DNA from: Thermoplasmata archaeon
GTDB lineage: Archaea > Thermoplasmatota > Thermoplasmata > Lutacidiplasmatales > UBA184
Direction of reading: 5' to 3'
Assembly (NCBI GenBank): GCA_035532555.1
Contig: DATKQS010000009.1
Location: forward strand, 1 to 64,000
DNA: 64,000 nucleotides
Below are positions 1-64,000 of this stretch, piece after piece. Below the pieces are notes generated by a model. It was not told where the DNA came from. It ran no database searches and was given only the letters and a program-made list of their open reading frames with translations. The position numbers and the translations under genes were made by a program. Positions within the stretch are counted from its first letter, which is position 1, and the number at the start of each line of letters is the position of its first letter.

Positions 1-2
1 TG

Positions 3-566
3 TTCAGTGTCGATGAGAAGCCCCAGGTCCAAGCGCTGGAGCGCAAGCAAACAGTTCTACCGACGGGGCCCAAGTTCGTAGAGGGGCGCTCCCATCAGTA
101 CAAGCGGAACGGAACAATCGATCTGTTCGCCGCCCTCGAGATCCTCACGGGGGAAGTGGTAACGGAGTTCCACCACCGTCACCGGCATCAAGAGTTTCTG
201 GCATTCCTGAGCACCCTGGACCGAAGAGCCGCCCCCGAGTTCGAGGTGCACGTAATCCTCGATAACCTCAGCGCGCACATGACCGCCGAGGTGGATCGGT
301 GGCTGCGAGGTCACCCCCGATTCCACCTTCACTTCACGCCGACGCACTCGTCCTGGCTGAACGCTGTCGAGGGATGGTTTTCCAAGCTCACGAACAAGGG
401 CCTGAAGCGGGGGAGCTTCCGAAGTGTTCCCGAGCTTCAGAAGGCGATCCGGGGGTACGTGGAGAGCCACAACTCGGCGTCGATCCCGTTCGTGTGGACC
501 AAGTCCACCGATGAGATCCTACGCAAGATCTCCAAAATACGGCATCTGGCTGTTACAGCCCACTAG
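3..566 (+). CDS. IS630-type transposase, C-terminal part (5' end outside the window)
   Basis: This is the DDE-type transposase of an IS630/Tc1-like insertion sequence, which would cut and join DNA ends at TA targets. The reading frame is open from base 3, so the start lies upstream of the window. The visible 187 residues carry all three catalytic acidic positions: the first Asp in SVDEK (residue 4), the second in ILDNLSAH (about 87) and the Glu in NAVEGWF (about 123). The spacing between the last two is about 35, typical of the family. The C-terminal region after the Glu looks complete and ends in TAG. The gene ends only 10 bases before the stop of the oppositely oriented cupin gene, so the right end of the element must lie in or very near that gap. 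No terminal repeat can be defined because the other end is not in view. Confidence 0.85.
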   Translation, partial: FSVDEKPQVQALERKQTVLPTGPKFVEGRSHQYKRNGTIDLFAALEILTGEVVTEFHHRHRHQEFLAFLSTLDRRAAPEFEVHVILDNLSAHMTAEVDRWLRGHPRFHLHFTPTHSSWLNAVEGWFSKLTNKGLKRGSFRSVPELQKAIRGYVESHNSASIPFVWTKSTDEILRKISKIRHLAVTAH

Positions 567-576
567 GAGGCCCACT

Positions 577-993
577 TCACATGCCGGGAGGGCGCTCGAT
601 CAGGACCAGTTCGTGCTTAGCGAACAACGCACCAAGGCGAGCAGGATCGGGAACGACGCCGGGTTTGGAGAACATCCGGTCGAACTCAATGAAGAACTTC
701 TCCTGCAGGTCCGCCGGGTGGAAGACTATGAACGCCCGCCCCTGCGAATCGCCGACATTCTTGAGACCGTGAGCCCCTCGCGACGCGACGTGGTGCACGT
801 CGCCTGGACCCGCCCGGGCAGCCTCCTTTCCCTTGATGCCCTTGGAATAGAACTCAAACGTACCCTCCCGAATCATGATGGATTCCTGAGCGGGATGAGT
901 GTGGAGGAACTGCGGACCGCCTCCGGGCGGGAAGATGTGCTCCATGATCGAGTACGATCCACCGGTCTCGTCGCCGGCGACTCGTACATACAT
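577..993 (-). CDS. Small single-domain cupin protein
   Basis: A 138-residue protein with one cupin beta-barrel. The metal-binding signature is visible as HTHPAQE (residues 31-37), with a second motif around GDVHHVASRGAHG (64-75). Small cupins of this shape bind a metal ion or a small ligand, and the exact substrate cannot be read from the sequence. The start was set at the ATG at 993 because the upstream frame loses all protein-like character and GGAG sits just before the ATG. The 3' end lies against the IS630-type transposase fragment, so the C terminus could have been altered by the insertion, although the end of the domain looks intact. Confidence 0.7.
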   Translation of the reverse strand: MYVRVAGDETGGSYSIMEHIFPPGGGPQFLHTHPAQESIMIREGTFEFYSKGIKGKEAARAGPGDVHHVASRGAHGLKNVGDSQGRAFIVFHPADLQEKFFIEFDRMFSKPGVVPDPARLGALFAKHELVLIERPPGM

Positions 994-1154
994 GGTCACT
1001 CCCAGAACGGTCAGCGGACCGCGGCCAACGGGCGCGTGCGGGGACTTAGTACCGGTCGACACGAAACTGCGTACCCCCGGTTGGGAGTATAGACTTTCCG
1101 AAGCCCACGCGCCGGACCTCGGTCGGCCGCCCCGGCGCCGAGCCGTAGGCACCC

Positions 1155-1886
1155 CTAGTTCTTCGGGGCGTGGAACGATCCCGGGGCCTTCGCCTTGCGA
1201 GCAGCGTCCTCTTCGGCCACCCAACGGTTCGCCTGGACAATCCGACCGAGCTTCTCGACAAAGCCCTCGAGTTGATCGCCGCGAATGCCCACGACCATCT
1301 TGTCGAACCCGAGGTCGGTGTAGATCCGCGACCCGGTGCAGCCGAGGGAGATGGCGACCGGCGCTCCCGCGTTGAGTACCGGCATGATCGAGCACATCGG
1401 GCGACTGAGCATGGGCACCTGCTTCGCATCCGACCCCGACTCCGCCGCTTCGGCGACCAACATGGCTGCGGTGGGTGGAGCGAAGAGCAGCACACCCGTC
1501 GGAGGAAACGGAAGTGAGCCAAGGGGCCCGTAGGCAACGAAGTGAGGAGCCTCGGCGTTGTGCGGAACGCGGGCTTCCTCTCCCGGGTTCAGGTATCCTT
1601 CCTTTTGCATGGACCCGATCGTGCCCATGAGTCGGCTGCCCAGGTCTCCCTTGGGTGGTATCCCCAAGACGAACGCTCCGATCTCGCAATCCTCGTGTAG
1701 GGCTATCGGTGCCACGAACGCACGCTGGGTACCGTACGCAAAGAATGTGCAGACCGAAGGCACGCCGCCGGGGTGGATCGGCACTCCCTCCGGGGGCGCG
1801 TCCAGGTAGGAGATCTGCACTGGAGGTGTGTCCAGTTCTAGGTAGCGAGCAAGCTCATCGGCCATCGTCTGGAGTTCCTTCGTCAT
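1155..1886 (-). CDS. DUF169 family protein
   Basis: A 243-residue protein recognisable as DUF169, a family of unknown function common in archaea and anaerobic bacteria. The family hallmark is the C-terminal stretch GCTGSRIYTD (residues 182-191) followed by a segment about metal- or ligand-like acidic residues. Cysteines at about 46, 67 and 165 are also present. No signal peptide or membrane segment is seen, so it is cytoplasmic. The start is ATG at 1886, and an in-frame ATG four codons earlier (1898) is equally possible. It is transcribed in the same direction as the cupin, 161 bases upstream of it. Its function is unknown and I do not infer one from the neighbours. Confidence 0.75.
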   Translation of the reverse strand: MTKELQTMADELARYLELDTPPVQISYLDAPPEGVPIHPGGVPSVCTFFAYGTQRAFVAPIALHEDCEIGAFVLGIPPKGDLGSRLMGTIGSMQKEGYLNPGEEARVPHNAEAPHFVAYGPLGSLPFPPTGVLLFAPPTAAMLVAEAAESGSDAKQVPMLSRPMCSIMPVLNAGAPVAISLGCTGSRIYTDLGFDKMVVGIRGDQLEGFVEKLGRIVQANRWVAEEDAARKAKAPGSFHAPKN

Positions 1887-2056
1887 CGGGTGGACCATTC
1901 GCGACAGACGGTCGGGGGTCTTGAGCCTGCCCTCGCTCGCGGGCCCCGCGTGCTCGCTCGCGAATCCGGTTCTCGTCCTGAAGCCGTGCCGCTGCCTTCG
2001 AAGACCGCCTGGGCGCGGTAGGTAGGAGACATAACGGGGCATGCGTCGTCGAGCTC

Positions 2057-3199
2057 GTGGGGTACCGACCGAGGGAGTACGACCACATCGTGGTAGGCGC
2101 CGGAGCGCTGGGAACTTCCACGGCCTACCATCTCTCCGGCCATGCCGGACGAACGCTCGTTCTAGAGCGATTCTACGAGAATCACGCATTTGGATCGTCA
2201 CACGGTAGGACCCGGATCCTCCGTACGGCCTATGCCGAAGGGACCGCCTACGTGCCGCTCGTTCTCCGAGCCCGCCGTCTCTGGATGCGTCTCGGCCGAG
2301 ATACGGAGCAGGAGATCTTCCGCCCGACCGGTGTTCTCCTCGCGGCCCCTTCGAACTCGGCCGCTCTAGCGCGGGCCCGGGCTAGCGCCCGCCGCTACGG
2401 TCTTTCCAGCGAGTCGTTCGACCCGGAAGGCGCCCGGGAGCGGTTTCCGGCCTTCCAATTTGTCCGGGGGGACGCGGCGCTCTGGGATCCCGCCGGAGGA
2501 GTCCTCTTTCCCGAGCGGGCGATCCGCGCGTATCGTCGGCTCGCCCATGACCGGGGAGTCGCATTCCGGTGGAACTCCCCGGTCACCCGGTGGAGGCGGG
2601 CCTCGGGCGGGCGGATCCTCGTGAGCACCAAGACTCGGGAGTACCTCGCCCACTCCCTGGTCTTGACGGCGGGCGCTTGGCTTCCAACGTTGGTTCCCTC
2701 CCTCCACCTACCGTTAGAGGTGGAACAGCAGACCGTGTACTGGTTCCGAGCCTGGGATCAACGGGGTGCATCGTTTCGCGCCATGCCCGCGTTCGTCTGG
2801 TACAGCCCCGAGGGCGGCTACTACTACGGGACACCGAACGTGGGGGACGGAGTGAAGATCGGGGGCAACGTGGGACAGCGAGTTCGGGATCTCGATCGTC
2901 GTCCGCCTCCCTCCTTGCGGGAGCTGCGTTCGGTCCAGAGATTCCTAAGGAGTCGGCTTCCGGGTCTCGCTCCGGAACCCAGACGGGGGGCCCGTTGCCT
3001 GTATACGAACACCCCCGACAAGAACTTCATCGTGGACTTCCACCCCGGCGGCTCGAACGTCGTCATCGTGAGTGCCTGCTCCGGCCACGGGTTCAAGTTC
3101 GCGAGTGCGATGGGCGAGCTCATCGCGAACGGCGTGAGGCGGGGCTCACTTCCGCGTTTGCTCGCTCCGTTCGGGTTGCCGACCGTCCGCCGGGATTGA
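2057..3199 (+). CDS. Monomeric sarcosine oxidase / N-methyltryptophan oxidase-like flavoprotein
   Basis: A 380-residue FAD-dependent amine oxidase of the DAO superfamily. The N terminus carries the dinucleotide-binding loop VVGAGALG (12-19). The segment CLYTNTPDKNF begins with Cys314, which corresponds closely in place and context to the cysteine that binds FAD covalently in monomeric sarcosine oxidase. These enzymes oxidise secondary N-methyl amines such as sarcosine or N-methyl amino acids, giving formaldehyde or the demethylated amine and hydrogen peroxide. The actual substrate is not determinable here. The start is GTG at 2057. The length fits the family (about 380-390). It diverges from the DUF169 gene. 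Confidence 0.82.
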   Translation: MGYRPREYDHIVVGAGALGTSTAYHLSGHAGRTLVLERFYENHAFGSSHGRTRILRTAYAEGTAYVPLVLRARRLWMRLGRDTEQEIFRPTGVLLAAPSNSAALARARASARRYGLSSESFDPEGARERFPAFQFVRGDAALWDPAGGVLFPERAIRAYRRLAHDRGVAFRWNSPVTRWRRASGGRILVSTKTREYLAHSLVLTAGAWLPTLVPSLHLPLEVEQQTVYWFRAWDQRGASFRAMPAFVWYSPEGGYYYGTPNVGDGVKIGGNVGQRVRDLDRRPPPSLRELRSVQRFLRSRLPGLAPEPRRGARCLYTNTPDKNFIVDFHPGGSNVVIVSACSGHGFKFASAMGELIANGVRRGSLPRLLAPFGLPTVRRD

Positions 3200-3327
3200 G
3201 AAGGCCGGCTGGGTGGACCTGAAGCGCAGATCGAAGCCCCGTCGAGTTTGGCCCCGACCGCGGGTCAACTATGCTTGACGGAGCGATTAACGCGCCGCGA
3301 TGGAATCCGCCCTACGAGGTAGAGCTC

Positions 3328-3681
3328 ATGGGGCACATGCGGGAGAAGCTGAACGAATTCCAGTCGCTGGTCGCAACGTTGCAAAAGGAGTACCCCCAGG
3401 AGATCGAGGGGTTCCTGACCTTCATGAAGAAGGCGGAAGGGGGTCCGGCGCTCCCCGCGAAGCAGAAGGAGATCATCAGCGTCGCCCTCGGCGTCGCCGC
3501 GCAATGTGAGTGGTGTATCGCCTTCCACGTCTCCGCTGCGGTCTCGCTCGGAGCGACCCGGGGGGAGCTCATGGAGGCCGGGTTCGTCGCAGTGGTCATG
3601 CATGGGGGACCTGCCCTCACGTATCTGACGCCCTTGGTCGACGCCGTCAACGAATTCGCTCCGGTACGTCCCAAGGGGTGA
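3328..3681 (+). CDS. AhpD / carboxymuconolactone decarboxylase-like protein
   Basis: A helical protein of 117 residues with the redox motif CEWC at 60-63 followed by His67, the pattern found in AhpD-type alkylhydroperoxidases. In those proteins the two cysteines and the histidine carry out thiol-disulfide chemistry that reduces a peroxidase partner. Many homologs of this size are uncharacterised, so a general peroxide or redox role is the safe reading. The start at ATG 3328 is preferred because GAGGT lies seven bases upstream. An in-frame ATG at 3271 would add 19 residues of poor quality. It follows a flavin oxidase that should release peroxide, which is compatible with, but does not prove, a protective link. 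Confidence 0.75.
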   Translation: MGHMREKLNEFQSLVATLQKEYPQEIEGFLTFMKKAEGGPALPAKQKEIISVALGVAAQCEWCIAFHVSAAVSLGATRGELMEAGFVAVVMHGGPALTYLTPLVDAVNEFAPVRPKG

Positions 3682-3781
3682 GGGGAAGAAAGGGTCGATC
3701 GCCTCGTCGTTTTCGGCGAGGAAAACGGAGTCCTTTTCCACGTCCCCGCCTGCTGGGCCGGATACGCGAGGACCACGAACG

Positions 3782-4159
3782 ATGAGGATCGAGGGGATCT
3801 CTTGGGCGGGAGACAAGACACACTCCTTCGAGGGGCAGCGGCGATTCGTGGAGCAAATACTCGGTCTCTCGGTTGCCCACGAAGCCTCGGACTTTGTCGT
3901 GTTCAAGCTCCCGAACGGCGACACGTTCGAGATTTTCGGCCCTCGCGCCCCAACCCCACCGGAACAGTTCAGCCGAAACGAGATCGTAATCGGGTTTCGC
4001 GTGGACGATATCGACCAGGCGCGCGAAGAGCTCAGTTCGGCCGGTATCGAACTGCTAGGACCAATCCAGCAAGACCGCCCTGGTGGCCATGCCTGGCAAC
4101 ACTTCCGCGCGCCGGATGGGAAGGTCTACGAACTCTGTTACGACCCTCCACAGGGGTAG
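3782..4159 (+). CDS. VOC-superfamily (glyoxalase/dioxygenase fold) protein
   Basis: A 125-residue protein with the paired beta-alpha-beta-beta-beta units of the vicinal oxygen chelate fold. Candidate metal ligands are His14, Glu in DTFEIFG, the His in GGHAWQHF and Glu in KVYELCYD. Members bind a divalent metal and act on glyoxal adducts, aromatic diols or antibiotics, or have no known activity. The specific activity here is unknown. The start ATG at 3782 has an AT-rich element (GGATACG) about 29 bases upstream, which fits a leaderless transcript. It is in the same direction as the AhpD-like gene, 100 bases away. Confidence 0.78.
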   Translation: MRIEGISWAGDKTHSFEGQRRFVEQILGLSVAHEASDFVVFKLPNGDTFEIFGPRAPTPPEQFSRNEIVIGFRVDDIDQAREELSSAGIELLGPIQQDRPGGHAWQHFRAPDGKVYELCYDPPQG

Positions 4160-4253
4160 GGTCGAACATCGCTCTTCGCATTAGAGATCCGCCCCCGTTG
4201 GGGCCCACCCTCCCTCTACCGAGAGACGGGGCGGGCTTCTCACATGCGATCCG

Positions 4254-5483
4254 CTAGGATGGGCGGGCCGATGCTTCCGGTGCGCTAGATCCGCGGAGGT
4301 TCGCCCCACGCAGCTCGGGTAGAGGCCCGCTCTCCGGAGATCTCCCGAAGGCCGGGAGGAGTTGGACGGGAGATGGAACTTCGCTCGGTGGGTGATATTG
4401 CGAGGGAGGTCGTCCGCCGATCCGAACGACCTTCTCTGCCACCGTTGCACAGTAACCGCACTCCTCGCACGACCGCTGTTCGCACCCGGTTGCTGCGATC
4501 CGTCGGAGGAAGCCGGGGGGGAAGGCGTCGTTGTCGATGGTCACATCTTCGAACGCGGCGAACGCTTCGCGCAGTGGCTCGACTACGTCCGGAGCCACTC
4601 CGCGTTGGGAGAGTGTCGCGAGGGCCCGGGACGGTCCCTTGATCTGGACGGAGCTCAGGAGATCGAGGAGGTTCCCGTGGTACGTTCGATTGGTGTAGGC
4701 TCGAGCCGTGGTCGCGAGCCACTCGGTCGACCGATTCCGCCCGGAGATCTTGAAGCGATGGACACCGGCTTCCTCGTAGAACGCGAGATCCTCGGGGCGC
4801 ACCCAGATCGAAGAGATGAGTTTCGTGGGGTCGCGGACCACCTCGAGGCCGCATTGGAGGATCGGGAACTCGAACCAGATGCGATCCTCCCCCGGCTGCG
4901 AGCACAGCGAGCTCGTGTTCAGATGGTGGGCCCGGAACGGGCACTCTCGAATGCAGGTCTGGTTCGTAAGGATCTCGATGCGGGCACCCGTCCGGGCGAG
5001 TCCGCGGATGAGGGGGAAGTTTCGATCCTCCTCCTCAAGGATTACGGTGTCCGCGCCGAGCCGTAGGAAGTACTCGGCCTGGCTCACCGACCGAATGCGG
5101 GCGAAGGAGGAGACGGAAATGGGAACCTCGGGGTGGGCGCGATGGACCGCCTCGACGAGCGCAGGGATGGCGATCACGAATCCGTCGACCCCCAAGTCGA
5201 GGAACTCGGCGACCTCCTTCAGGAAGGCATCGAGGTAGCCCGATCGGTACTCCTTCAGCCCGAGATCGTTGCTGTTCAGGGTCGCGTAGAACTCGCGCCC
5301 TCCGCGATGGATGATCTGGAGGTGGCGGCGGAACCCTTCTCGATCGACCTCGGGAAGGATGTACGGGGGGCGCCCCGCTCCCGTCAGAGAGACGGGAAAG
5401 CCGCCGAAGAACGTCCGGACGGGCAACTCCGAGACCTGTTCCGGAAGGGCGTCGTCGAAATTGGTTGCCAGTACGAGCTCCAT
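4254..5483 (-). CDS. U32 peptidase-like Fe-S protein
   Basis: A 409-residue U32-family protein. Members with conserved cysteines (UbiU, UbiV, RlhA, TrhP) are thought to hold a 4Fe-4S cluster and take part in oxygen-independent hydroxylation of quinones or RNA bases, rather than proteolysis. The cysteines are visible: C177 and C181 in TCIRECPF, and C334, C339, C342 and C345 in GCEQRSCEECGYC. The TIM-barrel-like N terminus (FGGFPVSLTG, DGFVIAIPAL) fits. The last about 45 residues after the cysteine motif are Pro/Ser-rich and probably disordered. The start is ATG 5483, divergent from the chorismate mutase gene. Which U32 reaction it performs is not evident. Confidence 0.8.
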   Translation of the reverse strand: MELVLATNFDDALPEQVSELPVRTFFGGFPVSLTGAGRPPYILPEVDREGFRRHLQIIHRGGREFYATLNSNDLGLKEYRSGYLDAFLKEVAEFLDLGVDGFVIAIPALVEAVHRAHPEVPISVSSFARIRSVSQAEYFLRLGADTVILEEEDRNFPLIRGLARTGARIEILTNQTCIRECPFRAHHLNTSSLCSQPGEDRIWFEFPILQCGLEVVRDPTKLISSIWVRPEDLAFYEEAGVHRFKISGRNRSTEWLATTARAYTNRTYHGNLLDLLSSVQIKGPSRALATLSQRGVAPDVVEPLREAFAAFEDVTIDNDAFPPGFLRRIAATGCEQRSCEECGYCATVAEKVVRIGGRPPSQYHPPSEVPSPVQLLPAFGRSPESGPLPELRGANLRGSSAPEASARPS

Positions 5484-5506
5484 CGGCCCTCGGAAGCCCG
5501 CCTATC

Positions 5507-5974
5507 ATGTCAGCGTACCCCCGCACCGGTGCGGCAGAAGTGGCATCCACAGTCGCCGTTTGCTACTCTATCGTGACTCCGAACGACCGCGACCTCGATT
5601 CCTTAGATCGCATTCGTCAGCAGATCGAACGCATGGACCGTTCGATCGTCATGATGCTCGCCGCTCGTCTCGCCACCGCCCAGCGGGCACTTCGACTGCG
5701 GGCCGGACACGATCGGAGTATCACGGACCGCAAGCAGGAGCGCCGGGTCCTCGCCCGGAGCCGGATGTGGGCCCAGGATCTGGGTGTGCCGCCGGCGCTT
5801 GTCGAGGACCTGTTCCGCTCGCTCGTCGAGGAGGGAAAGGCGCGCTTCCAGTCGGCCACCGTCGTTCCGGAACCTCCTGTGGTCACGGTTCTCTTGGTCG
5901 ATCCGGCGCTGGCGCCGCACGACTTAGAGAGGCCGCCGGAAGTGCAGCTCGTCGCCGTACCGGAGTCCCGCTAG
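5507..5974 (+). CDS. Chorismate mutase, AroQ type
   Basis: A helical AroQ-fold chorismate mutase domain occupies roughly residues 30-110. The pattern LDRIRQQIERMDRSIVMML (helix 1), the Arg of AARLATAQ and ITDRKQERRVL match the family positions that bind chorismate and prephenate. The enzyme converts chorismate to prephenate for phenylalanine and tyrosine synthesis. The C-terminal about 40 residues lie beyond the domain and are unassigned. The start is uncertain: ATG 5507 is given, but GTG 5573, just before the domain, would give a minimal 133-residue enzyme. Its last 51 bases overlap the 3' end of the convergent HTH regulator gene. Confidence 0.75.
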   Translation: MSAYPRTGAAEVASTVAVCYSIVTPNDRDLDSLDRIRQQIERMDRSIVMMLAARLATAQRALRLRAGHDRSITDRKQERRVLARSRMWAQDLGVPPALVEDLFRSLVEEGKARFQSATVVPEPPVVTVLLVDPALAPHDLERPPEVQLVAVPESR

Positions 5975-6670
5975 CTTAGCGGTGGCCCGGCGGAGAAGCT
6001 CCAGCGTCGTGGAGCGGCTGGTCCCCAGCATGCGGGCCACGTCTCCGAGCGAACCCCGTCGTGGGTAGGCAAAGTATCCTAGGTCGTAGGCGATCCGTAG
6101 CGCGCGATCCTGCCGCAGCGTGAGGGTGGTCTTGGATCGGTACGGCCGCAACCGCACGATCGCCGGCGACGGGGCGCTTCCCCGAGGAAGGTCCCGGAGG
6201 AAGGCTTTGGTCCGCGCTCCTCGAGGGAGAACCACCCGCCACGGAGCACCCTCCTCCCGGGCCTGGAGAGGGCAGCTCACGCAGAGGCCTCCGGCCCGAT
6301 ACGTCGCCGTACACGCCGCCGGTGCCGGCTCGCTCACCCGTACCAGAACGCGCCTCGGTCCGAGCCGAGCGAGTGCGAGGTGCCGGAGGGGCAGCCGACG
6401 GCGGAGCGCGTGAAGGAGATGGTCCATCCGCTCCGGCTCGACGTCAATATCGAGCCAGCGAAGCAGGCGTCGTGGAGTCTGGTCGGTCAAGCGACAGGCG
6501 ATCAGGTGCGACTCGGCTCCCTCTCGTCGAAGGATCTCGGAAACGGAATGGTCCGTGTGCCGTCGATCGATCCGAATTTCGAGAAGGGAACCCCCGGGGG
6601 GGTCTACGTGCGTTCGTGTCGGGCGCCGTGCGCCTCGACCTGGATGGGATTGGATGCGGGCCTCGGGCAT
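5924..6670 (-). CDS. HTH-10 (bacterio-opsin activator type) transcription regulator
   Basis: A 248-residue archaeal regulator. The C-terminal domain shows the HTH-10/Bat signature: LTLRQDRALRIAYDLGYF, then YPRRGSLGDVARMLG and STTLELLRRA (about residues 180-235). That is the DNA-binding helix-turn-helix seen only in archaea. The N-terminal about 170 residues are a probable sensor region with three cysteines in CTATYRAGGLCVSCPL (about 118-133), a possible metal or redox site. The start is ATG 6670. It converges with, and overlaps by 51 bases, the chorismate mutase gene. Target genes cannot be inferred. Confidence 0.78.
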   Translation of the reverse strand: MPEARIQSHPGRGARRPTRTHVDPPGGSLLEIRIDRRHTDHSVSEILRREGAESHLIACRLTDQTPRRLLRWLDIDVEPERMDHLLHALRRRLPLRHLALARLGPRRVLVRVSEPAPAACTATYRAGGLCVSCPLQAREEGAPWRVVLPRGARTKAFLRDLPRGSAPSPAIVRLRPYRSKTTLTLRQDRALRIAYDLGYFAYPRRGSLGDVARMLGTSRSTTLELLRRATAKLAGLRYGDELHFRRPL

Positions 6671-7004
6671 GGTCTCGCCGTCACGCTAGGCCGCGGATAC
6701 GGTATGAACGTACCGTCGAGGCCGGTCATGGGGAATCACCTCCCTTGGCGCACGGCCGAAGAGGGCTCATTGAGCTGTGATCTGGGCGCGTCTCACCCGA
6801 GCGGAACCCACGCACGGATCGATACTAAGGCAGAGGCGTACCTCCTCCCGCTCCGGGCTTGAACGGGGGCCTTCCGACTCCACAGAAGTGACCCGAGCTA
6901 GGCCTTGTCATCGTGCTCGAGCCGTTTCCCCAGGCCCAGCACACCGTCCGACGTGTAGCAGATGCGGCGATGGAATTCGATCACCGCCGTGTTGTAGGCT
7001 CGAA
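6671..7004. other. Gap of about 330 bases with a possible truncated gene end
   Basis: No complete gene is supported here. On the minus strand, 6898-7004 reads as about 34 codons of protein-like character ending in TAG (AYNTAVIEFHRRICYTSD and onward), starting exactly where the left end of the ISH3-type element begins. This may be the 3' end of a gene cut by that insertion, but the protein family is not recognisable, and no matching 5' part could be identified on the far side of the element. The rest (6671-6897) should hold the promoter of the HTH-10 gene. Confidence 0.3.
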
Positions 7005-7019
7005 TCCAGTACTTGGCAA
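7005..7019 (+). repeat. Left terminal inverted repeat of the ISH3-type element
   Basis: TCCAGTACTTGGCAA, the exact reverse complement of 8422-8436. It lies 25 bases beyond the transposase stop. Confidence 0.9.
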
Positions 7020-7043
7020 TTGATTCACTGACGTAGGAGCCAC

Positions 7044-8291
7044 TCACGGGGGGCCCTCCTGCAGGGCTCTCAAGCGGTGAGGCAGCCGTCTTCGTCGGAC
7101 CACCTCGCGTGTCTCGCCCAGCCGGTAGCCGATGGCCCGAGCCAGGTGGTTGAGCAGATCCTCGAACCGTAACAACTCCTCGACGACCACGAACCCCTTG
7201 GGTCCTTGACGGCCCTCGCTCGTCCAGAGTAGCTTGAGGATCACCCATTCGTTGTGGAGCAACGCCGCTACGCCCATGTGCAGGAGGCGGAGCGCGGGGC
7301 GGCGGCTACTGGTCCGCGCCAGCGCCTGACCGATCATCCGGTACGAGGTCTCAATCCCGAACCTTCGTCGGTAGATCGTATCGGTACCGGCGAGGGGAAC
7401 ATCGCCCAACACTGCGAAGATGAGATACTGACAGCCGTGCTTGCCCCACTTCCGACCTCGCTGGTAACGGACGACCACGTGGATCGTGAGGGGGAGCGGC
7501 GCCGCCTCCCCCTTGGGATCACGCAGAGCGTGCTCGGTGACGTAGGCCTTGTTGCCCCTCTCCCACTTCTTCCGCTGCCGGGAGCCGAGGCGCAAGGGAA
7601 CGATGGCCGTGAGGCCTTTGGCCTTCAGCCAGGAGAGGACCTGAAAGGTGTAGAAGCCGCGGTCGAGCAGGACCCGACGGACCTCTCCTCCGGCCTGCTC
7701 GAAGTCGTAGAGGGCGGCCTGGACGACTCCGAGCATGCCGCCGTTGTGGTCCACGTAGCGAACGGAGGCGATGAAACGGAAGTCCGGGAGAAGCACGGAG
7801 AGGGTGGCGTAGCGATAGGCACGATGGGTTCCGCGCTCCTCCTTCGTCTTCACGTACTGGGGCCGACGGCGGTCGATGGGTCCCCCGTAGTACGGGCGAT
7901 CGTGCAAGTCGATCGCCACATCGACGGGGTGGCGCGGGAGATACGGCTGGATCTGACGACGGAGGGTGAGCGTCAGGGCACGCTGGACCTTCCGCCGTTC
8001 CAGGTGCTCGAGATGATGGCGAGCGGTCCGATCCGATACGCCTCGGCGGCACTGAACTCGGGCACGGGTGACCGAGATGCCTCGGGCAGCGGCTCGGAGG
8101 AGGAGGTCGACCGTCTGGCGAAGGGAGGGGAGGGGGGAAGCTCTGGGAGAGGGAGGCCACGAGCAAGGGGAGAGCCCAGCCGAGGGCCCGCCGACGGATC
8201 CCCCGGTCGGTGAGGGCGCGCGGTCTCCTTCGGCTCCGGAGGGGCGGTGAGTATTTCTCTCGGTGGCGAGCTCCCTTCGCTGCGGTCGCAA
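7044..8291 (-). CDS. ISH3-family transposase
   Basis: A DDE transposase of the ISH3 group. The three catalytic regions are visible: Asp in VAIDLHDRPYYGG, Asp in VLLDRGFYTF, and Glu in YRRRFGIETSYRM, the last being the YREK-like box of IS4-related enzymes. The central and C-terminal 340 residues are well formed, and the frame is open without breaks, so the enzyme may be active. The reading frame can start at TTG 8291, but the first about 55 residues are Pro/Ser-rich and the true start may be some 20-50 codons downstream. The usual length for the family is near 390 residues. Confidence 0.85.
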   Translation of the reverse strand: MRPQRRELATERNTHRPSGAEGDRAPSPTGGSVGGPSAGLSPCSWPPSPRASPLPSLRQTVDLLLRAAARGISVTRARVQCRRGVSDRTARHHLEHLERRKVQRALTLTLRRQIQPYLPRHPVDVAIDLHDRPYYGGPIDRRRPQYVKTKEERGTHRAYRYATLSVLLPDFRFIASVRYVDHNGGMLGVVQAALYDFEQAGGEVRRVLLDRGFYTFQVLSWLKAKGLTAIVPLRLGSRQRKKWERGNKAYVTEHALRDPKGEAAPLPLTIHVVVRYQRGRKWGKHGCQYLIFAVLGDVPLAGTDTIYRRRFGIETSYRMIGQALARTSSRRPALRLLHMGVAALLHNEWVILKLLWTSEGRQGPKGFVVVEELLRFEDLLNHLARAIGYRLGETREVVRRRRLPHRLRALQEGPP

Positions 8292-8421
8292 GACCGCCGC
8301 CGCGGCGTGTTGGCCTCACACCGATTCGTCCGCGGTGTTCCTCTCATCAACGCCCGTCTCCATCGGAAAGGGATGGAGCCCGGAGCCCCCGACGAATCAG
8401 CGGATCACGTCAGTCGGCCGG

Positions 8422-8436
8422 TTGCCAAGTACTGGA
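8422..8436 (-). repeat. Right terminal inverted repeat of the ISH3-type element
   Basis: Reverse complement of 7005-7019. It lies about 130 bases upstream of the annotated transposase start, leaving room for the element's promoter. Confidence 0.9.
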
Positions 8437-8461
8437 ATCTGCAGGTGGACCCATCGGAACA

Positions 8462-8737
8462 TCAGGGAGTGGGCAGGCGCTTTGCGAACGCGCCGGGGTC
8501 TAGGGCCTGCCAGGACCGCACCGGTCCGGTCGATGATTCGGCGCGTAGCAGGATCATGGCCTGCTTCGCGCTCAGTGCTTCCTCGAGCGCGACCCGGAGC
8601 TCACCCAGATCGGCCGTGTCGTTGGCGTATACGCTCATTTCCAACTCTTTTCCGACCACCACCGAGAGCACGTAGAAGCTCGTCCCTCCCGCGATACTGA
8701 TCGTTGCCGCATCACCGTCCTCGATGTCGACCGGCAA
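8462..8737 (-). CDS. Small acidic protein of unknown function
   Basis: A 91-residue protein that I do not recognise. It has an alternating hydrophobic N-terminal half (TISIAGGTSFYVLSVVVG) that looks like beta-strands, followed by an amphipathic helix rich in Ala, Leu and Glu (LGELRVALEEALSAKQAMILL). No cysteine, signal or membrane segment is present. Codon use resembles its neighbours. The start at ATG 8737 directly abuts the region upstream of the divergent GNAT gene. Its stop is only 26 bases from the right end of the ISH3-type element, so the natural C terminus could have been changed by the insertion. Confidence 0.5.
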   Translation of the reverse strand: MPVDIEDGDAATISIAGGTSFYVLSVVVGKELEMSVYANDTADLGELRVALEEALSAKQAMILLRAESSTGPVRSWQALDPGAFAKRLPTP

Positions 8738-8844
8738 ATGAATCCCCTCCGCGGGCCGCAGGACCCACCGCCCCTATCACGTTCGCGTGTAGATAGGGAA
8801 TCGTTCCCGATAGGGCGGGCCTCGATCTCTCTGCGCTCTTCGGT

Positions 8845-8852
8845 CATTATAT
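8845..8852 (+). promoter_or_regulatory. TATA box for the GNAT gene
   Basis: CATTATAT centred 27 bases upstream of ATG 8876. This is the spacing expected if transcription starts at or next to the start codon, and it decides the start of this gene against the longer in-frame extension back to 8738. Confidence 0.6.
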
Positions 8853-8875
8853 CGACGGACGGGCTCGACCGAACG

Positions 8876-9655
8876 ATGATCGACCGAGGAAGTGTCCTCG
8901 CCCTCTACGACGCCGAGATGCGCCGGGACCCGATCCCCGAGCCGGGGACGCAGGTGGAACGAGTCGGCACGATCGTGCGGGTCGTGGGCACGGACAACTA
9001 TGTGCTGTTCTCAGACCTTACGGAGGCCGGTGCACGCGCGGTGGTGACCTCCCAGGCCAACTTCTTCCGGGACGCGGGAGTGAAGGTGGAATGGAAGGTC
9101 TTCGGGCACGACCTGCCGAAGAACCTCACGGACATCCTCGGTGAGGAGGGGTTCGTTCCGGACGAACCGGAGACGCTCGTCGCTTTCGATCTCCGCAACG
9201 AATCGCTCGGCACCCCATCGATATCGGGCCTAGAGATACGCCAGGTCGTCGATGCGACCCAGCTACGCGATGCCCTCCGGGCGAGCGAGGCGGCCTTTGG
9301 ACCGGATACTCACGGATTCCTGGACCGATACCGAGATCGTCTCACTGATCCAACGATGGCCCTGTTCGTGGCGTACGTCGACGGATCCCCGGCCGCGACG
9401 GGGCGGCTCGAAATGCCGCCCGGCAAGTCCTTCGCCGGACTTTGGGGAGGCGGCACCTCGCCCCGATTTCGTCACCGCGGGATCTACCGAAGCCTCGTCG
9501 CGGCCCGAGCGGCCCTCGCCCGGCGGCGCGCTTACTCCTTCCTCACGGTAGACGCCGGGACGATGAGTCTCCCGATCCTAGAGGGGCTTGGATTCGTTCC
9601 ATTGACCACGACTCGAGGGTGGGTCCTTCGTCCGCCGCAGCCTCCTCTCCCCTGA
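8876..9655 (+). CDS. GNAT-family N-acetyltransferase
   Basis: A 259-residue protein whose C-terminal half has the GNAT acetyl-CoA fold: strands around MALFVAYVDGSPAATGRL, and the pantetheine-binding loop region SPRFRHRGIYRSLVAARA with the R-x-x-G-x-Y variant of the usual R/Q-x-x-G-x-G/A motif. A final strand-turn LEGLGFVPL then follows. The N-terminal about 120 residues form a second, weaker GNAT-like or substrate domain. The substrate is unknown. A TATA box 27 bases before ATG 8876 supports this start and a leaderless message. Confidence 0.75.
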   Translation: MIDRGSVLALYDAEMRRDPIPEPGTQVERVGTIVRVVGTDNYVLFSDLTEAGARAVVTSQANFFRDAGVKVEWKVFGHDLPKNLTDILGEEGFVPDEPETLVAFDLRNESLGTPSISGLEIRQVVDATQLRDALRASEAAFGPDTHGFLDRYRDRLTDPTMALFVAYVDGSPAATGRLEMPPGKSFAGLWGGGTSPRFRHRGIYRSLVAARAALARRRAYSFLTVDAGTMSLPILEGLGFVPLTTTRGWVLRPPQPPLP

Positions 9656-9705
9656 GCGGCCGGAGAGAGTCGAAATAGCCGGTGGGCCTCGGAGTCCCAG
9701 TACGC

Positions 9706-11700
9706 ATGGGGGCTCCGGATACTCTCCGCGCTCTGGTCGATACGTTCCTGCCGGCACGCTCCGCGGACCCACGAGGCCCTCCGTATCCCGCGGCGTCGGC
9801 GGTCGGACTGGACCAAGAGATCGCCGAGATCGTTACCGGCCTCTCCCGGGGAGAACAGAGAGATTTTGCGAGATTGCTGTCGACACTGGATTCTCCCCTT
9901 GCGAACCTGTTGCTCACGGGCCGCCCCGTGCGGCTAGCTCGCCTCGATAGCTCCGCTCGCGAACGCTACCTCCGGGGTTGGGCGACCAGTCGGCTTGCGG
10001 CGAAGCGAAAGGGATTCTATGCGATCAAGCGACTCGCCGCCGGACAGTACTATTCCGGGCCCCTCGCTGGCGGGCCCAATCCACTCTGGAGTCGGATCCA
10101 CTACGACCTACCGAATGCCCCGTCCGTCCTTTCGGATCCCCTCGACGGCCTCTCACCGGTGCGCCCGGACCACGATGTCGAGTCGGAGGTCGATGTCTGC
10201 ATCATCGGCAGCGGAGCCGGAGGCGGTGTGATCGCGGACCGGCTCGTTCGGGCGGGCTACACCACCGCCGTTCTCGAAGCCGGTGGCTGGTTCGCCCACC
10301 GATCGTACCCTCGTGTCGAACGGGATGCACGGAACCAGCTCTTTGCGGGCCGAGGGCTGCTCACGACTCAGAACGGTGCGATCGGCATCCTCGCGGGAGA
10401 GACCGTGGGCGGAGGGACCGCGATCAACTGGATGACGTGCCTCCCACCTCGTTCCGAAGCCCGCACGGAGTGGGCCCGAGACGGAGCGATGGAAGGAATC
10501 GACGGTCCCGATTTCGATCACCAGCTCCAGATGGTGGCCGATCGAATTCACGTGTCCACGATGGAGAGCGACGTCAACGCCAACAACGATTCCCTTCGTC
10601 GAGGGTGCGTCGCGCTGGGCCTCCGCCAGGGGACCGACTGGGACGTGATCCCGCGCAACGCCGTAGGCTGCGAATCGCGCTGTGGCTTCTGCGCCTTTGG
10701 TTGTCCGTACGCCGCCCGGCAATCCGGGCCGGTCACGTTCCTTCTGGACGCGCTCCGCGGGGGCACTCGACTGTATTCGTCCACACGGGCGGACTACGTG
10801 GAGGTGGAGCAAGGCCGAGCGACCGGGGTCCGAGCGACCTTCCGCGACGGGAAGGTCACTCGCCAAGTACACCTCCACGCCCGCGCCGTGGTCGTAGCGG
10901 CCGGAGCGCTGCAGACCCCCGCGTTGCTCCTGCGCTCGGGCATCCGCCACGCCGGCGTGGGAGCGGGGCTCCGGCTCGATCCCACCACGGCCGTGGCCGG
11001 AGAGTTCCCCACGCCGGTGCGGACCTGGGTCGGTCCTCCCCAGACGATCGGAGTCTATCGGTTCCAGACGAGCGACGTGGGCGCCCACGGACCCTGGATC
11101 GAGGTCGCGCCTGCGCATCCGGGTCTTTCGGCGATCGCCCTCCCGTGGGCGGGAGCCGAAGACTTCCGCCGCCTCATGGAGCGGAGCGAGTACGTTGCCA
11201 CCCCCATCGTGCTGGTTCGCGACGTGGGCGAAGGTCGTGTCACCATCGACTCGGAAGGGCGACCCCGGTTTGACTACGTTCTCACTCGACGGGATCGACA
11301 GAACCTTGTGAGGGGCGTGGTCGAGACCGCCCGGATCCTTCGTGCCGGCGGTGCGACTCGGCTGCTCTCCCTCCAGACCCCCTATGCCGAGGTCGGCGAT
11401 GGGAGCGGACCTCTCTCGGAAGGAGAGCTGGATCGTTTCATCGCTCAGGTCGAACGGGTCGGCATTCGGGACAATGCGACCGCGCTGTTCTCGGCCCACC
11501 CTATCGGAAGCGCACGCGCCGGACGCGATCCCCGCACGTCCGCCGCGAGACCATCGGGGGAGGTCCACGGTGTCGAAGGGCTCTGGATCGGCGATGGGAG
11601 CCTCCTGCCATCGGCCCCGGGAGCCAACCCGATGATGTCGATCCTTGCCGTCGCCCAGCGGACCGCCGACCAACTATTGGTTAAGCTCGGTGCGAGTTGA
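9706..11700 (+). CDS. GMC oxidoreductase, long-chain alcohol oxidase-like
   Basis: A 664-residue flavoprotein. The N-terminal about 130 residues (DTLRALVDTFLPARS and onward) resemble the extra domain of long-chain fatty alcohol oxidases and of the gluconate dehydrogenase small subunit. It is followed by the FAD-binding motif CIIGSGAGGGVIADRL (about 175-190) and the GETVGGGTAINW signature. A cysteine-rich stretch CESRCGFCAFGCPYAARQS sits near 325, a feature of this subgroup. The C-terminal domain shows FSAHPIGSAR, with the likely catalytic His, and GANPMMSI, with the partner Asn. It should oxidise an alcohol with FAD, but the substrate is unknown. ATG 9706 is preferred over a GTG eight codons earlier. 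Confidence 0.85.
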   Translation: MGAPDTLRALVDTFLPARSADPRGPPYPAASAVGLDQEIAEIVTGLSRGEQRDFARLLSTLDSPLANLLLTGRPVRLARLDSSARERYLRGWATSRLAAKRKGFYAIKRLAAGQYYSGPLAGGPNPLWSRIHYDLPNAPSVLSDPLDGLSPVRPDHDVESEVDVCIIGSGAGGGVIADRLVRAGYTTAVLEAGGWFAHRSYPRVERDARNQLFAGRGLLTTQNGAIGILAGETVGGGTAINWMTCLPPRSEARTEWARDGAMEGIDGPDFDHQLQMVADRIHVSTMESDVNANNDSLRRGCVALGLRQGTDWDVIPRNAVGCESRCGFCAFGCPYAARQSGPVTFLLDALRGGTRLYSSTRADYVEVEQGRATGVRATFRDGKVTRQVHLHARAVVVAAGALQTPALLLRSGIRHAGVGAGLRLDPTTAVAGEFPTPVRTWVGPPQTIGVYRFQTSDVGAHGPWIEVAPAHPGLSAIALPWAGAEDFRRLMERSEYVATPIVLVRDVGEGRVTIDSEGRPRFDYVLTRRDRQNLVRGVVETARILRAGGATRLLSLQTPYAEVGDGSGPLSEGELDRFIAQVERVGIRDNATALFSAHPIGSARAGRDPRTSAARPSGEVHGVEGLWIGDGSLLPSAPGANPMMSILAVAQRTADQLLVKLGAS

Positions 11701-11787
11701 GCCGGTCGGCCACGATCCATGCCCCATCGAACCGGGGGCGCCGTAGGAGTTCCCCTCCGTTGGAATCACCCGGCGACCCGAGATCCT

Positions 11788-12381
11788 TCACTTTGGGGGA
11801 GCGGCTATCCAGCGCGCAAGTCGCGGACCTCGCGCACGCCCCGTCGCCCAGATCCAGCGATCGATGGCGAAGTATCTTCCAGCCCCTCCGATGAAGAGCA
11901 CCAGATAGATCAGTAGGTAGAGCGGATGTGGGCCCACGTTGGTTCCGCCGGGCGTTTGGAACGTGCTGAAGAACTGGGTCCCCAGGAACACGATGGACGC
12001 GGCCGCGCCGACGATGCAAGCGAGCCGTGTCGTGATCCCGAGAAGGAACGCAACCGCGAGGTAGGCCGTAAGAACAGCCGTGATCCATGCAAAAACGAAC
12101 CAATGAGCCGCCACAAAATCGGCCACGGCCGGACCGCCCAGGCTCGTGGGGGCAAAGGAGAGCGCGACGCTCTGGAAGGTGGGGAAAAATTGATTGGACG
12201 GGGCGAGGATGAATATCATGTTCAGGGCCCATACGAGTCCCATCCCGACTCGAAGAAGATCGATGGACACTCCCCGGCGATCGGACTGCCAGGACTCGCG
12301 CACGCGGACGAGCCACCCTTGTTCTTGGGACGCATGCGTGGCGATCGGGGGACGGCTCTTGGCCGGGTGGCTCGTCGTCAC
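11788..12381 (-). CDS. DoxX-like integral membrane protein
   Basis: A 197-residue membrane protein with four predicted transmembrane helices: LLRVGMGLVWALNMIFIL, FVFAWITAVLTAYLAVAFLL, LACIVGAAASIVFLGTQFF and YLLIYLVLFIGGAG. The arrangement resembles the DoxX/DoxD family, in which some members are quinone-linked thiosulfate or other oxidoreductase subunits. It is a clear paralog of the N-terminal half of the divergent protein at 12646-13731, with matching motifs such as TPGGTNVGPHPLYL against FPGGTDVGEHPLYL. The start is a GTG at 12381. The two genes share a 264-base intergenic region and may be co-regulated. The redox partner is unknown. Confidence 0.7.
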   Translation of the reverse strand: MTTSHPAKSRPPIATHASQEQGWLVRVRESWQSDRRGVSIDLLRVGMGLVWALNMIFILAPSNQFFPTFQSVALSFAPTSLGGPAVADFVAAHWFVFAWITAVLTAYLAVAFLLGITTRLACIVGAAASIVFLGTQFFSTFQTPGGTNVGPHPLYLLIYLVLFIGGAGRYFAIDRWIWATGRARGPRLARWIAAPPK

Positions 12382-12645
12382 ACCTCCCTGGATTGCGCTG
12401 TGAGGGAAAAGCCCTCGGGCGGCCCCTTCTCTTTGGGAGGCGTCCGACTCTCGCAGATCGATCCCAAGAGCGAAGACCCACGCTCGTGACCCGTTCGGCC
12501 GGGAGCGGCTCCCGAGTGCGTGAGCGCGCTCCCGTGGCCCGGCCCATCCGGCGCTCGGATGCGCCGGGAGGCGGCGCCGGCCGGGGTCAATTGAAATAGA
12601 CCGATGCGTTATGGGAGGAACGCCCTCCTCAACCGTTCAACTTCC

Positions 12646-13731
12646 ATGCTCGGAGCCCCCACCGCCAACTCGAACACTGTCCGCGCGTCGCTCGCGATCG
12701 AGGTGCTGCGGGTCGGGGTCGGCATCGTCTGGCTGATGAACTTCGTCTTCATTGTCGCGCCCGCGAACAATTACTTTGGCAACTTCGCAGCGATCGTCCT
12801 TTCGCTCGGTCCGACATCGATCGGCGGGTCGGGGTTGGAGCAGTTCGTCGCCGCGAACGCGGCGATCTTTGCCTGGCTGGTCGCGATCGTCACGGGGTAC
12901 CTGGCGTTTGCCTTCATCTTGGGTCTGACAACGCGATGGGCCTGCATCATCGGAGGGATCTTCTCCGCCGTAATCATCGGTGCCCAGCTCGGGAGTATGT
13001 TCGCGTTCCCGGGCGGGACGGATGTGGGGGAACACCCCCTCTACCTGGTGATCTACGTAGCCCTGGTTCTCGGAGGAGCGGGCGCGGCCTACTCCTTGGA
13101 CCACCGGATCGCCGAGGCCGTGGCCCGGCGCCGCGCGTACCGGGCCGCCTTGAACGAGCCGGCGCCGAGAGGGGTGTGGGCGGCCGGCTCGACTTCCCGG
13201 TTCTTCCTCACCTACTTCATTGCAGGGATTCTCATCTCCTTCGGAATGGGGATGGGGCTCATGGTAGCCATCCCAGCGAATCCCCCTCCGTCCCCCGCAC
13301 CGATCCACTACTCGTACGCGAATCTCACGATCTCGATCAACGCGACCACCGGCTGGCCCCAATACACGCCGTCGAACTTCACGGTGAGCAACGGAGAGGT
13401 CATCTTCACCATCATCGACCTCGACTCTCCGATGAATTGGTCGCCATGTCCGTGCGTCGTGACCGGTACTAATGCCGGCGTCGAGATCATCAATGGGACT
13501 CCGGTCCACGTCATCCCGTCGACGAACGTCGCCCATTCGTTCAGCATCCCCAACCTGGGCCTCTCGGTGTACCTCCCGGGCCTCAGCGTCATCCGGTTCA
13601 CCGTCGATCTGATCAACCCAGGATCCTTCGGATGGTTCTGCGTCGTACCTTGCGGGGCGGGGGCTAACCCGTACTCTAGCCCGCCGATGGGAGTTCCCGG
13701 CTACATGACGGGAACCATGACGATCACCTAA
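12646..13731 (+). CDS. DoxX-like membrane protein fused to a cupredoxin-like domain
   Basis: The first about 150 residues form four transmembrane helices of DoxX type. A fifth helix (FFLTYFIAGILISFGMGMGL) then leads to an outward-facing C-terminal domain of about 150 residues with a cupredoxin-like beta pattern. That domain includes a His in NVAHSFSIP, two cysteines in WFCVVPCGAG and a Met near the end in GYMTGTM. The Cys-x3-Cys-Gly spacing recalls the CuA site of cytochrome oxidase subunit II, but the following His of that motif is missing, so copper binding is uncertain. Several N-x-S/T sequons lie in this domain. ATG 12646 gives an N terminus matching the paralog, and an in-frame ATG at 12604 is the alternative. 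Confidence 0.7.
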   Translation: MLGAPTANSNTVRASLAIEVLRVGVGIVWLMNFVFIVAPANNYFGNFAAIVLSLGPTSIGGSGLEQFVAANAAIFAWLVAIVTGYLAFAFILGLTTRWACIIGGIFSAVIIGAQLGSMFAFPGGTDVGEHPLYLVIYVALVLGGAGAAYSLDHRIAEAVARRRAYRAALNEPAPRGVWAAGSTSRFFLTYFIAGILISFGMGMGLMVAIPANPPPSPAPIHYSYANLTISINATTGWPQYTPSNFTVSNGEVIFTIIDLDSPMNWSPCPCVVTGTNAGVEIINGTPVHVIPSTNVAHSFSIPNLGLSVYLPGLSVIRFTVDLINPGSFGWFCVVPCGAGANPYSSPPMGVPGYMTGTMTIT

Positions 13732-13897
13732 CGTCGTTTGGTGTCGGCGGTGAGAACTTGCTCAACCCGCTCGGTCGATCCCGCCGACTCCAGGAGCGCT
13801 CCGGCTTCCCGGTTCTTGAACGTAAAGTTCTAGGCTCCCTGTTAATGCCCTAGAGTGTCATCGAGTCCCCTGTCCGTCGAGCCTAGGTACGTTGTCC

Positions 13898-14884
13898 GTG
13901 CGCGCAATGGTCCTCGATGCCGTCGGTTCACCTCTTCGTTTAGATGGGCGAAAGGATGAGCCCCGGCCTGGGCCCCGCCAACTTCTGATCCGGGTCCGCG
14001 CATGTGGGGTGTGCCGCACGGACCTCCACATCGTCAACGGCGAGCTCAGGCATCCCAAGCTCCCTCTCATTCCGGGACACGAGATCGTAGGAACCGTCGC
14101 CGCCATTGGAGCCGAGCCCTCGCGGTACCGTATCGGAGATCGCGTGGGCGTGCCGTGGCTCGCATGGACCTGCGACGAATGCGCCTTCTGCCGTTCCGGG
14201 CGCGAGAACCTTTGCGACCGGGCGAAGTTCACGGGCTACGACCTGGACGGAGGATACGCAGAGTTTGTTACGGCAGACGCACGCTCGGCCCTCCCCATCC
14301 CGCCCGGATTGGGGGACGTGGAGGCCGCTCCTCTCCTCTGCGCGGGTTTGATCGGGTACCGCGCCCTACGACTCGCCGGGAACGGCGAGCGTGTGGGTTT
14401 CTACGGCTTTGGGGCTTCGGCCCACATCGCGATCCAAGTGGCTCGACATCGACACCAAAAGGTGTACGCCTTCACTCGCCCCGGCGATGACCGGGGTCAG
14501 GAGTTCGCGAGAGGTCTTGGGGCGGTCTGGGCCGGGGGCTCCGATCGGCGCCCTCCCGAACCCCTCGACGCGGCGCTCATCTTCGCTCCGGTGGGTGCCC
14601 TCGTACCGGTGGCCCTCGCTGCGATCGCAAAAGGAGGCACGGTCGTATGCGCCGGAATCCACATGAGCGACATCCCCAGCTTCCCGTACGAGACCCTCTG
14701 GGGAGAGCGGGTCCTTCGATCGGTCGCCAACCTTACCCGGAAGGATGGCGAGGAGTTCTTCGCCGTCGCGGCGGAGGCCGGCGTTCGCACAGTGACCAAG
14801 GCCTACCCACTCGAATCCGCGAACGCTGCGTTGGACGATCTGAGGGAGGGCCGTCTCGAAGGTGCCGCAGTGCTCGTCCCCTGA
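13898..14884 (+). CDS. Zinc-dependent alcohol dehydrogenase (MDR family)
   Basis: A 328-residue medium-chain dehydrogenase. The N-terminal GroES-like domain shows the catalytic zinc ligands Cys in ACGVCRTDLH and GHE in IPGHEIVG. The structural zinc lobe has four cysteines in CDECAFCRSGRENLC (about 95-110). The nucleotide-binding region is GFYGFGASAHIAIQVA; it reads GFGAS rather than GxGxxG, as in some bacterial and archaeal homologs. It should interconvert alcohols and aldehydes with NAD(P). The start codon is GTG 13898, with TTG 13892 and ATG 13907 as alternatives; all give essentially the same protein. Confidence 0.85.
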   Translation: MRAMVLDAVGSPLRLDGRKDEPRPGPRQLLIRVRACGVCRTDLHIVNGELRHPKLPLIPGHEIVGTVAAIGAEPSRYRIGDRVGVPWLAWTCDECAFCRSGRENLCDRAKFTGYDLDGGYAEFVTADARSALPIPPGLGDVEAAPLLCAGLIGYRALRLAGNGERVGFYGFGASAHIAIQVARHRHQKVYAFTRPGDDRGQEFARGLGAVWAGGSDRRPPEPLDAALIFAPVGALVPVALAAIAKGGTVVCAGIHMSDIPSFPYETLWGERVLRSVANLTRKDGEEFFAVAAEAGVRTVTKAYPLESANAALDDLREGRLEGAAVLVP

Positions 14885-14998
14885 TGGGGGCATTGCGGAC
14901 CCTCCAAACCGCACTTCACCGCGTTCCAGCGCCGTCGAGCGAATCGCTGCATTCCAGACGCCCGTCCGACGTTGGGTCCGGACGGGATCGGGGGCCGT

Positions 14999-15775
14999 TC
15001 ACTCGGTCGAGACATCCGAGCGCATGTACGCCCGGACGGCGAGGAAGAGAACGGCTACCGTCTCCGCGCACAGCACCAGGACCTCGTACCCTACGGTCGT
15101 CGTGTAGGTTCCGAAGTAGCCCGCACGTACCGCATCGGCGATGTACGTGAGTGGATTGATCGCGAACAGGACCCGGATCGCGGCCGGCAACGCGGAGCTG
15201 TACGGATAGAACACGGTGCTCGCGAAGTTCACCAGGAACAGCACCAGGATCTGGATGCTGTTGTACGTGGTGTTGGACTTGATCTTCGCGGCGATGATAA
15301 GCATGAGCGAACCGAAGAAGATCGAACCCACGGCGATGACCACCAGCATAACCCCCAGGCCGAGGAGCGAGACCGGCAGCGCCCCCAGGAGGAGGTCCGC
15401 GATGCCGAGCATCACGAGCGCTCCAGCGAGCCCAAAGGCCACGGACGTGAGCATGATGCCCAGGAGGTATTGGAGACGCGTGAACGGGCCGACGAGGAGT
15501 TGGGCCAGCATGCCCCACCGGCGATCGGCCCAGAGCATGCCGCCCCCTACCGTCCCGGCCATCACGGCCTGGAACCCCATCAGTCCCGGCGTCAAGAAGG
15601 AAAGATAGCTGGACCCTCCGCTCGCCGAAGATTCGAGGGACGCGAACCCGAATCCGAAGAAGACGAGGTACATCGCGGGGAGCCCGATGAGGATCGTGAG
15701 GCTTCCCGGATCGGTGTTGACCTTGATGTTCCGGTAGATGAGGCGGGTGAGGTTAGGCGCTTCCAAGTGGTTCAC
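14999..15775 (-). CDS. ABC-2 type transporter permease (DrrB-like), exporter 1
   Basis: A 258-residue permease with six predicted transmembrane helices, including ILIGLPAMYLVFFGFGF, GVMLVVIAVGSIFFGSLMLII and a final VLVLCAETVAVLFLAVRAYM. The ABC-2 signature region FLVNFASTVFYPYSSALP leads to AINPLTYIADAVRAGYFG. Together with the ATPase encoded just upstream it would form a DrrAB-type exporter for drugs, lipids or polymers. Its first 23 bases overlap the end of the ATPase gene, so the two are translated together. It is paralogous to the permease at 27276-28049. Confidence 0.85.
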   Translation of the reverse strand: MNHLEAPNLTRLIYRNIKVNTDPGSLTILIGLPAMYLVFFGFGFASLESSASGGSSYLSFLTPGLMGFQAVMAGTVGGGMLWADRRWGMLAQLLVGPFTRLQYLLGIMLTSVAFGLAGALVMLGIADLLLGALPVSLLGLGVMLVVIAVGSIFFGSLMLIIAAKIKSNTTYNSIQILVLFLVNFASTVFYPYSSALPAAIRVLFAINPLTYIADAVRAGYFGTYTTTVGYEVLVLCAETVAVLFLAVRAYMRSDVSTE

Positions 15776-16712
15776 CTCCGTGATTGACCGAGCGGAGGAA
15801 GACGTCCTCGAGCGTGTTCTTACGCACGCTGATCCACTCGAGTTGAACTCCCATCTTCTGGGAGAACTCGAGAATCTTGGCGAGGGAGTCCTTGGGATCG
15901 TCGGTCAGGATCACCATCGAGTCCCCTTCCGGCGTGACGCTCGTACCGGGCCCCAGCCCTTGGGTGAGCGCGGGGATGAAGCGAGCCGCACTGCCCATGT
16001 CGACGGTCAGATCGATCGTCTTCTTGCCTCCGTAGAGGCGCTTGAGGTTCTCGACCTCGTCCAGGACCAGCAGCTTTCCCTCGTCGATGACCGCGATCCG
16101 ATCGCAGACGTAGTCCGCCTCTTCCAGATTGTGCGTGGTGAATACGACCGTGAGCCCGCCCTTCACTTCCTCTCGGATGGAATCGAGAAGCGTGCGGCGC
16201 ATGATCACGTCCATTCCCACGGTCGGCTCGTCCAGGAATAGAATGTCCATGTCGTGGATGAACTCGCGAGCGACCTGAACCCGGCGCTTCTGACCTCCCG
16301 AGATGTCGAACGAGCGCTGACGGCGAATGTCTTCGAGGCCGAACTTCTGGATCAGCGCCTCCCGACGCCGGCGGCGCTCCTCGCGGGGGATTCCCCAGAG
16401 CACGCCGTACACGTCGAAGTTTCCTTCCACGGTCGTGAAGTCGAACGACTCGCCCTGCTGAACGACCCCGATCCGGGCCCGTATCTTCTTGCCATCCTTC
16501 GCCGGGTCCATCCCGAAGATCCGCAGCGTTCCGGAGCTCGGTCGGATCAACGTGGTCATCGCCTTGATGAGCGTCGACTTTCCAGCGCCGTTCTTTCCCA
16601 GAAGTCCGAAGACCTCCCCCTTGCGGACGGTGAAGCTGACGCCGTCGAGCGCGAAGCGCTTGCCATCGTAGGAGTGGCGCAGGTCCTCCGCCTGCACGAT
16701 AGGATCGGCCAT
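15753..16712 (-). CDS. ABC transporter ATPase (DrrA-like), exporter 1
   Basis: A 319-residue ATPase with Walker A GLLGKNGAGKST, the Q loop in VVQQGESFDF, the signature FDISGGQKRRVQVA, Walker B DILFLDEPTVGMD and the switch His in VFTTHNLEEA. The C terminus ends with the DrrA-type tail LEWISVRKNTLEDVFL. The start was set at ATG 16712 because a TATA box lies 31 bases upstream; an in-frame ATG at 16760 lies upstream of that box. It overlaps the permease gene by 23 bases. The intact C-terminal tail makes it a useful reference for its paralog at 26230, which has a stop codon before the same tail. Confidence 0.88.
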   Translation of the reverse strand: MADPIVQAEDLRHSYDGKRFALDGVSFTVRKGEVFGLLGKNGAGKSTLIKAMTTLIRPSSGTLRIFGMDPAKDGKKIRARIGVVQQGESFDFTTVEGNFDVYGVLWGIPREERRRRREALIQKFGLEDIRRQRSFDISGGQKRRVQVAREFIHDMDILFLDEPTVGMDVIMRRTLLDSIREEVKGGLTVVFTTHNLEEADYVCDRIAVIDEGKLLVLDEVENLKRLYGGKKTIDLTVDMGSAARFIPALTQGLGPGTSVTPEGDSMVILTDDPKDSLAKILEFSQKMGVQLEWISVRKNTLEDVFLRSVNHGGEPLGSA

Positions 16713-16739
16713 GAGCGGCGATGGCGATGGAGAGGGGCC

Positions 16740-16747
16740 CTTAAAGG
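16740..16747 (-). promoter_or_regulatory. TATA box for the ABC exporter 1 operon
   Basis: CCTTTAAG read on the minus strand, 31 bases from ATG 16712. It supports a leaderless or nearly leaderless start there. Confidence 0.55.
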
Positions 16748-16901
16748 GCACGTCACTCAAGAAACTCTCTGGGAGTGCGTGAACTCCCTAGGGACGGCTG
16801 CCGCGAGTAGGCCCGGTTGCGGGCCGGTCGCGGGCGGGCTTCGATCGTCGATGCGCCTGTCCGGCCAGATTCCGGTAGGAGGGGGTTGCGCGCGAAGATG
16901 C

Positions 16902-17294
16902 TCAGACGAACACGCGAACGTTGCCGTTGGCGGATTCTACCGGGAGCGGGATCAGCGGGCGGCACTCGGTTCGTGCGAATACCGGGGCCATCCTCGCCAT
17001 TGCTTCCAAAAACTCCGGAGGAAGTTTGTCCATCCCGGGCATGGAGAGGATGGGCTGCCCCCGCACCTCGCCGGTCCGGGCGTCGAAGACCGCGCTGTGC
17101 TGCGGACACTTCAGCACGCCGCTCTTGAACGTGCCCAGGTCGAGCGGCGCGTTCATGTGGCCGCATCGGTTGATGAAGGCGCGTAGCTCGCCGGAATGGT
17201 TGACCACGAGCACGTCCTCGTCTCCGGCTCGTCCGTGGGCCATTTCACCGTGCTTGAGATCCTTCGCTTCGGGGAGGTCATGCCATGCTTGCAT
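16902..17294 (-). CDS. Rieske-type 2Fe-2S protein
   Basis: A 130-residue single-domain Rieske ferredoxin. The cluster ligands are CGH in NRCGHMNAPLDLG (about 44-46) and CPQH in LKCPQHSAVFD (about 63-66), giving the two Cys and two His of the family. Proteins of this size deliver electrons to oxygenases or serve as small redox carriers. No oxygenase gene is adjacent. There is no membrane anchor, so it is cytoplasmic. The start is ATG 17294, with AAGGA about seven bases before it and AT-rich promoter-like sequence at 17327-17350. Confidence 0.85.
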   Translation of the reverse strand: MQAWHDLPEAKDLKHGEMAHGRAGDEDVLVVNHSGELRAFINRCGHMNAPLDLGTFKSGVLKCPQHSAVFDARTGEVRGQPILSMPGMDKLPPEFLEAMARMAPVFARTECRPLIPLPVESANGNVRVFV

Positions 17295-17441
17295 CGGGGG
17301 TTCCTTGACGCATCAGCTTCCGCGACCACTTAAGCTTTGAATAATAAAGTGTTTAGCCCGTACCGACCTGCCCGTCGGAAAGCCGAATCCGTTCACGGAA
17401 GTGGGATCGAGCCCACGTACGTGTGGTCCGGGGGCCGCGTC

Positions 17442-18029
17442 CTACTTTCCCCGACGGCCTCGATGGGGTCGAGAGCGGCCGGCGTTCCCCTGGCTGCGAG
17501 ATCCCTTCTTCAGTAGTCCCATCCGACGGGCCAATCGGCGATGGTCGTTCGCATCGACCCACTCGACCTCCAGATACGCGAGAAGCTCTGCCTCCGTCAT
17601 GCCCAGTCGCTTCCCTTCCTGGATGGTAAATGCGTACGCCTCGATCTCGGTCGGCGTGTCGACGTACTTCTTCTTCCGGTCGAACAGGGCTCGCCCGGCC
17701 CGGAACTGCTTGACGTGACAGAGCTCGTGAACGACGTCGAGGTAGAGAGTGCGTAGATCGCTGGTCCTGAGGTGATGGCTGCTGACGATGAGGTGACCGT
17801 CCACGTCGCTCGTCCCCATGTACCCGAAGGGAGGCGAGAAGAACTCGACTTTGAGGGCGCGAAGGATCTTTCCCGCGTTCTTCCCGAACAGTTCCCGGAT
17901 CGGCGGTGTGTTCTCGAACCCTTGGAAGAACTGCTCGAACCGATACAGTCGAATCGGGGCGCTGCGCTGGATCCGAACCCCGCGGTACGATGCGAACACG
18001 CCTTCCTCACTCCCCGAACACGTGGACAC
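17442..18029 (-). CDS. Zinc metallopeptidase-like protein (HExxH)
   Basis: A 195-residue protein with a zincin active-site motif HELCH at 101-105 and a likely third ligand among Glu128/Glu130 in PTEIEAYAF, within a helical region that follows. The layout is similar to small ImmA/IrrE- or SprT-like metallopeptidases, but I cannot place it in one family. The last 25 residues are Arg/Gly/Ser-rich and basic, perhaps a nucleic-acid-binding tail. There is no signal peptide. The start is ATG 18029. Function beyond a probable protease is unknown. Confidence 0.6.
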   Translation of the reverse strand: MSTCSGSEEGVFASYRGVRIQRSAPIRLYRFEQFFQGFENTPPIRELFGKNAGKILRALKVEFFSPPFGYMGTSDVDGHLIVSSHHLRTSDLRTLYLDVVHELCHVKQFRAGRALFDRKKKYVDTPTEIEAYAFTIQEGKRLGMTEAELLAYLEVEWVDANDHRRLARRMGLLKKGSRSQGNAGRSRPHRGRRGK

Positions 18030-18167
18030 GCAGGCCGCCGCCGAGCCTTAGCAACTTCCCCGGGCGGTCGTGCCCTTCTCGGGAAACGATTCGGGGGCCT
18101 CCTCCCGGGGGCCGGAGACCATATGCCCTGCAGGGCCTGCGAATGGGTAGCCTAGGTGACTGCCCCA

Positions 18168-19547
18168 ATGCAGCCCCTCAACATGTGTATCAATACCCAG
18201 ACACCGCTCGTGCAGTTCACCGCTGCGCAAGCCCCTCGCCCGGGGCGTCGTACGAGCGCTCCGCTGGATCTCGCGACCCTGACCGAGGGCGTAGATTATC
18301 GATACTCGCCGGGAGGCGTCACGCGTATGGTGCTCCCTCTCGTTCGGCACATGCTTCACGATCGGATCCTGGATGAGGCGCACTGGGTCGCCCTCAACCC
18401 CAACGCGCCCGCGACGGTTCGCATGTCCGGGATGACGCTTCACTCGGTAACGCTCGGTCCGAAGCGCATGGCGAGTTACGGTATGGTGAAGGAAGCGATC
18501 TGGGGAAGGGTCCACGGGATCGACGATACCGACCACCACAACGACCTATTCTGGACGGAGGCGTTCTCGGAGTATGCCTACTACAACCGCATCACGAGCG
18601 AACTCATCCGGAAACTGGACAAGAAGCACGACTTTGACGTGTTCTACATCCACGACTTCCAGCAGATCCCGATCGGCCACATGTTGACCACGCTCAAGCC
18701 GAAGATCTTCCGCTGGCACATCCCGTTCGATCGCTTGACGATCCCCCCACGCTGGCACGCCCTGCTCGCGACCTACTTGAACAGCTACGATGCCATCGTG
18801 GTCAGCTCGCCGCGGTACGCCGACTCGCTGAAGGCGTTCGGCTACACGGGTCGGATCGAGCACATCTATCCATACGTAGATCCCCAAGACTACTCGGATC
18901 CCCCCGCGTCCGATGTCGCGTCCGTCTCCGAACGGTTCGGGGTGAGGGAAGGCGACACCGTCGCCCTGGTGGTGGCGAGGATGGACCCGGTGAAGGCCCA
19001 CGATCGAGCGATCGAGGCGCTCGCCGAGCTCGCCTCGAGCTTCCCTCGACTGAAGCTCGTTCTGGTTGGGAACGGGAGTTTCTCGAGTTCGCGCAGCGGG
19101 GTCGGCCTATCGAAGTCCGTTCGCTGGCGCGCCCACCTCGAAGAGATGGTGAAGCGCTCCAAGCTCGAGGGGCGGGTCGTCTTCACCGGCCACCTCTCGC
19201 AACACGACCTCGACTGTTTCTACGAGCGCTGCAGCTTCACGATCCTTCCTTCCGTGCGCGAGGGCTTCGGGCTCGTCGTCGTAGAGAGTTGGCTGCACCA
19301 TCGGCCCGCCATCATCACTTCCCGTGCGGGGATCGCGGATCTCGTCCGGGAGGGGAAGAATGGGCTCCTGTTCGATCCGGATGAGCCGGGCGCCCTGGCC
19401 CGGCAGATGGGAAGATTGCTCGCCGGTCACCCCACCGAGCTCTCGAAGGCGTTGATCCGCGGGGGGTCCCTCGCAGCAGAGAAGTGCTCCGTTGAAACCG
19501 CGGTCCAGGCCGAGCGCGCCCTCTTGACCGAAGTCGTGGAGGCCTAG
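18168..19547 (+). CDS. GT4-family glycosyltransferase, possibly trehalose synthase (TreT)-like
   Basis: A 459-residue GT-B glycosyltransferase of family GT4. The N-terminal domain carries SPGGVTRMVLPLVRHML and FYIHDFQQIPIGHML, and the C-terminal domain has VALVVARMDPVKAHDRAIEAL. The nucleotide-sugar site region is FTILPSVREGFGLVVVESW, with the E-x7-E motif of the family. The overall shape resembles TreT-type enzymes, which make trehalose from an NDP-glucose and glucose. This is an inference supported by the neighbours: a directly coupled MscS channel and a remnant of a GH15 (trehalase-like) gene. Starts at GTG 18156, ATG 18168 and ATG 18183 are all possible. The stop codon abuts the mscS start. 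Confidence 0.75.
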   Translation: MQPLNMCINTQTPLVQFTAAQAPRPGRRTSAPLDLATLTEGVDYRYSPGGVTRMVLPLVRHMLHDRILDEAHWVALNPNAPATVRMSGMTLHSVTLGPKRMASYGMVKEAIWGRVHGIDDTDHHNDLFWTEAFSEYAYYNRITSELIRKLDKKHDFDVFYIHDFQQIPIGHMLTTLKPKIFRWHIPFDRLTIPPRWHALLATYLNSYDAIVVSSPRYADSLKAFGYTGRIEHIYPYVDPQDYSDPPASDVASVSERFGVREGDTVALVVARMDPVKAHDRAIEALAELASSFPRLKLVLVGNGSFSSSRSGVGLSKSVRWRAHLEEMVKRSKLEGRVVFTGHLSQHDLDCFYERCSFTILPSVREGFGLVVVESWLHHRPAIITSRAGIADLVREGKNGLLFDPDEPGALARQMGRLLAGHPTELSKALIRGGSLAAEKCSVETAVQAERALLTEVVEA

Positions 19548-20297
19548 ATGATCGATCTGTACGCCACGCTTTGGTCCTTCGCGCTCGCCGGCCTGACCCT
19601 GCTACTGACCTGGGCGTCCGCGATGCTCGCGAGCTGGCTCATCGGCCGATTCATGCAACAGAGCTCGCCTCAAGTGACGAGCGGCGCCCGTCGTCTGGGC
19701 GCGGTCATCGTGTGGCTGATCGGCTCGATCTTGGCCATCCAGGAGCTCGGCGTCAGCCCGCTCATCCTGATCGTGGTGATCGCTCTCGTGGGGATCGCCG
19801 CACTGATCGCGGTGCGGGAGCCGCTGGGGAACTATGGGGCGAAGTACTTCACGGATGTCTACACGCCGTTCAAGGTGGGGGACACGATCCGGGTGCAGGG
19901 GTACGCCGGGAAGGTCATCGCGATCAACGCGATCACGACCGTGCTCCTCACCGACAATGAGCAACTGATCTCTGTCCCGAACTCGGTGTTCATCACGGAT
20001 ATCGTGGTCAACACCACCCCGCAGGCCTGGAAGGAGGTCACGATCCCCATCTCGATCGGCCCGAGCGTCGATCTGCCGGCGTTCGAGAGCGAGCTCCTGA
20101 AGAACCTCTCGAAGCTGAAGCTGCGTCTCGATCGGCAGTTCCCGCCGCTGCTATCGACCAAGTCTCGCACCGCGCAATCCACCGATCTGACGTTGACGGT
20201 GATGCTGCGGCGCCCCGAGGAACGGGACGCCGTGACCGTCGAGGTCAACAAGCGCGTTGCCGAAGTGCTGCAGCACACGCGAACGAACCGCCGGTGA
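19548..20297 (+). CDS. MscS-family mechanosensitive channel
   Basis: A 249-residue small-conductance mechanosensitive channel. It has three hydrophobic helices (residues 5-35, 47-66 and 70-90), the last leading into the pore-like REPLGNYGAKYF. The beta domain follows, with PFKVGDTIRVQGYAGKVIAINAITTVL, and then the C-terminal vestibule. It would open under membrane tension and release solutes on osmotic downshock. Its ATG is the very next codon after the glycosyltransferase stop, and its own stop overlaps the next start as GTGA, so all three genes are likely translated together. The context suggests osmolyte handling. Confidence 0.88.
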   Translation: MIDLYATLWSFALAGLTLLLTWASAMLASWLIGRFMQQSSPQVTSGARRLGAVIVWLIGSILAIQELGVSPLILIVVIALVGIAALIAVREPLGNYGAKYFTDVYTPFKVGDTIRVQGYAGKVIAINAITTVLLTDNEQLISVPNSVFITDIVVNTTPQAWKEVTIPISIGPSVDLPAFESELLKNLSKLKLRLDRQFPPLLSTKSRTAQSTDLTLTVMLRRPEERDAVTVEVNKRVAEVLQHTRTNRR

Positions 20298-20704
20298 GCC
20301 CCGCTCGACCGTTCGGCACGCACGGGGACCTACGATCTCGGAGCCGAACGGGGTCCGCTCGGGGCGGAACTCACCCATCGGGCGACGGGCCCTTAGAGGA
20401 ACTCCTCGACCCCGCGTTCGAACGGTTCGTGTGCGGCATAGCCGACGAGGGACTCCCCGGGCCCGGAGGGAACATCCTGCTCTACTCGTTCGAGCTGGTC
20501 GAGTCGCTCGCCAAATCCGGACGGATGGACCGGGCGTTGAAGCATTGGCGCACGCTGCTCGATCTCGCGGACCCCCTGCTCCTGTTCTCGGAGGAGTTCG
20601 ACCCTGCCTCGAATCGACCCCTCGGTAACTATCCTCAGGCGTTCACGCACATCGGCGTCCTCCGAGCGGCATTCGCCCTCGGACTCGTCGGGTCCGACGA
20701 CTAG
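20294..20704 (+). pseudogene. GH15 (glucoamylase/trehalase-like) C-terminal remnant
   Basis: A 136-codon frame whose last about 100 residues match the end of the GH15 (alpha/alpha)6 barrel. The match covers DEGLPGPGGNILLYSF, a helix in which the repair-like VESLAKSGRMDRAL follows, then FSEEFDPASNRPLGNYPQAFTHIG. The second catalytic Glu region of the family lies in the SEEFD segment. A full enzyme has about 600 residues, so the N-terminal catalytic portion is missing and replaced by about 30 unrelated, Arg/Ser-rich residues. It begins with a GTG overlapping the mscS stop. It is either a decayed gene joined to mscS by a deletion, or a small retained domain of unknown use. Confidence 0.65.
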
Positions 20705-20799
20705 GACCATCGGGTCACCGTCGCGTGACGGGCAGGCCGCCCCATCATCCAAGCGTGGGGTGCTTCTAAGTCGGTCCGTGGTCTCCCGAGGGTTCCGTC

Positions 20800-21321
20800 A
20801 TGACAAGCCGTGATACGATCCGCATCCGCCGGATCCGTCCCGAGGACTGGGACGCGCTTCGCATCCTTCGACTCGCGGCGCTGGAGACCGATCCGCTCGC
20901 CTTTGGGAGCAACCTGCGCCGAGAACAGGAGTCCGACCCCCAGAAATGGAAGAATTGGGCGACCCGTGGAAGCACCGGAACCCGGGAAGCCATCTACGTC
21001 GCGGAGAACGAGCCCGGCCAGCTGGTCGGCATGATCGGCAGCTTCACCGAGGACGGGCAGCCGCACGTCTGGGGGATGTGGGTCCACCCCAAGAGCCGAG
21101 GGAAGGGGATCGGCGGCCGACTCTTGGACCAGCTCCTGGGTTGGCTCGCTTCGGCCGCCCCCGTCCGAACCGTCCTCCTCGAGGTCAACCCAAGCCAGGA
21201 GGCGGCGAGCTCTCTCTATGCGGGGCGAGGGTTTGTGCGGACGGGGCGAACACGGCCTCTCGGGCACAGCCCTCCCGCGATCGTTGAGGAGATGGACCGG
21301 AAACCGACCGTTGCCGGATAA
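20800..21321 (+). CDS. GNAT-family N-acetyltransferase
   Basis: A 173-residue acetyltransferase with the full GNAT core. It starts with IRIRRIRPEDWDALRILRL, continues with the strand VGMIGSF and the acetyl-CoA loop VHPKSRGKGIGGRLLDQLL (R-G-K-G-I-G), and ends with VNPSQEAASSLYAGRGFV. It transfers an acetyl group from acetyl-CoA to an unknown amine. The start ATG 20800 is preceded by GAGGG at a fitting distance. It stands alone between the GH15 remnant and a convergent flavin-binding gene. Confidence 0.82.
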   Translation: MTSRDTIRIRRIRPEDWDALRILRLAALETDPLAFGSNLRREQESDPQKWKNWATRGSTGTREAIYVAENEPGQLVGMIGSFTEDGQPHVWGMWVHPKSRGKGIGGRLLDQLLGWLASAAPVRTVLLEVNPSQEAASSLYAGRGFVRTGRTRPLGHSPPAIVEEMDRKPTVAG

Positions 21322-21348
21322 TCCCGAGAACCGTGGCGGGCCCTGGGA

Positions 21349-21930
21349 TTACGGGGGAGAGCCGGCCGCTAGGCTCTGCTTCTGGCGCGCACGATGGGTC
21401 GCCAATCCGTCGATACTGGTCTCGTTCTTCTCGGTCCGATACTCTTCGAGTCCTTCGGCCCCTTTCACGGCGGCCCATTTCGTGAGCATCGTGCGGTGAG
21501 CCTTGAACTCCATGAGCGGAACGGCGTACCCGCAGGAGGTCTGGACCCGTTCCACCCGGACCGTCACGATCTGGCGAGCGCCTTCCAGGTCCGGGAAGAG
21601 CGGCCGCAGCTCCTTCCACCGCGGCGATCCCGGGAGGTGCACCGACCCCTGACCATAGATCCGAAGGACGTTCGGCGGCCCTTCGAAGGCGCAGAGCATG
21701 ATCGTGATGCGGCCGTTCTCGAGGATGTGGGCGCTCGTCTCGTTCCCGCTCCCCGTGAGGTCGAGGTACCCGAGCTCCTGAGACGAGAGGACCTTCAGGG
21801 TCTCGAGCCCCTTGGGAGAGACGTTGATGTGGGTGCTGGGACTCAGCGGCGCCGTCGCGACGAAGAAGACGTGCTGGCGGCCCAGGAACGATTGAAGCTC
21901 GGAGGGAAGTTGCGAGTGCACTTCTCCCAT
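21349..21930 (-). CDS. Pyridoxamine 5'-phosphate oxidase-fold (FMN/F420-binding) protein
   Basis: A 193-residue split-barrel flavoprotein. The motifs VFFVATAPLSPSTHINVSPKG, LGYLDLTGSGNETSAHILENGRITIMLCAF and VLRIYGQGSVH are typical of the PPOX family that binds FMN, F420 or heme and handles small reductions. The reaction is not identified. The start is ATG 21930; the longer reading frame upstream has no protein-like character. It lies 88 bases downstream of the broken ABM gene on the same strand. Confidence 0.78.
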   Translation of the reverse strand: MGEVHSQLPSELQSFLGRQHVFFVATAPLSPSTHINVSPKGLETLKVLSSQELGYLDLTGSGNETSAHILENGRITIMLCAFEGPPNVLRIYGQGSVHLPGSPRWKELRPLFPDLEGARQIVTVRVERVQTSCGYAVPLMEFKAHRTMLTKWAAVKGAEGLEEYRTEKNETSIDGLATHRARQKQSLAAGSPP

Positions 21931-22018
21931 CGCGGATGGGCCACCCTCTCGGGACACAAACCAGTTGCGTTTCGCGGGAGTCCCCCGTGGCAATCTTTCG
22001 ATCGACGCGATTCGGAAC

Positions 22019-22303
22019 TCACCCAATGAGTTTCGTGTAGGTCGACTCGAACGGTTCGTCGACCAATCTCTCGACCCGCTCGAGGAACTCTCGCGTGTGG
22101 GGGAGCGTGCGATGGAGCACGTGTGCGCTCTCCTCGACCCAGAGCGAGGTGATGACGAATAGCCGGGGATCGTGTACCGCACGAAACGCCTGCACGCTCA
22201 GACACTGCGCCTCGCCGCGGACCGGATCGAGGATGCCGAGGACCGCATCGAGGAGGGGCGTCTCGTTCCCGGCTCGAGCATGAAATCGGGTGGAGACCTG
22301 CAC
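22019..22303 (-). pseudogene. ABM-family (antibiotic biosynthesis monooxygenase-like) gene, interrupted by an IS701-type element
   Basis: The residues from VSTRFHARAGNETPLLDAV to the stop at 22019 form most of an ABM/quinol monooxygenase-like ferredoxin-fold domain (YSHWEES-like motif as FVITSLWVEESAHVLH). The coding sequence is cut at 22300 by an insertion element. Joining 22300 to 24021 and removing the 4-base duplication restores an uninterrupted gene that begins ATG GAT GAG TAC CAG GTC at 24032 and has GGAGG eight bases upstream. Six codons, or five plus the duplicated one, now lie beyond the element. A GTG inside the inverted repeat (22303) could restart translation and give a nearly complete protein, so loss of function is not certain. 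Confidence 0.8.
22297..22300 (+). repeat. Target-site duplication, left copy (CCTG)
   Basis: CCTG immediately outside the left inverted repeat. The same four bases follow the right repeat at 24017-24020. Four-base duplications are usual for IS701-type elements. Confidence 0.75.
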
Positions 22304-24016
22304 TACTTTGGTGGAATCCCACCGGGAGTAACACCCACCTGTCCGGAACTCTCGGTCGGGGCTTGTTTCCGCTGGACATCGGGTCTTAAGGCCGGCCTCC
22401 GATCGTCCGGGCGGCATGGGCATCGCTCGCCCGCCGCTGAAGAAGAGCCCCAGTCTCTCCCGATTGCAAGCCCACATCCAGCAGATTGGCATCGGAGGCC
22501 CGTTCCGAGATACGCCTCGCGAACGGCACCGACGAGCGCTCGCCCTCCAGTACACGCTCGGTCTGCTGCTCCCCGGGGAGCGCAAGAGCATGCAGCCGAC
22601 CGTCGACCGAGTTCCGGAAGCCCAATACGAGGCGATCCAGAACTTCATCACCGACTCCCCCTGGGATTGGCACGAGACCCAAGACCGCCTCCTCGAGAAG
22701 ATGACACGAGAGCTGGGCTCCCCGAAGGGCATCCTGATCGTCGATGACGTTCCGCTGGTGAAGAAAGGAGCGAAGAGTCCGGGAGTGTCCCGCCAGTATT
22801 GTGGTGTGACGGGTGGGGTGGACAATTGCCAGGCGTTGGTGGACACGTTCTATCTGGCGCCCAGTGAGGGAAGGAATCGGGAGGCGGTAGGGTTCTGCTT
22901 CGCCTTGGACCTCTACCTCCCCAAGGCTTGGGCGGAGCACCCGGAGCGCTGTCGGGAGGCCGGGATCCCGACCCCCGTGGCCTTCCGAGAGAAGTGGCGA
23001 ATCGGCCTCGAGCAAATCGACCGGGCTCGACGGCATGCGCTCCCCCATCGCGCGGTGCTCTCCGATTGTGGCTACGGGGACACGCAGGAGTTTCGGGCGG
23101 AGTTACGTCGGCGTGACGAACCGTATGTGATGGAAGTCACGGCGAGCGAAGTTCGCGCGGTCCCCGTCTCGACACCGATCCTGGCTCCCGGGGAGCGACC
23201 TCCCGGCGAAACCGGAGGCCGACGGACCACCAAGGCCCATCTCCTTCCGGGGACGGCCACGGCCAGTCCTCAGTCGCTGGCCGAGGGAGTGACGGACTGG
23301 GTGACGATTCGATGGGGCGAGGGAACGAAGGGACCGCTGGAGGGGCGGTTCGCTCGACGGAAGGTACGAATCTGTCGGGGCGCGTTTCCGACGGAGGAGG
23401 TGGGATGGCTGTTGATGGAGGATCACCCAGAGGGCCTGCGGGCCTGGGTCTGCTGGGGCCTCGAGAAGGCCGACGTGAAGGAATTGGCCGCGATCGCGCA
23501 CGGTCGGTGGGGCATCGAGCGGTTCCACGAGGAAGCGAAGATGGAACTGGGTCTCGATCACTTCGAGGGGAGACGGTGGCGCGGGCTGAACCATCACCTG
23601 ACGTTGATGCTGATCACCCACACGTTTCTGGTGCGCGAACAGCTTCGCGCCCAGCCGGAGAGAGTGGAAGGGTCGGAGGAGTTGCCGACCCTCGCGGAGA
23701 TGCGTCGGCGGGTGGTCTTCGAGGTGGCGTGGGCGCTGGTGTCGCGAGCGGTGTTGTCGAGACGAAAGGCAGAGCGAGTTCGATGGGGGTTGGCGATCGC
23801 GCACTACTGGGCCGGAGCGGGATAGCGAGTGGCGCGACCCGAAAGGGTCGGGCATTGAGGCACTGCGTGGGGCGACCCACGCTCGGTCCCGGCACTAACG
23901 GCCGGTCCTCTCAGTGATGATGCCCGAAGGACGATTCCACCGTGAATTTGGAAGAAGGAGAAAGTGGAGGATCCCGCCACAGTACTACCGACCACATTCA
24001 ATTCGCCAAAGTAGTG
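22301..24016 (+). mobile_element. IS701-type insertion sequence, complete
   Basis: A 1716-base element with terminal inverted repeats CACTACTTTGG (22301-22311) and CCAAAGTAGTG (24006-24016). It is flanked by the 4-base duplication CCTG and encodes one transposase. The intact repeats, intact duplication and unbroken transposase point to a recent insertion. It sits inside the 5' end of an ABM-family gene. Confidence 0.88.
22416..23825 (+). CDS. IS701-family transposase
   Basis: A 469-residue DDE-superfamily transposase. The first catalytic Asp lies in ILIVDDVPLVKKG, followed by the family stretch SRQYCGVTGGVDNCQ. The second is in VLSDCGYGDTQEFR, and the Glu is in the helix GRWGIERFHEEAKMELGLDHFEGR. 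The length is usual for the family. A TATA-like CTTAAGG at 22384-22390 lies about 28 bases before ATG 22416, so the element seems to bring its own leaderless archaeal promoter. The frame is intact. Confidence 0.9.
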   Translation: MGIARPPLKKSPSLSRLQAHIQQIGIGGPFRDTPRERHRRALALQYTLGLLLPGERKSMQPTVDRVPEAQYEAIQNFITDSPWDWHETQDRLLEKMTRELGSPKGILIVDDVPLVKKGAKSPGVSRQYCGVTGGVDNCQALVDTFYLAPSEGRNREAVGFCFALDLYLPKAWAEHPERCREAGIPTPVAFREKWRIGLEQIDRARRHALPHRAVLSDCGYGDTQEFRAELRRRDEPYVMEVTASEVRAVPVSTPILAPGERPPGETGGRRTTKAHLLPGTATASPQSLAEGVTDWVTIRWGEGTKGPLEGRFARRKVRICRGAFPTEEVGWLLMEDHPEGLRAWVCWGLEKADVKELAAIAHGRWGIERFHEEAKMELGLDHFEGRRWRGLNHHLTLMLITHTFLVREQLRAQPERVEGSEELPTLAEMRRRVVFEVAWALVSRAVLSRRKAERVRWGLAIAHYWAGAG

Positions 24017-24020
24017 CCTG
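24017..24020 (+). repeat. Target-site duplication, right copy (CCTG)
   Basis: Second copy of CCTG next to the right inverted repeat of the IS701-type element, pairing with 22297-22300. Confidence 0.75.
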
Positions 24021-24032
24021 GTACTCATCCAT
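24018..24032 (-). pseudogene. Detached first five codons of the interrupted ABM-family gene
   Basis: On the minus strand ATG GAT GAG TAC CAG reads from 24032 into the target duplication. Upstream lies GGGAGGG, with GGAGG eight bases from the ATG, and further up a TATA-like AGTATATCC (24067-24075). These are the original start, ribosome binding site and promoter of the ABM gene whose body is at 22019-22300. Confidence 0.7.
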
Positions 24033-24134
24033 AAGGGACCCTCCCGCCACGCATCTTCCCTCCGGCGGATATACTCCCTGCTGGGGCCTGGTCCGAAGCA
24101 TACCCCCGTTAGGGAAACCTCCGGACTCCGCCAC

Positions 24135-24140
24135 TTTTAT
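24135..24140 (+). promoter_or_regulatory. TATA box for the VOC gene
   Basis: TTTTAT centred 28 bases before ATG 24166. It fixes the start and implies a leaderless message. Confidence 0.55.
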
Positions 24141-24165
24141 CTCGGCGATCGGCTCGAGTGGCTGG

Positions 24166-24561
24166 ATGGTTCGGATCAAGGTCGAATTCGTCTACAGCGG
24201 ATTGCGCACCCGCAACCTTGCCCGATCGCTCCGATTCTACCAGAAGCTTGGCTTCCGGGTCTACCGACGCGGGCAGATGGGACACGGAGGCCGATGGATC
24301 CACCTCTCGTTCCCGGGCGCGGCTCAGCGACTGGAACTCAATTTCTACCCGCGAACGAACCGGTTCTTCGAGCCCATCCGCAAGGGCACCGAGTTCGATC
24401 ACCTCGGCTTCCGCGTGTCCGACGTAGAGGCCTGGGAAAAGGAGCTACGCCGACGAAAGCTCCCGATCGTGGCTCGGATCCGGGAGAAACACGAAAACCT
24501 CGTGTACACTCGGGACCCGGACGGCAACTGGATCGAGTTCTTCGGTCCGGTCCCGGACTAG
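24166..24561 (+). CDS. VOC-superfamily (glyoxalase-like) protein
   Basis: A 131-residue VOC protein with FVYSGLRTRNLARSLRFYQKLGF (first repeat), LELNFY, then DHLGFRVSDVEAWEKEL and YTRDPDGNWIEFFG (second repeat). Candidate metal ligands are Glu in RLELNFY, His in FDHLGF and Glu in NWIEFFG. The pattern is close to lactoylglutathione lyase or dioxygenase-like members, but the substrate is unknown. The TATA box at 24135 supports the ATG at 24166; the open frame continues upstream into the IS701-type element and is not expected to be coding. Confidence 0.8.
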   Translation: MVRIKVEFVYSGLRTRNLARSLRFYQKLGFRVYRRGQMGHGGRWIHLSFPGAAQRLELNFYPRTNRFFEPIRKGTEFDHLGFRVSDVEAWEKELRRRKLPIVARIREKHENLVYTRDPDGNWIEFFGPVPD

Positions 24562-24563
24562 CT

Positions 24564-25577
24564 TCAGCGTCCGGAACGGGTACGTGCCGGCGGGAACGAT
24601 ACCAACCGATCGCCGCCGCCAGGGAGCCGGGCCAAGTGCTGTCGGATCGAGAGCGGGCGAAGTGGCCGACCCGCGAGCGCGAGGTCGAGCGCCTCATCGA
24701 ACGAATGCAACCTCACGTCGACATGTTTGCGGATCTCGTTCTCCCGGCACGTCACCTCGGTGCTCATGCCATCGACCAGGAGTCGGGCCATCGGTGCGGG
24801 AACGGTCGTGATGAACCCGACCCAATGGGACGAGAGCCGGGGAGTAAGGAGCGGCGTAGAGATGATCCAGGATGGCGCTCCGAGCCGGTCTCCGATGCGA
24901 TGGAGCATCTCGTAGTACGGCAGGACATCTGGCCCCCCCGCGTCGAACCCGCGCCCCGAGGTCTGTGGTTCGAACAGGCAACCGACGAGATATTCGACCA
25001 GATCGTCCAGCGCGATCGGCTGGCACCGGGTCCGTATCCATTGAGGACAGATCATCGCAGGGAGTCGCTCGACGAGCTGCACCATCATCTCGAACGATGC
25101 ACCCCCGGCACCGAGAATGATCGCCGCCCGCAAGGTCGTTAGGGAGGGCGAGCCGCTCGCGAGGATCTCCTCCACCTCTTGCCGACTCTCGAGATGCGGC
25201 GAGGACTCGATCGATCCTCGTCCTAGTCCACCGACATAGATGATCCGCTCCACGCCGGCACGAGTGGCGGCGCGGACGGTGTTGCGGGCGATCTGCCGAT
25301 CGAGGTGTGCGAAGTCCACCGATCGGTTGCGACTCGCCATCGAGTGGACGAGATAGTACACGGTCCCGACGCCTTCGAATGCGCCGGTCAATTCGGAGGG
25401 ATCCAGCAGATCCCCGGTTACGCGTACGAGCCCCGGGGGCGAGGGCCGAGGCGTGCCGTGCGGGCGGACGAGCGCTCGCACGGGATGGCCCCGTTTGAGC
25501 AGAACCTCTGTGACCCGGCGTCCCACGAAGCCGGTCGCGCCCAACACGAGGATGGGGTTCGCTCGGGGTTCGGGCAC
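24564..25577 (-). CDS. NAD(P)-binding SDR-type (NmrA/epimerase-like) protein
   Basis: A Rossmann protein with the N-terminal motif ILVLGATGFVGRRVTEVLL, then VRVTGDLLDP, TVYYLVHSMAS and the helix AATRAGVERIIYVGGLG. These mark an atypical short-chain dehydrogenase of the NmrA/complex-I-assembly type, sometimes linked to lipid or quinone metabolism. No catalytic Tyr-x3-Lys is evident, so it may be an NAD(P) sensor or chaperone rather than an enzyme. The start is taken as GTG 25577, just before the Rossmann motif; the frame is open to 25661. Its stop faces the convergent VOC gene, two bases away. Confidence 0.75.
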   Translation of the reverse strand: MPEPRANPILVLGATGFVGRRVTEVLLKRGHPVRALVRPHGTPRPSPPGLVRVTGDLLDPSELTGAFEGVGTVYYLVHSMASRNRSVDFAHLDRQIARNTVRAATRAGVERIIYVGGLGRGSIESSPHLESRQEVEEILASGSPSLTTLRAAIILGAGGASFEMMVQLVERLPAMICPQWIRTRCQPIALDDLVEYLVGCLFEPQTSGRGFDAGGPDVLPYYEMLHRIGDRLGAPSWIISTPLLTPRLSSHWVGFITTVPAPMARLLVDGMSTEVTCRENEIRKHVDVRLHSFDEALDLALAGRPLRPLSIRQHLARLPGGGDRLVSFPPARTRSGR

Positions 25578-25687
25578 GACCGGACCATTCCCTCGAAGGA
25601 GATGGCCTGTCGGGAGCGGGAACGCAGGACGGTTCGAGCGCGCCTGGTCGGCCGAACGCACGGTGAGAACGGGTTGCGAGCGCGACT

Positions 25688-26005
25688 CTACAGCTTCTTC
25701 AGTGCGTCCGAGACGTCGTCGACGAGCGAGTGGATGTCCCTCTTGAGACGGTCGAGGGCTCTCCTCGTGGTACCGGACGGGTCTTTCGCCAGGGCATCGG
25801 CGTGCGCGGCTACCTGTTTAGAGAGCTTCGCAGTAGCCTCGGCGAGATCCTTCACCGCCCTCTTGGTCTCTCGGAGGACCTCGTCGACGGGGTCCGAGGA
25901 GTTTGATTTCGAACTCCCGGGCATCGACGCGCTCGTGATGTATCCGCAGGAAGGGCAGACGTTCGTTCCTTCGGGAATCTTGGCTCCGCAGTGAGCGCAG
26001 TACAT
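25688..26005 (-). CDS. Zinc-ribbon protein with a long amphipathic helical tail
   Basis: A 105-residue protein. Residues 1-22 form a zinc ribbon with CAHC at 3-6 and CPSC at 17-20, a very common archaeal module. After a Ser-rich linker the rest is charged and helical (VDEVLRETKRAVKDLAEATAKL and onward), probably a coiled coil. Such proteins usually act through protein-protein contacts, and no enzyme function is expected. The start is ATG 26005. Confidence 0.75.
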   Translation of the reverse strand: MYCAHCGAKIPEGTNVCPSCGYITSASMPGSSKSNSSDPVDEVLRETKRAVKDLAEATAKLSKQVAAHADALAKDPSGTTRRALDRLKRDIHSLVDDVSDALKKL

Positions 26006-26229
26006 AGGATGCTCCAGAAGGTGGTACTGCGTCGCCCCTACTTACGGACAGCGCGAGTCCCGCGAAGCGAGACGCCCCGAGGCGGTACTGGAACGGTGGC
26101 CGAGACTTCCAACCTCGAAGACACCGCGACAGCGTTCGAGCCGGTTCTACGGTGCGTGGAGGCTTTCCGTGCTCCGGCCTCGAAATGGTCAAGTTGAGCG
26201 CTGGATTCGCCGCAGCCTACCGAGCGACC

Positions 26230-27279
26230 ATGCCTTCCGATCAGATTGCCTTGGAGGCCTTCGATCTTGGATACGCGTACGCTCCGGGGCGGTTCGCCAT
26301 CCGACATCTCAACATCGACTTGCACCGGGGAGAGGTCTTGGGGCTGCTCGGTCGCAATGGCGCGGGCAAGACCACCACCGTCCGGCTCCTCACGACGCTA
26401 CTGCCCCCGACCGAAGGAACCGCCGTCGTTCTAGGTCAGGATGTTCGGTACGGTGGGCGAGCCCTCCGCTCACGTCTCGGGGTCGTGCTCCAGGCTGAGT
26501 CGCTCGACTTCGTAACGGTCGAACGGAATCTCACGCTCTACGCGTTTCTCTGGGGCGTACCTCGGGAGGTGGCGAAGAGCCGGGCCGAGGAAATGATCGA
26601 GCTCTTCGAGCTCGGAGAGGCTCGGCGTCGCAAACCGTGGGCCCTCTCGGGCGGAGAGCGTCGCCGCTTCCAGGTGGCGCGAGAGCTCATGCACGACATG
26701 GAGATCCTGTTCCTGGACGAACCGACCGTCGGCTTGGACGCGATCGCACGGCGCCGGATCCTGCGCTACCTGAAGGAGCGGGCCCGGCACGGTCTATCGA
26801 TCGTGTTCACGACGCACATCCTCCACGAAGCCGACATGCTGTGCGACCGGATCGCGGTGTTCCACCTCGGTCAGCTCCTCGCCCTGGACACTGCCGAGGA
26901 GCTCAAGCGCAAGCACGCCGGAGCGCGAGAAGTATCGGTCACGTTCACTGCCCCGCCCGCGCCCGAAGTGCGCACGGAGCTCGCGCGCGAGCTCGAAGCC
27001 CGTGGTGCCGTTCTTCTGGAACGGGTAGAGGACCTTACCGCCCCCGAGACGAAGGTCGCGTTCTTGGCACCGCATGCCGAAGAGATGCTGCCATGGCTCA
27101 GCCACTGGGCCTAGTCCCACTCACTCGAGCTCGAGCGGATGTCCGTGGAGGAGGCGACGCTCGAGGCCGCCTTCCTAGGGATGATCGGAGACCTCGACGA
27201 GCGGACAACGGACGACGCGAAGGACCGCGACCGATCCTCTGGCGCGCTCCCCCCGGGGCGCATTGGGGGACTCACGTGA
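26230..27279 (+). pseudogene. ABC transporter ATPase (DrrA-like), exporter 2, with an in-frame UAG at 27112
   Basis: The first 294 residues are a normal DrrA-type ATPase: Walker A GLLGRNGAGKTT, Q loop VVLQAESLDF, signature WALSGGERRRFQVA, Walker B EILFLDEPTVGLD and switch VFTTHILHEADM. A TAG stop at 27112-27114 then ends the frame. The same frame continues with LELERMSVEEATLEAAFLG, the conserved DrrA C-terminal tail, as far as TGA 27277-27279, which overlaps the permease start as GTGA. Alignment with the paralog at 15753 puts the UAG at a Gln (CAG) position, so a single C-to-T change explains it. The product is either a shortened but catalytic ATPase (stop at 27114) or a readthrough protein. 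Confidence 0.75.
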
Positions 27280-28049
27280 AACTTCCGCCGGTACTCCGGT
27301 TGGTGGTTCGGAACTTTGCGTCGAACCTGGACCCGCTGACCATCATCATTCGCTTCGGCCAACCGGTCATCACGATCGTCGTCCTCGGCACGATGTTCAG
27401 TTCGATCATTTCCACCAACGTGACCGGCGGGGGATCATACACGGCGTTCCTGGTCCCCGGGATGATCGCCTTCCAGATGATCACCGGAGGGGTGGTCTCG
27501 GGGAACCTGTTCTGGCTCGACCGCCGGTGGGCGATGGTGGAGCAGATCTTCTTGGGGCCCTTCCGTCGCTCCGAGTACCTCGGCGGGCTCGTGCTCACCA
27601 CGCTCCTCTTCGCGCTCGTGGGAGTCGGCATCATGATGCTGGTCGGGCTTCCGTTCATCGGCATCCCATCGCTCTCCCCGCTGGGCGTAGCCACGGTCCT
27701 CCTCACCGTCGCTCTCGGGAGCATCTTCTTCGCGGGGCTCCTGATCGCGCTCGGGACCCGACTGCGCTCGGCGAACGCCTACTTCACCATCCAGTCGTTC
27801 CTCCAGCTGTTCGTCATCTTCCTCTCCACCGTCTATTATCCCATCACCTCGAACACCCCGAAGGCCCTCGCGGTGGTCTTCTACGCCAACCCGCTCACCT
27901 ACGCCGCGAACACGATCCGAGACGCGTTCGGCGGCACGCTCGGAGTGACCGACCTCGAGTCGCTCGGGGTCCTCGGCGCACTGGCCATCGTCGCGTTCGG
28001 GGCCGCCATCTGGGGGTTCCGGACCATGGACCTCGGGCCGATCCAATAA
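27276..28049 (+). CDS. ABC-2 type transporter permease (DrrB-like), exporter 2
   Basis: A 257-residue permease with six predicted transmembrane helices, including IIIRFGQPVITIVVLGTMF, VLLTVALGSIFFAGLLIAL and the last helix VLGALAIVAFGAAIWGF. The ABC-2 features LFVIFLSTVYYPITS and ANPLTYAANTIRDAFGG are present. It is the paralog of 14999-15775. The start GTG at 27276 overlaps the TGA that would end the full-length ATPase, which fixes the start and argues that the ATPase frame originally ran that far. Confidence 0.87.
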   Translation: MKLPPVLRLVVRNFASNLDPLTIIIRFGQPVITIVVLGTMFSSIISTNVTGGGSYTAFLVPGMIAFQMITGGVVSGNLFWLDRRWAMVEQIFLGPFRRSEYLGGLVLTTLLFALVGVGIMMLVGLPFIGIPSLSPLGVATVLLTVALGSIFFAGLLIALGTRLRSANAYFTIQSFLQLFVIFLSTVYYPITSNTPKALAVVFYANPLTYAANTIRDAFGGTLGVTDLESLGVLGALAIVAFGAAIWGFRTMDLGPIQ

Positions 28050-28187
28050 GGGCTCGGCGGTCACTTCCGCCGGAAACGGTCCGGCAGGTTCTCGGAGATG
28101 TTCAGTTGCCACCGAAGATCTACCATACACTCGCCCACGATTCGCCGGGCTCTAACTCCGGGTCCCGACCGAGCCCAGGCCGGGCTT

Positions 28188-28640
28188 CTACCAGTCGTAC
28201 TGCGATCGCAGGTCCTGACCGTGATCCAGGACGGACTTGAGGTTCATCAGGAAGTACATCCATCCTTGGATCGACCCGCCGTAGAGGTCGACCCATCGCT
28301 CCTGTTTCGGAAAGCCCGAGTGCGTGAGCTTCACCACGGTTCCGGCGTTCTTGGGCTCAATCTCCAGCTTCAGCCTGGTCACTAGCATATCCTCCTGCCC
28401 GGGCCACTGCCAGGTCAGGGTGATCTGTTTCTCGGGGACGAACTCGAGCACTTTGCCTGTGTGGGTCGGGCCGCTATCCCAGGTGAACGAGTAGCGGCCG
28501 CCTCGGCGGAGGGATAGGGTTGCGCCGTCCAGCAACCAGCGCTTGAGAAGCTCGGGATCGGAGATCGCCTTGAAGGCGCTCTTGGGGGAGACTCGAGTGA
28601 AGATCTGCAGTTGAATCGTTCGCATCTTGGTGAGCGCCAT
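28188..28640 (-). CDS. SRPBCC/AHSA1-family protein
   Basis: A 150-residue protein with the Bet v 1-like/AHSA1 pattern: FTRVSPKSAFKAISDPELLKRW, GGRYSFTW, GKVLEFVPEKQITLTWQWPG, VVKLTHSGFP and a C-terminal helix GWMYFLMNLKSVLDHG. Such proteins bind hydrophobic ligands or act as Hsp90 co-chaperone-like activators, with no sure function here. A TATA-like GTTTAGC (28664-28670) sits 27 bases before ATG 28640, favouring that start. Confidence 0.75.
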   Translation of the reverse strand: MALTKMRTIQLQIFTRVSPKSAFKAISDPELLKRWLLDGATLSLRRGGRYSFTWDSGPTHTGKVLEFVPEKQITLTWQWPGQEDMLVTRLKLEIEPKNAGTVVKLTHSGFPKQERWVDLYGGSIQGWMYFLMNLKSVLDHGQDLRSQYDW

Positions 28641-29268
28641 CACAATCGGGAACTTTCCCGGGTGCTAAACGGCCTAGCATGGTCCAGGAACTCCTCGTTG
28701 CCCCGCGTCCATGGGTCGATCCAAACGCCGGGTTACACCCTCGGATCATCGGTTTCCTCCGTCCTGCCTCTTGAACCATGGTCGCTTTCCGGATGGTCAT
28801 ACTACCCTCCGCGATCCTTGCGACGGCGGCTCGAGGGTCCTTTGGTCGTTCCCTCGGTTGTAGGATTATCTATGATCCACCATTGTCGCCTCCCTCCCAC
28901 CTGGGGCCGGCCGTGAATACGATACACGCCCGACCGTCACTCCTCACCCGGCGTTTGGATCGCCGCCGTCCAAAGCTTTCAGTCGAGATAGCTATTGGTG
29001 GTGCGCCGGGATGATCGAGGGGACGCGCGAACCAGGAAACGGACCTTCAGTTCGCGCGAGTCATGAAATCTCGGCGGCGGGTCCGACCGAACACTGGTGC
29101 CTCACGCGCCGGTTGCCGTGTTGATCTCCTCGCCGCGCGAGTCACTCCTCCTCGTGAAGTCACGACAATGTTACAGTTCCGTTTGAAACAAATGTTTAAG
29201 TATCGAGGTGCAAAGTCCTCCTCAGAGCGTATGACGCTCGTCTGACAAACGGTAACGAGGAACCAACG
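28641..29268. other. Long intergenic region upstream of ftsZ
   Basis: About 630 bases with no gene I can support on either strand; the short open frames have no protein-like composition. It holds the promoter of the minus-strand SRPBCC gene near 28666 and the ftsZ promoter near 29194. I see no tRNA and no clear sRNA box C/D pattern. It is slightly more AT-rich than its surroundings, especially at 28790-28900 and 29160-29210. Confidence 0.5.
29194..29203 (+). promoter_or_regulatory. TATA box for ftsZ
   Basis: GTTTAAGTAT about 70 bases before the ftsZ ATG, in an AT-rich patch. The implied leader of about 45 bases contains GAGGAA shortly before ATG 29269, so ftsZ, unlike many genes here, probably has a leader with a ribosome binding site. 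Confidence 0.55.
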
Positions 29269-30408
29269 ATGAAGTCCATTATTCAGGAAGCGATCGCGAA
29301 GCACCAGGAGAACCAGACCCTGGTGGACGACCGACCCAAGCCCGCGAACCCATCGTACGTGAGCGTCGACGATGCGGAGCTCGCGAAGCTCGCGGACACG
29401 CTGCGGGTCAACATCCGCATCGTGGGATGCGGCGGCGGCGGGTCCAACACCATCAACCGTTGCACCGAGGAGGGGATTCAGGGCGCCGAGATGTGCGCCA
29501 TCAATACGGATGCGAAACACCTGTTGACCATCCACTCCCCGCGCAAGATCCTCATCGGCCGCCGGGCCACGAAGGGCCTCGGCGCCGGCGCTCGCCCCGA
29601 GATCGGGGAGGAAGCGGCCCGGGAGAACGAGGAGGAGATTCGCCAGTTCCTGCAGGGAGCTCACATCGTCTTCATCACCGCCGGCATGGGCGGTGGTACC
29701 GGGACGGGATCCGCGCACCTCGTCGCGCGCCTCGCCAAGGAAGCCGGCGCCCTGACGATGGGTGTGGTCACGCTTCCGTTCCCCGGTGAAGGGACCGCGC
29801 GCATGGAGCAGGCCCGCGATGGGCTCGAGCGCCTGCGCCGCGTGTGCGACACCACGATCGTCATCCAGAACGAGAAGCTGCTCGAACTGGTTCCCCGGAT
29901 GCCGCTCGACGCGGCCTTCAAGCTCGCGGACGCCGTGCTGATGACCGGGATCAAGGGAATCGCCGAGATCGTCACCCGCCCCGGCCTCGTCAACCTCGAC
30001 TACGCCGACATCCTGACCGTCATGAAGGACGGTGGGGTCGCCCTCATCGGGCTCGGCGAGAGCGAGAGCGCGACCGACCGGGTCACCGAAGCGGTGACGG
30101 AGGCACTCACCTCTCCACTGCTCGGCAACGTCGATCTCAAGGACGCCACGGGGGCCCTCGTCCGCGTGATCGGCGGACCCACCATGACCGTCTCCGAGGC
30201 CGAGAAGGCCGCGGCACTGGTCGGCGGCAAGATCTCCAAGCGCGCCCGGATCATCTGGGGCTGCACGGTCGAGAACTCTCCCGAGATGGAGAACACCATC
30301 AAGGTGCTCCTGATCATCACGGGCGTACGCGCGGCGAGCCTCCTCGGCCAGAAGGGCGGAGGCTATGCCAGCGGACAATCCGAGGAAGTCATCGACCTCG
30401 TCCGGTAA
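29269..30408 (+). CDS. ftsZ: Cell division GTPase FtsZ
   Basis: A 379-residue tubulin homolog that polymerises with GTP into the division ring. An N-terminal extension of about 47 residues precedes the GTPase domain. The first nucleotide loop is IVGCGGGGSNTINR (51-64), and the tubulin signature GGGTGTG is at 141-147. The T7 synergy-loop region is NLDYADI, with its acidic residue for hydrolysis. The C-terminal domain is intact to about residue 365, and the tail is short. It is followed, with a 44-base overlap, by an RNase P protein gene. Confidence 0.95.
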   Translation: MKSIIQEAIAKHQENQTLVDDRPKPANPSYVSVDDAELAKLADTLRVNIRIVGCGGGGSNTINRCTEEGIQGAEMCAINTDAKHLLTIHSPRKILIGRRATKGLGAGARPEIGEEAARENEEEIRQFLQGAHIVFITAGMGGGTGTGSAHLVARLAKEAGALTMGVVTLPFPGEGTARMEQARDGLERLRRVCDTTIVIQNEKLLELVPRMPLDAAFKLADAVLMTGIKGIAEIVTRPGLVNLDYADILTVMKDGGVALIGLGESESATDRVTEAVTEALTSPLLGNVDLKDATGALVRVIGGPTMTVSEAEKAAALVGGKISKRARIIWGCTVENSPEMENTIKVLLIITGVRAASLLGQKGGGYASGQSEEVIDLVR

Positions 30409-30745
30409 GGCGAACCCGTCACGCCCCCGCTACCTCGGTATCGAGGTGGCGGGGACGTCCAATCTCCGGAGCTCGCCGCCTTGGTGGCAGTCGCTCCTCT
30501 CGAGCTTCCAGCCCCCGAGCCCCGCTCCCCCTCCGTTCCGCGTCATCCGCTTCGATCGGGACCGCGCCATCGTCGAGGTCGGTCATCGCACCGTACCATC
30601 CGCGCGGGTGGCGTGGAACGCGACCGTGTCTGGACCCGATGGTCGAAGGTACTCCGTTCGCACCGTGCGGAGCTGGGGAACGCTCGTCGGTGCGAAGGCC
30701 TGGCTGCGGGGGAACGCCCGCCAGCCTCCGCGAACGGTACGCTGA
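30365..30745 (+). CDS. Probable RNase P protein component 2 (Pop5/Rnp2-like)
   Basis: A 126-residue protein. After a basic N-terminal tail, PRYLGIEVAG, VIRFDRDRAIVEVGHRTVPSARVAWN and VRTVRSWGTLVGAKAWLR match the order of conserved positions in archaeal Pop5/Rnp2: Arg-Tyr strand, central IV.v.h strand with an Arg-Ala helix, and a terminal GT-x-x-x-AK. Rnp2 helps RNase P trim 5' leaders of pre-tRNA. The similarity is by eye and the assignment is moderate. The ATG at 30365 overlaps the ftsZ end by 44 bases, which suggests co-transcription. Confidence 0.55.
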   Translation: MPADNPRKSSTSSGKANPSRPRYLGIEVAGTSNLRSSPPWWQSLLSSFQPPSPAPPPFRVIRFDRDRAIVEVGHRTVPSARVAWNATVSGPDGRRYSVRTVRSWGTLVGAKAWLRGNARQPPRTVR

Positions 30746-30798
30746 CCGCGCCCGCGAAAGTTATCTCCCATCCCCCCTCGCGATGCAGGGTAAGGCTG

Positions 30799-32361
30799 GT
30801 GGCGCCGGAATCCAATCGACAGGTGCGGATCACGCGGGCGTTGCTATCGGTCGACGATAAGGCCGGCCTGGTCGACTTCGCGCGAGCCCTTTCTCTCCAT
30901 CAAATCGAGCTGTGGGCAACGGGAGGCACCCAGCGCTCGATCTCGTCGGCCGGGATCCCGGTCCGTGCGGCGGAGGAGCTCACGGGCATCGGCTCCTGGT
31001 TCGGCGGGCGCGTTAAGACGCTCCATCCCGCCATTCTCGGTGGGGTGCTCGCTCCCCGGACCGAGGAGGGGGCCCGGGAGCTGGCCGATCGCAACCTCCT
31101 CCCCTTCGATCTCGTGGTCGTGAACTTCTACCCGTTCGAGCGCCACCTTACCGAGCATCCGGACGCGAAGGATCGCGAGGAGTTCGTGGATATCGGCGGC
31201 GTCACGCTCGCTCGAGCCGCCGCCAAGAACCATCAGGACGTGGCGATCGTGGTCGATCCCGCCGACTATCCGGGGATCACTTCCGAACTGGGAACGCGCT
31301 CCGGGGCCCTTTCGGACGCGACCCGGCTCCGTCTCGCGTTGAAGGCGTTCGAGCGAACGGCCGCCTACGACGCGGCGATCGCCCGTGGGCTCGGGCCCGC
31401 TACCGATCGCTCCTCGGACCCCTTCCCGGCGGAGGTCACCTTCCGTCGCGAACCGCTCAAGCTTCGGTACGGCGAGAACCCGCACCAGCGCGCGTCCGTG
31501 TACTCCGCCGTGGGCTTCGGACTCCCGTCCACACCGTTCGCACTAGTGAAAGGGGACTCCCTCTCCTTCACGAACCTTCTGGACCTCGACACCGCGCTCG
31601 CCACGGTCGCCGAGTTCCCCGGCCCCAGCGCCGCCGTCGTCAAGCATGCCACCCCGTGCGGGGTCGCTTCGGGAGCCACGGTGAAGGAGGCCCTCGAACG
31701 GGCCGTGGCAAGCGACCCGGTCGCCCGATACGGCTGTGCTATCGCCATCAACCGGCCGTTCGGAGCCGGCGATGCGGACGCGCTCGCGGGGATCTTTGTG
31801 GATCTTCTCTCCGCTCCATCATTCGATGAAGCGAGCCGAGAGCGCCTCGCCCTTCGACCCAAGATCAAGCTCGTACGGATCGAGCCGCCCTCGCCTCAAG
31901 CGGAGCGCTGGGAGGCTCATAGTGGGCTCGGCCGCCTTTTGCTCCAAGAGGTCGATCGGCGTGAGCTCGTTCCACCGGACCTTCGCCTCGTGACCGGCAC
32001 CGCCGTGACCCCGGAGGAGCTCTGCTCCCTCGATTTTGCCTGGCGGGTCGTCCGGCATGCGAAATCCAACGCGATCGTCCTCGCCCACGGGTCCCGGACC
32101 GTGGGAATCGGTTCCGGCCAGCCGACCCGAGCCCGTTCGGTCGAGCTTGCGTGCGCGGTGGCCGGTCCTCGGGCCAAGGGCGCGATCCTCGCTTCGGATG
32201 CCTTCTTCCCGTTCGCCGACGGCGTCGAGATCGCCGGCAAGGCCGGCGTCCGCGCGATCATCCAGCCCGGAGGTAGCCTGCGCGACCCGGAAGTGATCGC
32301 GATGGCCGACAAGTTCGGGATGTCGATGTACTTCACCGGGTGGCGGGTCTTCCGCCACTAG
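30799..32361 (+). CDS. purH: Bifunctional AICAR formyltransferase / IMP cyclohydrolase PurH
   Basis: A 520-residue enzyme for the last two steps of IMP synthesis. The N-terminal cyclohydrolase domain includes LWATGGTQRSIS, GGRVKTLHPAILGG and FYPFERHL. The formyltransferase domain shows RYGENPHQRA, VVKHATPCGVA with the catalytic Lys-His pair, and the closing PFADGVEIA and AIIQPGGSLRDPEVI. The start is GTG 30799, with AGGGTAAGG in front; a second GTG at 30823 is possible. Many archaea use PurP and PurO instead of PurH, so a fused PurH is a useful lineage marker. It lies 53 bases after the RNase P gene. Confidence 0.93.
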   Translation: MAPESNRQVRITRALLSVDDKAGLVDFARALSLHQIELWATGGTQRSISSAGIPVRAAEELTGIGSWFGGRVKTLHPAILGGVLAPRTEEGARELADRNLLPFDLVVVNFYPFERHLTEHPDAKDREEFVDIGGVTLARAAAKNHQDVAIVVDPADYPGITSELGTRSGALSDATRLRLALKAFERTAAYDAAIARGLGPATDRSSDPFPAEVTFRREPLKLRYGENPHQRASVYSAVGFGLPSTPFALVKGDSLSFTNLLDLDTALATVAEFPGPSAAVVKHATPCGVASGATVKEALERAVASDPVARYGCAIAINRPFGAGDADALAGIFVDLLSAPSFDEASRERLALRPKIKLVRIEPPSPQAERWEAHSGLGRLLLQEVDRRELVPPDLRLVTGTAVTPEELCSLDFAWRVVRHAKSNAIVLAHGSRTVGIGSGQPTRARSVELACAVAGPRAKGAILASDAFFPFADGVEIAGKAGVRAIIQPGGSLRDPEVIAMADKFGMSMYFTGWRVFRH

Positions 32362-32367
32362 CGCGCC

Positions 32368-32715
32368 CTACGCGAATTCGAAGTGCTTCTTCAGGATCGT
32401 CCGGAACTCGCCGGGTTCGACGGGTCCGATCTCCCGTCCCTTCTCCTTCCCTTGGTTGAGGAAGAGGTAGGCCGGGATCGAGTGGATCCCGTAGGACTGG
32501 GTCACCGCGCTCGACTCGTCCACAATCACCTTCGCGAACTTGACCCGACCGACCCAGTGCTCGCTCAGCTCTCGCATGAGCGGTTCGGTGGCGCGGCAGG
32601 GAGCGCACCAATCCGCGTAGAAATCGACGACGACCGGGAGATCCGAGCGGATCACCTCTTGGTCGAAGTTCTCATCGTTGACGATGACGACGGTTCCAGG
32701 CACCAGCTTCGGCAC
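32368..32715 (-). CDS. Thioredoxin
   Basis: A 115-residue thioredoxin with the active site WCAPC (Cys37 and Cys40) and the cis-proline region GIHSIPAYLFL. It reduces protein disulfides in the cytoplasm. The second active-site residue pair Ala-Pro differs from the usual Gly-Pro, as in many archaeal thioredoxins. The start ATG 32715 lies 29 bases from a TATA element that is shared, nearly palindromically, with the divergent mutY. The gene converges with purH, six bases from its stop. Confidence 0.9.
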   Translation of the reverse strand: MPKLVPGTVVIVNDENFDQEVIRSDLPVVVDFYADWCAPCRATEPLMRELSEHWVGRVKFAKVIVDESSAVTQSYGIHSIPAYLFLNQGKEKGREIGPVEPGEFRTILKKHFEFA

Positions 32716-32739
32716 GCTGATGCTTCGAACTCCGGGCGG

Positions 32740-32750
32740 GCTTTAAGCCT
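32740..32750. promoter_or_regulatory. Near-palindromic TATA element shared by thioredoxin and mutY
   Basis: GCTTTAAGCCT works as CTTTAAG on the plus strand for mutY (GTG 32779, about 35 bases away) and CTTAAAG on the minus strand for the thioredoxin gene (ATG 32715, about 29 bases away). The 63-base spacer leaves little room for two separate promoters. Confidence 0.5.
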
Positions 32751-32778
32751 GTTCTTCGTGCGGCGAGCCGGGGATCCT

Positions 32779-33921
32779 GTGAGCGGACGCCGCCGAGCTG
32801 CGAAGGCGCCCGATGCGACCACCGCCCGGGCCCTGCTCGCCTGGTTCCGAAGCACCCGCCGCGAACTTCCCTGGAGACGCCGTCGGGACCCGTACCGCGT
32901 CTGGGTGGCCGAGGTCCTGCTCCAGCAGACCCGGGTCGACCAGGCGGTTCCCTATTTCGAACGGTTCGTGGCTCGGTTCCCGACCGTTCGCTCGCTCGCC
33001 CGGGCGCGCGAAGCGCAGATCCTCAAAGTCTGGGAAGGGGCCGGCTACTATGCTCGGGCCCGCAACCTCGGAGCGGCCGCGCGCGACCTCGTCCGTCGAC
33101 ACCACGGAAGGTTGCCCCGGACCGTTCCCGAGCTCGAAGAGCTTCCCGGGGTCGGACCCTACATCGCCCGGGCCGTGGCCAGCCTCGCATTCGGCGCGCC
33201 GACCATCGCTCTGGAGGCGAACGGGAGGCGCGTCGCGGCCCGATGGTGGGTGGAGAGGGGAGACGTGCGGACCACGGCCGTCGCACGCGTGCTCGAGCAC
33301 CGCCTCACGGAGCTTCTTCCCGAGGACTCTCCGGGCGAGTTCAATGAAGCTCTGATGGAGCTCGGAGAGACCGTCTGCCTCCCAATCTCACCGCAATGCG
33401 AGCGATGCCCCGTTTCGATGACCTGTCGGGCCTATGCGATGCTCGAAGCTCCGGGATCCATTCCGGTCCGGTCCCCTCGACGGCGGAAACCGCATTTGCG
33501 GGCCTCCGTCCTCGTCGTCCAGGCCGCCGACAGGTTCCTCATCCAGCGGAGGGGACCCGGTGGCCTGCTCGCGGGCCTCTACGAGTTCCCGGGAGGGAAG
33601 ATCGAACGGGGAGAGTCCCCCGAAGCGGCGGCACGACGGGAGCTCGAGGAGGAGACGGGGCTTCGAGTGCCCGGTCGTATCGAGCCGATCGGGATCGTCC
33701 ACCACAGTTACAGCCACTTCAGCGTCGATCTGCACGTCTACCGCGCCCGTCTACCTCGAATCCGCCGAGTGAGGGCCGATCACGATCGCCGGTGGGCTTC
33801 CCGAGCCCAGATCCAGCGACTCCCATTACCGAAGGCCACCGAGAAGATCCTGCACCTTCTTCGCAGAACCGGCGACGAGAGAGTGCGGAGACGATCGATG
33901 CCTCCGAACGCGCGAATTTGA
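32779..33921 (+). CDS. mutY: MutY-like adenine DNA glycosylase with an intact Nudix domain
   Basis: A 380-residue repair enzyme that would remove A opposite 8-oxoguanine. The HhH-GPD domain has the catalytic Glu45 in AEVLLQQT, the hairpin LPGVGPYIARAV (Tyr128), and the iron-sulfur loop C200-x6-C207-x2-C210-x5-C216. At the position of the catalytic Asp the sequence reads IALEANGRRV, with Glu146 in place of Asp. The C-terminal domain has the 8-oxoG-reading motif YSHFSVDLH. It also has a complete Nudix box (GGKIERGE to EETG, 272-294), which is normally lost in MutY, so it may also hydrolyse an oxidised nucleotide. The start is GTG 32779; GTG 32758 is also in frame. Confidence 0.85.
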   Translation: MSGRRRAAKAPDATTARALLAWFRSTRRELPWRRRRDPYRVWVAEVLLQQTRVDQAVPYFERFVARFPTVRSLARAREAQILKVWEGAGYYARARNLGAAARDLVRRHHGRLPRTVPELEELPGVGPYIARAVASLAFGAPTIALEANGRRVAARWWVERGDVRTTAVARVLEHRLTELLPEDSPGEFNEALMELGETVCLPISPQCERCPVSMTCRAYAMLEAPGSIPVRSPRRRKPHLRASVLVVQAADRFLIQRRGPGGLLAGLYEFPGGKIERGESPEAAARRELEEETGLRVPGRIEPIGIVHHSYSHFSVDLHVYRARLPRIRRVRADHDRRWASRAQIQRLPLPKATEKILHLLRRTGDERVRRRSMPPNARI

Positions 33922-34210
33922 ACGCCTCGGGGTGCGCATTTCGCCCCGGGCTATATTGTCCGGCTCTTCGATTCCGGAACCAGATTCGCCCACGCGCTTA
34001 GGTGTGATTTTCCCTCCGGAAGAGGTCGAATTTCACCATCCAGCCCTCCTGGAAACTATATAGCTGGTTGAGCGGTTATGTACAATGGCCTCGGGCATCG
34101 GCGAACCGGCCCCCTGGTGGCACCGTCCAACAGGCCAGGGGGATGGGGCGCCGGTGCCTTCCCCGTTCCAACGAACACTTCGAGGGCGCACTCGCACGAG
34201 AAGGGGGTCC
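33922..34210. other. Intergenic region between mutY and hutH ends
   Basis: About 290 bases with AT-rich patches, including CTATATTG near 33950 and CTATATAG near 34055. The latter resembles a plus-strand TATA box 26 bases before ATG 34078, but the frame that follows is antisense to hutH and has no protein-like features, so I do not call a gene. An sRNA from this site cannot be excluded. Confidence 0.35.
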
Positions 34211-35737
34211 CTAGAACGGGACTTCGGCGCGGACACGTTGGGCGAACGAGCCATCGGCGATCCCCTGGGCGACCCGCTCGATGTCGGCGGCAGGACTTCG
34301 ATCCTGAGACCAGGGCGCGACCTTCTCCCGGAGCACCCGCAGGGCCGCTTCGCTCCCCCGGCCTCCCGAGAGCGGGCGGCGGAGCTCGAGCGCTTGACCG
34401 GCAACGATCCACTCGATCCCGACCACACGTTGGGTGTTGGAAAGGATCCGGCGCAGTTTGGCACCGGCCCAGGGACCCATGCTGACGAAATCCTCCTGAT
34501 CGGCCGAGGTGGAGATGCTGGTCGCGCTGGCCGGATCGACGAGGGTGGCGTTCTCGTTCACGAGCGCGGCCGCGAGGTACTGGGGGATCATCAGCCCGGA
34601 GGTCATTCCCGGCTCCGGGGCCAAGAAAGCCGGCAATCCCCGGTTCAGAGCGGGATGCAGTATGCGGGCGGTTCGACGCTCACTGAACGCGGCGATGTAC
34701 TGGACGGGCAAGGCGAGCGTATCGAGCGCCAGCGCGAGCGGCTGGCCGTGGAAGTTCCCTCCGCTGATGAACTCGTCCCCCTCGAAGATGAGGGGGTTGT
34801 CGGTCACCGCGTTCAGCTCGCCGCGGGCGATCCCTTCCGCGAACTCGATCGCCAGCTCCACCGCGGCGAAGACCTGCGGGATGCAGCGCAGCGTGTAGGG
34901 ATCCTGACCCTGCCAGGTGGCACGTGGGAGGGCAAGCTTGCTGTAGGCGAGCAGCGCGCGCATCGCGGTGGCCGCCCGCCGTTGGGCCGGGAGGTTCCGC
35001 GCCTCCCCCAATCGATCGTCCAACGACTCTGGGTTGCCCTCGAGGGCATCGAACGAGAGGGCCGCTGCGACCTTGGCCGCGTCGTATAACTCGCGCACGT
35101 CCGTGACCGCAAGTGCCAGGTAAGAGCCCATCAACGCGGTTCCGTTGATGAGGCCGACCCCCTCTTTCTCCACGAAAGATAGCGGTGCGATACCCTCGGT
35201 CTGGAGCACGGTCGGGGCGGCCACCCGACTGCCGGCTCGGTCGATGAACTCGCCTTCGCCCATCATCGCGAGACCGAGATGGGCGAGCGGTGCGAGATCG
35301 CCGGAGGCCCCGACCGATCCCTGCTCGGGTATGTACGGCACTAGGCCACGGTTCAGGAGCTCGACGAGGAGGTCGACGAGCTCGCCGCGGACGCCCGAGT
35401 GACCTCGCACGAGGGAGTTGAGTCGCAGGAGGATCAATCCTCGGACGATGTCCCGTGGCAAGGCGGGTCCCGCGCCACTCGCATGGCTCCGGATGAGGGA
35501 GGTTTGGAGCTCCCGGGCCCGGGCCGGAGGGACGGCGTGGTTCGACATCGCGCCGAAGCCCGTGGTCACCCCGTAGACGGGACGACCGGCGGCGACGGCC
35601 CGTTCGACGACCCGGCGGCTCTGGGCCACCGCCTGCCGGGCCTCCGGGGTCAGGGAGACCGCGCACCCGCCCCGGACGACCGCGAGGAACTGTTCGAGGG
35701 TGAGGGAGCGACCGTCTAGGGGCAGAGTCTCGGTCAT
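34211..35737 (-). CDS. hutH: Histidine ammonia-lyase
   Basis: A 508-residue lyase that converts L-histidine to urocanate and ammonia, the first step of histidine breakdown. The MIO prosthetic group forms from the Ala-Ser-Gly at 144-146 in GSVGASGDLAPLAHL. The lid Tyr54 is in YGVTTGFGAMSN, and FISGGNFHGQPLAL and the C-terminal SADQEDFVSMGPWA fit the histidine-specific branch. The length is usual. The start is ATG 35737. No hutU, hutI or hutG follows in this window, so the rest of the pathway must lie elsewhere or be absent. Confidence 0.93.
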   Translation of the reverse strand: MTETLPLDGRSLTLEQFLAVVRGGCAVSLTPEARQAVAQSRRVVERAVAAGRPVYGVTTGFGAMSNHAVPPARARELQTSLIRSHASGAGPALPRDIVRGLILLRLNSLVRGHSGVRGELVDLLVELLNRGLVPYIPEQGSVGASGDLAPLAHLGLAMMGEGEFIDRAGSRVAAPTVLQTEGIAPLSFVEKEGVGLINGTALMGSYLALAVTDVRELYDAAKVAAALSFDALEGNPESLDDRLGEARNLPAQRRAATAMRALLAYSKLALPRATWQGQDPYTLRCIPQVFAAVELAIEFAEGIARGELNAVTDNPLIFEGDEFISGGNFHGQPLALALDTLALPVQYIAAFSERRTARILHPALNRGLPAFLAPEPGMTSGLMIPQYLAAALVNENATLVDPASATSISTSADQEDFVSMGPWAGAKLRRILSNTQRVVGIEWIVAGQALELRRPLSGGRGSEAALRVLREKVAPWSQDRSPAADIERVAQGIADGSFAQRVRAEVPF

Positions 35738-35783
35738 CGGGTGCCGGCGATCGGACTCGTCCGGCGCTATTGAACGATGCGCC

Positions 35784-36317
35784 CTAGGGAGGCACCGGAA
35801 CCACGAGCTCGCCGCCCGGCTTCTGGAGCGAAGGCTGGCGCTTGGAGGTCGCTCCCTTCGTCTTCCAGAAAATCTCCGCGAACTCCTGGACCTGCTTCAG
35901 CAGCTCCTGGGCGTCCGCGATGTTCGTTCCCTGGCGGGCTTTGGAGGCCTGCTTCAGGATCTTCCAGGTGAGGTCGTGGATCGCCGGGTGCTGCTTCGCG
36001 TGATCGGCGGTGAAGTAGTCGCCCCAGATGACCCGGATCTCCTGCTTCAGCCGTTCGGCGTGCTGCTCCTTGACGAGCTGGCAGCGCCCGAGCTTCGCAA
36101 CGTAGGCGTCGACCTCCTCCGGCTTGCTCGTGGGGGTCGGCCGCGGGAGCTCGGCGATGAGCTGGTCCATGCGGATGATCGTCAAAGCCGCGATCTGGGC
36201 CTCGTGCGGGTCATAAATACCGCACGGAATGTCGCAATGGGCGTATACGGGTGCGGGGTCTCGGACAGTGTCTCGGACCGCGTCAATCCACGCACGGATT
36301 CTCGAGGGAGCGGACAT
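35784..36317 (-). CDS. sodN: Nickel superoxide dismutase
   Basis: A 177-residue precursor. After a 26-residue pro-peptide the nickel hook starts at His27: HCDIPCGIYDP, that is His1, Cys2, Asp3, Pro5, Cys6 and Tyr9 of mature NiSOD. The following helices (EAQIAALTIIRMDQLI, a segment with EEHDLK-like charge, then HDLTWKILKQASKA) fit the four-helix bundle. The enzyme forms a hexamer that dismutates superoxide once the pro-peptide is removed by SodX, which is encoded divergently next to it. A TATA-like CCTTATCC lies 26 bases before ATG 36317, so the message is probably leaderless. The C-terminal about 20 residues extend beyond the usual length. Confidence 0.92.
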   Translation of the reverse strand: MSAPSRIRAWIDAVRDTVRDPAPVYAHCDIPCGIYDPHEAQIAALTIIRMDQLIAELPRPTPTSKPEEVDAYVAKLGRCQLVKEQHAERLKQEIRVIWGDYFTADHAKQHPAIHDLTWKILKQASKARQGTNIADAQELLKQVQEFAEIFWKTKGATSKRQPSLQKPGGELVVPVPP

Positions 36318-36359
36318 GGCTCGATATACCGCCCGCGGAGGATAAGGTTGCCGGAACCG

Positions 36360-36767
36360 GTGCGCTCCGCGTTCGCTCGATTCCACCGGTGGTGGCGGAG
36401 CCGGCGCGTGGTGGTGCGAGATCGATCGATGGAGCCAACGCTACGGCCCGGAGATCGCCTGTACGTGGATCCGGCACCCGCCCGTGCGGGTCGACTCCTC
36501 CGCGGGGACGTGGTCGTGCTGCGCGACCCCGCTCGTTCGGTCGAGCGCTTGGTCAAGCGCATCACCGGGCTCCCCGGGGATGCGCGACCGCCGAACGAAT
36601 CCCCGATCCCTCCCGCGCACCTCTACGTCGTGGGCGACGCGGGCGAAGGGAGCCGCGATAGCTCGGAGTTCGGATCGGTCGCCATGAGCGAGGTCGAAGG
36701 GGTAGTCTGGTTCCGCTACGCTCCCCCCGAGCGGCGCGGGCCGCTCGGCGACCCAACGCTTAAGTGA
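36360..36767 (+). CDS. sodX: Nickel superoxide dismutase maturation protease (S26/S24-type)
   Basis: A 135-residue signal-peptidase-like serine protease. The catalytic Ser is in DRSMEPTLRPGDRLYV and the general-base Lys in RLVKRITGLPGD, and the closing GDAGEGSRDSSEFG matches the third conserved box of the family. There is no membrane helix, as expected for SodX, which trims the NiSOD pro-peptide in the cytoplasm. It is divergent from sodN; a TATA-like GATATACC at 36323-36330 lies 34 bases before GTG 36360. A TTG at 36348 preceded by GGAGG is the alternative start. Confidence 0.85.
   Translation: MRSAFARFHRWWRSRRVVVRDRSMEPTLRPGDRLYVDPAPARAGRLLRGDVVVLRDPARSVERLVKRITGLPGDARPPNESPIPPAHLYVVGDAGEGSRDSSEFGSVAMSEVEGVVWFRYAPPERRGPLGDPTLK
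36758..36764 (+). promoter_or_regulatory. TATA box for the tungstate/molybdate operon
   Basis: GCTTAAG, 26 bases before ATG 36788. It is embedded in the last codons of sodX, and it supports ATG 36788 over the upstream ATGs. Confidence 0.5.
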
Positions 36768-36787
36768 TGTTGGCATTTCCAACATCG

Positions 36788-37858
36788 ATGCGTCCGGTCG
36801 CGCGAAATCTCGCGGTTGTGGGGATGGCCGTCATCGCGATCGGGGCGGGGTTCGTCGGAGGATGGTACGCCCATCCCTCGGGATCGACCTCCGCCGGAGG
36901 TACCACCTCCACGCTCGCCGTCCTTGCCGCGGGAACGCTGGGAACGAACCTGCCCTCGTTCGCCTCGAGCTTCGCGAACGAGACCCCCGGAGTGCAGGCT
37001 CCGCTCTCGGCGCAGCTCTACGAGGGGAGTCTCGCCGCCGCGACGACCCTGACCGTGCTGGGGCAGCCGTACGATGCGTTCGTCTCGGCGGACTATCGGA
37101 TCATCCCCCAGCACGTCGAACCGACCGCGGCGAGCTGGGAGGTCGTCTTCGCGGCCGACCCCCTGGTGCTCGCCTACGATCCGAGCGTCCCGGGCCTATC
37201 GAGCATCACCACCTCCAACTGGGCGAGCGACATCGTCCAGCCTGGGATCACGCTCGGAACTCCGAACGCGAGCGCGGACCCTCTCGGGTACAACGCGATC
37301 TTCACCATCGAGCTCCAGGATTCGCTCGACGGCGCGCGAGGGGCGTTCTACTCCCACTTCTACACGGGAAGCATCGGCGGCTTTGCGGGCCCGGTGACCA
37401 CGGTGACGAAGATCGTCCCTGAGACGCAGGCGGCCGCCGTCCTCTCCACCGGTACGGTGGACACCTACCTCATCTATCGCTCCTACGCGATCGCGAATCA
37501 CCTCGCCTACGTCGAACTGTCGCCCCACGTGAATCTCGCTGCGTACGACCCGGCGTCCGTCGCCAACGATACCGCGGCATCGACCACGATCGTCTCGGGA
37601 ACCTCGACCCGGGTCGTCTCGGGCGCACCCGTGCTCTTCGCCGCCACGGTGCCGAACACGGCCCCGAACGTCCCCCTCGGCATCGCATTCATCGCCTACC
37701 TACTGTCGAACCAGACGTCGGCGGCCTGGACCGCCGACGGCTACTCCGTGATCGCGCCGGCATGGACCGACCATCCGAGCGCGATCCCCGCGGCACTCGC
37801 CGGCTTCGCACCGGATTCCTTGCCGGTGGTGCCGGCCTACCTCGCCGAGCTCTACTAG
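36788..37858 (+). CDS. wtpA: Tungstate/molybdate ABC transporter substrate-binding protein
   Basis: A 356-residue secreted protein. The N-terminal signal/anchor is NLAVVGMAVIAIGAGFVGGWYA, followed by a Ser/Gly/Thr-rich linker. The mature part has the type II periplasmic-binding fold: LAVLAAGTL start, AFVSADYRIIPQ, VFAADPLVLAYDP and GTVDTYLIYRSYA. It most resembles WtpA/ModA proteins that bind tungstate or molybdate, and the downstream permease, ATPase and Mop-type regulator support that. It lacks a clear lipobox Cys, so it is probably anchored by the N-terminal helix. ATG 36788 follows a TATA box by 26 bases. Confidence 0.82.
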   Translation: MRPVARNLAVVGMAVIAIGAGFVGGWYAHPSGSTSAGGTTSTLAVLAAGTLGTNLPSFASSFANETPGVQAPLSAQLYEGSLAAATTLTVLGQPYDAFVSADYRIIPQHVEPTAASWEVVFAADPLVLAYDPSVPGLSSITTSNWASDIVQPGITLGTPNASADPLGYNAIFTIELQDSLDGARGAFYSHFYTGSIGGFAGPVTTVTKIVPETQAAAVLSTGTVDTYLIYRSYAIANHLAYVELSPHVNLAAYDPASVANDTAASTTIVSGTSTRVVSGAPVLFAATVPNTAPNVPLGIAFIAYLLSNQTSAAWTADGYSVIAPAWTDHPSAIPAALAGFAPDSLPVVPAYLAELY

Positions 37859-37875
37859 CGACCCAGATTCATCCC

Positions 37876-38733
37876 ATGACGAATGACACGGTAGGGGATC
37901 GGGGCGCTCCGGCGCGACGCGCGTTGGGCGCCGTCCTGGCCGCGTCCCTGATCGGCCTGTTCATCCTTCCGATCATCGCGCTGTTCCTTTACGCAGGCTA
38001 CGGCAACATCGCTAGTGCCGCCGGGAGCGTGGAGTTCCGGACGGCCTTGTACTTCACGCTGCTCGCCTCTGGGATCGCGGTGTGCTTCGGGATCCTCCTT
38101 GGAGTGCCCCTCGGATACATCCTCGCACGCTACCGCTTTCCCGGCCGATCCATCGTCGAGTCGATCGTGCTGGTTCCCGTGATGATCCCCCATCTCATCG
38201 TCGGAATCGCGCTGCTCGTCCTCTTCGCGCCGACCAACCCGTTCGGGGCCTGGGTCGCTGGGCTCGGGATCCCGATCTTCGATGCGATCTGGGGCGTCGT
38301 GCTGGTGATGGTCTACGTCGGGGCCTCGTACGTGGTGCTCACGAGCGAGCTCGCCTTCCGCTCGGTCGATGGAGAGGCGATCGAGGCCGCGCGATCGCTC
38401 GGGGCGTCGCCGACCGAGGCGTTCGCGACCGTAACGCTGCCCCAGGCGTTCCGCGGCATCGTGACGGGAAGCCTCCTGATGTGGGCCCGCGGGGTCAGCG
38501 AGATTGGTGGGTTCCTCATCCTCGCCTACGCGATCTATCCGAGCTTCCCGTATGGGGGCCCCGTGACGAACACGGCCTCCGTCTACATCTACAACCTGTA
38601 TTCCACGACCGGCGTGCAGGCCGCCGCCGGCGCGTCCGCGCTCCTCGTGCTGGTCGCCCTCGCGGTCTTCGTGGTCGTTCGCCTCTTCGACCGCACGGGC
38701 ATGGCCTGGACGAAGGTCGGCTGGTTCGCATGA
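37876..38733 (+). CDS. wtpB: Tungstate/molybdate ABC transporter permease
   Basis: A 285-residue permease with six predicted transmembrane helices. The EAA loop that docks the ATPase is EAARSLGASPTEAFATVTLPQAFRG. The family features RYRFPGRSIVESIVLVPVMIPH and GVSEIGGFLILAYAIYPSFPYGGPV are typical of ModB/WtpB proteins. The ATG lies 17 bases after the wtpA stop, and its TGA overlaps the next ATG as ATGA. Confidence 0.87.
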   Translation: MTNDTVGDRGAPARRALGAVLAASLIGLFILPIIALFLYAGYGNIASAAGSVEFRTALYFTLLASGIAVCFGILLGVPLGYILARYRFPGRSIVESIVLVPVMIPHLIVGIALLVLFAPTNPFGAWVAGLGIPIFDAIWGVVLVMVYVGASYVVLTSELAFRSVDGEAIEAARSLGASPTEAFATVTLPQAFRGIVTGSLLMWARGVSEIGGFLILAYAIYPSFPYGGPVTNTASVYIYNLYSTTGVQAAAGASALLVLVALAVFVVVRLFDRTGMAWTKVGWFA

Positions 38734-39752
38734 CCGACATCCGGCTCTCGGAGGTCGTGGTCGACCGGGATCGCTTCCGCGTCGGCCCGATCGACCTCGA
38801 GATCCGCTCCGGCTCCGCGACCGTCCTGCTCGGCCCGTCCGGAGCGGGCAAGACCAGCCTGTTGCGAGGGATCGCCGGATTCCTGCCGCTCCGGCAGGGA
38901 GCTGTGCGTGTGGACGGGGTCGCCGTCGAGCGATCGCCTCCGGAGCGCCGGGGATTCGGGTTCGTCCCTCCGGGCCTCGGGCTCTTCCCCCACCGGCGGG
39001 TGCGGCAGAACGTGAGCTATCCCCTCGACCTGCGGGGGACGCCGGACGCGCGTGCGCGGGTCCAGAGGTGGATCGATCACTTCGAGCTCTCGGAACTCGC
39101 CGAGCGATATCCCGCTCAGTTGAGCTCGGGCCAGCGCCAGCGCGTGGCGATGGCCCGGGCGCTCGCCGGGGAACCGCGCGCGCTCCTCTGGGACGAGCCG
39201 CTCGCGGCCCTCGATGTGGAGAGTCGCGACGTCCTGCTCCGGCTCCTGCGCGAGCTCATCGAGTCCGAGGGAATCCCGCTGCTGCTCGTCACGCATGACC
39301 CGGCGACCGCGTTCGCGCTCGCTTCGAACGTCGTCGTGCTGGAAGAGGGACGGGTCCGTTTCCAGGGAGCGGTGACCGCGCTTCCGCACGCACCGCTCAA
39401 TCGGTTCATGGCACGGTTCCTGGGCTTCGAGAACCTCTTTTCGCGGGAGGAACTCCTTGCCGCGGGCGATGGCCCCCTTCCTCGGGCGTTGCTCGGGGAC
39501 GCCGGCCCGAGTGGGATCGTCGTCCCCGACGATGCCCTGAGCTGGACCGCGGCCTCCTCCGACAGCGATCTCGCCCGCATCACCTCGGTGCGATGGGCCC
39601 CGCGGGGCTGGGTCCTGACGCTCCGACAGGGCGCGTTGGCGTTCTACGTGCACTCGCCCTCCGACTCCCTCCGCCTGCGCGTCGGCGACACCGTCCGGCT
39701 CGACCTCGATCGAACCCGGCTCCGGCCGCTCACCGCGGAGGGGGCGTCGTAG
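38730..39752 (+). CDS. wtpC: Tungstate/molybdate ABC transporter ATPase
   Basis: A 340-residue ATPase with Walker A GPSGAGKTS (35-43), signature LSSGQRQRVAMARAL, Walker B ALLWDEPLAALD and switch VTHDP. The C-terminal part (from about residue 240) is a TOBE-like regulatory domain. Two deviations are visible. The Q-loop glutamine is replaced in FVPPGLGLFPH, where VPQ is usual, and the signature reads LSSGQ rather than LSGGQ. The start overlaps the permease stop (ATGA). The rest of the site is normal, so it is probably active. Confidence 0.86.
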   Translation: MTDIRLSEVVVDRDRFRVGPIDLEIRSGSATVLLGPSGAGKTSLLRGIAGFLPLRQGAVRVDGVAVERSPPERRGFGFVPPGLGLFPHRRVRQNVSYPLDLRGTPDARARVQRWIDHFELSELAERYPAQLSSGQRQRVAMARALAGEPRALLWDEPLAALDVESRDVLLRLLRELIESEGIPLLLVTHDPATAFALASNVVVLEEGRVRFQGAVTALPHAPLNRFMARFLGFENLFSREELLAAGDGPLPRALLGDAGPSGIVVPDDALSWTAASSDSDLARITSVRWAPRGWVLTLRQGALAFYVHSPSDSLRLRVGDTVRLDLDRTRLRPLTAEGAS

Positions 39753-39754
39753 CG

Positions 39755-40393
39755 ATGATGGAGCGTTGGCTGGCTCCGATGGACGTCCGCTTGCTCGCGC
39801 AACTGTCGACCACTCCCAACGTGGTCCGCGCCTCCCGCTCGCTCGGGATCCCCCGAGATCGAGCGGTCTATCGGCTCGCCCGGCTGCGTCGCCTCTATGG
39901 AGGCCCCGTCGTGCGCGCGCGCCGCGGGGGTTCGACACCAGGAGAGACCCGGCTCACGGCGCTCGGACGACGACTGCTGCGCGACGCGAGCGACGCGCGG
40001 CCCGATTCCCGTATCAACCGGTTCTCCGGGATCTACCGCGGAGGTCGATCTCCGAAGGTCGATCTCGGCCATGGACGGCAGCTCGAGGTTTCCTTCCGAG
40101 GGCGCGAAGGAGCGCCCGTGGAGGTCGTTGTGGACCCGGGCTCGATCGTCGTCGCTCTTCGCCCGGTCGAATTGAGCGCTCGCAATGCCCTCCCCGTCAC
40201 GGTCCAATCCACGAAGTCGCACGGCGCCCAGAACGCGGAGCTCCGAGCCCTCTGGAGAGGGCTCGTCGTGCGGGTAGGGATCACGCCGGGTTCGATCCGC
40301 CGGCTCGCGCTGGACCGCGGCGCACGGGTGTACCTCTACGTGAAGGCCGTGTCCGTTCGCCGCGTCGCTACTCGCGGATCCCCTCGCTCGTGA
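39755..40393 (+). CDS. ModE-like regulator with Mop/TOBE-like domain
   Basis: A 212-residue protein. The N-terminal winged HTH reads [53 protein letters not shown], given here only as its extent (residues 7-60), with the ModE-type tail [17 protein letters not shown]. The C-terminal about 100 residues contain [11 protein letters not shown] and [17 protein letters not shown], a Mop/TOBE-like oxyanion-binding unit. It follows the transporter ATPase after two bases, so it is probably a tungstate/molybdate-responsive regulator of this operon. Its last 26 bases overlap radA, which is transcribed towards it. Confidence 0.75.
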
Positions 40394-41366
40394 GCGAGTA
40401 GACCGCCTCCCCCTCGGGGAGGTTCGGCGAGTCGATGAGGCGCGCGATGCGCTTCGGGGGCTTGGATTTGCGCAGGTAGAGCCGGTAGGTGGAGGCGTGC
40501 GCCACGATGTTCCCTCCGATCGGGCGGGTCGGGTCGCCGAAGAGGATGTCGGGGCGCGCCATGACCTGGTTCGTGACCACGACCGCGGCGTTGTACGTGT
40601 CGGCGAAGCGCAGGAGCTCATGGAGGTGCTTGTTCAGGAGCTGCTGCCGGGGGGCGAGCTCGCCCCGTCCGGCGTACTCGGACCGGAAGTGCGCGGTGAG
40701 GGAGTCGACCACGAGGAGCCGGACCGGCCTCTGCCGTGCGAGCTCCTGGGCTTTCTGGACGAGGAGCATCTGGTGGCTCGAGTTGAACGCCCGGGCGACG
40801 TGAATCTTGGTGAGCGCCTCCTGCGGGTCGAGGCCGACGGCCTTCGACATGTCGATGATCCGCTCGGGACGGAACGTGCTCTCGGTGTCGATGTAGACCG
40901 TCTCGCCGAGTAGCCCTCCCTGGGCGACGGGTAGTTGGACGTCCACGGCGATCTGGTGGGCTATCTGGGTCTTCCCAGTGCCGAACTCGCCCGCGAACTC
41001 CGTGATCGCCTGGGTCTCGACGCCGCCGCCCAGGAGTTCGTCCAGCGCCTTCGCGTTGAGCGTGATCCGCCCCAGTTTCTTGCGTCGCTCGAGGACTTGG
41101 GTCCCGAGCTCAAACCCGCCGACGTCGGCCTTCCGGCGCGCCTCGCCGATGATCTTCTGGGCGATGGTCAGTCCGATGTCCGCGGCTTCCGCGATGTCCC
41201 CGGGGGAGGCGACCGCCAGCTCCATGAGGTCGGTGTAGCCGGCCTCTCGGAGCTTGTCGGCCGTCGTTGTGCCGACGCCGGGGAGGTCCTCGAGCGCGAT
41301 CTCGGTCTTCTCGGGAACGGCCGGCTCCGCCGGTGGGGCTGCACGAGCGATCGGTTTCGGCGACAC
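40368..41366 (-). CDS. radA: DNA repair and recombination protein RadA
   Basis: A 332-residue archaeal recombinase of the RecA/Rad51 family. The N-terminal HhH domain is [20 protein letters not shown]. The core has Walker A GEFGTGKT (126-133), Walker [14 protein letters not shown], loop L1 region [18 protein letters not shown] and L2 with [20 protein letters not shown]. It forms filaments on single-stranded DNA and catalyses strand exchange. The start is a GTG at 41366; a TATA-like GCTTATC at 41391-41397 lies 28 bases upstream, pointing to a leaderless message. Confidence 0.96.
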
Positions 41367-41390
41367 ACTCTGATGAGTTGCGCCGGGGGA

Positions 41391-41397
41391 GATAAGC
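41391..41397 (-). promoter_or_regulatory. TATA box for radA
   Basis: GCTTATC on the minus strand, 28 bases from the GTG start of radA. Confidence 0.5.
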
Positions 41398-41432
41398 GTG
41401 GGGGAGAGGTCGCGAAACGGCGGAATCTGCCG

Positions 41433-42383
41433 TCAGGCGGAGGGGGTGAACGGCTGGCCGGTCAGTCGCTGGTACACGGTGGTGTACAGGCGACTGACCT
41501 CATCGACCAGGAGCGGAGGCAGCGGCGGGATCTCCGGCTCGGGTCCCCCGGCCTGTCGAGCGGCCATTAGGCGATCGTAGTATCCCGTCGAGCGGTAGTG
41601 TTGGCGAACGAACTCCTTGGAGAAATCGACCTGCCGGCCCCGCTCGAACGCGTCTCGGTCCCAGAATCGGTCCTCGTCCGCGGTCCCGAAGGTGTCGACG
41701 ACCATCAACGCTCCATCCGCGTCGACCCCGAACTCCTTCTTTCCATCGACGTGCAACAGGCCGCGCGGGGCGATCTCCCGCTGCATCGCGCCGTCGATCT
41801 TCAGGATCGTCTCCTTCAGTTCGTCCATCTGCCGCCGGTCGAGCGCCGAGAGCTCGAGGGCCTCCTCGATCGTCAAGAGACGATCGATCGGCTCAAGCTT
41901 GGTCGTCACCTCGAAGTGGGGCTCGGGGAGCGGGTCGGCGAACTGCAGGTGCTTGCCCGCGGGGAATCCGAGTTCCTCGGGCCTGACCTTGCCGGAGCGC
42001 ACCCGGTCCCACATCGACCCGGCGATGTAGTACCGTACGATCAGCTCGAGCGGGATGAGGTAGTTCTTCGGGTGCGGTCCGAGCGACCTCGGTTGCGGAA
42101 CGACCTGGACGCGCTTGACACGCATCGAGGTCGGGCCCGAGAGGCGCAGGAAGTGGTTGGGAATCTTGTGCGTTCGGCAGCTCTCGAACCAGAACGCGGC
42201 CGTCCGGTTCAGCGTCTCTCCCTTGTGGGGGATCTCGCTCGGGATGTGCTTGTCGAAGACGGAGATGTCGTTGGTGAAGCGGAACTCGAGCTCGGTGGGG
42301 GAGACGGAGTAGACCTCCTTGACCTTGCCTCGACGCAAGTACTGGGGCTCGCCCGACCTCGACGGCGGCGGGCTCTTGGACAT
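41433..42383 (-). CDS. purC: Phosphoribosylaminoimidazole-succinocarboxamide synthase
   Basis: A 316-residue SAICAR synthetase, which joins CAIR and aspartate in purine synthesis. Conserved parts are LRRGKVKEVYSV (ATP loop), FRFTNDISVFD, IPHKGETLNRTAAFWFE, PLELIVRYYIAGS and the C-terminal DTFGTADEDRFW. It is longer than the bacterial minimum, similar to other archaeal and eukaryotic-like forms. A TATA box at 42406-42414 lies 27 bases before ATG 42383, fixing this start rather than the ATG at 42446. It belongs with purH in the same pathway but not the same operon. Confidence 0.93.
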   Translation of the reverse strand: MSKSPPPSRSGEPQYLRRGKVKEVYSVSPTELEFRFTNDISVFDKHIPSEIPHKGETLNRTAAFWFESCRTHKIPNHFLRLSGPTSMRVKRVQVVPQPRSLGPHPKNYLIPLELIVRYYIAGSMWDRVRSGKVRPEELGFPAGKHLQFADPLPEPHFEVTTKLEPIDRLLTIEEALELSALDRRQMDELKETILKIDGAMQREIAPRGLLHVDGKKEFGVDADGALMVVDTFGTADEDRFWDRDAFERGRQVDFSKEFVRQHYRSTGYYDRLMAARQAGGPEPEIPPLPPLLVDEVSRLYTTVYQRLTGQPFTPSA

Positions 42384-42405
42384 ACCGCAGCGAGGAGGGT
42401 TCCGT

Positions 42406-42414
42406 TCTTTAAGC
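42406..42414 (-). promoter_or_regulatory. TATA box for purC
   Basis: GCTTAAAGA on the minus strand, 27 bases before ATG 42383; leaderless spacing. Confidence 0.6.
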
Positions 42415-42442
42415 TGACCGACCGGGGCGCGTTCGATCGGGC

Positions 42443-42991
42443 TCACATCATGCGGCCGTGCAGGGTGGTGATCGGGCGGAACCCCTGCTTCGTGTAGAAA
42501 CGGATCGCGATCTCGTTCTGGACGGGGAACTCCGCCGTGAGCACCCCGGCCCCTTTGGCCTTCAGCGCCGCCGAGAGCTCTTGGAGAAGGTATTCTCCCA
42601 CCCCCCGGCGTCGGTAGAGCGGGAGGAGGTAGATGTCGAGGATGACGCCCTCCTTCTCCGGGGAGTAGAAAGGCCGATCCCGGACCCGGGCGCGAACGAC
42701 CCCGACGACCTTGTCCTTGTCCGTTCCGACTCCTTCGGCGGCGAGAACGAGCGCTTCCGGGTCGGAGATGTCGCGCTTCAGGATCTCGATGGCCCGCTCC
42801 TCCGCGTCCGGACGCACCTTGAGCAACGGGTCGAACTCCTCGTTCAACCGCTTGAGCCGGAGGATGAGAGGGACGAGCTGCGCGATATCGCTCGCGCGCG
42901 CGGGCCGCAAGTGGATCGGAACGCTGGGTCCGGTCGTGGTCGCGTTCGGGTTCGGTCGCTCGGCTTCAGTTTTCCCCTTGGGCGTCGTCAT
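42443..42991 (-). CDS. GNAT-family N-acetyltransferase
   Basis: A 182-residue acetyltransferase. Following a polar N-terminal tail, IHLRPARASDIAQLVPLILRLKRL begins the GNAT fold, VVGVVRARVRDR is the central strand, and the acetyl-CoA loop is LPLYRRRGVGEYLLQELSAAL (R-R-G-V-G). The end is NEIAIRFYTKQGFRPI. The substrate is unknown. Its ATG overlaps the malic enzyme stop by four bases (ATGA), so the two are co-translated; whether it modifies that enzyme is open. Confidence 0.82.
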   Translation of the reverse strand: MTTPKGKTEAERPNPNATTTGPSVPIHLRPARASDIAQLVPLILRLKRLNEEFDPLLKVRPDAEERAIEILKRDISDPEALVLAAEGVGTDKDKVVGVVRARVRDRPFYSPEKEGVILDIYLLPLYRRRGVGEYLLQELSAALKAKGAGVLTAEFPVQNEIAIRFYTKQGFRPITTLHGRMM

Positions 42992-44427
42992 CGTTTCTTT
43001 CTCCGTGGGCTCTTTTCATCGGGCATCGGCAGCGTGACCCCCGAGCGCGCCAGTTCGCGGGCGAGTTTTGGGGGGCGCCGCATGATTTCCTGGGCGATCC
43101 GGTAGAACTCCGCGCGCGTGCGGGGACGCCCGGCGATCCCGAGACGCACCGCCTCCTCCGCAACCGCGGCGGCCACGTGCGGAGAGAACTCCGTCTCCTC
43201 CATCGTGGGAAGGATGTGATCGACCGTGAGGCCCGCATCGTTGGCGTGGCGGGCGAGCTCCTTGGCCGCAGCGAGGACCACCTGGTCGGGAATCGAACGG
43301 GCTCGGGCGTCCAGGATGCCTCGGAACACCGCCGGGAAGATGAGCGAATTGTTGACCTGGTTGGGAAAATCGCTGCGGCCCGTAGCGACCACCGCGGCGC
43401 CGGCGGCCTTCGCGATGTCCGGCCAGATCTCCGGGTCGGGGTTCGCGAGCGCGAAGACGATCGGCCCGGAGGCCATCGCGCGGATGTGCTCGGGCTTGAC
43501 AGTGTCCGGAGTGGGCGTCGAGGCCGCGAGCAGCGCATCGGCCCCCTCCACCGCCTCGACGAGGCCGCCTCGACGGTCACCTCCATCGGTTTGCAGGGCG
43601 AGCCGGTACTTCCACCGGTTACGGACCATGAGCTCGTCCACGTCCCGACGCTCGGCGTCGAGGATTCCTTTGTGGTCGACCAGCGTCAGACGGTGCGGAT
43701 CGTGGCCGAAGGCGAGGAGGAGTCGCGCGGTGGCGATGTTCGCCGCGCCGGCCCCGAGGAGCACGGTGCGCATCGAGCGGACGTTGCGGCCGGTCAGCTC
43801 GATGGCGTTCAGGAACCCGGCGATCGTGGCCGCGGCCGTTCCTAACTGGTCGTCGTGCCACACGGGGATGGGGAGGCGCTTCTGCAACTCCTCCAGGATG
43901 CGGAAGCATTTCGGGGACGCGATGTCCTCCAGATTGATGCCGCCGAACGCCGGTGCGATGCGCTCGACCGTCTCGATGAACGCGGCGTCCGACTCGACGA
44001 AGATGGGCAGCGGGATCGCATCGACCCCGCCGAGATACTTGAACAGAAGGGCCTTGCCCTCCATGACCGGAAGGGCGGCGCGCGGACCGATGTCCCCGAG
44101 GCCGAGCACGCGGCTCCCGTCCGTCACGATCGCAATGGTGTTCCCGCGGCCCGTCAGGTCGAAGGAGCGGTCCGGATCTGCGGCGATCGCACGGGAGACC
44201 GCGGCAATCCCCGGGGTGTACCATAGGGAGAAGTCCGCGAGGGAGCGCACCGGGACGCGCGGGACCGTCTCGATCTTCCCGTGATAGTACTCCGCGAGGC
44301 GCAGCGCGCGCGCTCCGAGCGCGTCGGTCCGCTCCGTCGCCGTGCGCTCGATGGCTTCCTCCGAAGCCCGCTTGCGGCTCTTGCGGCCCGTCCCGGGATC
44401 AGACGGTGGCATCGCGGCCTGCACCAT
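42988..44427 (-). CDS. NAD(P)-dependent malic enzyme
   Basis: A 479-residue malic enzyme that decarboxylates malate to pyruvate and CO2, yielding NAD(P)H. The N-terminal domain has PVRSLADFSLWYTPGIAAVSRAI and VTDGSRVLGLGDIGPRAALPVMEGKALLFK. The metal-binding region is INLEDIASPKCF and PVWHDDQLGTA, and the Rossmann motif is VLLGAGAANIATARLLL. It also shows FALANPDPEIWP and GRSDFPNQVNNSLIFP. It is a short bacterial/archaeal-type enzyme without a phosphotransacetylase domain. ATG 44427 follows the TATA-like GGTTAATAC (44453-44462) by about 30 bases; ATG 44412 is the alternative. Confidence 0.93.
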   Translation of the reverse strand: MVQAAMPPSDPGTGRKSRKRASEEAIERTATERTDALGARALRLAEYYHGKIETVPRVPVRSLADFSLWYTPGIAAVSRAIAADPDRSFDLTGRGNTIAIVTDGSRVLGLGDIGPRAALPVMEGKALLFKYLGGVDAIPLPIFVESDAAFIETVERIAPAFGGINLEDIASPKCFRILEELQKRLPIPVWHDDQLGTAAATIAGFLNAIELTGRNVRSMRTVLLGAGAANIATARLLLAFGHDPHRLTLVDHKGILDAERRDVDELMVRNRWKYRLALQTDGGDRRGGLVEAVEGADALLAASTPTPDTVKPEHIRAMASGPIVFALANPDPEIWPDIAKAAGAAVVATGRSDFPNQVNNSLIFPAVFRGILDARARSIPDQVVLAAAKELARHANDAGLTVDHILPTMEETEFSPHVAAAVAEEAVRLGIAGRPRTRAEFYRIAQEIMRRPPKLARELARSGVTLPMPDEKSPRRKKR

Positions 44428-44452
44428 CGGTCGGGCGCGACCTAGTGGGCTC

Positions 44453-44462
44453 GTATTAACCC
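44453..44462 (-). promoter_or_regulatory. TATA box for the malic enzyme operon
   Basis: GGGTTAATAC on the minus strand, centred about 30 bases before ATG 44427. Confidence 0.55.
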
Positions 44463-44548
44463 TTTGGATAGACGAAGCGTGGCTTCGGCAATTGACGTAT
44501 GACCGGGGCTCCCACCGATGGCAGTGAAGCCGGGCCACCGAACAGGTC

Positions 44549-45661
44549 TTGAGCCGCCTCGCCGTTCGATTCCGTGTGCCCTCTTCCCCCAACCCGCTCC
44601 CACATCCGTTCTTCCGGCCCGCGCGGGAAGGTGCGGTTCCCCTCATCGGACCGAAGGAGCTGAGCGATCTGCTCGAAGGGCCCGAGCCTCCCTTGATGCT
44701 CGATGTCCGTTCCGATGCCGAGCGTCGGTGGGTCCACCTACCGGACGATCGCCACGTTCCGATCCATCTGCTCCCGAGAGAGGCCACGGCGTTACCCCAC
44801 GACCGGCCGATCGTGACCTACGACCATTTCGGCCCCGACGCTCGTCGGGCGGCTGAACTTCTTCGATCGAGGGGCTTCGATTCCGCTGCGGCGCTCGAGG
44901 GCGGGATCGACGAGTACGCACGCATCGTCGATCCATCGCTCCCCCGGTACCGGGAAGGTGAAGGCGAGCGCGGACTCCTCCTCCAACAGCTACCCCGCCC
45001 CGACACCGGGTGCCTCGCGTACTTCCTAGGAGATCCGGTCGCTCGCGAGGCGGTCCTCATCGATCCGGGGGTCGACACGGATCCGTACCTCGAAGCGCTG
45101 CGCGGTGGAGCCTGGCACCTCGCCGCGATCGTCGAGACCCACACGCACGCCGATCACCTCGCCGGTCACTCGTCCCTGCATCTCGCGACCGATGCGCCGA
45201 TCTACGTCAGCCGCCGCTCTCCCGCCCAGTACCCGCACCGCACCCTTTCGGAAGGGGAGGCGATCGACTTCGGTTCGGAGGAGCTCCGGATCCTCGAGAC
45301 CCCGGGTCACACGCTCGATCATCTCACGCTGAGGGTCCGGGATTCGGCATTCGTGGGCGATACCCTCCTCATCGGCACCTGCGGCCGCACGGACCTAGGC
45401 GACGGTTCGCCGGAGATGCTCTGGGACAGCCTCACCGGCAAGCTGATGCGCCTCCCGGACGAAGTCGAGGTGTACCCGGCCCATTTTGGGCCTTGCCACT
45501 CGCTCCCCGCGCGTTACGTCTCCACGATCGGGTTCGAGCGCGCGACCAACGAGGCGCTAAACCAGCCCTCGCGGGAGGCGTTCGTTCGGTACATGACCGA
45601 AGGATGGCCCCCGAAACCGACCGACTTCGAACAGATCGTTCGTGCGAACCTCGAGGGTTGA
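44549..45661 (+). CDS. Rhodanese-like / metallo-beta-lactamase fusion (persulfide dioxygenase-like)
   Basis: A 370-residue protein. Residues about 30-125 form a rhodanese domain (LMLDVRSDAERRWVHLPDDRHVPI), but the active-site Cys is missing: VTYDHFGPDARR has Asp where vvyC is normal, so it cannot carry sulfur in the usual way. Residues 140-330 form an ETHE1-type metallo-beta-lactamase domain with THTHADHLAG, ETPGHTLDHL, FVGDTLLIGTCGRTDLG and YPAHFGPCHS. That suggests a mononuclear-iron persulfide dioxygenase or a glyoxalase II relative. The start is uncertain: TTG 44549 has AGGT in front, and GTG 44576 is also possible. Confidence 0.8.
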   Translation: MSRLAVRFRVPSSPNPLPHPFFRPAREGAVPLIGPKELSDLLEGPEPPLMLDVRSDAERRWVHLPDDRHVPIHLLPREATALPHDRPIVTYDHFGPDARRAAELLRSRGFDSAAALEGGIDEYARIVDPSLPRYREGEGERGLLLQQLPRPDTGCLAYFLGDPVAREAVLIDPGVDTDPYLEALRGGAWHLAAIVETHTHADHLAGHSSLHLATDAPIYVSRRSPAQYPHRTLSEGEAIDFGSEELRILETPGHTLDHLTLRVRDSAFVGDTLLIGTCGRTDLGDGSPEMLWDSLTGKLMRLPDEVEVYPAHFGPCHSLPARYVSTIGFERATNEALNQPSREAFVRYMTEGWPPKPTDFEQIVRANLEG

Positions 45662-45756
45662 TCTCGAGGTTGCCTCGCGCGCAACCGCGTTTCCTCGCTC
45701 GCATCGCGGCGTTTGCGCGACACTCTTAAGGATGGAACCCGGGTCCATCGTCTCCC

Positions 45757-46734
45757 ATGACCGTTCGGACCGCGCTCTCGGGACCGTTCCCGAGGTCGGA
45801 AGCGCTCGTCGCGGCGACGCGGGACCTCGATCGGGGTCGTACGACCCTCGAGGCGGTCGAGGCGCTCTACACCCGCACCGAGAACGAGGTGCTCGCCCTC
45901 GAGCATCGGCTCGGAGTCGACGCGCCCACGGCGGGGTACTTGCGCTGGCAGGACATCTATCGCCCGATCTCCGAGTCGTGGTCGGGGTTCTCGGTGGGCC
46001 CGGTTACCCGGATGTTCGAAACGAACACGTTCTTTCGCCAGCCGATCCTCCTCGGGCCGCCGGAGCGCGTGCCCGGCGCCATCGCCGCACGGATCCCCCT
46101 TCCATTGCGCATGGCGGAGAAGTCCCGGGCGAAGATCGTCCTCCCGGGCCCGTACACCTTGGCGCAGGCGGTGGACAATCGCTCGGGGGATACCACCGAG
46201 GGACTGATCCATCGGCTCGGACGCCTCCTCGGCGACGAGCTGCACGAGTTGCACGGCCGCGGGTACTCGATCTTCCAGTTCCAGGAGCCATCCCTCGTCG
46301 TGGACCCTCCGACCGGTCCTCGGGCAGAAGCGGTGCTCGCCGCGTACCGGGCGATCGAGGCGCGCTCGAGCGGCTCGACCACGATCGTTTGGACGTACTT
46401 CGGGGACGCCGCCCCCGAGCACGCCCTCCTCGACCGGTTGCCCGTATCGGTGATCGGCGTAGATCTTGCGGAGACCGAGTACGAACGCCTTCGCCCGTGG
46501 ACCGCCTCCAAGGGACTCGGCCTCGGCGTGATCGATCCCCGCACCACGCTGCCCGAGGACCCCGCGGAGGTCGCCGAGATCGTCCACGACCTCGCCGCCC
46601 GCCTCCAGCCCCCCGACCTCTGGCTCGGTCCCGGCGGACCGCTCGATCTGCTGCCGGCCGAGGCGGCCGTTCGCAAGCTCCAGCTATTGCCCACGGCTCG
46701 GCAAGAGATCGCCGCCCGAGGGGGCGCTCGATGA
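45757..46734 (+). CDS. Methionine synthase (MetE-type), N-terminal-domain-like subunit
   Basis: A 325-residue TIM-barrel protein of the MetE/UROD superfamily. LPGPYTLAQAVDNRSG, FQFQEPSLVVDPP and VIGVDLAETEYERL follow the MetE barrel pattern. It lacks the zinc-binding His-x-Cys motif and final Cys (the site reads TIVWTYFGDA), so it corresponds to the non-catalytic N-terminal half of MetE. In several archaea MetE is split this way and works with the catalytic half. The ATGA overlap with the next gene supports a two-subunit enzyme. It would help bind homocysteine or the methyl donor. Confidence 0.82.
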   Translation: MTVRTALSGPFPRSEALVAATRDLDRGRTTLEAVEALYTRTENEVLALEHRLGVDAPTAGYLRWQDIYRPISESWSGFSVGPVTRMFETNTFFRQPILLGPPERVPGAIAARIPLPLRMAEKSRAKIVLPGPYTLAQAVDNRSGDTTEGLIHRLGRLLGDELHELHGRGYSIFQFQEPSLVVDPPTGPRAEAVLAAYRAIEARSSGSTTIVWTYFGDAAPEHALLDRLPVSVIGVDLAETEYERLRPWTASKGLGLGVIDPRTTLPEDPAEVAEIVHDLAARLQPPDLWLGPGGPLDLLPAEAAVRKLQLLPTARQEIAARGGAR

Positions 46735-47876
46735 CCTCCCATCCGTTGTTCCCGTCGCAGGAGATCGGGAGCCTGATGAAGCCCTTCTGGCAGTTGCAGG
46801 GCGCCCGGGGCGGACCGCTTGACGAGCGCGCGCGGAAGGAGTTCCAGGCGTGGGACGAACGGATCCACTTCACCCGGGGCGCCGAGACCATCGCGAGCGC
46901 CCTCCTGAGCGGTTCGCCCGGGAGCGTGACGCCCGAACAGGTCCGGGACCTCGGCGCGCTCTTCGGCCTGCGCTACTTCGAGAGCGCCGGGCTCGATCGG
47001 GTCTACGACGCCGAGGCCCGCCGTATCGAGATGTACGAGTACCCCATCCGCCAGATGCGCGGCTTCCAGTTCTTCGGCCACGTGCGCTCCTTCGACAACA
47101 AGTACTACCTCAAGGCCGCGAACACCGGCGAGATCCGACTCGAGCGGCCGTACCATACCGAGGAGTTCGAGTTCGTCCGGGCCCATGCGCGGGCGGAACC
47201 CAAGATCCCCATCACGGGCCCGTACACCCTCGCGGACTGGTCGTTCAACGAACACTTCCTCGCGCGCCAGAAGGGCTGGAAGGGGCGGGCGAGCCGGCGG
47301 GCCGCACAACGCGAGTTCGTGGTGGAGCTCGCCCGCAAAGCGATCCGCCCGACCCTGGCCGCGCTGATCGATTCGGGTTGCCGCGTCATCCAGATCGACG
47401 AGCCCGCTGCCGGGACGCACCCCGACGAGGGAGATCTCGTGGCGGAGGGGTTCAACGCCGCGACCGAAGGTCTGGACGCGGAGTTCTCCATGCACATTTG
47501 TTTCTCCGATTACCGCAACCTCTTCCCCGCCCTCCTCGAGGCGAAGCGCTGCCGTCAGTGGGCCTGGGAGTTCGCCAACCGCGACCGGGACGGACGCGAC
47601 GGCTACGAGGTCCTCAACGTGCTGCGGGAGTACGGTGACACCCGGGACGTGGGCCTGGGGGTCCTCGACGTGCATCGCGATGAGATGGAGACCCCGGAGA
47701 AGGTCGCGGAGCGGATCGGGCGTGCCGCCAAGATCCTCGGCGATCCGAAACGGATCTGGGTGAACCCGGATTGCGGCCTGCGGACCCGAAGCCTCGACGT
47801 CGCCTACGCCAAGCTCGAGGCCATGCACCGCGGAGCGGAGCTCGCGCGCGCGGAACTCTCCAACCCACGAACCTGA
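46731..47876 (+). CDS. Methionine synthase (MetE-type), catalytic subunit
   Basis: A 381-residue catalytic half of cobalamin-independent methionine synthase. The zinc ligands are the His and Cys of MHICFSDYRN and the Cys of WVNPDCGLRTRS, with Glu in WEFANRD likely completing the site. ITGPYTLADWSFNEHF and RVIQIDEPAAGTHPDE line the barrel. It transfers a methyl group to homocysteine. Archaeal core MetE enzymes of this type are thought to use methylated corrinoids or pterins other than methyl-tetrahydrofolate. It is translationally coupled to the preceding subunit by ATGA. Confidence 0.88.
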   Translation: MTSHPLFPSQEIGSLMKPFWQLQGARGGPLDERARKEFQAWDERIHFTRGAETIASALLSGSPGSVTPEQVRDLGALFGLRYFESAGLDRVYDAEARRIEMYEYPIRQMRGFQFFGHVRSFDNKYYLKAANTGEIRLERPYHTEEFEFVRAHARAEPKIPITGPYTLADWSFNEHFLARQKGWKGRASRRAAQREFVVELARKAIRPTLAALIDSGCRVIQIDEPAAGTHPDEGDLVAEGFNAATEGLDAEFSMHICFSDYRNLFPALLEAKRCRQWAWEFANRDRDGRDGYEVLNVLREYGDTRDVGLGVLDVHRDEMETPEKVAERIGRAAKILGDPKRIWVNPDCGLRTRSLDVAYAKLEAMHRGAELARAELSNPRT

Positions 47877-47918
47877 CCGATGATTCCACCGGTCGCCGAT
47901 GCTCGAGGGACTTCCCCC

Positions 47919-48716
47919 TTAGGACCTCTGGCTCCTCGAACGGCTTCGGTTCCGTACCCGCGGGGAGGATGGTTTCGACGGCTCGGCCGGTCGAACCCCG
48001 ACGAACAGTCCTCGGTCATGGCCGGTGCCGAGCCCCGTGCGGAAGTGGCGGGCCCGCAGCCCCGCACGGCGCATGCGTTCCAAGGTGTCGGGAACGGTGA
48101 ACAGCCCCATGACGTGCGAATCCCGCAGGTATCGAACCGGTCCTCCCGGCGTCGCGATAAGGAAGTGAAACTCGATGATCGACTCGTTTCCGCGCCGTTC
48201 GCCGACGCTCATGCGGGCGAGGCGCAGCTCCGGTGTGTTGTGGGTGATCAGGTGGGAGTGGCCCACCCGGTACTCTTCCGGCGCGAGCCACGGCTCGATG
48301 ATCACGACCCCGCCGGGCCGCAAGTGGCGGGCAAAGTTCCGCAACGTTGCTTCGAGCGCGGGAAGCGTACGTACGTATCCGATCGCGCTGAACAAGCACG
48401 TGATCACATCGAATTCCTTGGCGAGATCGAAGGACTCCATTCGACCCCGCGTGAAGGGAACTCGGGGGAGACGTCGTCGAGCGAGCCGAATCATCGAGGC
48501 GCTCGCGTCGATCCCTTGACCGTCGTACCATCGCTGGAAGTACTGGAGGTGACCCCCCGTGCCGCACGCTACGTCGAGCAGCGTTCGGGCACGCGGAGGA
48601 CCGAACCGTCGGACGATGGCGCGGACCCGGCGCGCCTCGCTCCCGTAGCGAGCTTCCGAGTATATCCGATCGTAGTAGCTCGCGAGCTCGTCGTACATTC
48701 GGGTCGACTTCGTCAT
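47919..48716 (-). CDS. Class I SAM-dependent methyltransferase
   Basis: A 265-residue methyltransferase with the Rossmann-like SAM site LLDVACGTGGHLQYF (motif I), GIDASASMIRLAR (motif post-I) and FDVITCLFSAIGYV (motif II), then LRPGGVVIIEPW. The pattern is close to the small-molecule branch of methyltransferase type 11/12. The C terminus is rich in Ser/Arg and basic, and is probably disordered. The start is ATG 48716; an ATG at 48698 is possible. The substrate is unknown. It lies downstream of the methionine aminopeptidase gene on the same strand. Confidence 0.82.
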   Translation of the reverse strand: MTKSTRMYDELASYYDRIYSEARYGSEARRVRAIVRRFGPPRARTLLDVACGTGGHLQYFQRWYDGQGIDASASMIRLARRRLPRVPFTRGRMESFDLAKEFDVITCLFSAIGYVRTLPALEATLRNFARHLRPGGVVIIEPWLAPEEYRVGHSHLITHNTPELRLARMSVGERRGNESIIEFHFLIATPGGPVRYLRDSHVMGLFTVPDTLERMRRAGLRARHFRTGLGTGHDRGLFVGVRPAEPSKPSSPRVRNRSRSRSQRS

Positions 48717-48762
48717 GACCGGCGGATCGTGTTCCAGCGACCGGGGCTCGAGGGCGCGCTCC

Positions 48763-49656
48763 TCACTCTCTGAGCTCCGTGAGGACCTCGGCCGAGGTCG
48801 GGCCCACCAGCACGGTATGCTCCGCCTGGGAGACCCAGCCGCCCCCACTCTCGACGAACACCGGATACGTCTGGAGGAACCGACGACCTTGGGCGAGGGC
48901 GGTGCGCTGCGCCGCATCGGTGACCCAGCGCGCCGTGAACGGGAGCGTTCGGAACCGCTGAAAGAGGGCCGAGAGCTCCGGGTCGCCCGCTCCGGGATCC
49001 CGTCGGAAGCGCACGATGTGACCGAACGAGCCGTTCTCGATCGATCCGGCTCCGTTCGTGGCGAACGGCTCGATCGCCACGATCTCCCCCTCCTCGAGCG
49101 TCTCACCGGTCGCTCCGCTCACGTTGGGGATCGATTTGCCCGCGTGGAGGAGATATCGCTGGATCGTGTGCCCCGTGAGGTTGGAGACCGGCTTGAACCC
49201 CCGCGCGTGGATCGCCGACTCGATCGCACGGCTGATCTCGTCGATCGCGACCCCGGCTCGGACCTGGGCGATCCCGGCGCGCACGGCGTCCTGGGTCGCG
49301 CGAACGAGGTTCTCGTACTGATGGGTCCCGCCGACCTCGACGGTCTCCGCCGTGTCCGAGATGGCGCCGTCGAGGTGGGCCCCGACGTCCACCTTCACCA
49401 GGTCCCCGGCCTCGAAGGCGAGGTCGTCGTTCGGGCTCGGAGTGTAGTGCGCGGCCTCGAAGTTGCGAGACAGATTCGCGGGGAACGCCGGGAGGGCACC
49501 GTCCCCGCGGATCGACGCCTCGATCACCTCGGCGACCTCGCGGCGTGAGCGGCCGGGCCGCAAGGCGCGTACCCCAACGGCGCGGGCACGTGCCGAGATG
49601 CGGCCGGCCTCCCGCCACCGATCGACGTCTTCGGGATAGCGGGCCATCCGGCTCAC
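48763..49656 (-). CDS. map: Methionine aminopeptidase, type II (archaeal)
   Basis: A 297-residue M24 peptidase that removes the initiator Met. The pita-bread fold metal ligands are visible: His in EAAHYTPSPND, two Asp in VDVGAHLDGAISDTAET, His in NLTGHTIQRYLLH, Glu in AIEPFATNG and the last Glu in SQAEHTVLVG. The insert between the last two marks type II. The GTG start at 49656 overlaps the preceding TGA as GTGA; ATG 49647 is an alternative three codons in. The pairing with a tRNA threonylcarbamoyl gene is a translation-related cluster. Confidence 0.93.
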   Translation of the reverse strand: MSRMARYPEDVDRWREAGRISARARAVGVRALRPGRSRREVAEVIEASIRGDGALPAFPANLSRNFEAAHYTPSPNDDLAFEAGDLVKVDVGAHLDGAISDTAETVEVGGTHQYENLVRATQDAVRAGIAQVRAGVAIDEISRAIESAIHARGFKPVSNLTGHTIQRYLLHAGKSIPNVSGATGETLEEGEIVAIEPFATNGAGSIENGSFGHIVRFRRDPGAGDPELSALFQRFRTLPFTARWVTDAAQRTALAQGRRFLQTYPVFVESGGGWVSQAEHTVLVGPTSAEVLTELRE

Positions 49657-50216
49657 TTCCGTTCGCGGATCGCTGGAACTCCCCGGGTCAGATCGACCAG
49701 CGTCGAGGGGGCCCCGGAGGGAGCGGGATCGGAAGGAAGGTACATCGCCACCTCATCGCCAAAGATGCGACGAGCCTCGCTCGCGGTCCGTGCCGGGCGC
49801 TCCCCGTGGCGGTTCGCGGACGTCGCCGTGATCGGTCCGGCGTGCTCGGCGAGCGATCGGGCGAGCGGATGGTCCGGGATCCGGATTCCCATCGAGGCTC
49901 CCCCGGCGATCGCCGGCGCGAACTCCCGCCGCGCGCGCGCGGAGGGCGGGGCGAGGATGGTGTACGGCCCGGGAAGGTGGGTGCGCACGAACGACCGACC
50001 TTCTTCCGAGAGCTCGGAGTACGGCTCGAGCTCCTCGAAGGAGGAGAACGCGACCGAGATCGGCTGACCGGTGGCGCGGCCCTTCGCGCGCACGAGCGAC
50101 TCGACCGCTGCGAGATTGGTCGCCGGCACCGCGAGGCCGTAGAGGGTGTCGGTCGGGTAGCCGACGATGCCGCCGGCTCGAAGAGCCCGCACGGCCCGTG
50201 GGATCGGATCGGTCAT
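49653..50216 (-). CDS. L-threonylcarbamoyladenylate synthase (Sua5/YrdC/YciO family)
   Basis: A 187-residue single-domain YrdC-fold protein. GGIVGYPTDTLYGLAV, GQPISVAFSSFEEL, LPGPYTILA, GIRIPDHPLA and PITATSANRHGE are the family motifs that bind ATP, bicarbonate and threonine. The product, threonylcarbamoyl-AMP, is used for the t6A base at position 37 of ANN-decoding tRNAs. No C-terminal Sua5 domain is present. It overlaps map by four bases and lies three bases after the ndk stop, so ndk, this gene and map form one operon. Confidence 0.9.
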   Translation of the reverse strand: MTDPIPRAVRALRAGGIVGYPTDTLYGLAVPATNLAAVESLVRAKGRATGQPISVAFSSFEELEPYSELSEEGRSFVRTHLPGPYTILAPPSARARREFAPAIAGGASMGIRIPDHPLARSLAEHAGPITATSANRHGERPARTASEARRIFGDEVAMYLPSDPAPSGAPSTLVDLTRGVPAIRERK

Positions 50217-50219
50217 CGC

Positions 50220-50678
50220 CTACTGGTACTCCACGCCGACGCGCTCGTAGCTGAGATAGTCTCTCTCCGTGAAGTACAACGCGAGCTCCCGCGCAGCCGA
50301 CTCCGGAGAATCGGAGGCATGGATCAAGTTCGACGTCATGGCCAGAGCGAGGTCGCCCCGCACCGTTCCCGGGGCCGCGGTTTGAGGGTTGGTGGCGCCG
50401 ATGAGCAGGCGGACGGCCCCGATCGCCGAGCGGCCTTCGACCGCCATCGCGAAGACCGGCGCCGAGGTGATGTGGGCCACGAGGCCCGGGAAGAACGGCT
50501 TGCCCTTGTGCTCGGCGTAGTGGCGGTCGGCGAGCTCGGGAGTCACTCGCACGAGGCGCGCGGCGATCAACTTTAGTCCCTTGCGTTCGAGCCGACCGAC
50601 GATCTCCCCCACCAGTCCCCGGCGCACCCCATCGGGCTTCACGAGAACGAGCGTGCGCTCGATCGAACCTTCTGCCAT
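50220..50678 (-). CDS. ndk: Nucleoside diphosphate kinase
   Basis: A 152-residue kinase that balances NTP pools via a phosphohistidine. The active His120 lies in [14 protein letters not shown], and [19 protein letters not shown] and [15 protein letters not shown] are the family motifs. The start is ATG 50678; the frame runs further upstream without protein-like character. It is first in a probable operon with the YrdC-family gene and map. Confidence 0.95.
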
Positions 50679-50760
50679 CGAGCCGGCGAGCCCGGCACCC
50701 ATGAAAAGGTTGCCGCGGACGACGCCGTTATTGCGCGGCATGCTCCCGGTGCGGGCCGGC

Positions 50761-51597
50761 ATGGTGGACGGCAGGATCCCCGATCGACGCACCCACCGCG
50801 CGGTCCGCGGCTTCGATCGTTCCGCACCCACGTACGAGCGAGGGCGTCCGGACTATCCTGCCGAGGTGATCGAACTCCTCGCCCGCGTCCTCCACCTTGG
50901 GCCGGGACAGACGATCGTCGAGCTCGGGAGCGGGACCGGGAAGTTCACTCGCGCCTTGCGGCCCCTCCGGGCCGCGCTCGTCCCGGTGGAACCTACGCGC
51001 GGAATGCGGGAGGAGTTCGCCCGCCGTATCCCGGACCTGCCCGTGTTGGACGGCACCGCCGAGGCAATCCCGGTCCCGGACGGCTTCGCCGACGCGGTCC
51101 TCGTCGCCCAGGCGTTCCACTGGTTCCGGGCCCGCGTCGCACTCCGCGAGATCGCGCGGGTTCTGCGGCCCGGAGGCGGCCTCGGTCTGGTCTGGAACAT
51201 GCGCGATGAGCGCGTGCCGTGGATGCGGGAGTTCACGCAGATCCTAGAAGATTACAACTGGGGCGTTCCCCGCACCCGACAACGGCGCTGGCGTCCGGCC
51301 TTCGAGCGGGGTGGGATCCCGTTCGGACCGTTGCACCATCGGACCTTCCACCATATTCAATGGGTCCACATCCCCGGGGTCGTCGCGCGTGCCCTCTCCG
51401 TGAGCATGATCGCGGTCCAGCCGGTCGCCGAGCAACGCAAGGTCGCCCGCCGCATCCGCGAACTCCTCGCTTCCGATCCCATGACCCGAGGCCGGCGGCT
51501 GATCGACATCCCGTACCGTACCGAGGTGTACTGGTGCCACCGCACCGAAGCCCGTCCCCGGAGTCACGCGGCGCGCACGTCGCACCCGTACCGGTAA
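50761..51597 (+). CDS. Class I SAM-dependent methyltransferase (UbiE/type 11-like)
   Basis: A 278-residue methyltransferase. [16 protein letters not shown] is the typical N-terminal start of the family, motif I is [15 protein letters not shown], and [26 protein letters not shown] and [15 protein letters not shown] follow. These proteins methylate small molecules, often aromatic acids or lipids; the substrate is not clear. ATG 50761 is chosen, and ATG 50740 is also in frame. Its 3' end overlaps the Cas4-like C-terminal gene on the opposite strand by 34 bases. Confidence 0.82.
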
Positions 51598-52088
51598 CGG
51601 CACCCGGCACAACGGCGGGGCGATGGGCGCGCTCGACCGTCGTACGGGAGCGCGACCTCGCGTCGCAGCGCGAGGAGCCGCTGCCGTTGGTCCTCTCCCC
51701 AATCGATCCGGAACTCTCCTCCGTCGGAGTATCGGAGCACCCCGTACGGCACGGGCACGTCGGTCGTCTCCTCGACCAGGAGGCAGTACGCCCAGACCTG
51801 GACGACGTGAGAGAGCGGCGGACCGTTCGGCGGGCTTGTGCGGCTCTTGATCTCGATCGGTACGATCCGACCGTCCCGGGTCCGGCGCAAGGAATCCGGA
51901 CGCCCGACGAGGCGGTAGCGATGCGAGATCAACGGGGCGTTCCTTCGCCGTCCGTCATCCACCGCGATCAACTCCCCGTGGACCCGATCCCGGGCGCGTC
52001 GATGGAGCGAACGGACGCTGGCTACGAGCGCCGTCACCCCGACCACGGCGAGCCCGAGAAGGAGGGTGATCGTCAGCGAAGCGACCAT
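51564..52088 (-). CDS. Cas4-like PD-(D/E)XK nuclease, C-terminal half with membrane anchor
   Basis: A 174-residue protein. It starts with a membrane helix (ASLTITLLLGLAVVGVTALV), then carries the core of a Cas4/RecB-type nuclease. The motif II Asp is in LVGRPDSLRRTRDG, motif III is IVPIEIKSRT, and the QxxxY-like HVVQVWAYCLLVEE follows. The end has three cysteines, [10 protein letters not shown] (160-169), which match the three C-terminal iron-sulfur ligands of Cas4. The family's N-terminal Cys and motif I are not here but in the gene just upstream, which overlaps this one by 16 bases in another frame. The start is ATG 52088. There is no CRISPR array or other cas gene nearby. Confidence 0.75.
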   Translation of the reverse strand: MVASLTITLLLGLAVVGVTALVASVRSLHRRARDRVHGELIAVDDGRRRNAPLISHRYRLVGRPDSLRRTRDGRIVPIEIKSRTSPPNGPPLSHVVQVWAYCLLVEETTDVPVPYGVLRYSDGGEFRIDWGEDQRQRLLALRREVALPYDGRARPSPRRCAGCRYRYGCDVRAA

Positions 52089-52339
52089 GCCCAAATCCCC
52101 ACGATCACGAGAAGGAGGAGACCGAGGCCCGCGAGGGCGAGGTAGGTTCCCGCGTGCGAGTCCCGTGTCTCCTCGGAGCGAAGTTCGCGCACGTGGTAGC
52201 GTCGGCCGGCCTCCGCCCGATGGCTTGCGCTTCGGGGGATCTCGCCCGGTGGAGGGTGCTCCCGGTACCAGTACGCTCTCGGGCAGTAGGTGTACTCCGC
52301 CAGATCGCTCGCGGAGGCCCACGGGATCTCGGGATCCAC
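52073..52339 (-). CDS. Cas4-like nuclease, N-terminal half with membrane anchor
   Basis: An 88-residue protein. ASASDLAEYTYCPRAYWYREH carries the single N-terminal Cys of Cas4-type nucleases (Cys19), and AGRRYHVRELR holds the motif I His. The last 20 residues (LALAGLGLLLLVIVGIWAWS) are one membrane helix followed by Leu-Arg and the stop. It overlaps the C-terminal half by 16 bases: the downstream ATG and this TGA share ATGGTCGCTTCGCTGA. Together the two supply all four cysteines and all active-site motifs, and would meet as a pair of helices in the membrane. Alternatively a frameshift has split one gene. Confidence 0.72.
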   Translation of the reverse strand: MDPEIPWASASDLAEYTYCPRAYWYREHPPPGEIPRSASHRAEAGRRYHVRELRSEETRDSHAGTYLALAGLGLLLLVIVGIWAWSLR

Positions 52340-52479
52340 GAGGCGAACGGTCCGGCGCGGGACTTACCTCTTCTGCTCCACGGGAACGCGCCTGCGCGCG
52401 CGAGCATCGCTGAAGGCGGCGTTCCCAGGTCGATTTCATATCGACCGGTTGAGCTCGGGGGCCAGACTCCGGGAGATCG

Positions 52480-53304
52480 ATGGAGGAGATCGTGCGCTTC
52501 GAGCGAGTGGCCGGGCACCTCGCCGCAGTGCCCGTTCAGCTGGGCCCGTCGATCGAGACGCGATTCGTCCTCGATACCGGGATCGGCCTCAACCTCATCT
52601 CGAGCGCGCTCGCGACTCGCATCGGGGCACGTCGGACCGGTGCGATCCATACGGGCCAGCGGATGTCCGGGCAGGCGGTCTCCGTTCCGCTCGTCACGAT
52701 CCCCCGACTTTCGATGGGCCCCCACCACCGGGACCATGTCCCGGCAGGGATCCTCGACCTCGCGGGGTTATCCGCGCAGTTCGGGGTGGATGGGTTTCTC
52801 TCCTTGCAGTTCTTCGAGAGCACCGCCTTCACGATCGGCGGGCCGGGCCGAACCATCTATCTTCCTCAGCGAACACCGGCCGGCCCGGGAACCGCCGCCT
52901 CCTTCGAAGTCCCGATCCGGATCGACCGCGACGGCCCCTCGGTCAGCGCGTTCACGGACCTGCGGTTGCCGAACGGTCGCCGCGCGAGCGTGGAGATCGA
53001 TAGTGGATCGGACTCCCTCATCCTGAACGCGAGGTTCCTCGCGGACCTCGGCCTACGCGCCGATGCGGAAGGCGTGCGGACGGTGCAAGGAACGGACGAG
53101 ACGGGCTATGCGTATACCCGACGCTTCGCTCGGATCCCCGATCCCGTAAGCCTCTGGGATGCGCCGAGCATCTCGCAACGCGACCTCGACGTGATGTTCC
53201 AGGAGATCATGTACGATGGTCTCCTCGGTGACGCCTTCCTGAGACGGTACGATGTTACCTACGACGTTCCTCGCTCCCGGGTGACCTTCGCCGAAGCCCC
53301 GTGA
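52480..53304 (+). CDS. Retropepsin-like aspartic protease with two lobes
   Basis: A 274-residue protein with two retropepsin-type units in tandem. Unit one has the catalytic triad FVLDTGIGLNLIS (Asp32-Thr-Gly) and the later FGVDGFLSLQF. Unit two has VEIDSGSDSLILN (Asp174-Ser-Gly) and GLLGDAFLRRYDVTYD. Each unit would supply one Asp, as in pepsin, so the protein could be active as a monomer. There is no signal peptide, so it acts inside the cell. The substrate is unknown; related single-unit proteins in bacteria and archaea are poorly studied. The start is ATG 52480. Confidence 0.75.
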   Translation: MEEIVRFERVAGHLAAVPVQLGPSIETRFVLDTGIGLNLISSALATRIGARRTGAIHTGQRMSGQAVSVPLVTIPRLSMGPHHRDHVPAGILDLAGLSAQFGVDGFLSLQFFESTAFTIGGPGRTIYLPQRTPAGPGTAASFEVPIRIDRDGPSVSAFTDLRLPNGRRASVEIDSGSDSLILNARFLADLGLRADAEGVRTVQGTDETGYAYTRRFARIPDPVSLWDAPSISQRDLDVMFQEIMYDGLLGDAFLRRYDVTYDVPRSRVTFAEAP

Positions 53305-53360
53305 GCGGGGTTGGACCTTCGTCCGATCGATTGCGCACCTAGATTCGCAGAGCCGGTCGT

Positions 53361-53783
53361 CTACGGCGAGGCGGAATCCGCATCCGCGGCTTCGGCCTTC
53401 GGTCGCCGTCGTGTCTTCGGCTTCGTCTCGGGGGCCGGGGTCGCCGGTGCAGGGGTCTCGGGCGCAGCGGGTTCGGGCGCGGGCTCCGCAAGCTCCGGGG
53501 CCGGTGCCCCGGGTGCCGGCGCTGTCGGCTCGGGCTTCTGGGCAGCCTTGGCCGCCGCCGCCCGGTTCTGCGCGGCCCGGCCTCCCGTCTGTTCGGTCGC
53601 CTTCTTCTGAGCGTGGGCGCGGGTCCACTTGCGGCGGTGGCCGACCCGGCCGAGATGGAGCTGCTGCTTACGGCAGGAACCGGAGCAGAAGTTGTAGACG
53701 GTGCCGTCCCGCTTGACGAACATCATGCCCGTGCCGGGCTCGATCTCGTCCGCGCAAAACGAACACTGGCGCTTGACGACCAT
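53361..53783 (-). CDS. rpl24e: 50S ribosomal protein L24e with a long Ala/Pro-rich tail
   Basis: The first about 62 residues are a complete L24e: the zinc ribbon CSFC at 7-10 and CSGSC at 33-37, and the basic LHLGRVGHRRKWTRAH. The following about 75 residues are a low-complexity tail of Ala, Pro, Glu and Thr, then a Lys/Arg patch. Such a tail is unusual for archaeal L24e (normally 55-70 residues). It is third in the L7Ae-S28e-L24e cluster. Confidence 0.92.
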   Translation of the reverse strand: MVVKRQCSFCADEIEPGTGMMFVKRDGTVYNFCSGSCRKQQLHLGRVGHRRKWTRAHAQKKATEQTGGRAAQNRAAAAKAAQKPEPTAPAPGAPAPELAEPAPEPAAPETPAPATPAPETKPKTRRRPKAEAADADSASP

Positions 53784-53802
53784 CGGATCCCCTCCAGTTT
53801 CC

Positions 53803-54015
53803 TTAGCGGATCGAGAGCTTTCGCGCTTCGCGCGCGGTCTCCCGCAGCAACAGCACGTCCCCGAGCCGGATCGGGCCGGCGACGTTGCGCGTGATAATCT
53901 TGCCGCGGTCGCGGCCGGCGAGCACGCGGACCTTGACCTGGGTGGCCTCGCCGGCCATGCCGGTGCGGCCGATCAGCTCGACGACTTCCGCCGCGCTTCC
54001 CTTGTCATCTGCCAT
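53803..54015 (-). CDS. rps28e: 30S ribosomal protein S28e
   Basis: A 70-residue small-subunit protein with the family core [24 protein letters not shown], cut here as residues 9-32, and the C-terminal [16 protein letters not shown]. It sits 19 bases before L24e and 28 bases after L7Ae, the usual archaeal order. Confidence 0.95.
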
Positions 54016-54043
54016 CGCCTGGACCTCGCTCGTTCCGAGTTCG

Positions 54044-54415
54044 TTACTTCTTCAACGTCGGGAACGCGTTGATGAGTTCTTCGAGCAGGGCCTTCGCGTC
54101 GCCGGGTTCGACGATCGCGATGGAGGCGGCGGACTTCGTGAGGCCGGCCGACTGGCCGAGCCGCTGCTTCTTGTTGACATACACGTACGGAATCCGCTTC
54201 TCCTCGCAGAGCATCGGGACGTGGACCAGGATCTCGACGGGGTCGACGTCCTCCGCCATCACCACGAGCTTGGCCTCGCCCCGCTCGCTCGATTTGGTGA
54301 CCTCGTTGGTCCCCACCCGGATCTTCCCGGTCTCGCTCGCCACTTGCACGAGCTGGAGGGCCTTGTCGGCAACGTCGCTCGGGGTCTCGAACCGTACGTA
54401 GATTGGTCGCGCCAT
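54044..54415 (-). CDS. rpl7ae: 50S ribosomal protein L7Ae
   Basis: A 123-residue kink-turn-binding protein, shared by the large subunit, box C/D and H/ACA RNPs and archaeal RNase [24 protein letters not shown] and [17 protein letters not shown], with the K-turn contact residues, are conserved, and the C-terminal helix is complete. GAGGT precedes the ATG at 54415. A TATA-like CCTTAAGTAG at 54488-54496, inside the end of the upstream gene, is the likely promoter of the three-gene ribosomal cluster. Confidence 0.96.
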
Positions 54416-54458
54416 GTTGTACCTCGCGTCAGCGGAACCCCCGAAGGGAATCCTCGGC

Positions 54459-55187
54459 TCACGGGTGGGAGCGCGTAGGGGGACCGCTACTTAAGGCTGG
54501 CGAGGGAGCGGACGCCGCCGCCTCCGCTGAGGGCAGGTAGCCGGTTTCGGAGCGTACCCGGGCGAGGAATTCGAGGGTGCGCTTCCAGGCGTCGTTCGCG
54601 GCCCGATCCTCGTGCCCTTCCCAACCCGGGCGTTGGAACGCGTGACGAACCTGGGGGTACACCTGCACGTCGACCCGTCGCTTGGCATGGTTGAGAGCGG
54701 GCAGGAGCGCGGAGAAGGCCCAGCCCGTGACCTTCTCGTCGTCCGAGGCCAGGATCAGGAGGAGCGGCCCCCGGAGTCCGTTGACCTCCTGCGGGTGTTC
54801 GATGCGGCCGTAGGAGTCGACGCAGAAATCGAACGGGAGCCGACAGGCCCCGAGGAGCGCGTACCCACCACCCATGCTGAAGCCGATCACGCCGACTCGC
54901 GCCCCCGGATCGAGCCGTGCGGCGACCTCCGCCCTCGCCCGGTCGAGCATCGCGAGCACGTGGGCCTCCGTGAGCGCGCCCTGCATCGCGAGCGCTCCTT
55001 CCAGGCTCTGGGCCGTTCGGCCGCCGTAGAGATCCACCGCCACGGTGGGGAATCCCTCGTGGGCGAGGGATGCCGCGACCCCCCGGATGATGGGAGTGTA
55101 GCCGAAGATCTCGTGGACGAGGACGAGCCCGACCGGCCCGCCGCGACCGAACGCTTCGAATCCCCCGGGCGCGGTCCCTTCGGGCAT
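54459..55187 (-). CDS. Dienelactone hydrolase-family protein
   Basis: A 242-residue alpha/beta hydrolase. LVLVHEIFGYTPIIRGVA is the oxyanion region. The nucleophile elbow reads GFSMGGGYAL, with Ser instead of the Cys of classical dienelactone hydrolases. The acid is in ASDDEKVTG and the His in VRHAFQRPGWEG. The substrate is unknown; a carboxylesterase activity is plausible. ATG 55187 is favoured by an upstream AT-rich TAGTTAGATA at 55229-55240, and ATG 55220, with GGAG before it, is the alternative. The C-terminal tail is Ala/Ser/Pro-rich. Confidence 0.8.
   Translation of the reverse strand: MPEGTAPGGFEAFGRGGPVGLVLVHEIFGYTPIIRGVAASLAHEGFPTVAVDLYGGRTAQSLEGALAMQGALTEAHVLAMLDRARAEVAARLDPGARVGVIGFSMGGGYALLGACRLPFDFCVDSYGRIEHPQEVNGLRGPLLLILASDDEKVTGWAFSALLPALNHAKRRVDVQVYPQVRHAFQRPGWEGHEDRAANDAWKRTLEFLARVRSETGYLPSAEAAASAPSPALSSGPPTRSHP
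54488..54496 (-). promoter_or_regulatory. TATA box for the L7Ae-S28e-L24e cluster
   Basis: CCTTAAGTA on the minus strand, about 75 bases before the L7Ae ATG. The implied leader carries GAGGT next to the ATG. Confidence 0.5.
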
Positions 55188-55240
55188 GGGCGAGGCCTTT
55201 CGCAGACCCCAGCCCCCCATGGGGCTCCTACGCTATCTAA

Positions 55241-56296
55241 CTAGGGAAGGCCGAGGAACGAGGTCGGGGAGACCTCGGGGTGGTCGGTGAAGTAGCGGCG
55301 GACCGGTTCGATCAACTGGTCGAGCCCGACCACCACCCCCGACTTCAGGTCCTGGGGGTGAAGCTTCCCGGACTCCCACTCGGCCCGGAAGCCGGCCGAA
55401 TCCTGGAACGTGAGGGGTCCGCCGTACTTCGCGGCCCGAGGGATCTCGATCGACCCGAGCCATGGGAGGATCACGTACTCCACCAGCTCCACGACCGGAT
55501 TCCCTGCGACCTGCTTCGCGGGGCAGAACGCCCCGGCGATACGCGCGGCGATCTCCTCGGAGGGAGCCGGCAGGGTGATCGCGGTGGCCGGATCCGATTT
55601 CGACATCTTGCCCTCGAACGCGCCGCTAGAAGGATCCATCCGACCCCCGCCCTTCAGCGAGGAAAGGAGCGGCGTGTGGATGCCCACCGGAGTGGGCCAC
55701 CCGCGCTGGTGTGCGACCTCGCGCGCCAGCACGTGGGCCCGTCGCTGGTCCATCCCACCGTAGGCGATGTCGACGGGAAGTTCGAAGATGTCGGCGACCT
55801 GCATGGCAGGATAGAACAGCTTGGAGGTGTCCAGCGTCGCCTCCTCCTCGTTGCGGCCCATGATCGACATCGCTCGCTTCGTTCGGGCGAGGGTGGTCGA
55901 TTTCGCGACCCGAACGACCCGGGCCCAGTAGTCGGCGCGGTCCGTCAGTTCGCTCGCCCATCGGAAGCGGGCGCGGTCCGGGTCGACCCCGAGAGCGGTA
56001 AAGCCGGCCTGCATGTAGCGACCCGAGGCCCGGATCCGCTCGAGATCGCCCCCGAGCTTGTCGTTGATCCAGGCGTGCCAGTCGGCGAGGAAGACGGTCA
56101 CGTCGCACCCCGCCTCCTGCAGATCGCGGATCTTGCGCGTGGTGATGAAGTGGGCGACCGTCAGCATTCCCGACGGCTCGAAGCCGATGTACGCCCGCGG
56201 CCGGTCGTTCGTGGCGACGAGGGCGCGTAGCTCCTCCGTGGTGAGCACTTCCTGGGTCCGCCGACCGATGCGCTCGACCCGCTCCTCGGTATCCAC
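55241..56296 (-). CDS. tyrS: Tyrosyl-tRNA synthetase, archaeal type
   Basis: A 351-residue class I synthetase. The HIGH counterpart is GFEPSGMLTVAHF, the tyrosine pocket is visible in VTVFLADWHAWIND and YPAMQVADIF, and KMSKS appears as EGKMSKSDPA. The archaeal type lacks the bacterial S4 domain, as here. The start was set at GTG 56296, giving the typical N terminus MDTEERVERI, because the TATA-like GGTAAATAG at 56320-56328 lies 27 bases upstream. A GTG at 56317 would lie between the box and the expected transcript start. Confidence 0.93.
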   Translation of the reverse strand: MDTEERVERIGRRTQEVLTTEELRALVATNDRPRAYIGFEPSGMLTVAHFITTRKIRDLQEAGCDVTVFLADWHAWINDKLGGDLERIRASGRYMQAGFTALGVDPDRARFRWASELTDRADYWARVVRVAKSTTLARTKRAMSIMGRNEEEATLDTSKLFYPAMQVADIFELPVDIAYGGMDQRRAHVLAREVAHQRGWPTPVGIHTPLLSSLKGGGRMDPSSGAFEGKMSKSDPATAITLPAPSEEIAARIAGAFCPAKQVAGNPVVELVEYVILPWLGSIEIPRAAKYGGPLTFQDSAGFRAEWESGKLHPQDLKSGVVVGLDQLIEPVRRYFTDHPEVSPTSFLGLP

Positions 56297-56319
56297 GACC
56301 CGCGCGAGGGAGGCCACGC

Positions 56320-56328
56320 TATTTACCT
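56320..56328 (-). promoter_or_regulatory. TATA box for tyrS
   Basis: GGTAAATAG on the minus strand, about 27 bases before GTG 56296; it selects the shorter start. Confidence 0.5.
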
Positions 56329-56391
56329 GTCGTTTCGACCGCGCTCGGCGGGCAGGTGCGGGCCGGCGGTTCCCTCCTCCCCGGGACCCAT

Positions 56392-56400
56392 GCTAAATAC
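56392..56400 (+). promoter_or_regulatory. Probable TATA box of the SRP RNA gene
   Basis: GCTAAATAC about 25 bases before the start of the conserved 5' domain of the SRP RNA. Confidence 0.45.
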
Positions 56401-56414
56401 GGTGACGAGGTTGG

Positions 56415-56735
56415 TTCCCCGCTAGGCTTGACCGGGGGGTTGGGCGTCCCCTTGTACACCGAAACCGTCCTTAGCGGGGGTGACAGGTAGGAGCGACGTT
56501 CGGGGGAGGAGTACGTCTTGCGTTGCTTCGTCGACGCTCTGTTCCACTGGGCCGCGGGCACTGCGATGAACGCTCGGAGGAGCGATCTAGCGGTTATCCA
56601 TCACGGGCACCGGGTCAGGTCCTGACGGGAGCAGCCTTACCGTGACCCGTCGACGCTGGTGGGGCGACGGGGCTGAGGAGCGCGCAAGATCAACGCACAC
56701 CTTCTCCGGGCGGCTATCCTATCGGCCTAGCACGC
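56415..56735 (+). ncRNA. ffs: Signal recognition particle RNA (7S RNA)
   Basis: The RNA of the archaeal SRP, which with SRP19 and SRP54 targets nascent membrane proteins. The 5' Alu domain is visible: GCTAGGC, GGGGGGTTGGGCGTCCCC and CCGAAACCG, closed by CCCCGCTA (56417-56424) pairing with TAGCGGGG (56472-56479). Helix 8 of the S domain is GGGTCAGGTCC-TGAC-GGGAGCAGCC at about 56612-56636. GGTAGGA (56486-56492) pairs with TCCTATC (56717-56723), forming the base of long helix 5. The apical tetraloop is UGAC, not the more common GGAA. The ends are approximate to about 10 bases. Confidence 0.88.
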
Positions 56736-56813
56736 CCACCCTCGCGCGAAGTGCAGCACCCCCACCCCCCTCTTTCCAGTGGAGATTCCCGGCTGGTCCC
56801 GCAGAGCGGGGGC

Positions 56814-57287
56814 CTACCAGCCTTCGCTAGCGGGGTCGACCGCGTGGCGTTCCATCGCGCGCCGGCGATCCTCGGGGATCGCTTTCTTCTCCCCTTTGGC
56901 GTAGTCGTAACAGACGACGACCGAACGACCTCGGGCGACGACCTCCTTCCCTCCCTTCCGGGAGAACCGGTACAGAAGAACGAAGCTCGTTCGCCCGAGC
57001 GGTCGAGCGACCGTGACCTCTCCGAGGATCTCCTCTCCGTAGAGGACCGGTGCGAAGTATCTGCAGGAGGCTTCTGCGATGATGATGTCGAGTTGAGAGG
57101 GATGGAAGTGAGGAGGAGGAGAGTTCGAGAGGAGCGGCAGATAGTACTCGCAACGCAGCGTCTCCATGAAACCGAAGTACGTGGCGTGATTGAGGTGCTC
57201 GAGAACGTCGAGGTATCGGTACTCGATGTAGAATCGTCGTTGAGTAGGCCAGGGTACGGTGGGCTCGGGAACGATCGGGGCCGTCAT
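56814..57287 (-). CDS. Acyl-CoA thioesterase, 4HBT hotdog fold
   Basis: A 157-residue hotdog protein. YIEYRYLDVLEHLNHATYFGFME holds the typical Asp/His pair region of 4-hydroxybenzoyl-CoA-type thioesterases, followed by IIIAEASCRYFAPVLYGEEI and FSRKGGKEVVARGRSVVVCYD. It should hydrolyse an acyl-CoA; the chain is unknown. A TATA box (57312-57319) lies 28 bases before ATG 57287. The same AT-rich stretch is the only promoter candidate for the divergent glyA. Confidence 0.85.
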   Translation of the reverse strand: MTAPIVPEPTVPWPTQRRFYIEYRYLDVLEHLNHATYFGFMETLRCEYYLPLLSNSPPPHFHPSQLDIIIAEASCRYFAPVLYGEEILGEVTVARPLGRTSFVLLYRFSRKGGKEVVARGRSVVVCYDYAKGEKKAIPEDRRRAMERHAVDPASEGW

Positions 57288-57311
57288 CCGCCCGGGTCCA
57301 CGGGGTTGGCG

Positions 57312-57319
57312 AATATATG
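57312..57319. promoter_or_regulatory. TATA element between the thioesterase gene and glyA
   Basis: AATATATG on the plus strand, CATATATT on the minus strand. Spacing to ATG 57287 (minus) is leaderless. On the plus side glyA at 57382 is 66 bases away and would have a short leader. Confidence 0.55.
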
Positions 57320-57381
57320 GGTGGGGGCGTAACGGAAGCGGAACGTGGGGCCCGTGCGCCCCGCGTGGAGCAGCGAAGGCC

Positions 57382-58734
57382 ATGACCGGTTCCAGTGGAA
57401 AAGGAGGGGTGGGGGGGACTACCGCGCCGGCTCCGGGAGAGATGGCCGGGGTCGTGCAACAGATCCGGCAGACCGTCCGCCATCACTCCGCCCGCTTCGA
57501 GGCGGCGATTCCGCTCATCGCGAGCGAGAACCTGTTGTCACCGTATGCGAAGGAGCTCCTGATCAGCGACTTTCACTCCCGGTACGCGGAAGGACTGCCC
57601 GGTGAGCGGTACTACGAGGGGAACGAGGACGTCGACCGGGTCGAGAACGTCTGCCTCGACCTCGCGCGCCGCCTCTTCCGGTGCTCGTTCGCGGACGTCC
57701 GCCCCATCTCGGGCACGGTCGCGAACCTCGCGGTTCTGAAGGCACTCGCCGAGCCGGGCGATCTGGTCGGAACGAACCGGCTCGCGAACGGGGCGCACAT
57801 CTCGAGCGCGTCGTTCGGCGCGTTCGGGCTCCGGGGGGTCAAACCGGTCTACTACGCCTGGGATGAAGAGCGCATGACGATCGACGTCGCGAAGACGCGC
57901 GAGATCCTCAAGGCGGTTCGGCCGAAGCTCTGTCTGTTCGGACTCTCGGTGTTCCTGTTCCCGCAGCCGATCGAGGAGCTTCGGAGCACGCTCGAGGAGA
58001 TCGGCGCGAAGGGCTGGTACGACGCGGCCCACGTACTCGGCCTGATCGCCGGTGGGCAGTTCCAAGACCCGCTCCGCGAGGGGGCCACGGTCATCTCCGC
58101 CTCGACCCACAAGACGCTCCCCGGCCCCCAGCACGGGATACTCCTTGGGGAGACCCCCGATGAGGAGACGGTCCGGCGCCTGCAATCCGCCGCGTTCCCC
58201 GGCGTCACGAGCAACCACCACCTCCATACCATGGCGGCCCTCGCGGTCAGCCTCGCCGAGCACATCGAGTTCGGCCGCGACTACGCGCGGCAGACGATCG
58301 CCAACGCCCAGGCGCTCGCGCAGGCGCTCTACGAGCGGGGCTTCGAGGTCCTCGCTCCGAAGCTCGGGTTCACGCGCTCCCACACGATCGCGGTCCGGGT
58401 CGCGCGCGAAGGCGGAGGGGAGACGGTCGCGCATCGGCTCGCGGACGCCGGCATCATCACGAACAAGAATCTGCTTCCGGGCGACGCGAGCCCGAAGCAT
58501 CCACAGGGGATCCGCCTCGGAACGCCCGAGCTCACGCGCGTGGGAATGACCGAGAAGGAGATGGTCCGTGTGGCCGAACTGTTCGAGATGCTGCTCCACC
58601 AGGGCCAGTCGACGGAGGACGTCCGAGAGGCGGCGACCGCGCTCAAATCCCCGTTCACGACCATCCGCTACTGTTTCGGTGCCGGCGAGTCGGCGTACCG
58701 GTACTACGACTTAGTCGGCCGAGATCCGAGCTAG
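57382..58734 (+). CDS. glyA: Serine hydroxymethyltransferase
   Basis: A 450-residue PLP enzyme that interconverts serine and glycine with a tetrahydropterin. Conserved parts are PLIASENLLSP, GERYYEGNEDVDRVE, WYDAAHVLGLIAGG and SASTHKTLPGPQHGILLG, whose Lys forms the PLP Schiff base. The C-terminal GIITNKNLLPGDAS and GIRLGTPELTRVGM are also conserved. The first 25 residues are Gly-rich and not conserved; ATG 57442 could be an alternative start. It is of the archaeal length, with an extended C terminus. Confidence 0.94.
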   Translation: MTGSSGKGGVGGTTAPAPGEMAGVVQQIRQTVRHHSARFEAAIPLIASENLLSPYAKELLISDFHSRYAEGLPGERYYEGNEDVDRVENVCLDLARRLFRCSFADVRPISGTVANLAVLKALAEPGDLVGTNRLANGAHISSASFGAFGLRGVKPVYYAWDEERMTIDVAKTREILKAVRPKLCLFGLSVFLFPQPIEELRSTLEEIGAKGWYDAAHVLGLIAGGQFQDPLREGATVISASTHKTLPGPQHGILLGETPDEETVRRLQSAAFPGVTSNHHLHTMAALAVSLAEHIEFGRDYARQTIANAQALAQALYERGFEVLAPKLGFTRSHTIAVRVAREGGGETVAHRLADAGIITNKNLLPGDASPKHPQGIRLGTPELTRVGMTEKEMVRVAELFEMLLHQGQSTEDVREAATALKSPFTTIRYCFGAGESAYRYYDLVGRDPS

Positions 58735-59177
58735 AGCCCTTCTCCACTCCCCGCGCCCGGGGGCTCCTCGAGGTACAGCTCCGCGCGACGATCGACCCGC
58801 CGTCGAGCTCGCGCGGTGTCGATCGTTACCCGCGGTAGCGGCTCCGTGCTCTCGATGAACACGGCCCGTCCTTCCCGATCCAGCGTCGCGTGCAGGCTGC
58901 CGTCGGCGACCATCGATCCCAACCAATCCGCGAGCCGTTCCGGCCCCGGCGAAGGTCGAAGACGATCGCGCAAGGCCGCGAAGTCGAGCGGGCCGTATCG
59001 CGCGAGGGCATCGCGGACGGACTGACGGCCCCAGACCAGACGCTCGAGTTCGCGGGCGTGCTGGCCCCGGTGGGGTCGTGCGCGCCAGAGAAGTCCGGTC
59101 GCGGCCACGGCGCCCCCTCCGATCAGAGCACCTCCCAGGAGCGGCAGCATGCCGCGTGGGAGGACGATGGGGTCCAT
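58731..59177 (-). CDS. Membrane-anchored protein with a winged-helix-like domain
   Basis: A 148-residue protein that I cannot assign to a family. One membrane helix (MLPLLGGALIGGGAVAATGLLW) starts near residue 10. The middle part (VRDALARYGPLDFAALRDRL to MVADGSLHATLDREGRAVFIES) has the helix-helix-wing look of a small winged helix, and the tail is charged. It may be a membrane-bound regulator. Its stop overlaps the glyA stop region by four bases in convergent orientation. The start could also be ATG 59150. Confidence 0.5.
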   Translation of the reverse strand: MDPIVLPRGMLPLLGGALIGGGAVAATGLLWRARPHRGQHARELERLVWGRQSVRDALARYGPLDFAALRDRLRPSPGPERLADWLGSMVADGSLHATLDREGRAVFIESTEPLPRVTIDTARARRRVDRRAELYLEEPPGAGSGEGL

Positions 59178-59232
59178 CTCCCGGAGCTACAGCGCGGACG
59201 ATGAAACGTGAGGACCGCGCGGGGGACCGGCC

Positions 59233-59769
59233 TCAGGCGAGTTCGGAGTGGCTTCCCAACTCCACGCTCGCGATCGTGCGGTGGATGGGCCCGTCTCGAG
59301 TGAGCGTGCTTTCCTTGAGTGCGATCGCACGGACGAAAACGGAGAGCGGGCCCGGTCCCCCACCGCCGGCCAACACCTCACGGGCGATTGCGCGTTCGAC
59401 ATCCGAGCGGACCCTGAACCAGGTGAGGTGCGGGACGAACGGACGGTCCTCCGAGGGGAACCCAACCCGAGAGAGGCGACGATCGAGATTGGCGACGAGG
59501 TCGATGAGGGCCTCCCGACCATCCGTGATCCCGCGCCACACTACCTTCGGGTCACGCGGGGAGGGGAATGCTCCGATCCCTTCGATCGTGATCGAGAACG
59601 GCGCCGACTCTCGGGCTACCTCCGATAAGGCATCGACGACCGCAGGGACCGATGCGGCGGGCAGGTCCGCGAAAAAACGCAACGTGAGGTGATCCGATGG
59701 CGGGATCGCCCGCTCGCTCGAGGTGATCGGGGCGGCCGAGGGAAGGTCGATGGCGACGAACGCACGCAT
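59233..59769 (-). CDS. thpR: RNA 2',3'-cyclic phosphodiesterase (2H family, LigT/ThpR)
   Basis: A 178-residue 2H phosphoesterase. The two catalytic motifs are HLTLRF (about 27-32) and HLTWFR (about 114-119). MRAFVAIDLP at the start and FPSPRDPKVVWRGI in the middle are typical of ThpR. The enzyme opens 2',3'-cyclic phosphate ends of RNA and, in archaea, has been linked to tRNA end processing. ATG 59769 is chosen because the conserved family N terminus begins there. It lies 25 bases downstream of the large ATPase gene and is probably co-transcribed with it. Confidence 0.88.
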   Translation of the reverse strand: MRAFVAIDLPSAAPITSSERAIPPSDHLTLRFFADLPAASVPAVVDALSEVARESAPFSITIEGIGAFPSPRDPKVVWRGITDGREALIDLVANLDRRLSRVGFPSEDRPFVPHLTWFRVRSDVERAIAREVLAGGGGPGPLSVFVRAIALKESTLTRDGPIHRTIASVELGSHSELA

Positions 59770-59794
59770 CGCCGCTCCCATGGAGCGGAGCCAT

Positions 59795-62371
59795 CTATCG
59801 ATTGTCGCCCCCCGATCTCACCGCGCAACCGGCCAGGGTCCACACCTGAGCCCGGTCGATCCCCACCCCCTCCTCCCGAAGCACCGCGCGCACCCGCCGC
59901 GCCCTGAGGGCATCGGAGACCAGGAACAGCGCGAAGGTGTCGTGGCGAGCCGCCTTGCGAAGACCGTGCCGTATTCGTTCCCGACGGAGCGCACCCGATA
60001 CTTCCGCCTCCACGTGAACGTTCTTTCCGTGAAAGAATCGCCATGCCCATTCCGTGCGTGCGCGATCGATCGCCACCGCGAGCTCGCTTGGGGGACGACG
60101 CTGGAGGGGATCCGCGAGGAGACGAAGGCGCGCGTCCGGCAGCGTCGTGTCGAAACGACCCTGGCGGACGATCTCCAGACGGTGACCCTTGCGTGCGAAG
60201 ATACGGAACGCCGCGAGGAGGAGGGCGCGGTGCTCCGCGGACTCCCGGACCGCTCCGGTGGGGGCCCCGAGACCGAGGATGCGTTCGCCGCTGGGGGTGA
60301 GCCGGCAGCCCTCCTCGGTCCGCTCGATCCACCTCCGCCGCTCGATCTGCGTCCAGCGGTCCAGGAGCCGGGCCGCGTCGGGAGAACTGCCGGGAAGCTC
60401 GAGTGCGCGACCGACCGCCTCTTCGGGTGGAAGCGGACGGCCCTGTTCCGACGCCGCGAGGACCGCGAGCAGCAATCGCTCGCTGGCCAGGTCGGGGCCC
60501 TGAGGGGTAGCCTCGGTCGTGTCGAAGGCGACGCCGTACGCCCGCTGAGTCCGGCGGACGGTCTCCAACCAGGCCGCCGGGTCCGGCTCGGGCGGGTTCG
60601 AGACGAGCAAGGTCGATCCGGCCCGACCGGTCCCGGAGTCGATCGCGATGGCCTCCCCGATCGGAAGTGTCGCGAGCTGCTCCGGAGCGTCGCGTGTCGA
60701 TAGGCCGAGCCAGCGCGCGGTGCCGACCGCTCCCGAGCGCGGGACCCGGAAGCTCAGGTGCGCTCCGACCGCACCGGTGGCGGCCTCACGCGCCTCCCGA
60801 CCAAGCCGGGAGGGGAACTGGGTCGAGACGATCGCGCGGACGCCGAACTTGCGACCCTCGGTGAGAACCTCGGCCAGGAGCGGCGGCGAGAACCCCTGGG
60901 CTTCGTCCAACAGCAGGAGCACGGGGGCTCCCGTGCCGTCGCCCGGCGATCGGGCGGCGATCCCCAGATAGATTCTCGCGAGCAGGAGGGTGCCGGCGAG
61001 GGCCGCGGCCTCGGGGCCGAGTTGGGCGAAGGAGAGCCGAACCAACAACGAACGACGGTCGGCGAGGACGGAGGGGATCGACACCGCATGGTCCGACGGT
61101 GCGAGGAGCTCGCGCAATTCGGGCACCAGCGTGATCTTGGAGAGGCGGGTCGCGGCCGACCAGAGAAAGTCCGGCTGTCGCTTGAGCAGAGGACCGAGCT
61201 CCTCGAGGAAGCCCGCAAGTTCGGGCCGTTGGGTGGCCAGTCGCGCGGCCTCCCTCCGGTCCGGATTGGACAAGAGGTCGGCGAGGTCGACGAGCGAGCC
61301 CGATTGCTCCTGCGCGAGCCGAACGAACGTGTCGAAGATCCGCTCGAGGCGGAACCCCCAGTACATCGCCTCTCCGTCCGGCGTGAGCCGCTTCAGGGCG
61401 GCCACTAGGTGGGCCGCAGATCGATCGTCGCCTTCGCGTGGACCGCGTGCGAGAACGTCGATCCCCGGCACGGGACGCTGGGCGACGTCGACGGCAACGA
61501 CCCGATCCCGCTCGGGGAGGCTGAGGCGGGAGACGATCGCGACCGAAAGGTCCCCATGCAGGTCGAGTGCCACCACCGAGCGACCTCGACGGATCGCCGA
61601 TGCGGCGACCTCGGCCAAGAAGGTGGTCTTCCCCGCCCCGGAGGCCCCGAAGGCACAGAGGTGACCTCGTTCCCAGGGGAAGGAGCGCGCGCAACGAGCC
61701 GGTGGAGGTAGCTCCGGGCTGGGTGCGATCGGGTACGGCGTGCATAGGGTCCACGCGGAACGGGGGAGGGCACCTACGGTTCGCCGTCTCCATTCGCGCC
61801 GGGAGCGGAATCGAGAGAGCGCGTGCGGGTGGCAAGGGCGATCGAGGGCGTCGGCCCACTGCCGGGCGAGGGCGAGGCCCGTGGTCCGATACGCCGGCTC
61901 GAGGGTGGAGGGGTCCGGAGTCGCGACGCGAAAGCGACGTGCGATCCACAGGGCGCCTTCGGGAGCGCGTAGCCAGTACGTCTGGATTCCCGCCCACGCT
62001 CCGTCCGCGGGCTGCAACACGACGGCCCCGGCGGGAACTTCGGGCGGAGGTCGATCTCCCGCCTTGGAACGGGATGGCGACACCCGCAGCACCCCGGAGC
62101 GTTCGCACCAGTCCGGCGGCGGATCGAACGGGGCGGGAGCGATCGACTCCCGTGTGGTCGCACGGGCCGCGCCGGTTCCGTACACCAGCGACCGGAGGGA
62201 GCTCGGACGGATCGTGATCTGCGGAGGAGCGCCCGCGATCCGCTGTTCGAAGACCGCCCCGGCGGGATCCGAAGCCGTCACGATCGCACGTGCGAGGTTC
62301 TGGTAGAGTCGCGCGCGGATCTCTGGGGGCCCGGTGCATCGGAGCGTGACGACCGACCGATCCACGGTCAT
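59795..62371 (-). CDS. HerA/VirB4-like ATPase with winged-helix and probable PD-(D/E)XK nuclease domains
   Basis: An 858-residue protein. Residues about 1-235 form an N-terminal region resembling the lead-in of DNA-pumping ATPases. The motor has Walker A AFGASGAGKTTFLAE (242-249 core), LDLHGDLSVAIVSRL, Walker B VLLLLDEAQGFSPPLLAEVL and the sensor IVSTQFPSRLGREA. Next comes a probable winged helix (RRWIERTEEGCRLTPSGERIL), then a domain with Asp746 (TLPDARLRLL) and Glu788/Glu790 (NVHVEAEVSG), the shape of a PD-(D/E)XK nuclease. It probably moves along DNA and may cut it. The start ATG 62371 has GAGGT just before it. The neighbours (thpR, queA-like) give no direct clue to its role. Confidence 0.75.
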   Translation of the reverse strand: MTVDRSVVTLRCTGPPEIRARLYQNLARAIVTASDPAGAVFEQRIAGAPPQITIRPSSLRSLVYGTGAARATTRESIAPAPFDPPPDWCERSGVLRVSPSRSKAGDRPPPEVPAGAVVLQPADGAWAGIQTYWLRAPEGALWIARRFRVATPDPSTLEPAYRTTGLALARQWADALDRPCHPHALSRFRSRREWRRRTVGALPRSAWTLCTPYPIAPSPELPPPARCARSFPWERGHLCAFGASGAGKTTFLAEVAASAIRRGRSVVALDLHGDLSVAIVSRLSLPERDRVVAVDVAQRPVPGIDVLARGPREGDDRSAAHLVAALKRLTPDGEAMYWGFRLERIFDTFVRLAQEQSGSLVDLADLLSNPDRREAARLATQRPELAGFLEELGPLLKRQPDFLWSAATRLSKITLVPELRELLAPSDHAVSIPSVLADRRSLLVRLSFAQLGPEAAALAGTLLLARIYLGIAARSPGDGTGAPVLLLLDEAQGFSPPLLAEVLTEGRKFGVRAIVSTQFPSRLGREAREAATGAVGAHLSFRVPRSGAVGTARWLGLSTRDAPEQLATLPIGEAIAIDSGTGRAGSTLLVSNPPEPDPAAWLETVRRTQRAYGVAFDTTEATPQGPDLASERLLLAVLAASEQGRPLPPEEAVGRALELPGSSPDAARLLDRWTQIERRRWIERTEEGCRLTPSGERILGLGAPTGAVRESAEHRALLLAAFRIFARKGHRLEIVRQGRFDTTLPDARLRLLADPLQRRPPSELAVAIDRARTEWAWRFFHGKNVHVEAEVSGALRRERIRHGLRKAARHDTFALFLVSDALRARRVRAVLREEGVGIDRAQVWTLAGCAVRSGGDNR

Positions 62372-62889
62372 GGGGACCTCGATCCTCGTGCGACCGGAGG
62401 CTCCGCGCGAAGGCGGTCTTGTCGTGTTCGGCTTCGAACGGGTTCGGTGGGAAGTGGTTCTCTGGGCATCCCTATGGGATTCATGGTCTCTCCAAAGCCC
62501 GGCGGCGCGCACGAGGGGTTCCGCGGACGCTCGGGCGGACGTCGCGGTGGGAACTGCAATCTCGACGGAGGGTCGCCGTGGATCCGGCCGGGCCGAGGCT
62601 CGCCGTAGCCGGATGCGAGTGGTCGATTCGCGCGTTCCGGTTACGTCCGGTCAGGCGAGCGGTCCACGGTAGGCACGGGCGGGTCGGCAAGGCGGTGCCC
62701 TGCGGAGCGGCCGGTGCGAAGCGGGGGTCGTCGGATCGATCCACGTCGGCGAGGAGTCGGCTTCCAAGGGGAGGGAGCGGGGACCTGCGTTCGATGGAGG
62801 GGATCCGTTCATGCAGCAAAGTGGCGCACGCGCCCGGAGGGGTCGATCGTGCGGTCCTGTAGAACGGTGAACGATGGTCCGACTCCCGG
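62372..62889. other. Gap of about 520 bases without a supported gene
   Basis: Open frames exist on both strands, but all have the Arg/Ser/Pro-rich make-up of GC-rich noise, and none shows a motif. On the minus strand it is the space between the end of the queA-like gene and the start of the large ATPase gene, and so should hold that gene's promoter. I see no RNA gene in it. Confidence 0.45.
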
Positions 62890-63930
62890 CTAGTGCGCGT
62901 AGGGAAGAATGAGGTGGCTGTCCCCGAACTCGTGCCAGAGATAGCCGGAGTCGATGGCGACCCGGTAGGCGCGATGCATCTCCGCGGTGCCCGCGACGGC
63001 GCAGAGGAGCGCAAGATGGCTCGATCGAGAATCGTGGAAGCCCGTGAGCAGCCCATCGAACGCGCGAGGTGGACGGCCGGGGTGGACGAAGAGTCGCGTA
63101 AAGCCGGCCGCCGCTACAATCCGCTCGCCGTTCCAGGCGGATTCGAGGGCCCGAACCACGGTGGTGCCGACCGCCACGACGCGGCCGCCTCGCTGCCGAC
63201 ATCGCGCGAAGGCGGTTGCGGTCGCGGGAGGAACCTCGAACGGTTCGGGGTACAACGGGGCCGACGCGAGGGTCGGTCCATCCACCTCGAGGCTGGATAC
63301 CCCGGTGTGCAGCACGATCGGAGCGTGCTCGATACCATGCTCGCGCAGGGCTGCCAGAAGGGAGAAGGAGAACGGTCGACCGGCGCTCGGCATCTCAGCG
63401 CTTCCCGGAGAGCGCGCAAACACCGTCTGGTACCGCTCCAGGGGATAGTCCCGATCGAGGTAGCCGTAGCGGATCGGCCGACCCTGCTCATGCATGGTCG
63501 GCTCGAGAGCTTCGTCGAAGGTGAGGAAGAGCAGTCGTGGGATCCCGGGGAACGGCGCGACCACGCGGGTCTCGACCCCCGCGACCCTCAGCCTCGCGCC
63601 CGGGCGTAATGGGAGGGGGCCCGGACGGGAGGCCGACCAGCGCGGTTCGGCGAGCCAGAGCTGCGGGCCGTACCGGGTGCTCAGGTGAACGACGAACTCG
63701 CCGAACTCGGCCACCGCCGGCAGCGCCGCCGGCACGGTCGCGCTTTCGTTGATGACCAGAAGGTCTCCTGAGGCGAGCAACGAGGGGAGGTCGCGGAACC
63801 GGTAGTGCTCCTCGGCTCCTCCCCGGCTCAGCAACAGGCGCACGTCGTCCCGAGCGAGGCCGCGTTCCTCGGGCGGTCGCGTCGCCTCGAGATCCTTCGG
63901 TCGATCGAAGGTGATCTCCGAGACGTTCAT
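62890..63930 (-). CDS. QueA-like S-adenosylmethionine:tRNA ribosyltransferase-isomerase
   Basis: A 346-residue protein. SGDLLVINESATVPAAL, RYQTVFARSPGSAEMPSAGRPF, APIVLHTGVSS, RVVAVGTTVVRALES and FDGLLTGFHDSRSSHLALLCAVAG follow QueA in order. In bacteria QueA makes the epoxyqueuosine side chain on tRNA. Here two deviations stand out: AAPTAGLHF is replaced by AEMPSAGRPF, and the protein is of the short divergent class. Archaea normally make archaeosine, not queuosine, so the substrate is uncertain. The start has GGGAGGT seven bases before ATG 63930 and overlaps the preceding stop as ATGA. Confidence 0.82.
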   Translation of the reverse strand: MNVSEITFDRPKDLEATRPPEERGLARDDVRLLLSRGGAEEHYRFRDLPSLLASGDLLVINESATVPAALPAVAEFGEFVVHLSTRYGPQLWLAEPRWSASRPGPLPLRPGARLRVAGVETRVVAPFPGIPRLLFLTFDEALEPTMHEQGRPIRYGYLDRDYPLERYQTVFARSPGSAEMPSAGRPFSFSLLAALREHGIEHAPIVLHTGVSSLEVDGPTLASAPLYPEPFEVPPATATAFARCRQRGGRVVAVGTTVVRALESAWNGERIVAAAGFTRLFVHPGRPPRAFDGLLTGFHDSRSSHLALLCAVAGTAEMHRAYRVAIDSGYLWHEFGDSHLILPYAH

Positions 63931-64000
63931 CGCACAACCTCCCAGCGTTCGGCCTGGGCTTGGAAGCGGTGTCCGGACACCTGGGTGGGATCCTGATGCA
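63927..64000 (-). CDS. C-terminal end of an unidentified gene (5' part outside the window)
   Basis: Twenty-three codons before a TGA that overlaps the queA-like ATG (ATGA). The visible residues, HQDPTQVSGHRFQAQAERW, have a protein-like make-up and normal codon use, and the four-base overlap is the coupling style used throughout the window. The family cannot be told from so short a piece, but the gene is likely co-translated with the queA-like gene and would be the best clue to its role. Confidence 0.55.
   Translation of the reverse strand, partial: HQDPTQVSGHRFQAQAERWEVVR

Follow-up and report, generated by a model that had tools for sequence, protein, structure and literature searches.

Two overlapping half-genes in a Thermoplasmata family probably encode a membrane-anchored, CRISPR-independent nuclease of the Cas4 family

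Two half-genes and their proposed joint product

Two overlapping minus-strand genes in the window, the 64,000-nucleotide stretch of archaeal DNA analysed here, very probably encode a membrane-tethered, CRISPR-independent nuclease of the Cas4 family (PD-(D/E)XK, four-cysteine), which in the window's archaeal family would be produced as a heterodimer. The first chain would supply the N-terminal cysteine, the motif I histidine and membrane helix 1, and the second would contribute helix 2, the metal-binding D/E/K/Q residues and three further cysteines. Translation of the second gene would begin within the first gene or at its end, and coupled initiation or reinitiation is the most likely mechanism. 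Such coupling would give matched amounts of the two chains and allow their helices to come together as a membrane hairpin, while the soluble parts would join at the cytosolic face to complete both the active site and the cluster. From the sequence we infer that the chains pair, that they hold a metal cluster and that they have nuclease activity. A first-pass annotation of this DNA had proposed that a Cas4-like nuclease is encoded here as two halves, each anchored in the membrane, with no CRISPR system nearby, and both the sequence and its relatives support that proposal.

The two open reading frames, their shared 16 nucleotides and their different frames are as first annotated, and the motifs and two hydrophobic helices lie where they had been placed (Table 1). 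When the two products were scanned separately against NCBIfam, the Cas4 model TIGR00372 matched the upstream product over model positions 3–42 (E 2.6e-5, 24.1 bits) and the downstream product over positions 57–179 (E 2.3e-15, 56.9 bits); each score is below the curated cut-off of 65 bits, and each match covers a complementary part of the model. Because the matches are complementary, the two products jointly span one Cas4. Another Cas4 profile, PF01930, has no match in the whole assembly. The downstream half also matches PDDEXK_1 (PF12705) in Pfam with an E-value of 2e-8. PADLOC reports matches to Cas4-type, Cas4-Cas1-type and DruK nuclease models. A RecB-like/Cas4 fold is predicted both for a one-chain relative (see below) and for the downstream half on its own (pLDDT 92.7), with Cas4 as the top PDB match in each case. 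The PD-(D/E)XK residues (H, D, E-x-K and Q-x3-Y) are complete, but they are distributed over two chains.

Table 1. Features of the split gene, in window coordinates
Feature	Position	Strand	Basis
Upstream half-gene, GTG start, 88 aa: N-terminal cluster Cys, motif I G-x3-H, C-terminal membrane helix	52073..52339	-	ORF, TIGR00372 positions 3-42, family conservation
Downstream half-gene, ATG start, 174 aa: N-terminal membrane helix, GRPD, E-x-K, Q-x3-Y, three C-terminal Cys	51564..52088	-	ORF, PF12705, TIGR00372 positions 57-179, model, PDB match
16-nt overlap ATGGTCGCTTCGCTGA, from the second gene's start to the first gene's stop; downstream frame is -1 to upstream	52073..52088	-	
Shine-Dalgarno-like GTGGGGA ahead of the second gene's start (putative)	52096..52102	-	16S tail pairing; inference for this single site
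Membrane helix 1 (predicted), ~residues 67-85 of upstream product	52085..52141	-	Hydropathy, positive-inside
Membrane helix 2 (predicted), ~residues 5-23 of downstream product; model helix 2-35	52020..52076	-	Hydropathy, positive-inside, model
Cys19 codon, upstream half (cluster Cys 1)	52283..52285	-	Invariant in 78 split loci and one-chain set
His49 codon, upstream half, motif I	52193..52195	-	99% conserved
Asp65 codon, downstream half (GRPD, motif II)	51894..51896	-	Motif, conservation
Glu79-Ile-Lys81 codons, downstream half (E-x-K, motif III)	51846..51854	-	Motif, conservation
Cys160, Cys163 and Cys169 codons, downstream half (cluster Cys 2-4)	51582..51611	-	100% conserved

Conservation of the split

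The downstream half was searched against 103 genomes of the window's archaeal family, with strong matches in ~81 of them. From these, 85 loci were taken; both halves were recovered by BLAST in 78 and by profile in three more (L054, L083 and L084). All 78 BLAST-complete loci show the same split with both helices, the first half terminating in a hydrophobic helix, and none is fused; this regularity far exceeds what chance would produce. The relative frame is identical in 77 of them, and the three loci completed by profile again have the halves in different frames, with no fusion. Nor is a separate motif I present in the second half of any homologue, the arrangement that the first-pass annotation had named in advance as speaking against its proposal. 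The named relatives are Thermoplasmata MAGs. Approximately 22 of the 103 family genomes have no strong match, including a few that are at least 90% complete; thus the pair is not essential everywhere. Three loci (L083, L084 and L085) are degenerate additional copies of the split gene, in which the C-terminal cysteines are lost or stop codons interrupt the frame.

Over the 78 split loci, the four cysteines, the P and D of GRPD, the E and K of E-x-K, and the Q and Y of Q-x3-Y are 100% conserved, and the motif I histidine is 99% conserved. Values of dN/dS of ~0.1–0.4 for each half, from eight pairs, indicate purifying selection on both. It is therefore very improbable that the halves are decaying, or that nuclease function has been lost in favour of a structural membrane role. 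The degenerate extra copies in some genomes would fit such a loss, and a precedent exists in a Cas4-derived viral protein turned nucleocapsid protein (PMC4625639); however, conservation of the catalytic and cysteine residues and purifying selection on both halves argue against it.

The probability that an error of assembly or sequencing introduced an indel into an ordinary one-chain gene is negligible. One-chain homologues do occur in the phylum, and one family locus, L039, does resemble a local indel: its frame relation deviates, its genome is a 59% complete MAG, and the difference is probably a 1-nt error just past GTGA. Against this explanation, the 78 loci share the split, the frame and the motifs, diverge down to ~40% identity and come from dozens of separate assemblies. 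A split that recurs in so many independent assemblies is not an indel, and this candidate was ruled out.

Start signals at the overlap

The overlap ranges from 1 to 28 nt across the loci and reaches 46 nt in one. Counted from the end of the first gene, the top-scoring start of the second falls at -4 in 30 loci, at -19 in 20, at -16 in 8 and otherwise at a few other positions. Two loci (L026 and L046) have CTGA at -4 and need a CTG start, and L080 has an ATG at -46. The long overlaps (-13 to -28) differ from the usual coupled spacing. An ATG or GTG occurs within the overlap zone in 73 of the 78 loci, whereas synonymous shuffling of the first gene predicts 53. Shine-Dalgarno pairing was calculated with the 16S 3' end GGATCACCTCC; ahead of the second start it is -7.5 kcal/mol, compared with -5.8 +/- 0.24 kcal/mol after synonymous shuffling and -4.1 kcal/mol at internal start-like codons, an excess that is somewhat inflated by a mild bias, since the best start per locus was picked by the same score. 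No classical slippery heptamer (in-frame XXXYYYZ) is present at the junction, and the only two found lie 69–78 nt upstream.

Since start codons and Shine-Dalgarno-like sites are kept and slippery heptamers are absent, two coupled proteins are favoured over a frameshift product. The pair thus looks like translationally coupled overlapping genes, with a predicted second start inside the end of the first gene and initiation signals beside it. In archaea, short same-strand overlaps link the translation of the two genes and are over-represented among genes that encode subunits of heteromeric complexes (PMC10666635). The first-pass annotation had allowed either a heterodimer or a frameshift product, and it is the coupled heterodimer that these signals favour. 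Programmed -1 frameshifting at the overlap would yield a single membrane nuclease of full length, and the short first ORF would only be a by-product of it. This would agree with the downstream frame, which is -1 to the upstream frame in 77 of the 78 loci, and the fused chain would match the one-chain architecture known from other families. However, overlaps of -1 or -4 give the -1 frame anyway, and the variable overlap length, the junction free of heptamers and the retention of start signals above synonymous expectation make frameshifting decidedly unlikely.

Membrane topology

Charges around the two helices follow opposite patterns. The 15 residues flanking helix 1 contain 3.1 K+R before the helix and 0.5 after it; for helix 2 the values are 0.07 before and 4.4 after, and each pattern is found in 73 of 74 loci. 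By the positive-inside rule, these charges place both soluble catalytic halves in the cytosol, and the break between the chains is predicted to be the outer loop of a helical hairpin. Together with the hydrophobic helices themselves, this pattern across the family loci bears out the earlier suggestion that each half is anchored in the membrane by one helix. The gene fission is located at a topologically permissive loop. The nuclease is most likely held at the inner face of the membrane, where it would act on DNA independently of CRISPR.

One-chain relatives and origin of the split

All other lineages sampled within the phylum have the homologue as a single chain (one-chain set, L125–L164 and L175–L194). 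Other families of the class have one ORF of ~330 aa, in which membrane helices (mostly four) are predicted to separate the motif I histidine from GRPD, and order-mates from two other families (L125–L127) are one-chain as well. Across the phylum, about two helices are found at the split point in L176–L178, L180–L185 and L190, eight in L132, L143, L175, L179, L186 and L191 (~480–650 aa), and four at the same point in further one-chain forms; these counts are approximate, since hydropathy alone gave three in some rows. Anchoring in the membrane is therefore no peculiarity of the split form: elsewhere in the phylum, a single chain carries its helices at the same position.

The one-chain proteins are also recognizable as Cas4 relatives. 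All 36 that were aligned match both TIGR00372 and PF12705, and the four cysteines, D and K are invariant among them; L135 scores 77.6 bits against TIGR00372, above the 65-bit cut-off. In an AlphaFold model of a one-chain relative (pLDDT 88.8), the motif I helix continues into the first membrane helix. The best PDB matches of this model are type I-C Cas4, a Cas4-Cas1 fusion, SSO0001 and ACE1, in agreement with a profile search. Membrane-bound Cas4-type proteins, which are predicted nucleases, apparently constitute a widespread, undescribed class.

In a tree of 76 rows, whose root is not fixed, the split forms make up one group with support of 100/100. The split probably arose once. The simpler view, with the root not fixed, is of an ancestor that was probably a single chain carrying a membrane insert at the split point; evolution would then have run from one chain to the split form. 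A viral origin was set aside after the one-chain alignment, in a single scan of viral contigs, gave no relative. One catalytic domain has here been split naturally, and dozens of species retain the split together with both helices and the overlap signals; it clearly exemplifies a lineage-fixed gene fission and a conserved way of building one membrane enzyme from two parts. The pair also offers a ready two-part nuclease for structural work.

Gene neighborhood and possible role

The split gene is adjoined upstream, on the same strand, by L24e and L7Ae in 50–54 of the 78 loci, and downstream by a methyltransferase or Sua5 gene. These translation genes say little about function, and no consistent partner gene of the split pair was found. 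In the window, a gene for a retropepsin-like aspartyl protease (52480–53304, plus strand; PF13650, E 3e-16) is divergent to the pair; it is adjacent in only 2 of the 78 loci.

The neighborhood of the one-chain gene is different in some other families. Directly upstream, on the same strand, L135, L149, L151, L158 and L163 have a membrane-anchored PLD-like protein, with a PKD domain where scanned, and a related PLD gene is also near L138. In the 12 tested genomes of the split family, PLD proteins are either missing or weak; as a partner adjacent only in some other families, PLD was rejected. A small protein of ~100–120 aa, with hydrophobic helices, a charged tail and no Pfam match, is encoded downstream on the opposite strand and ends at the stop of the one-chain gene (L128–L134, L143, L150, L151, L158, L161, L163 and others), with a lipoprotein-like gene next.

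The first-pass annotation had raised a role in DNA uptake, and it is unlikely that the pair is the cytosolic nuclease of a DNA-uptake machine. The predicted anchoring on the inner face of the membrane and the PLD+PKD neighbor of the one-chain gene in several other families are consistent with that role. Gene content, however, does not support uptake of the ComEC type: ComEC (PF03772) is missing from all 73 genomes tested, those with and those without the gene, and the split family combines its lack of clear PLD proteins with a location amid translation genes. The pair might instead be a house-keeping nuclease for DNA at the inner face of the membrane, whether entering foreign DNA or DNA under repair.

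It is possible, if doubtful, that a phylum-wide, undescribed class with 2, 4 or 8 helices between motifs I and II defends the archaeal membrane on its inner face against DNA coming in, and that in one family it has become an obligate two-chain enzyme whose active site and cluster form only when the helices pair. If this is true, the obligate two-chain form could make activity depend on membrane assembly.

Probable independence from CRISPR

The window's assembly is 1.6 Mb in length and ~96% complete. The whole assembly has no Cas1, and there are no CRISPR-like direct repeats within the window, in agreement with the earlier remark that no cas gene or array is nearby. That the pair is a Cas4 of CRISPR adaptation which has lost its locus, or travels separately from it, is extremely improbable. 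Such an origin could account for the Cas4 profile matches of the pair, and a Cas4-Cas1-like fusion does lie near the degenerate copy L084 in one family genome, but the missing Cas1 and repeats and the distinct membrane architecture of a phylum-wide family weigh against it.

Two other Cas4-like genes were observed in the family. The fusion ORF in L084 (G007:C54) begins at ~1772 on the plus strand, and the membrane Cas4 copy near it, while degenerate, is still split. Most family genomes also contain another Cas4-like paralogue, a single chain of 269 aa with no evident membrane insert or Pfam match (G000:C20:182368-182769; L091:757-1566).

Comparison with known systems

Solo-Cas4 nucleases are widespread in archaea, and their function is unknown (PMC5704561). 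The pair shares with them (COG1468/PF01930; PMC5704561) the PD-(D/E)XK motifs, the four cysteines, the absence of neighboring cas genes and a lineage-bound distribution in archaea, and it lies outside CRISPR loci, between L24e/L7Ae and the methyltransferase or Sua5 gene. It differs from them in the membrane insert between motifs I and II and in the split gene. Characterised solo-Cas4 members are single soluble chains; with two chains, each bearing a predicted membrane helix, the pair is a variant and not an ordinary solo-Cas4. In the 2017 survey of the Cas4 family, the word 'membrane' appears only in an unrelated gene name and 'split' nowhere (PMC5704561), and a search of the open-access literature found nothing relevant on membrane-bound or split Cas4. 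The conserved membrane anchor narrows the solo-Cas4 question to DNA at the membrane and yields a testable class.

Among CRISPR proteins, type I-C Cas4 (PDB 8d3l/8d3q) is, with SSO0001 (4ic1), the top fold and sequence match of the one-chain relative and the downstream half. Both are one chain without a membrane insert, and type I-C Cas4 works with Cas1-Cas2. ACE1, an Argonaute-associated Cas4 family protein (PDB 9iab), is a weaker match with a non-CRISPR Cas4 fold; it differs in its association with Argonaute and is not known to be split or membrane-bound. Structure matches place the nuclease domains of AdnAB/AddAB, Dna2, MGME1 and EXO5 in the same RecB-like fold class, but these are helicase-fused or stand-alone soluble enzymes, unlike the membrane pair. 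The gene arrangement has its closest counterpart in the overlapping pairs for heteromeric complexes in archaea, which likewise have short same-strand overlaps with coupled translation (PMC10666635); in the present pair, however, both subunits would be halves of one enzyme domain.
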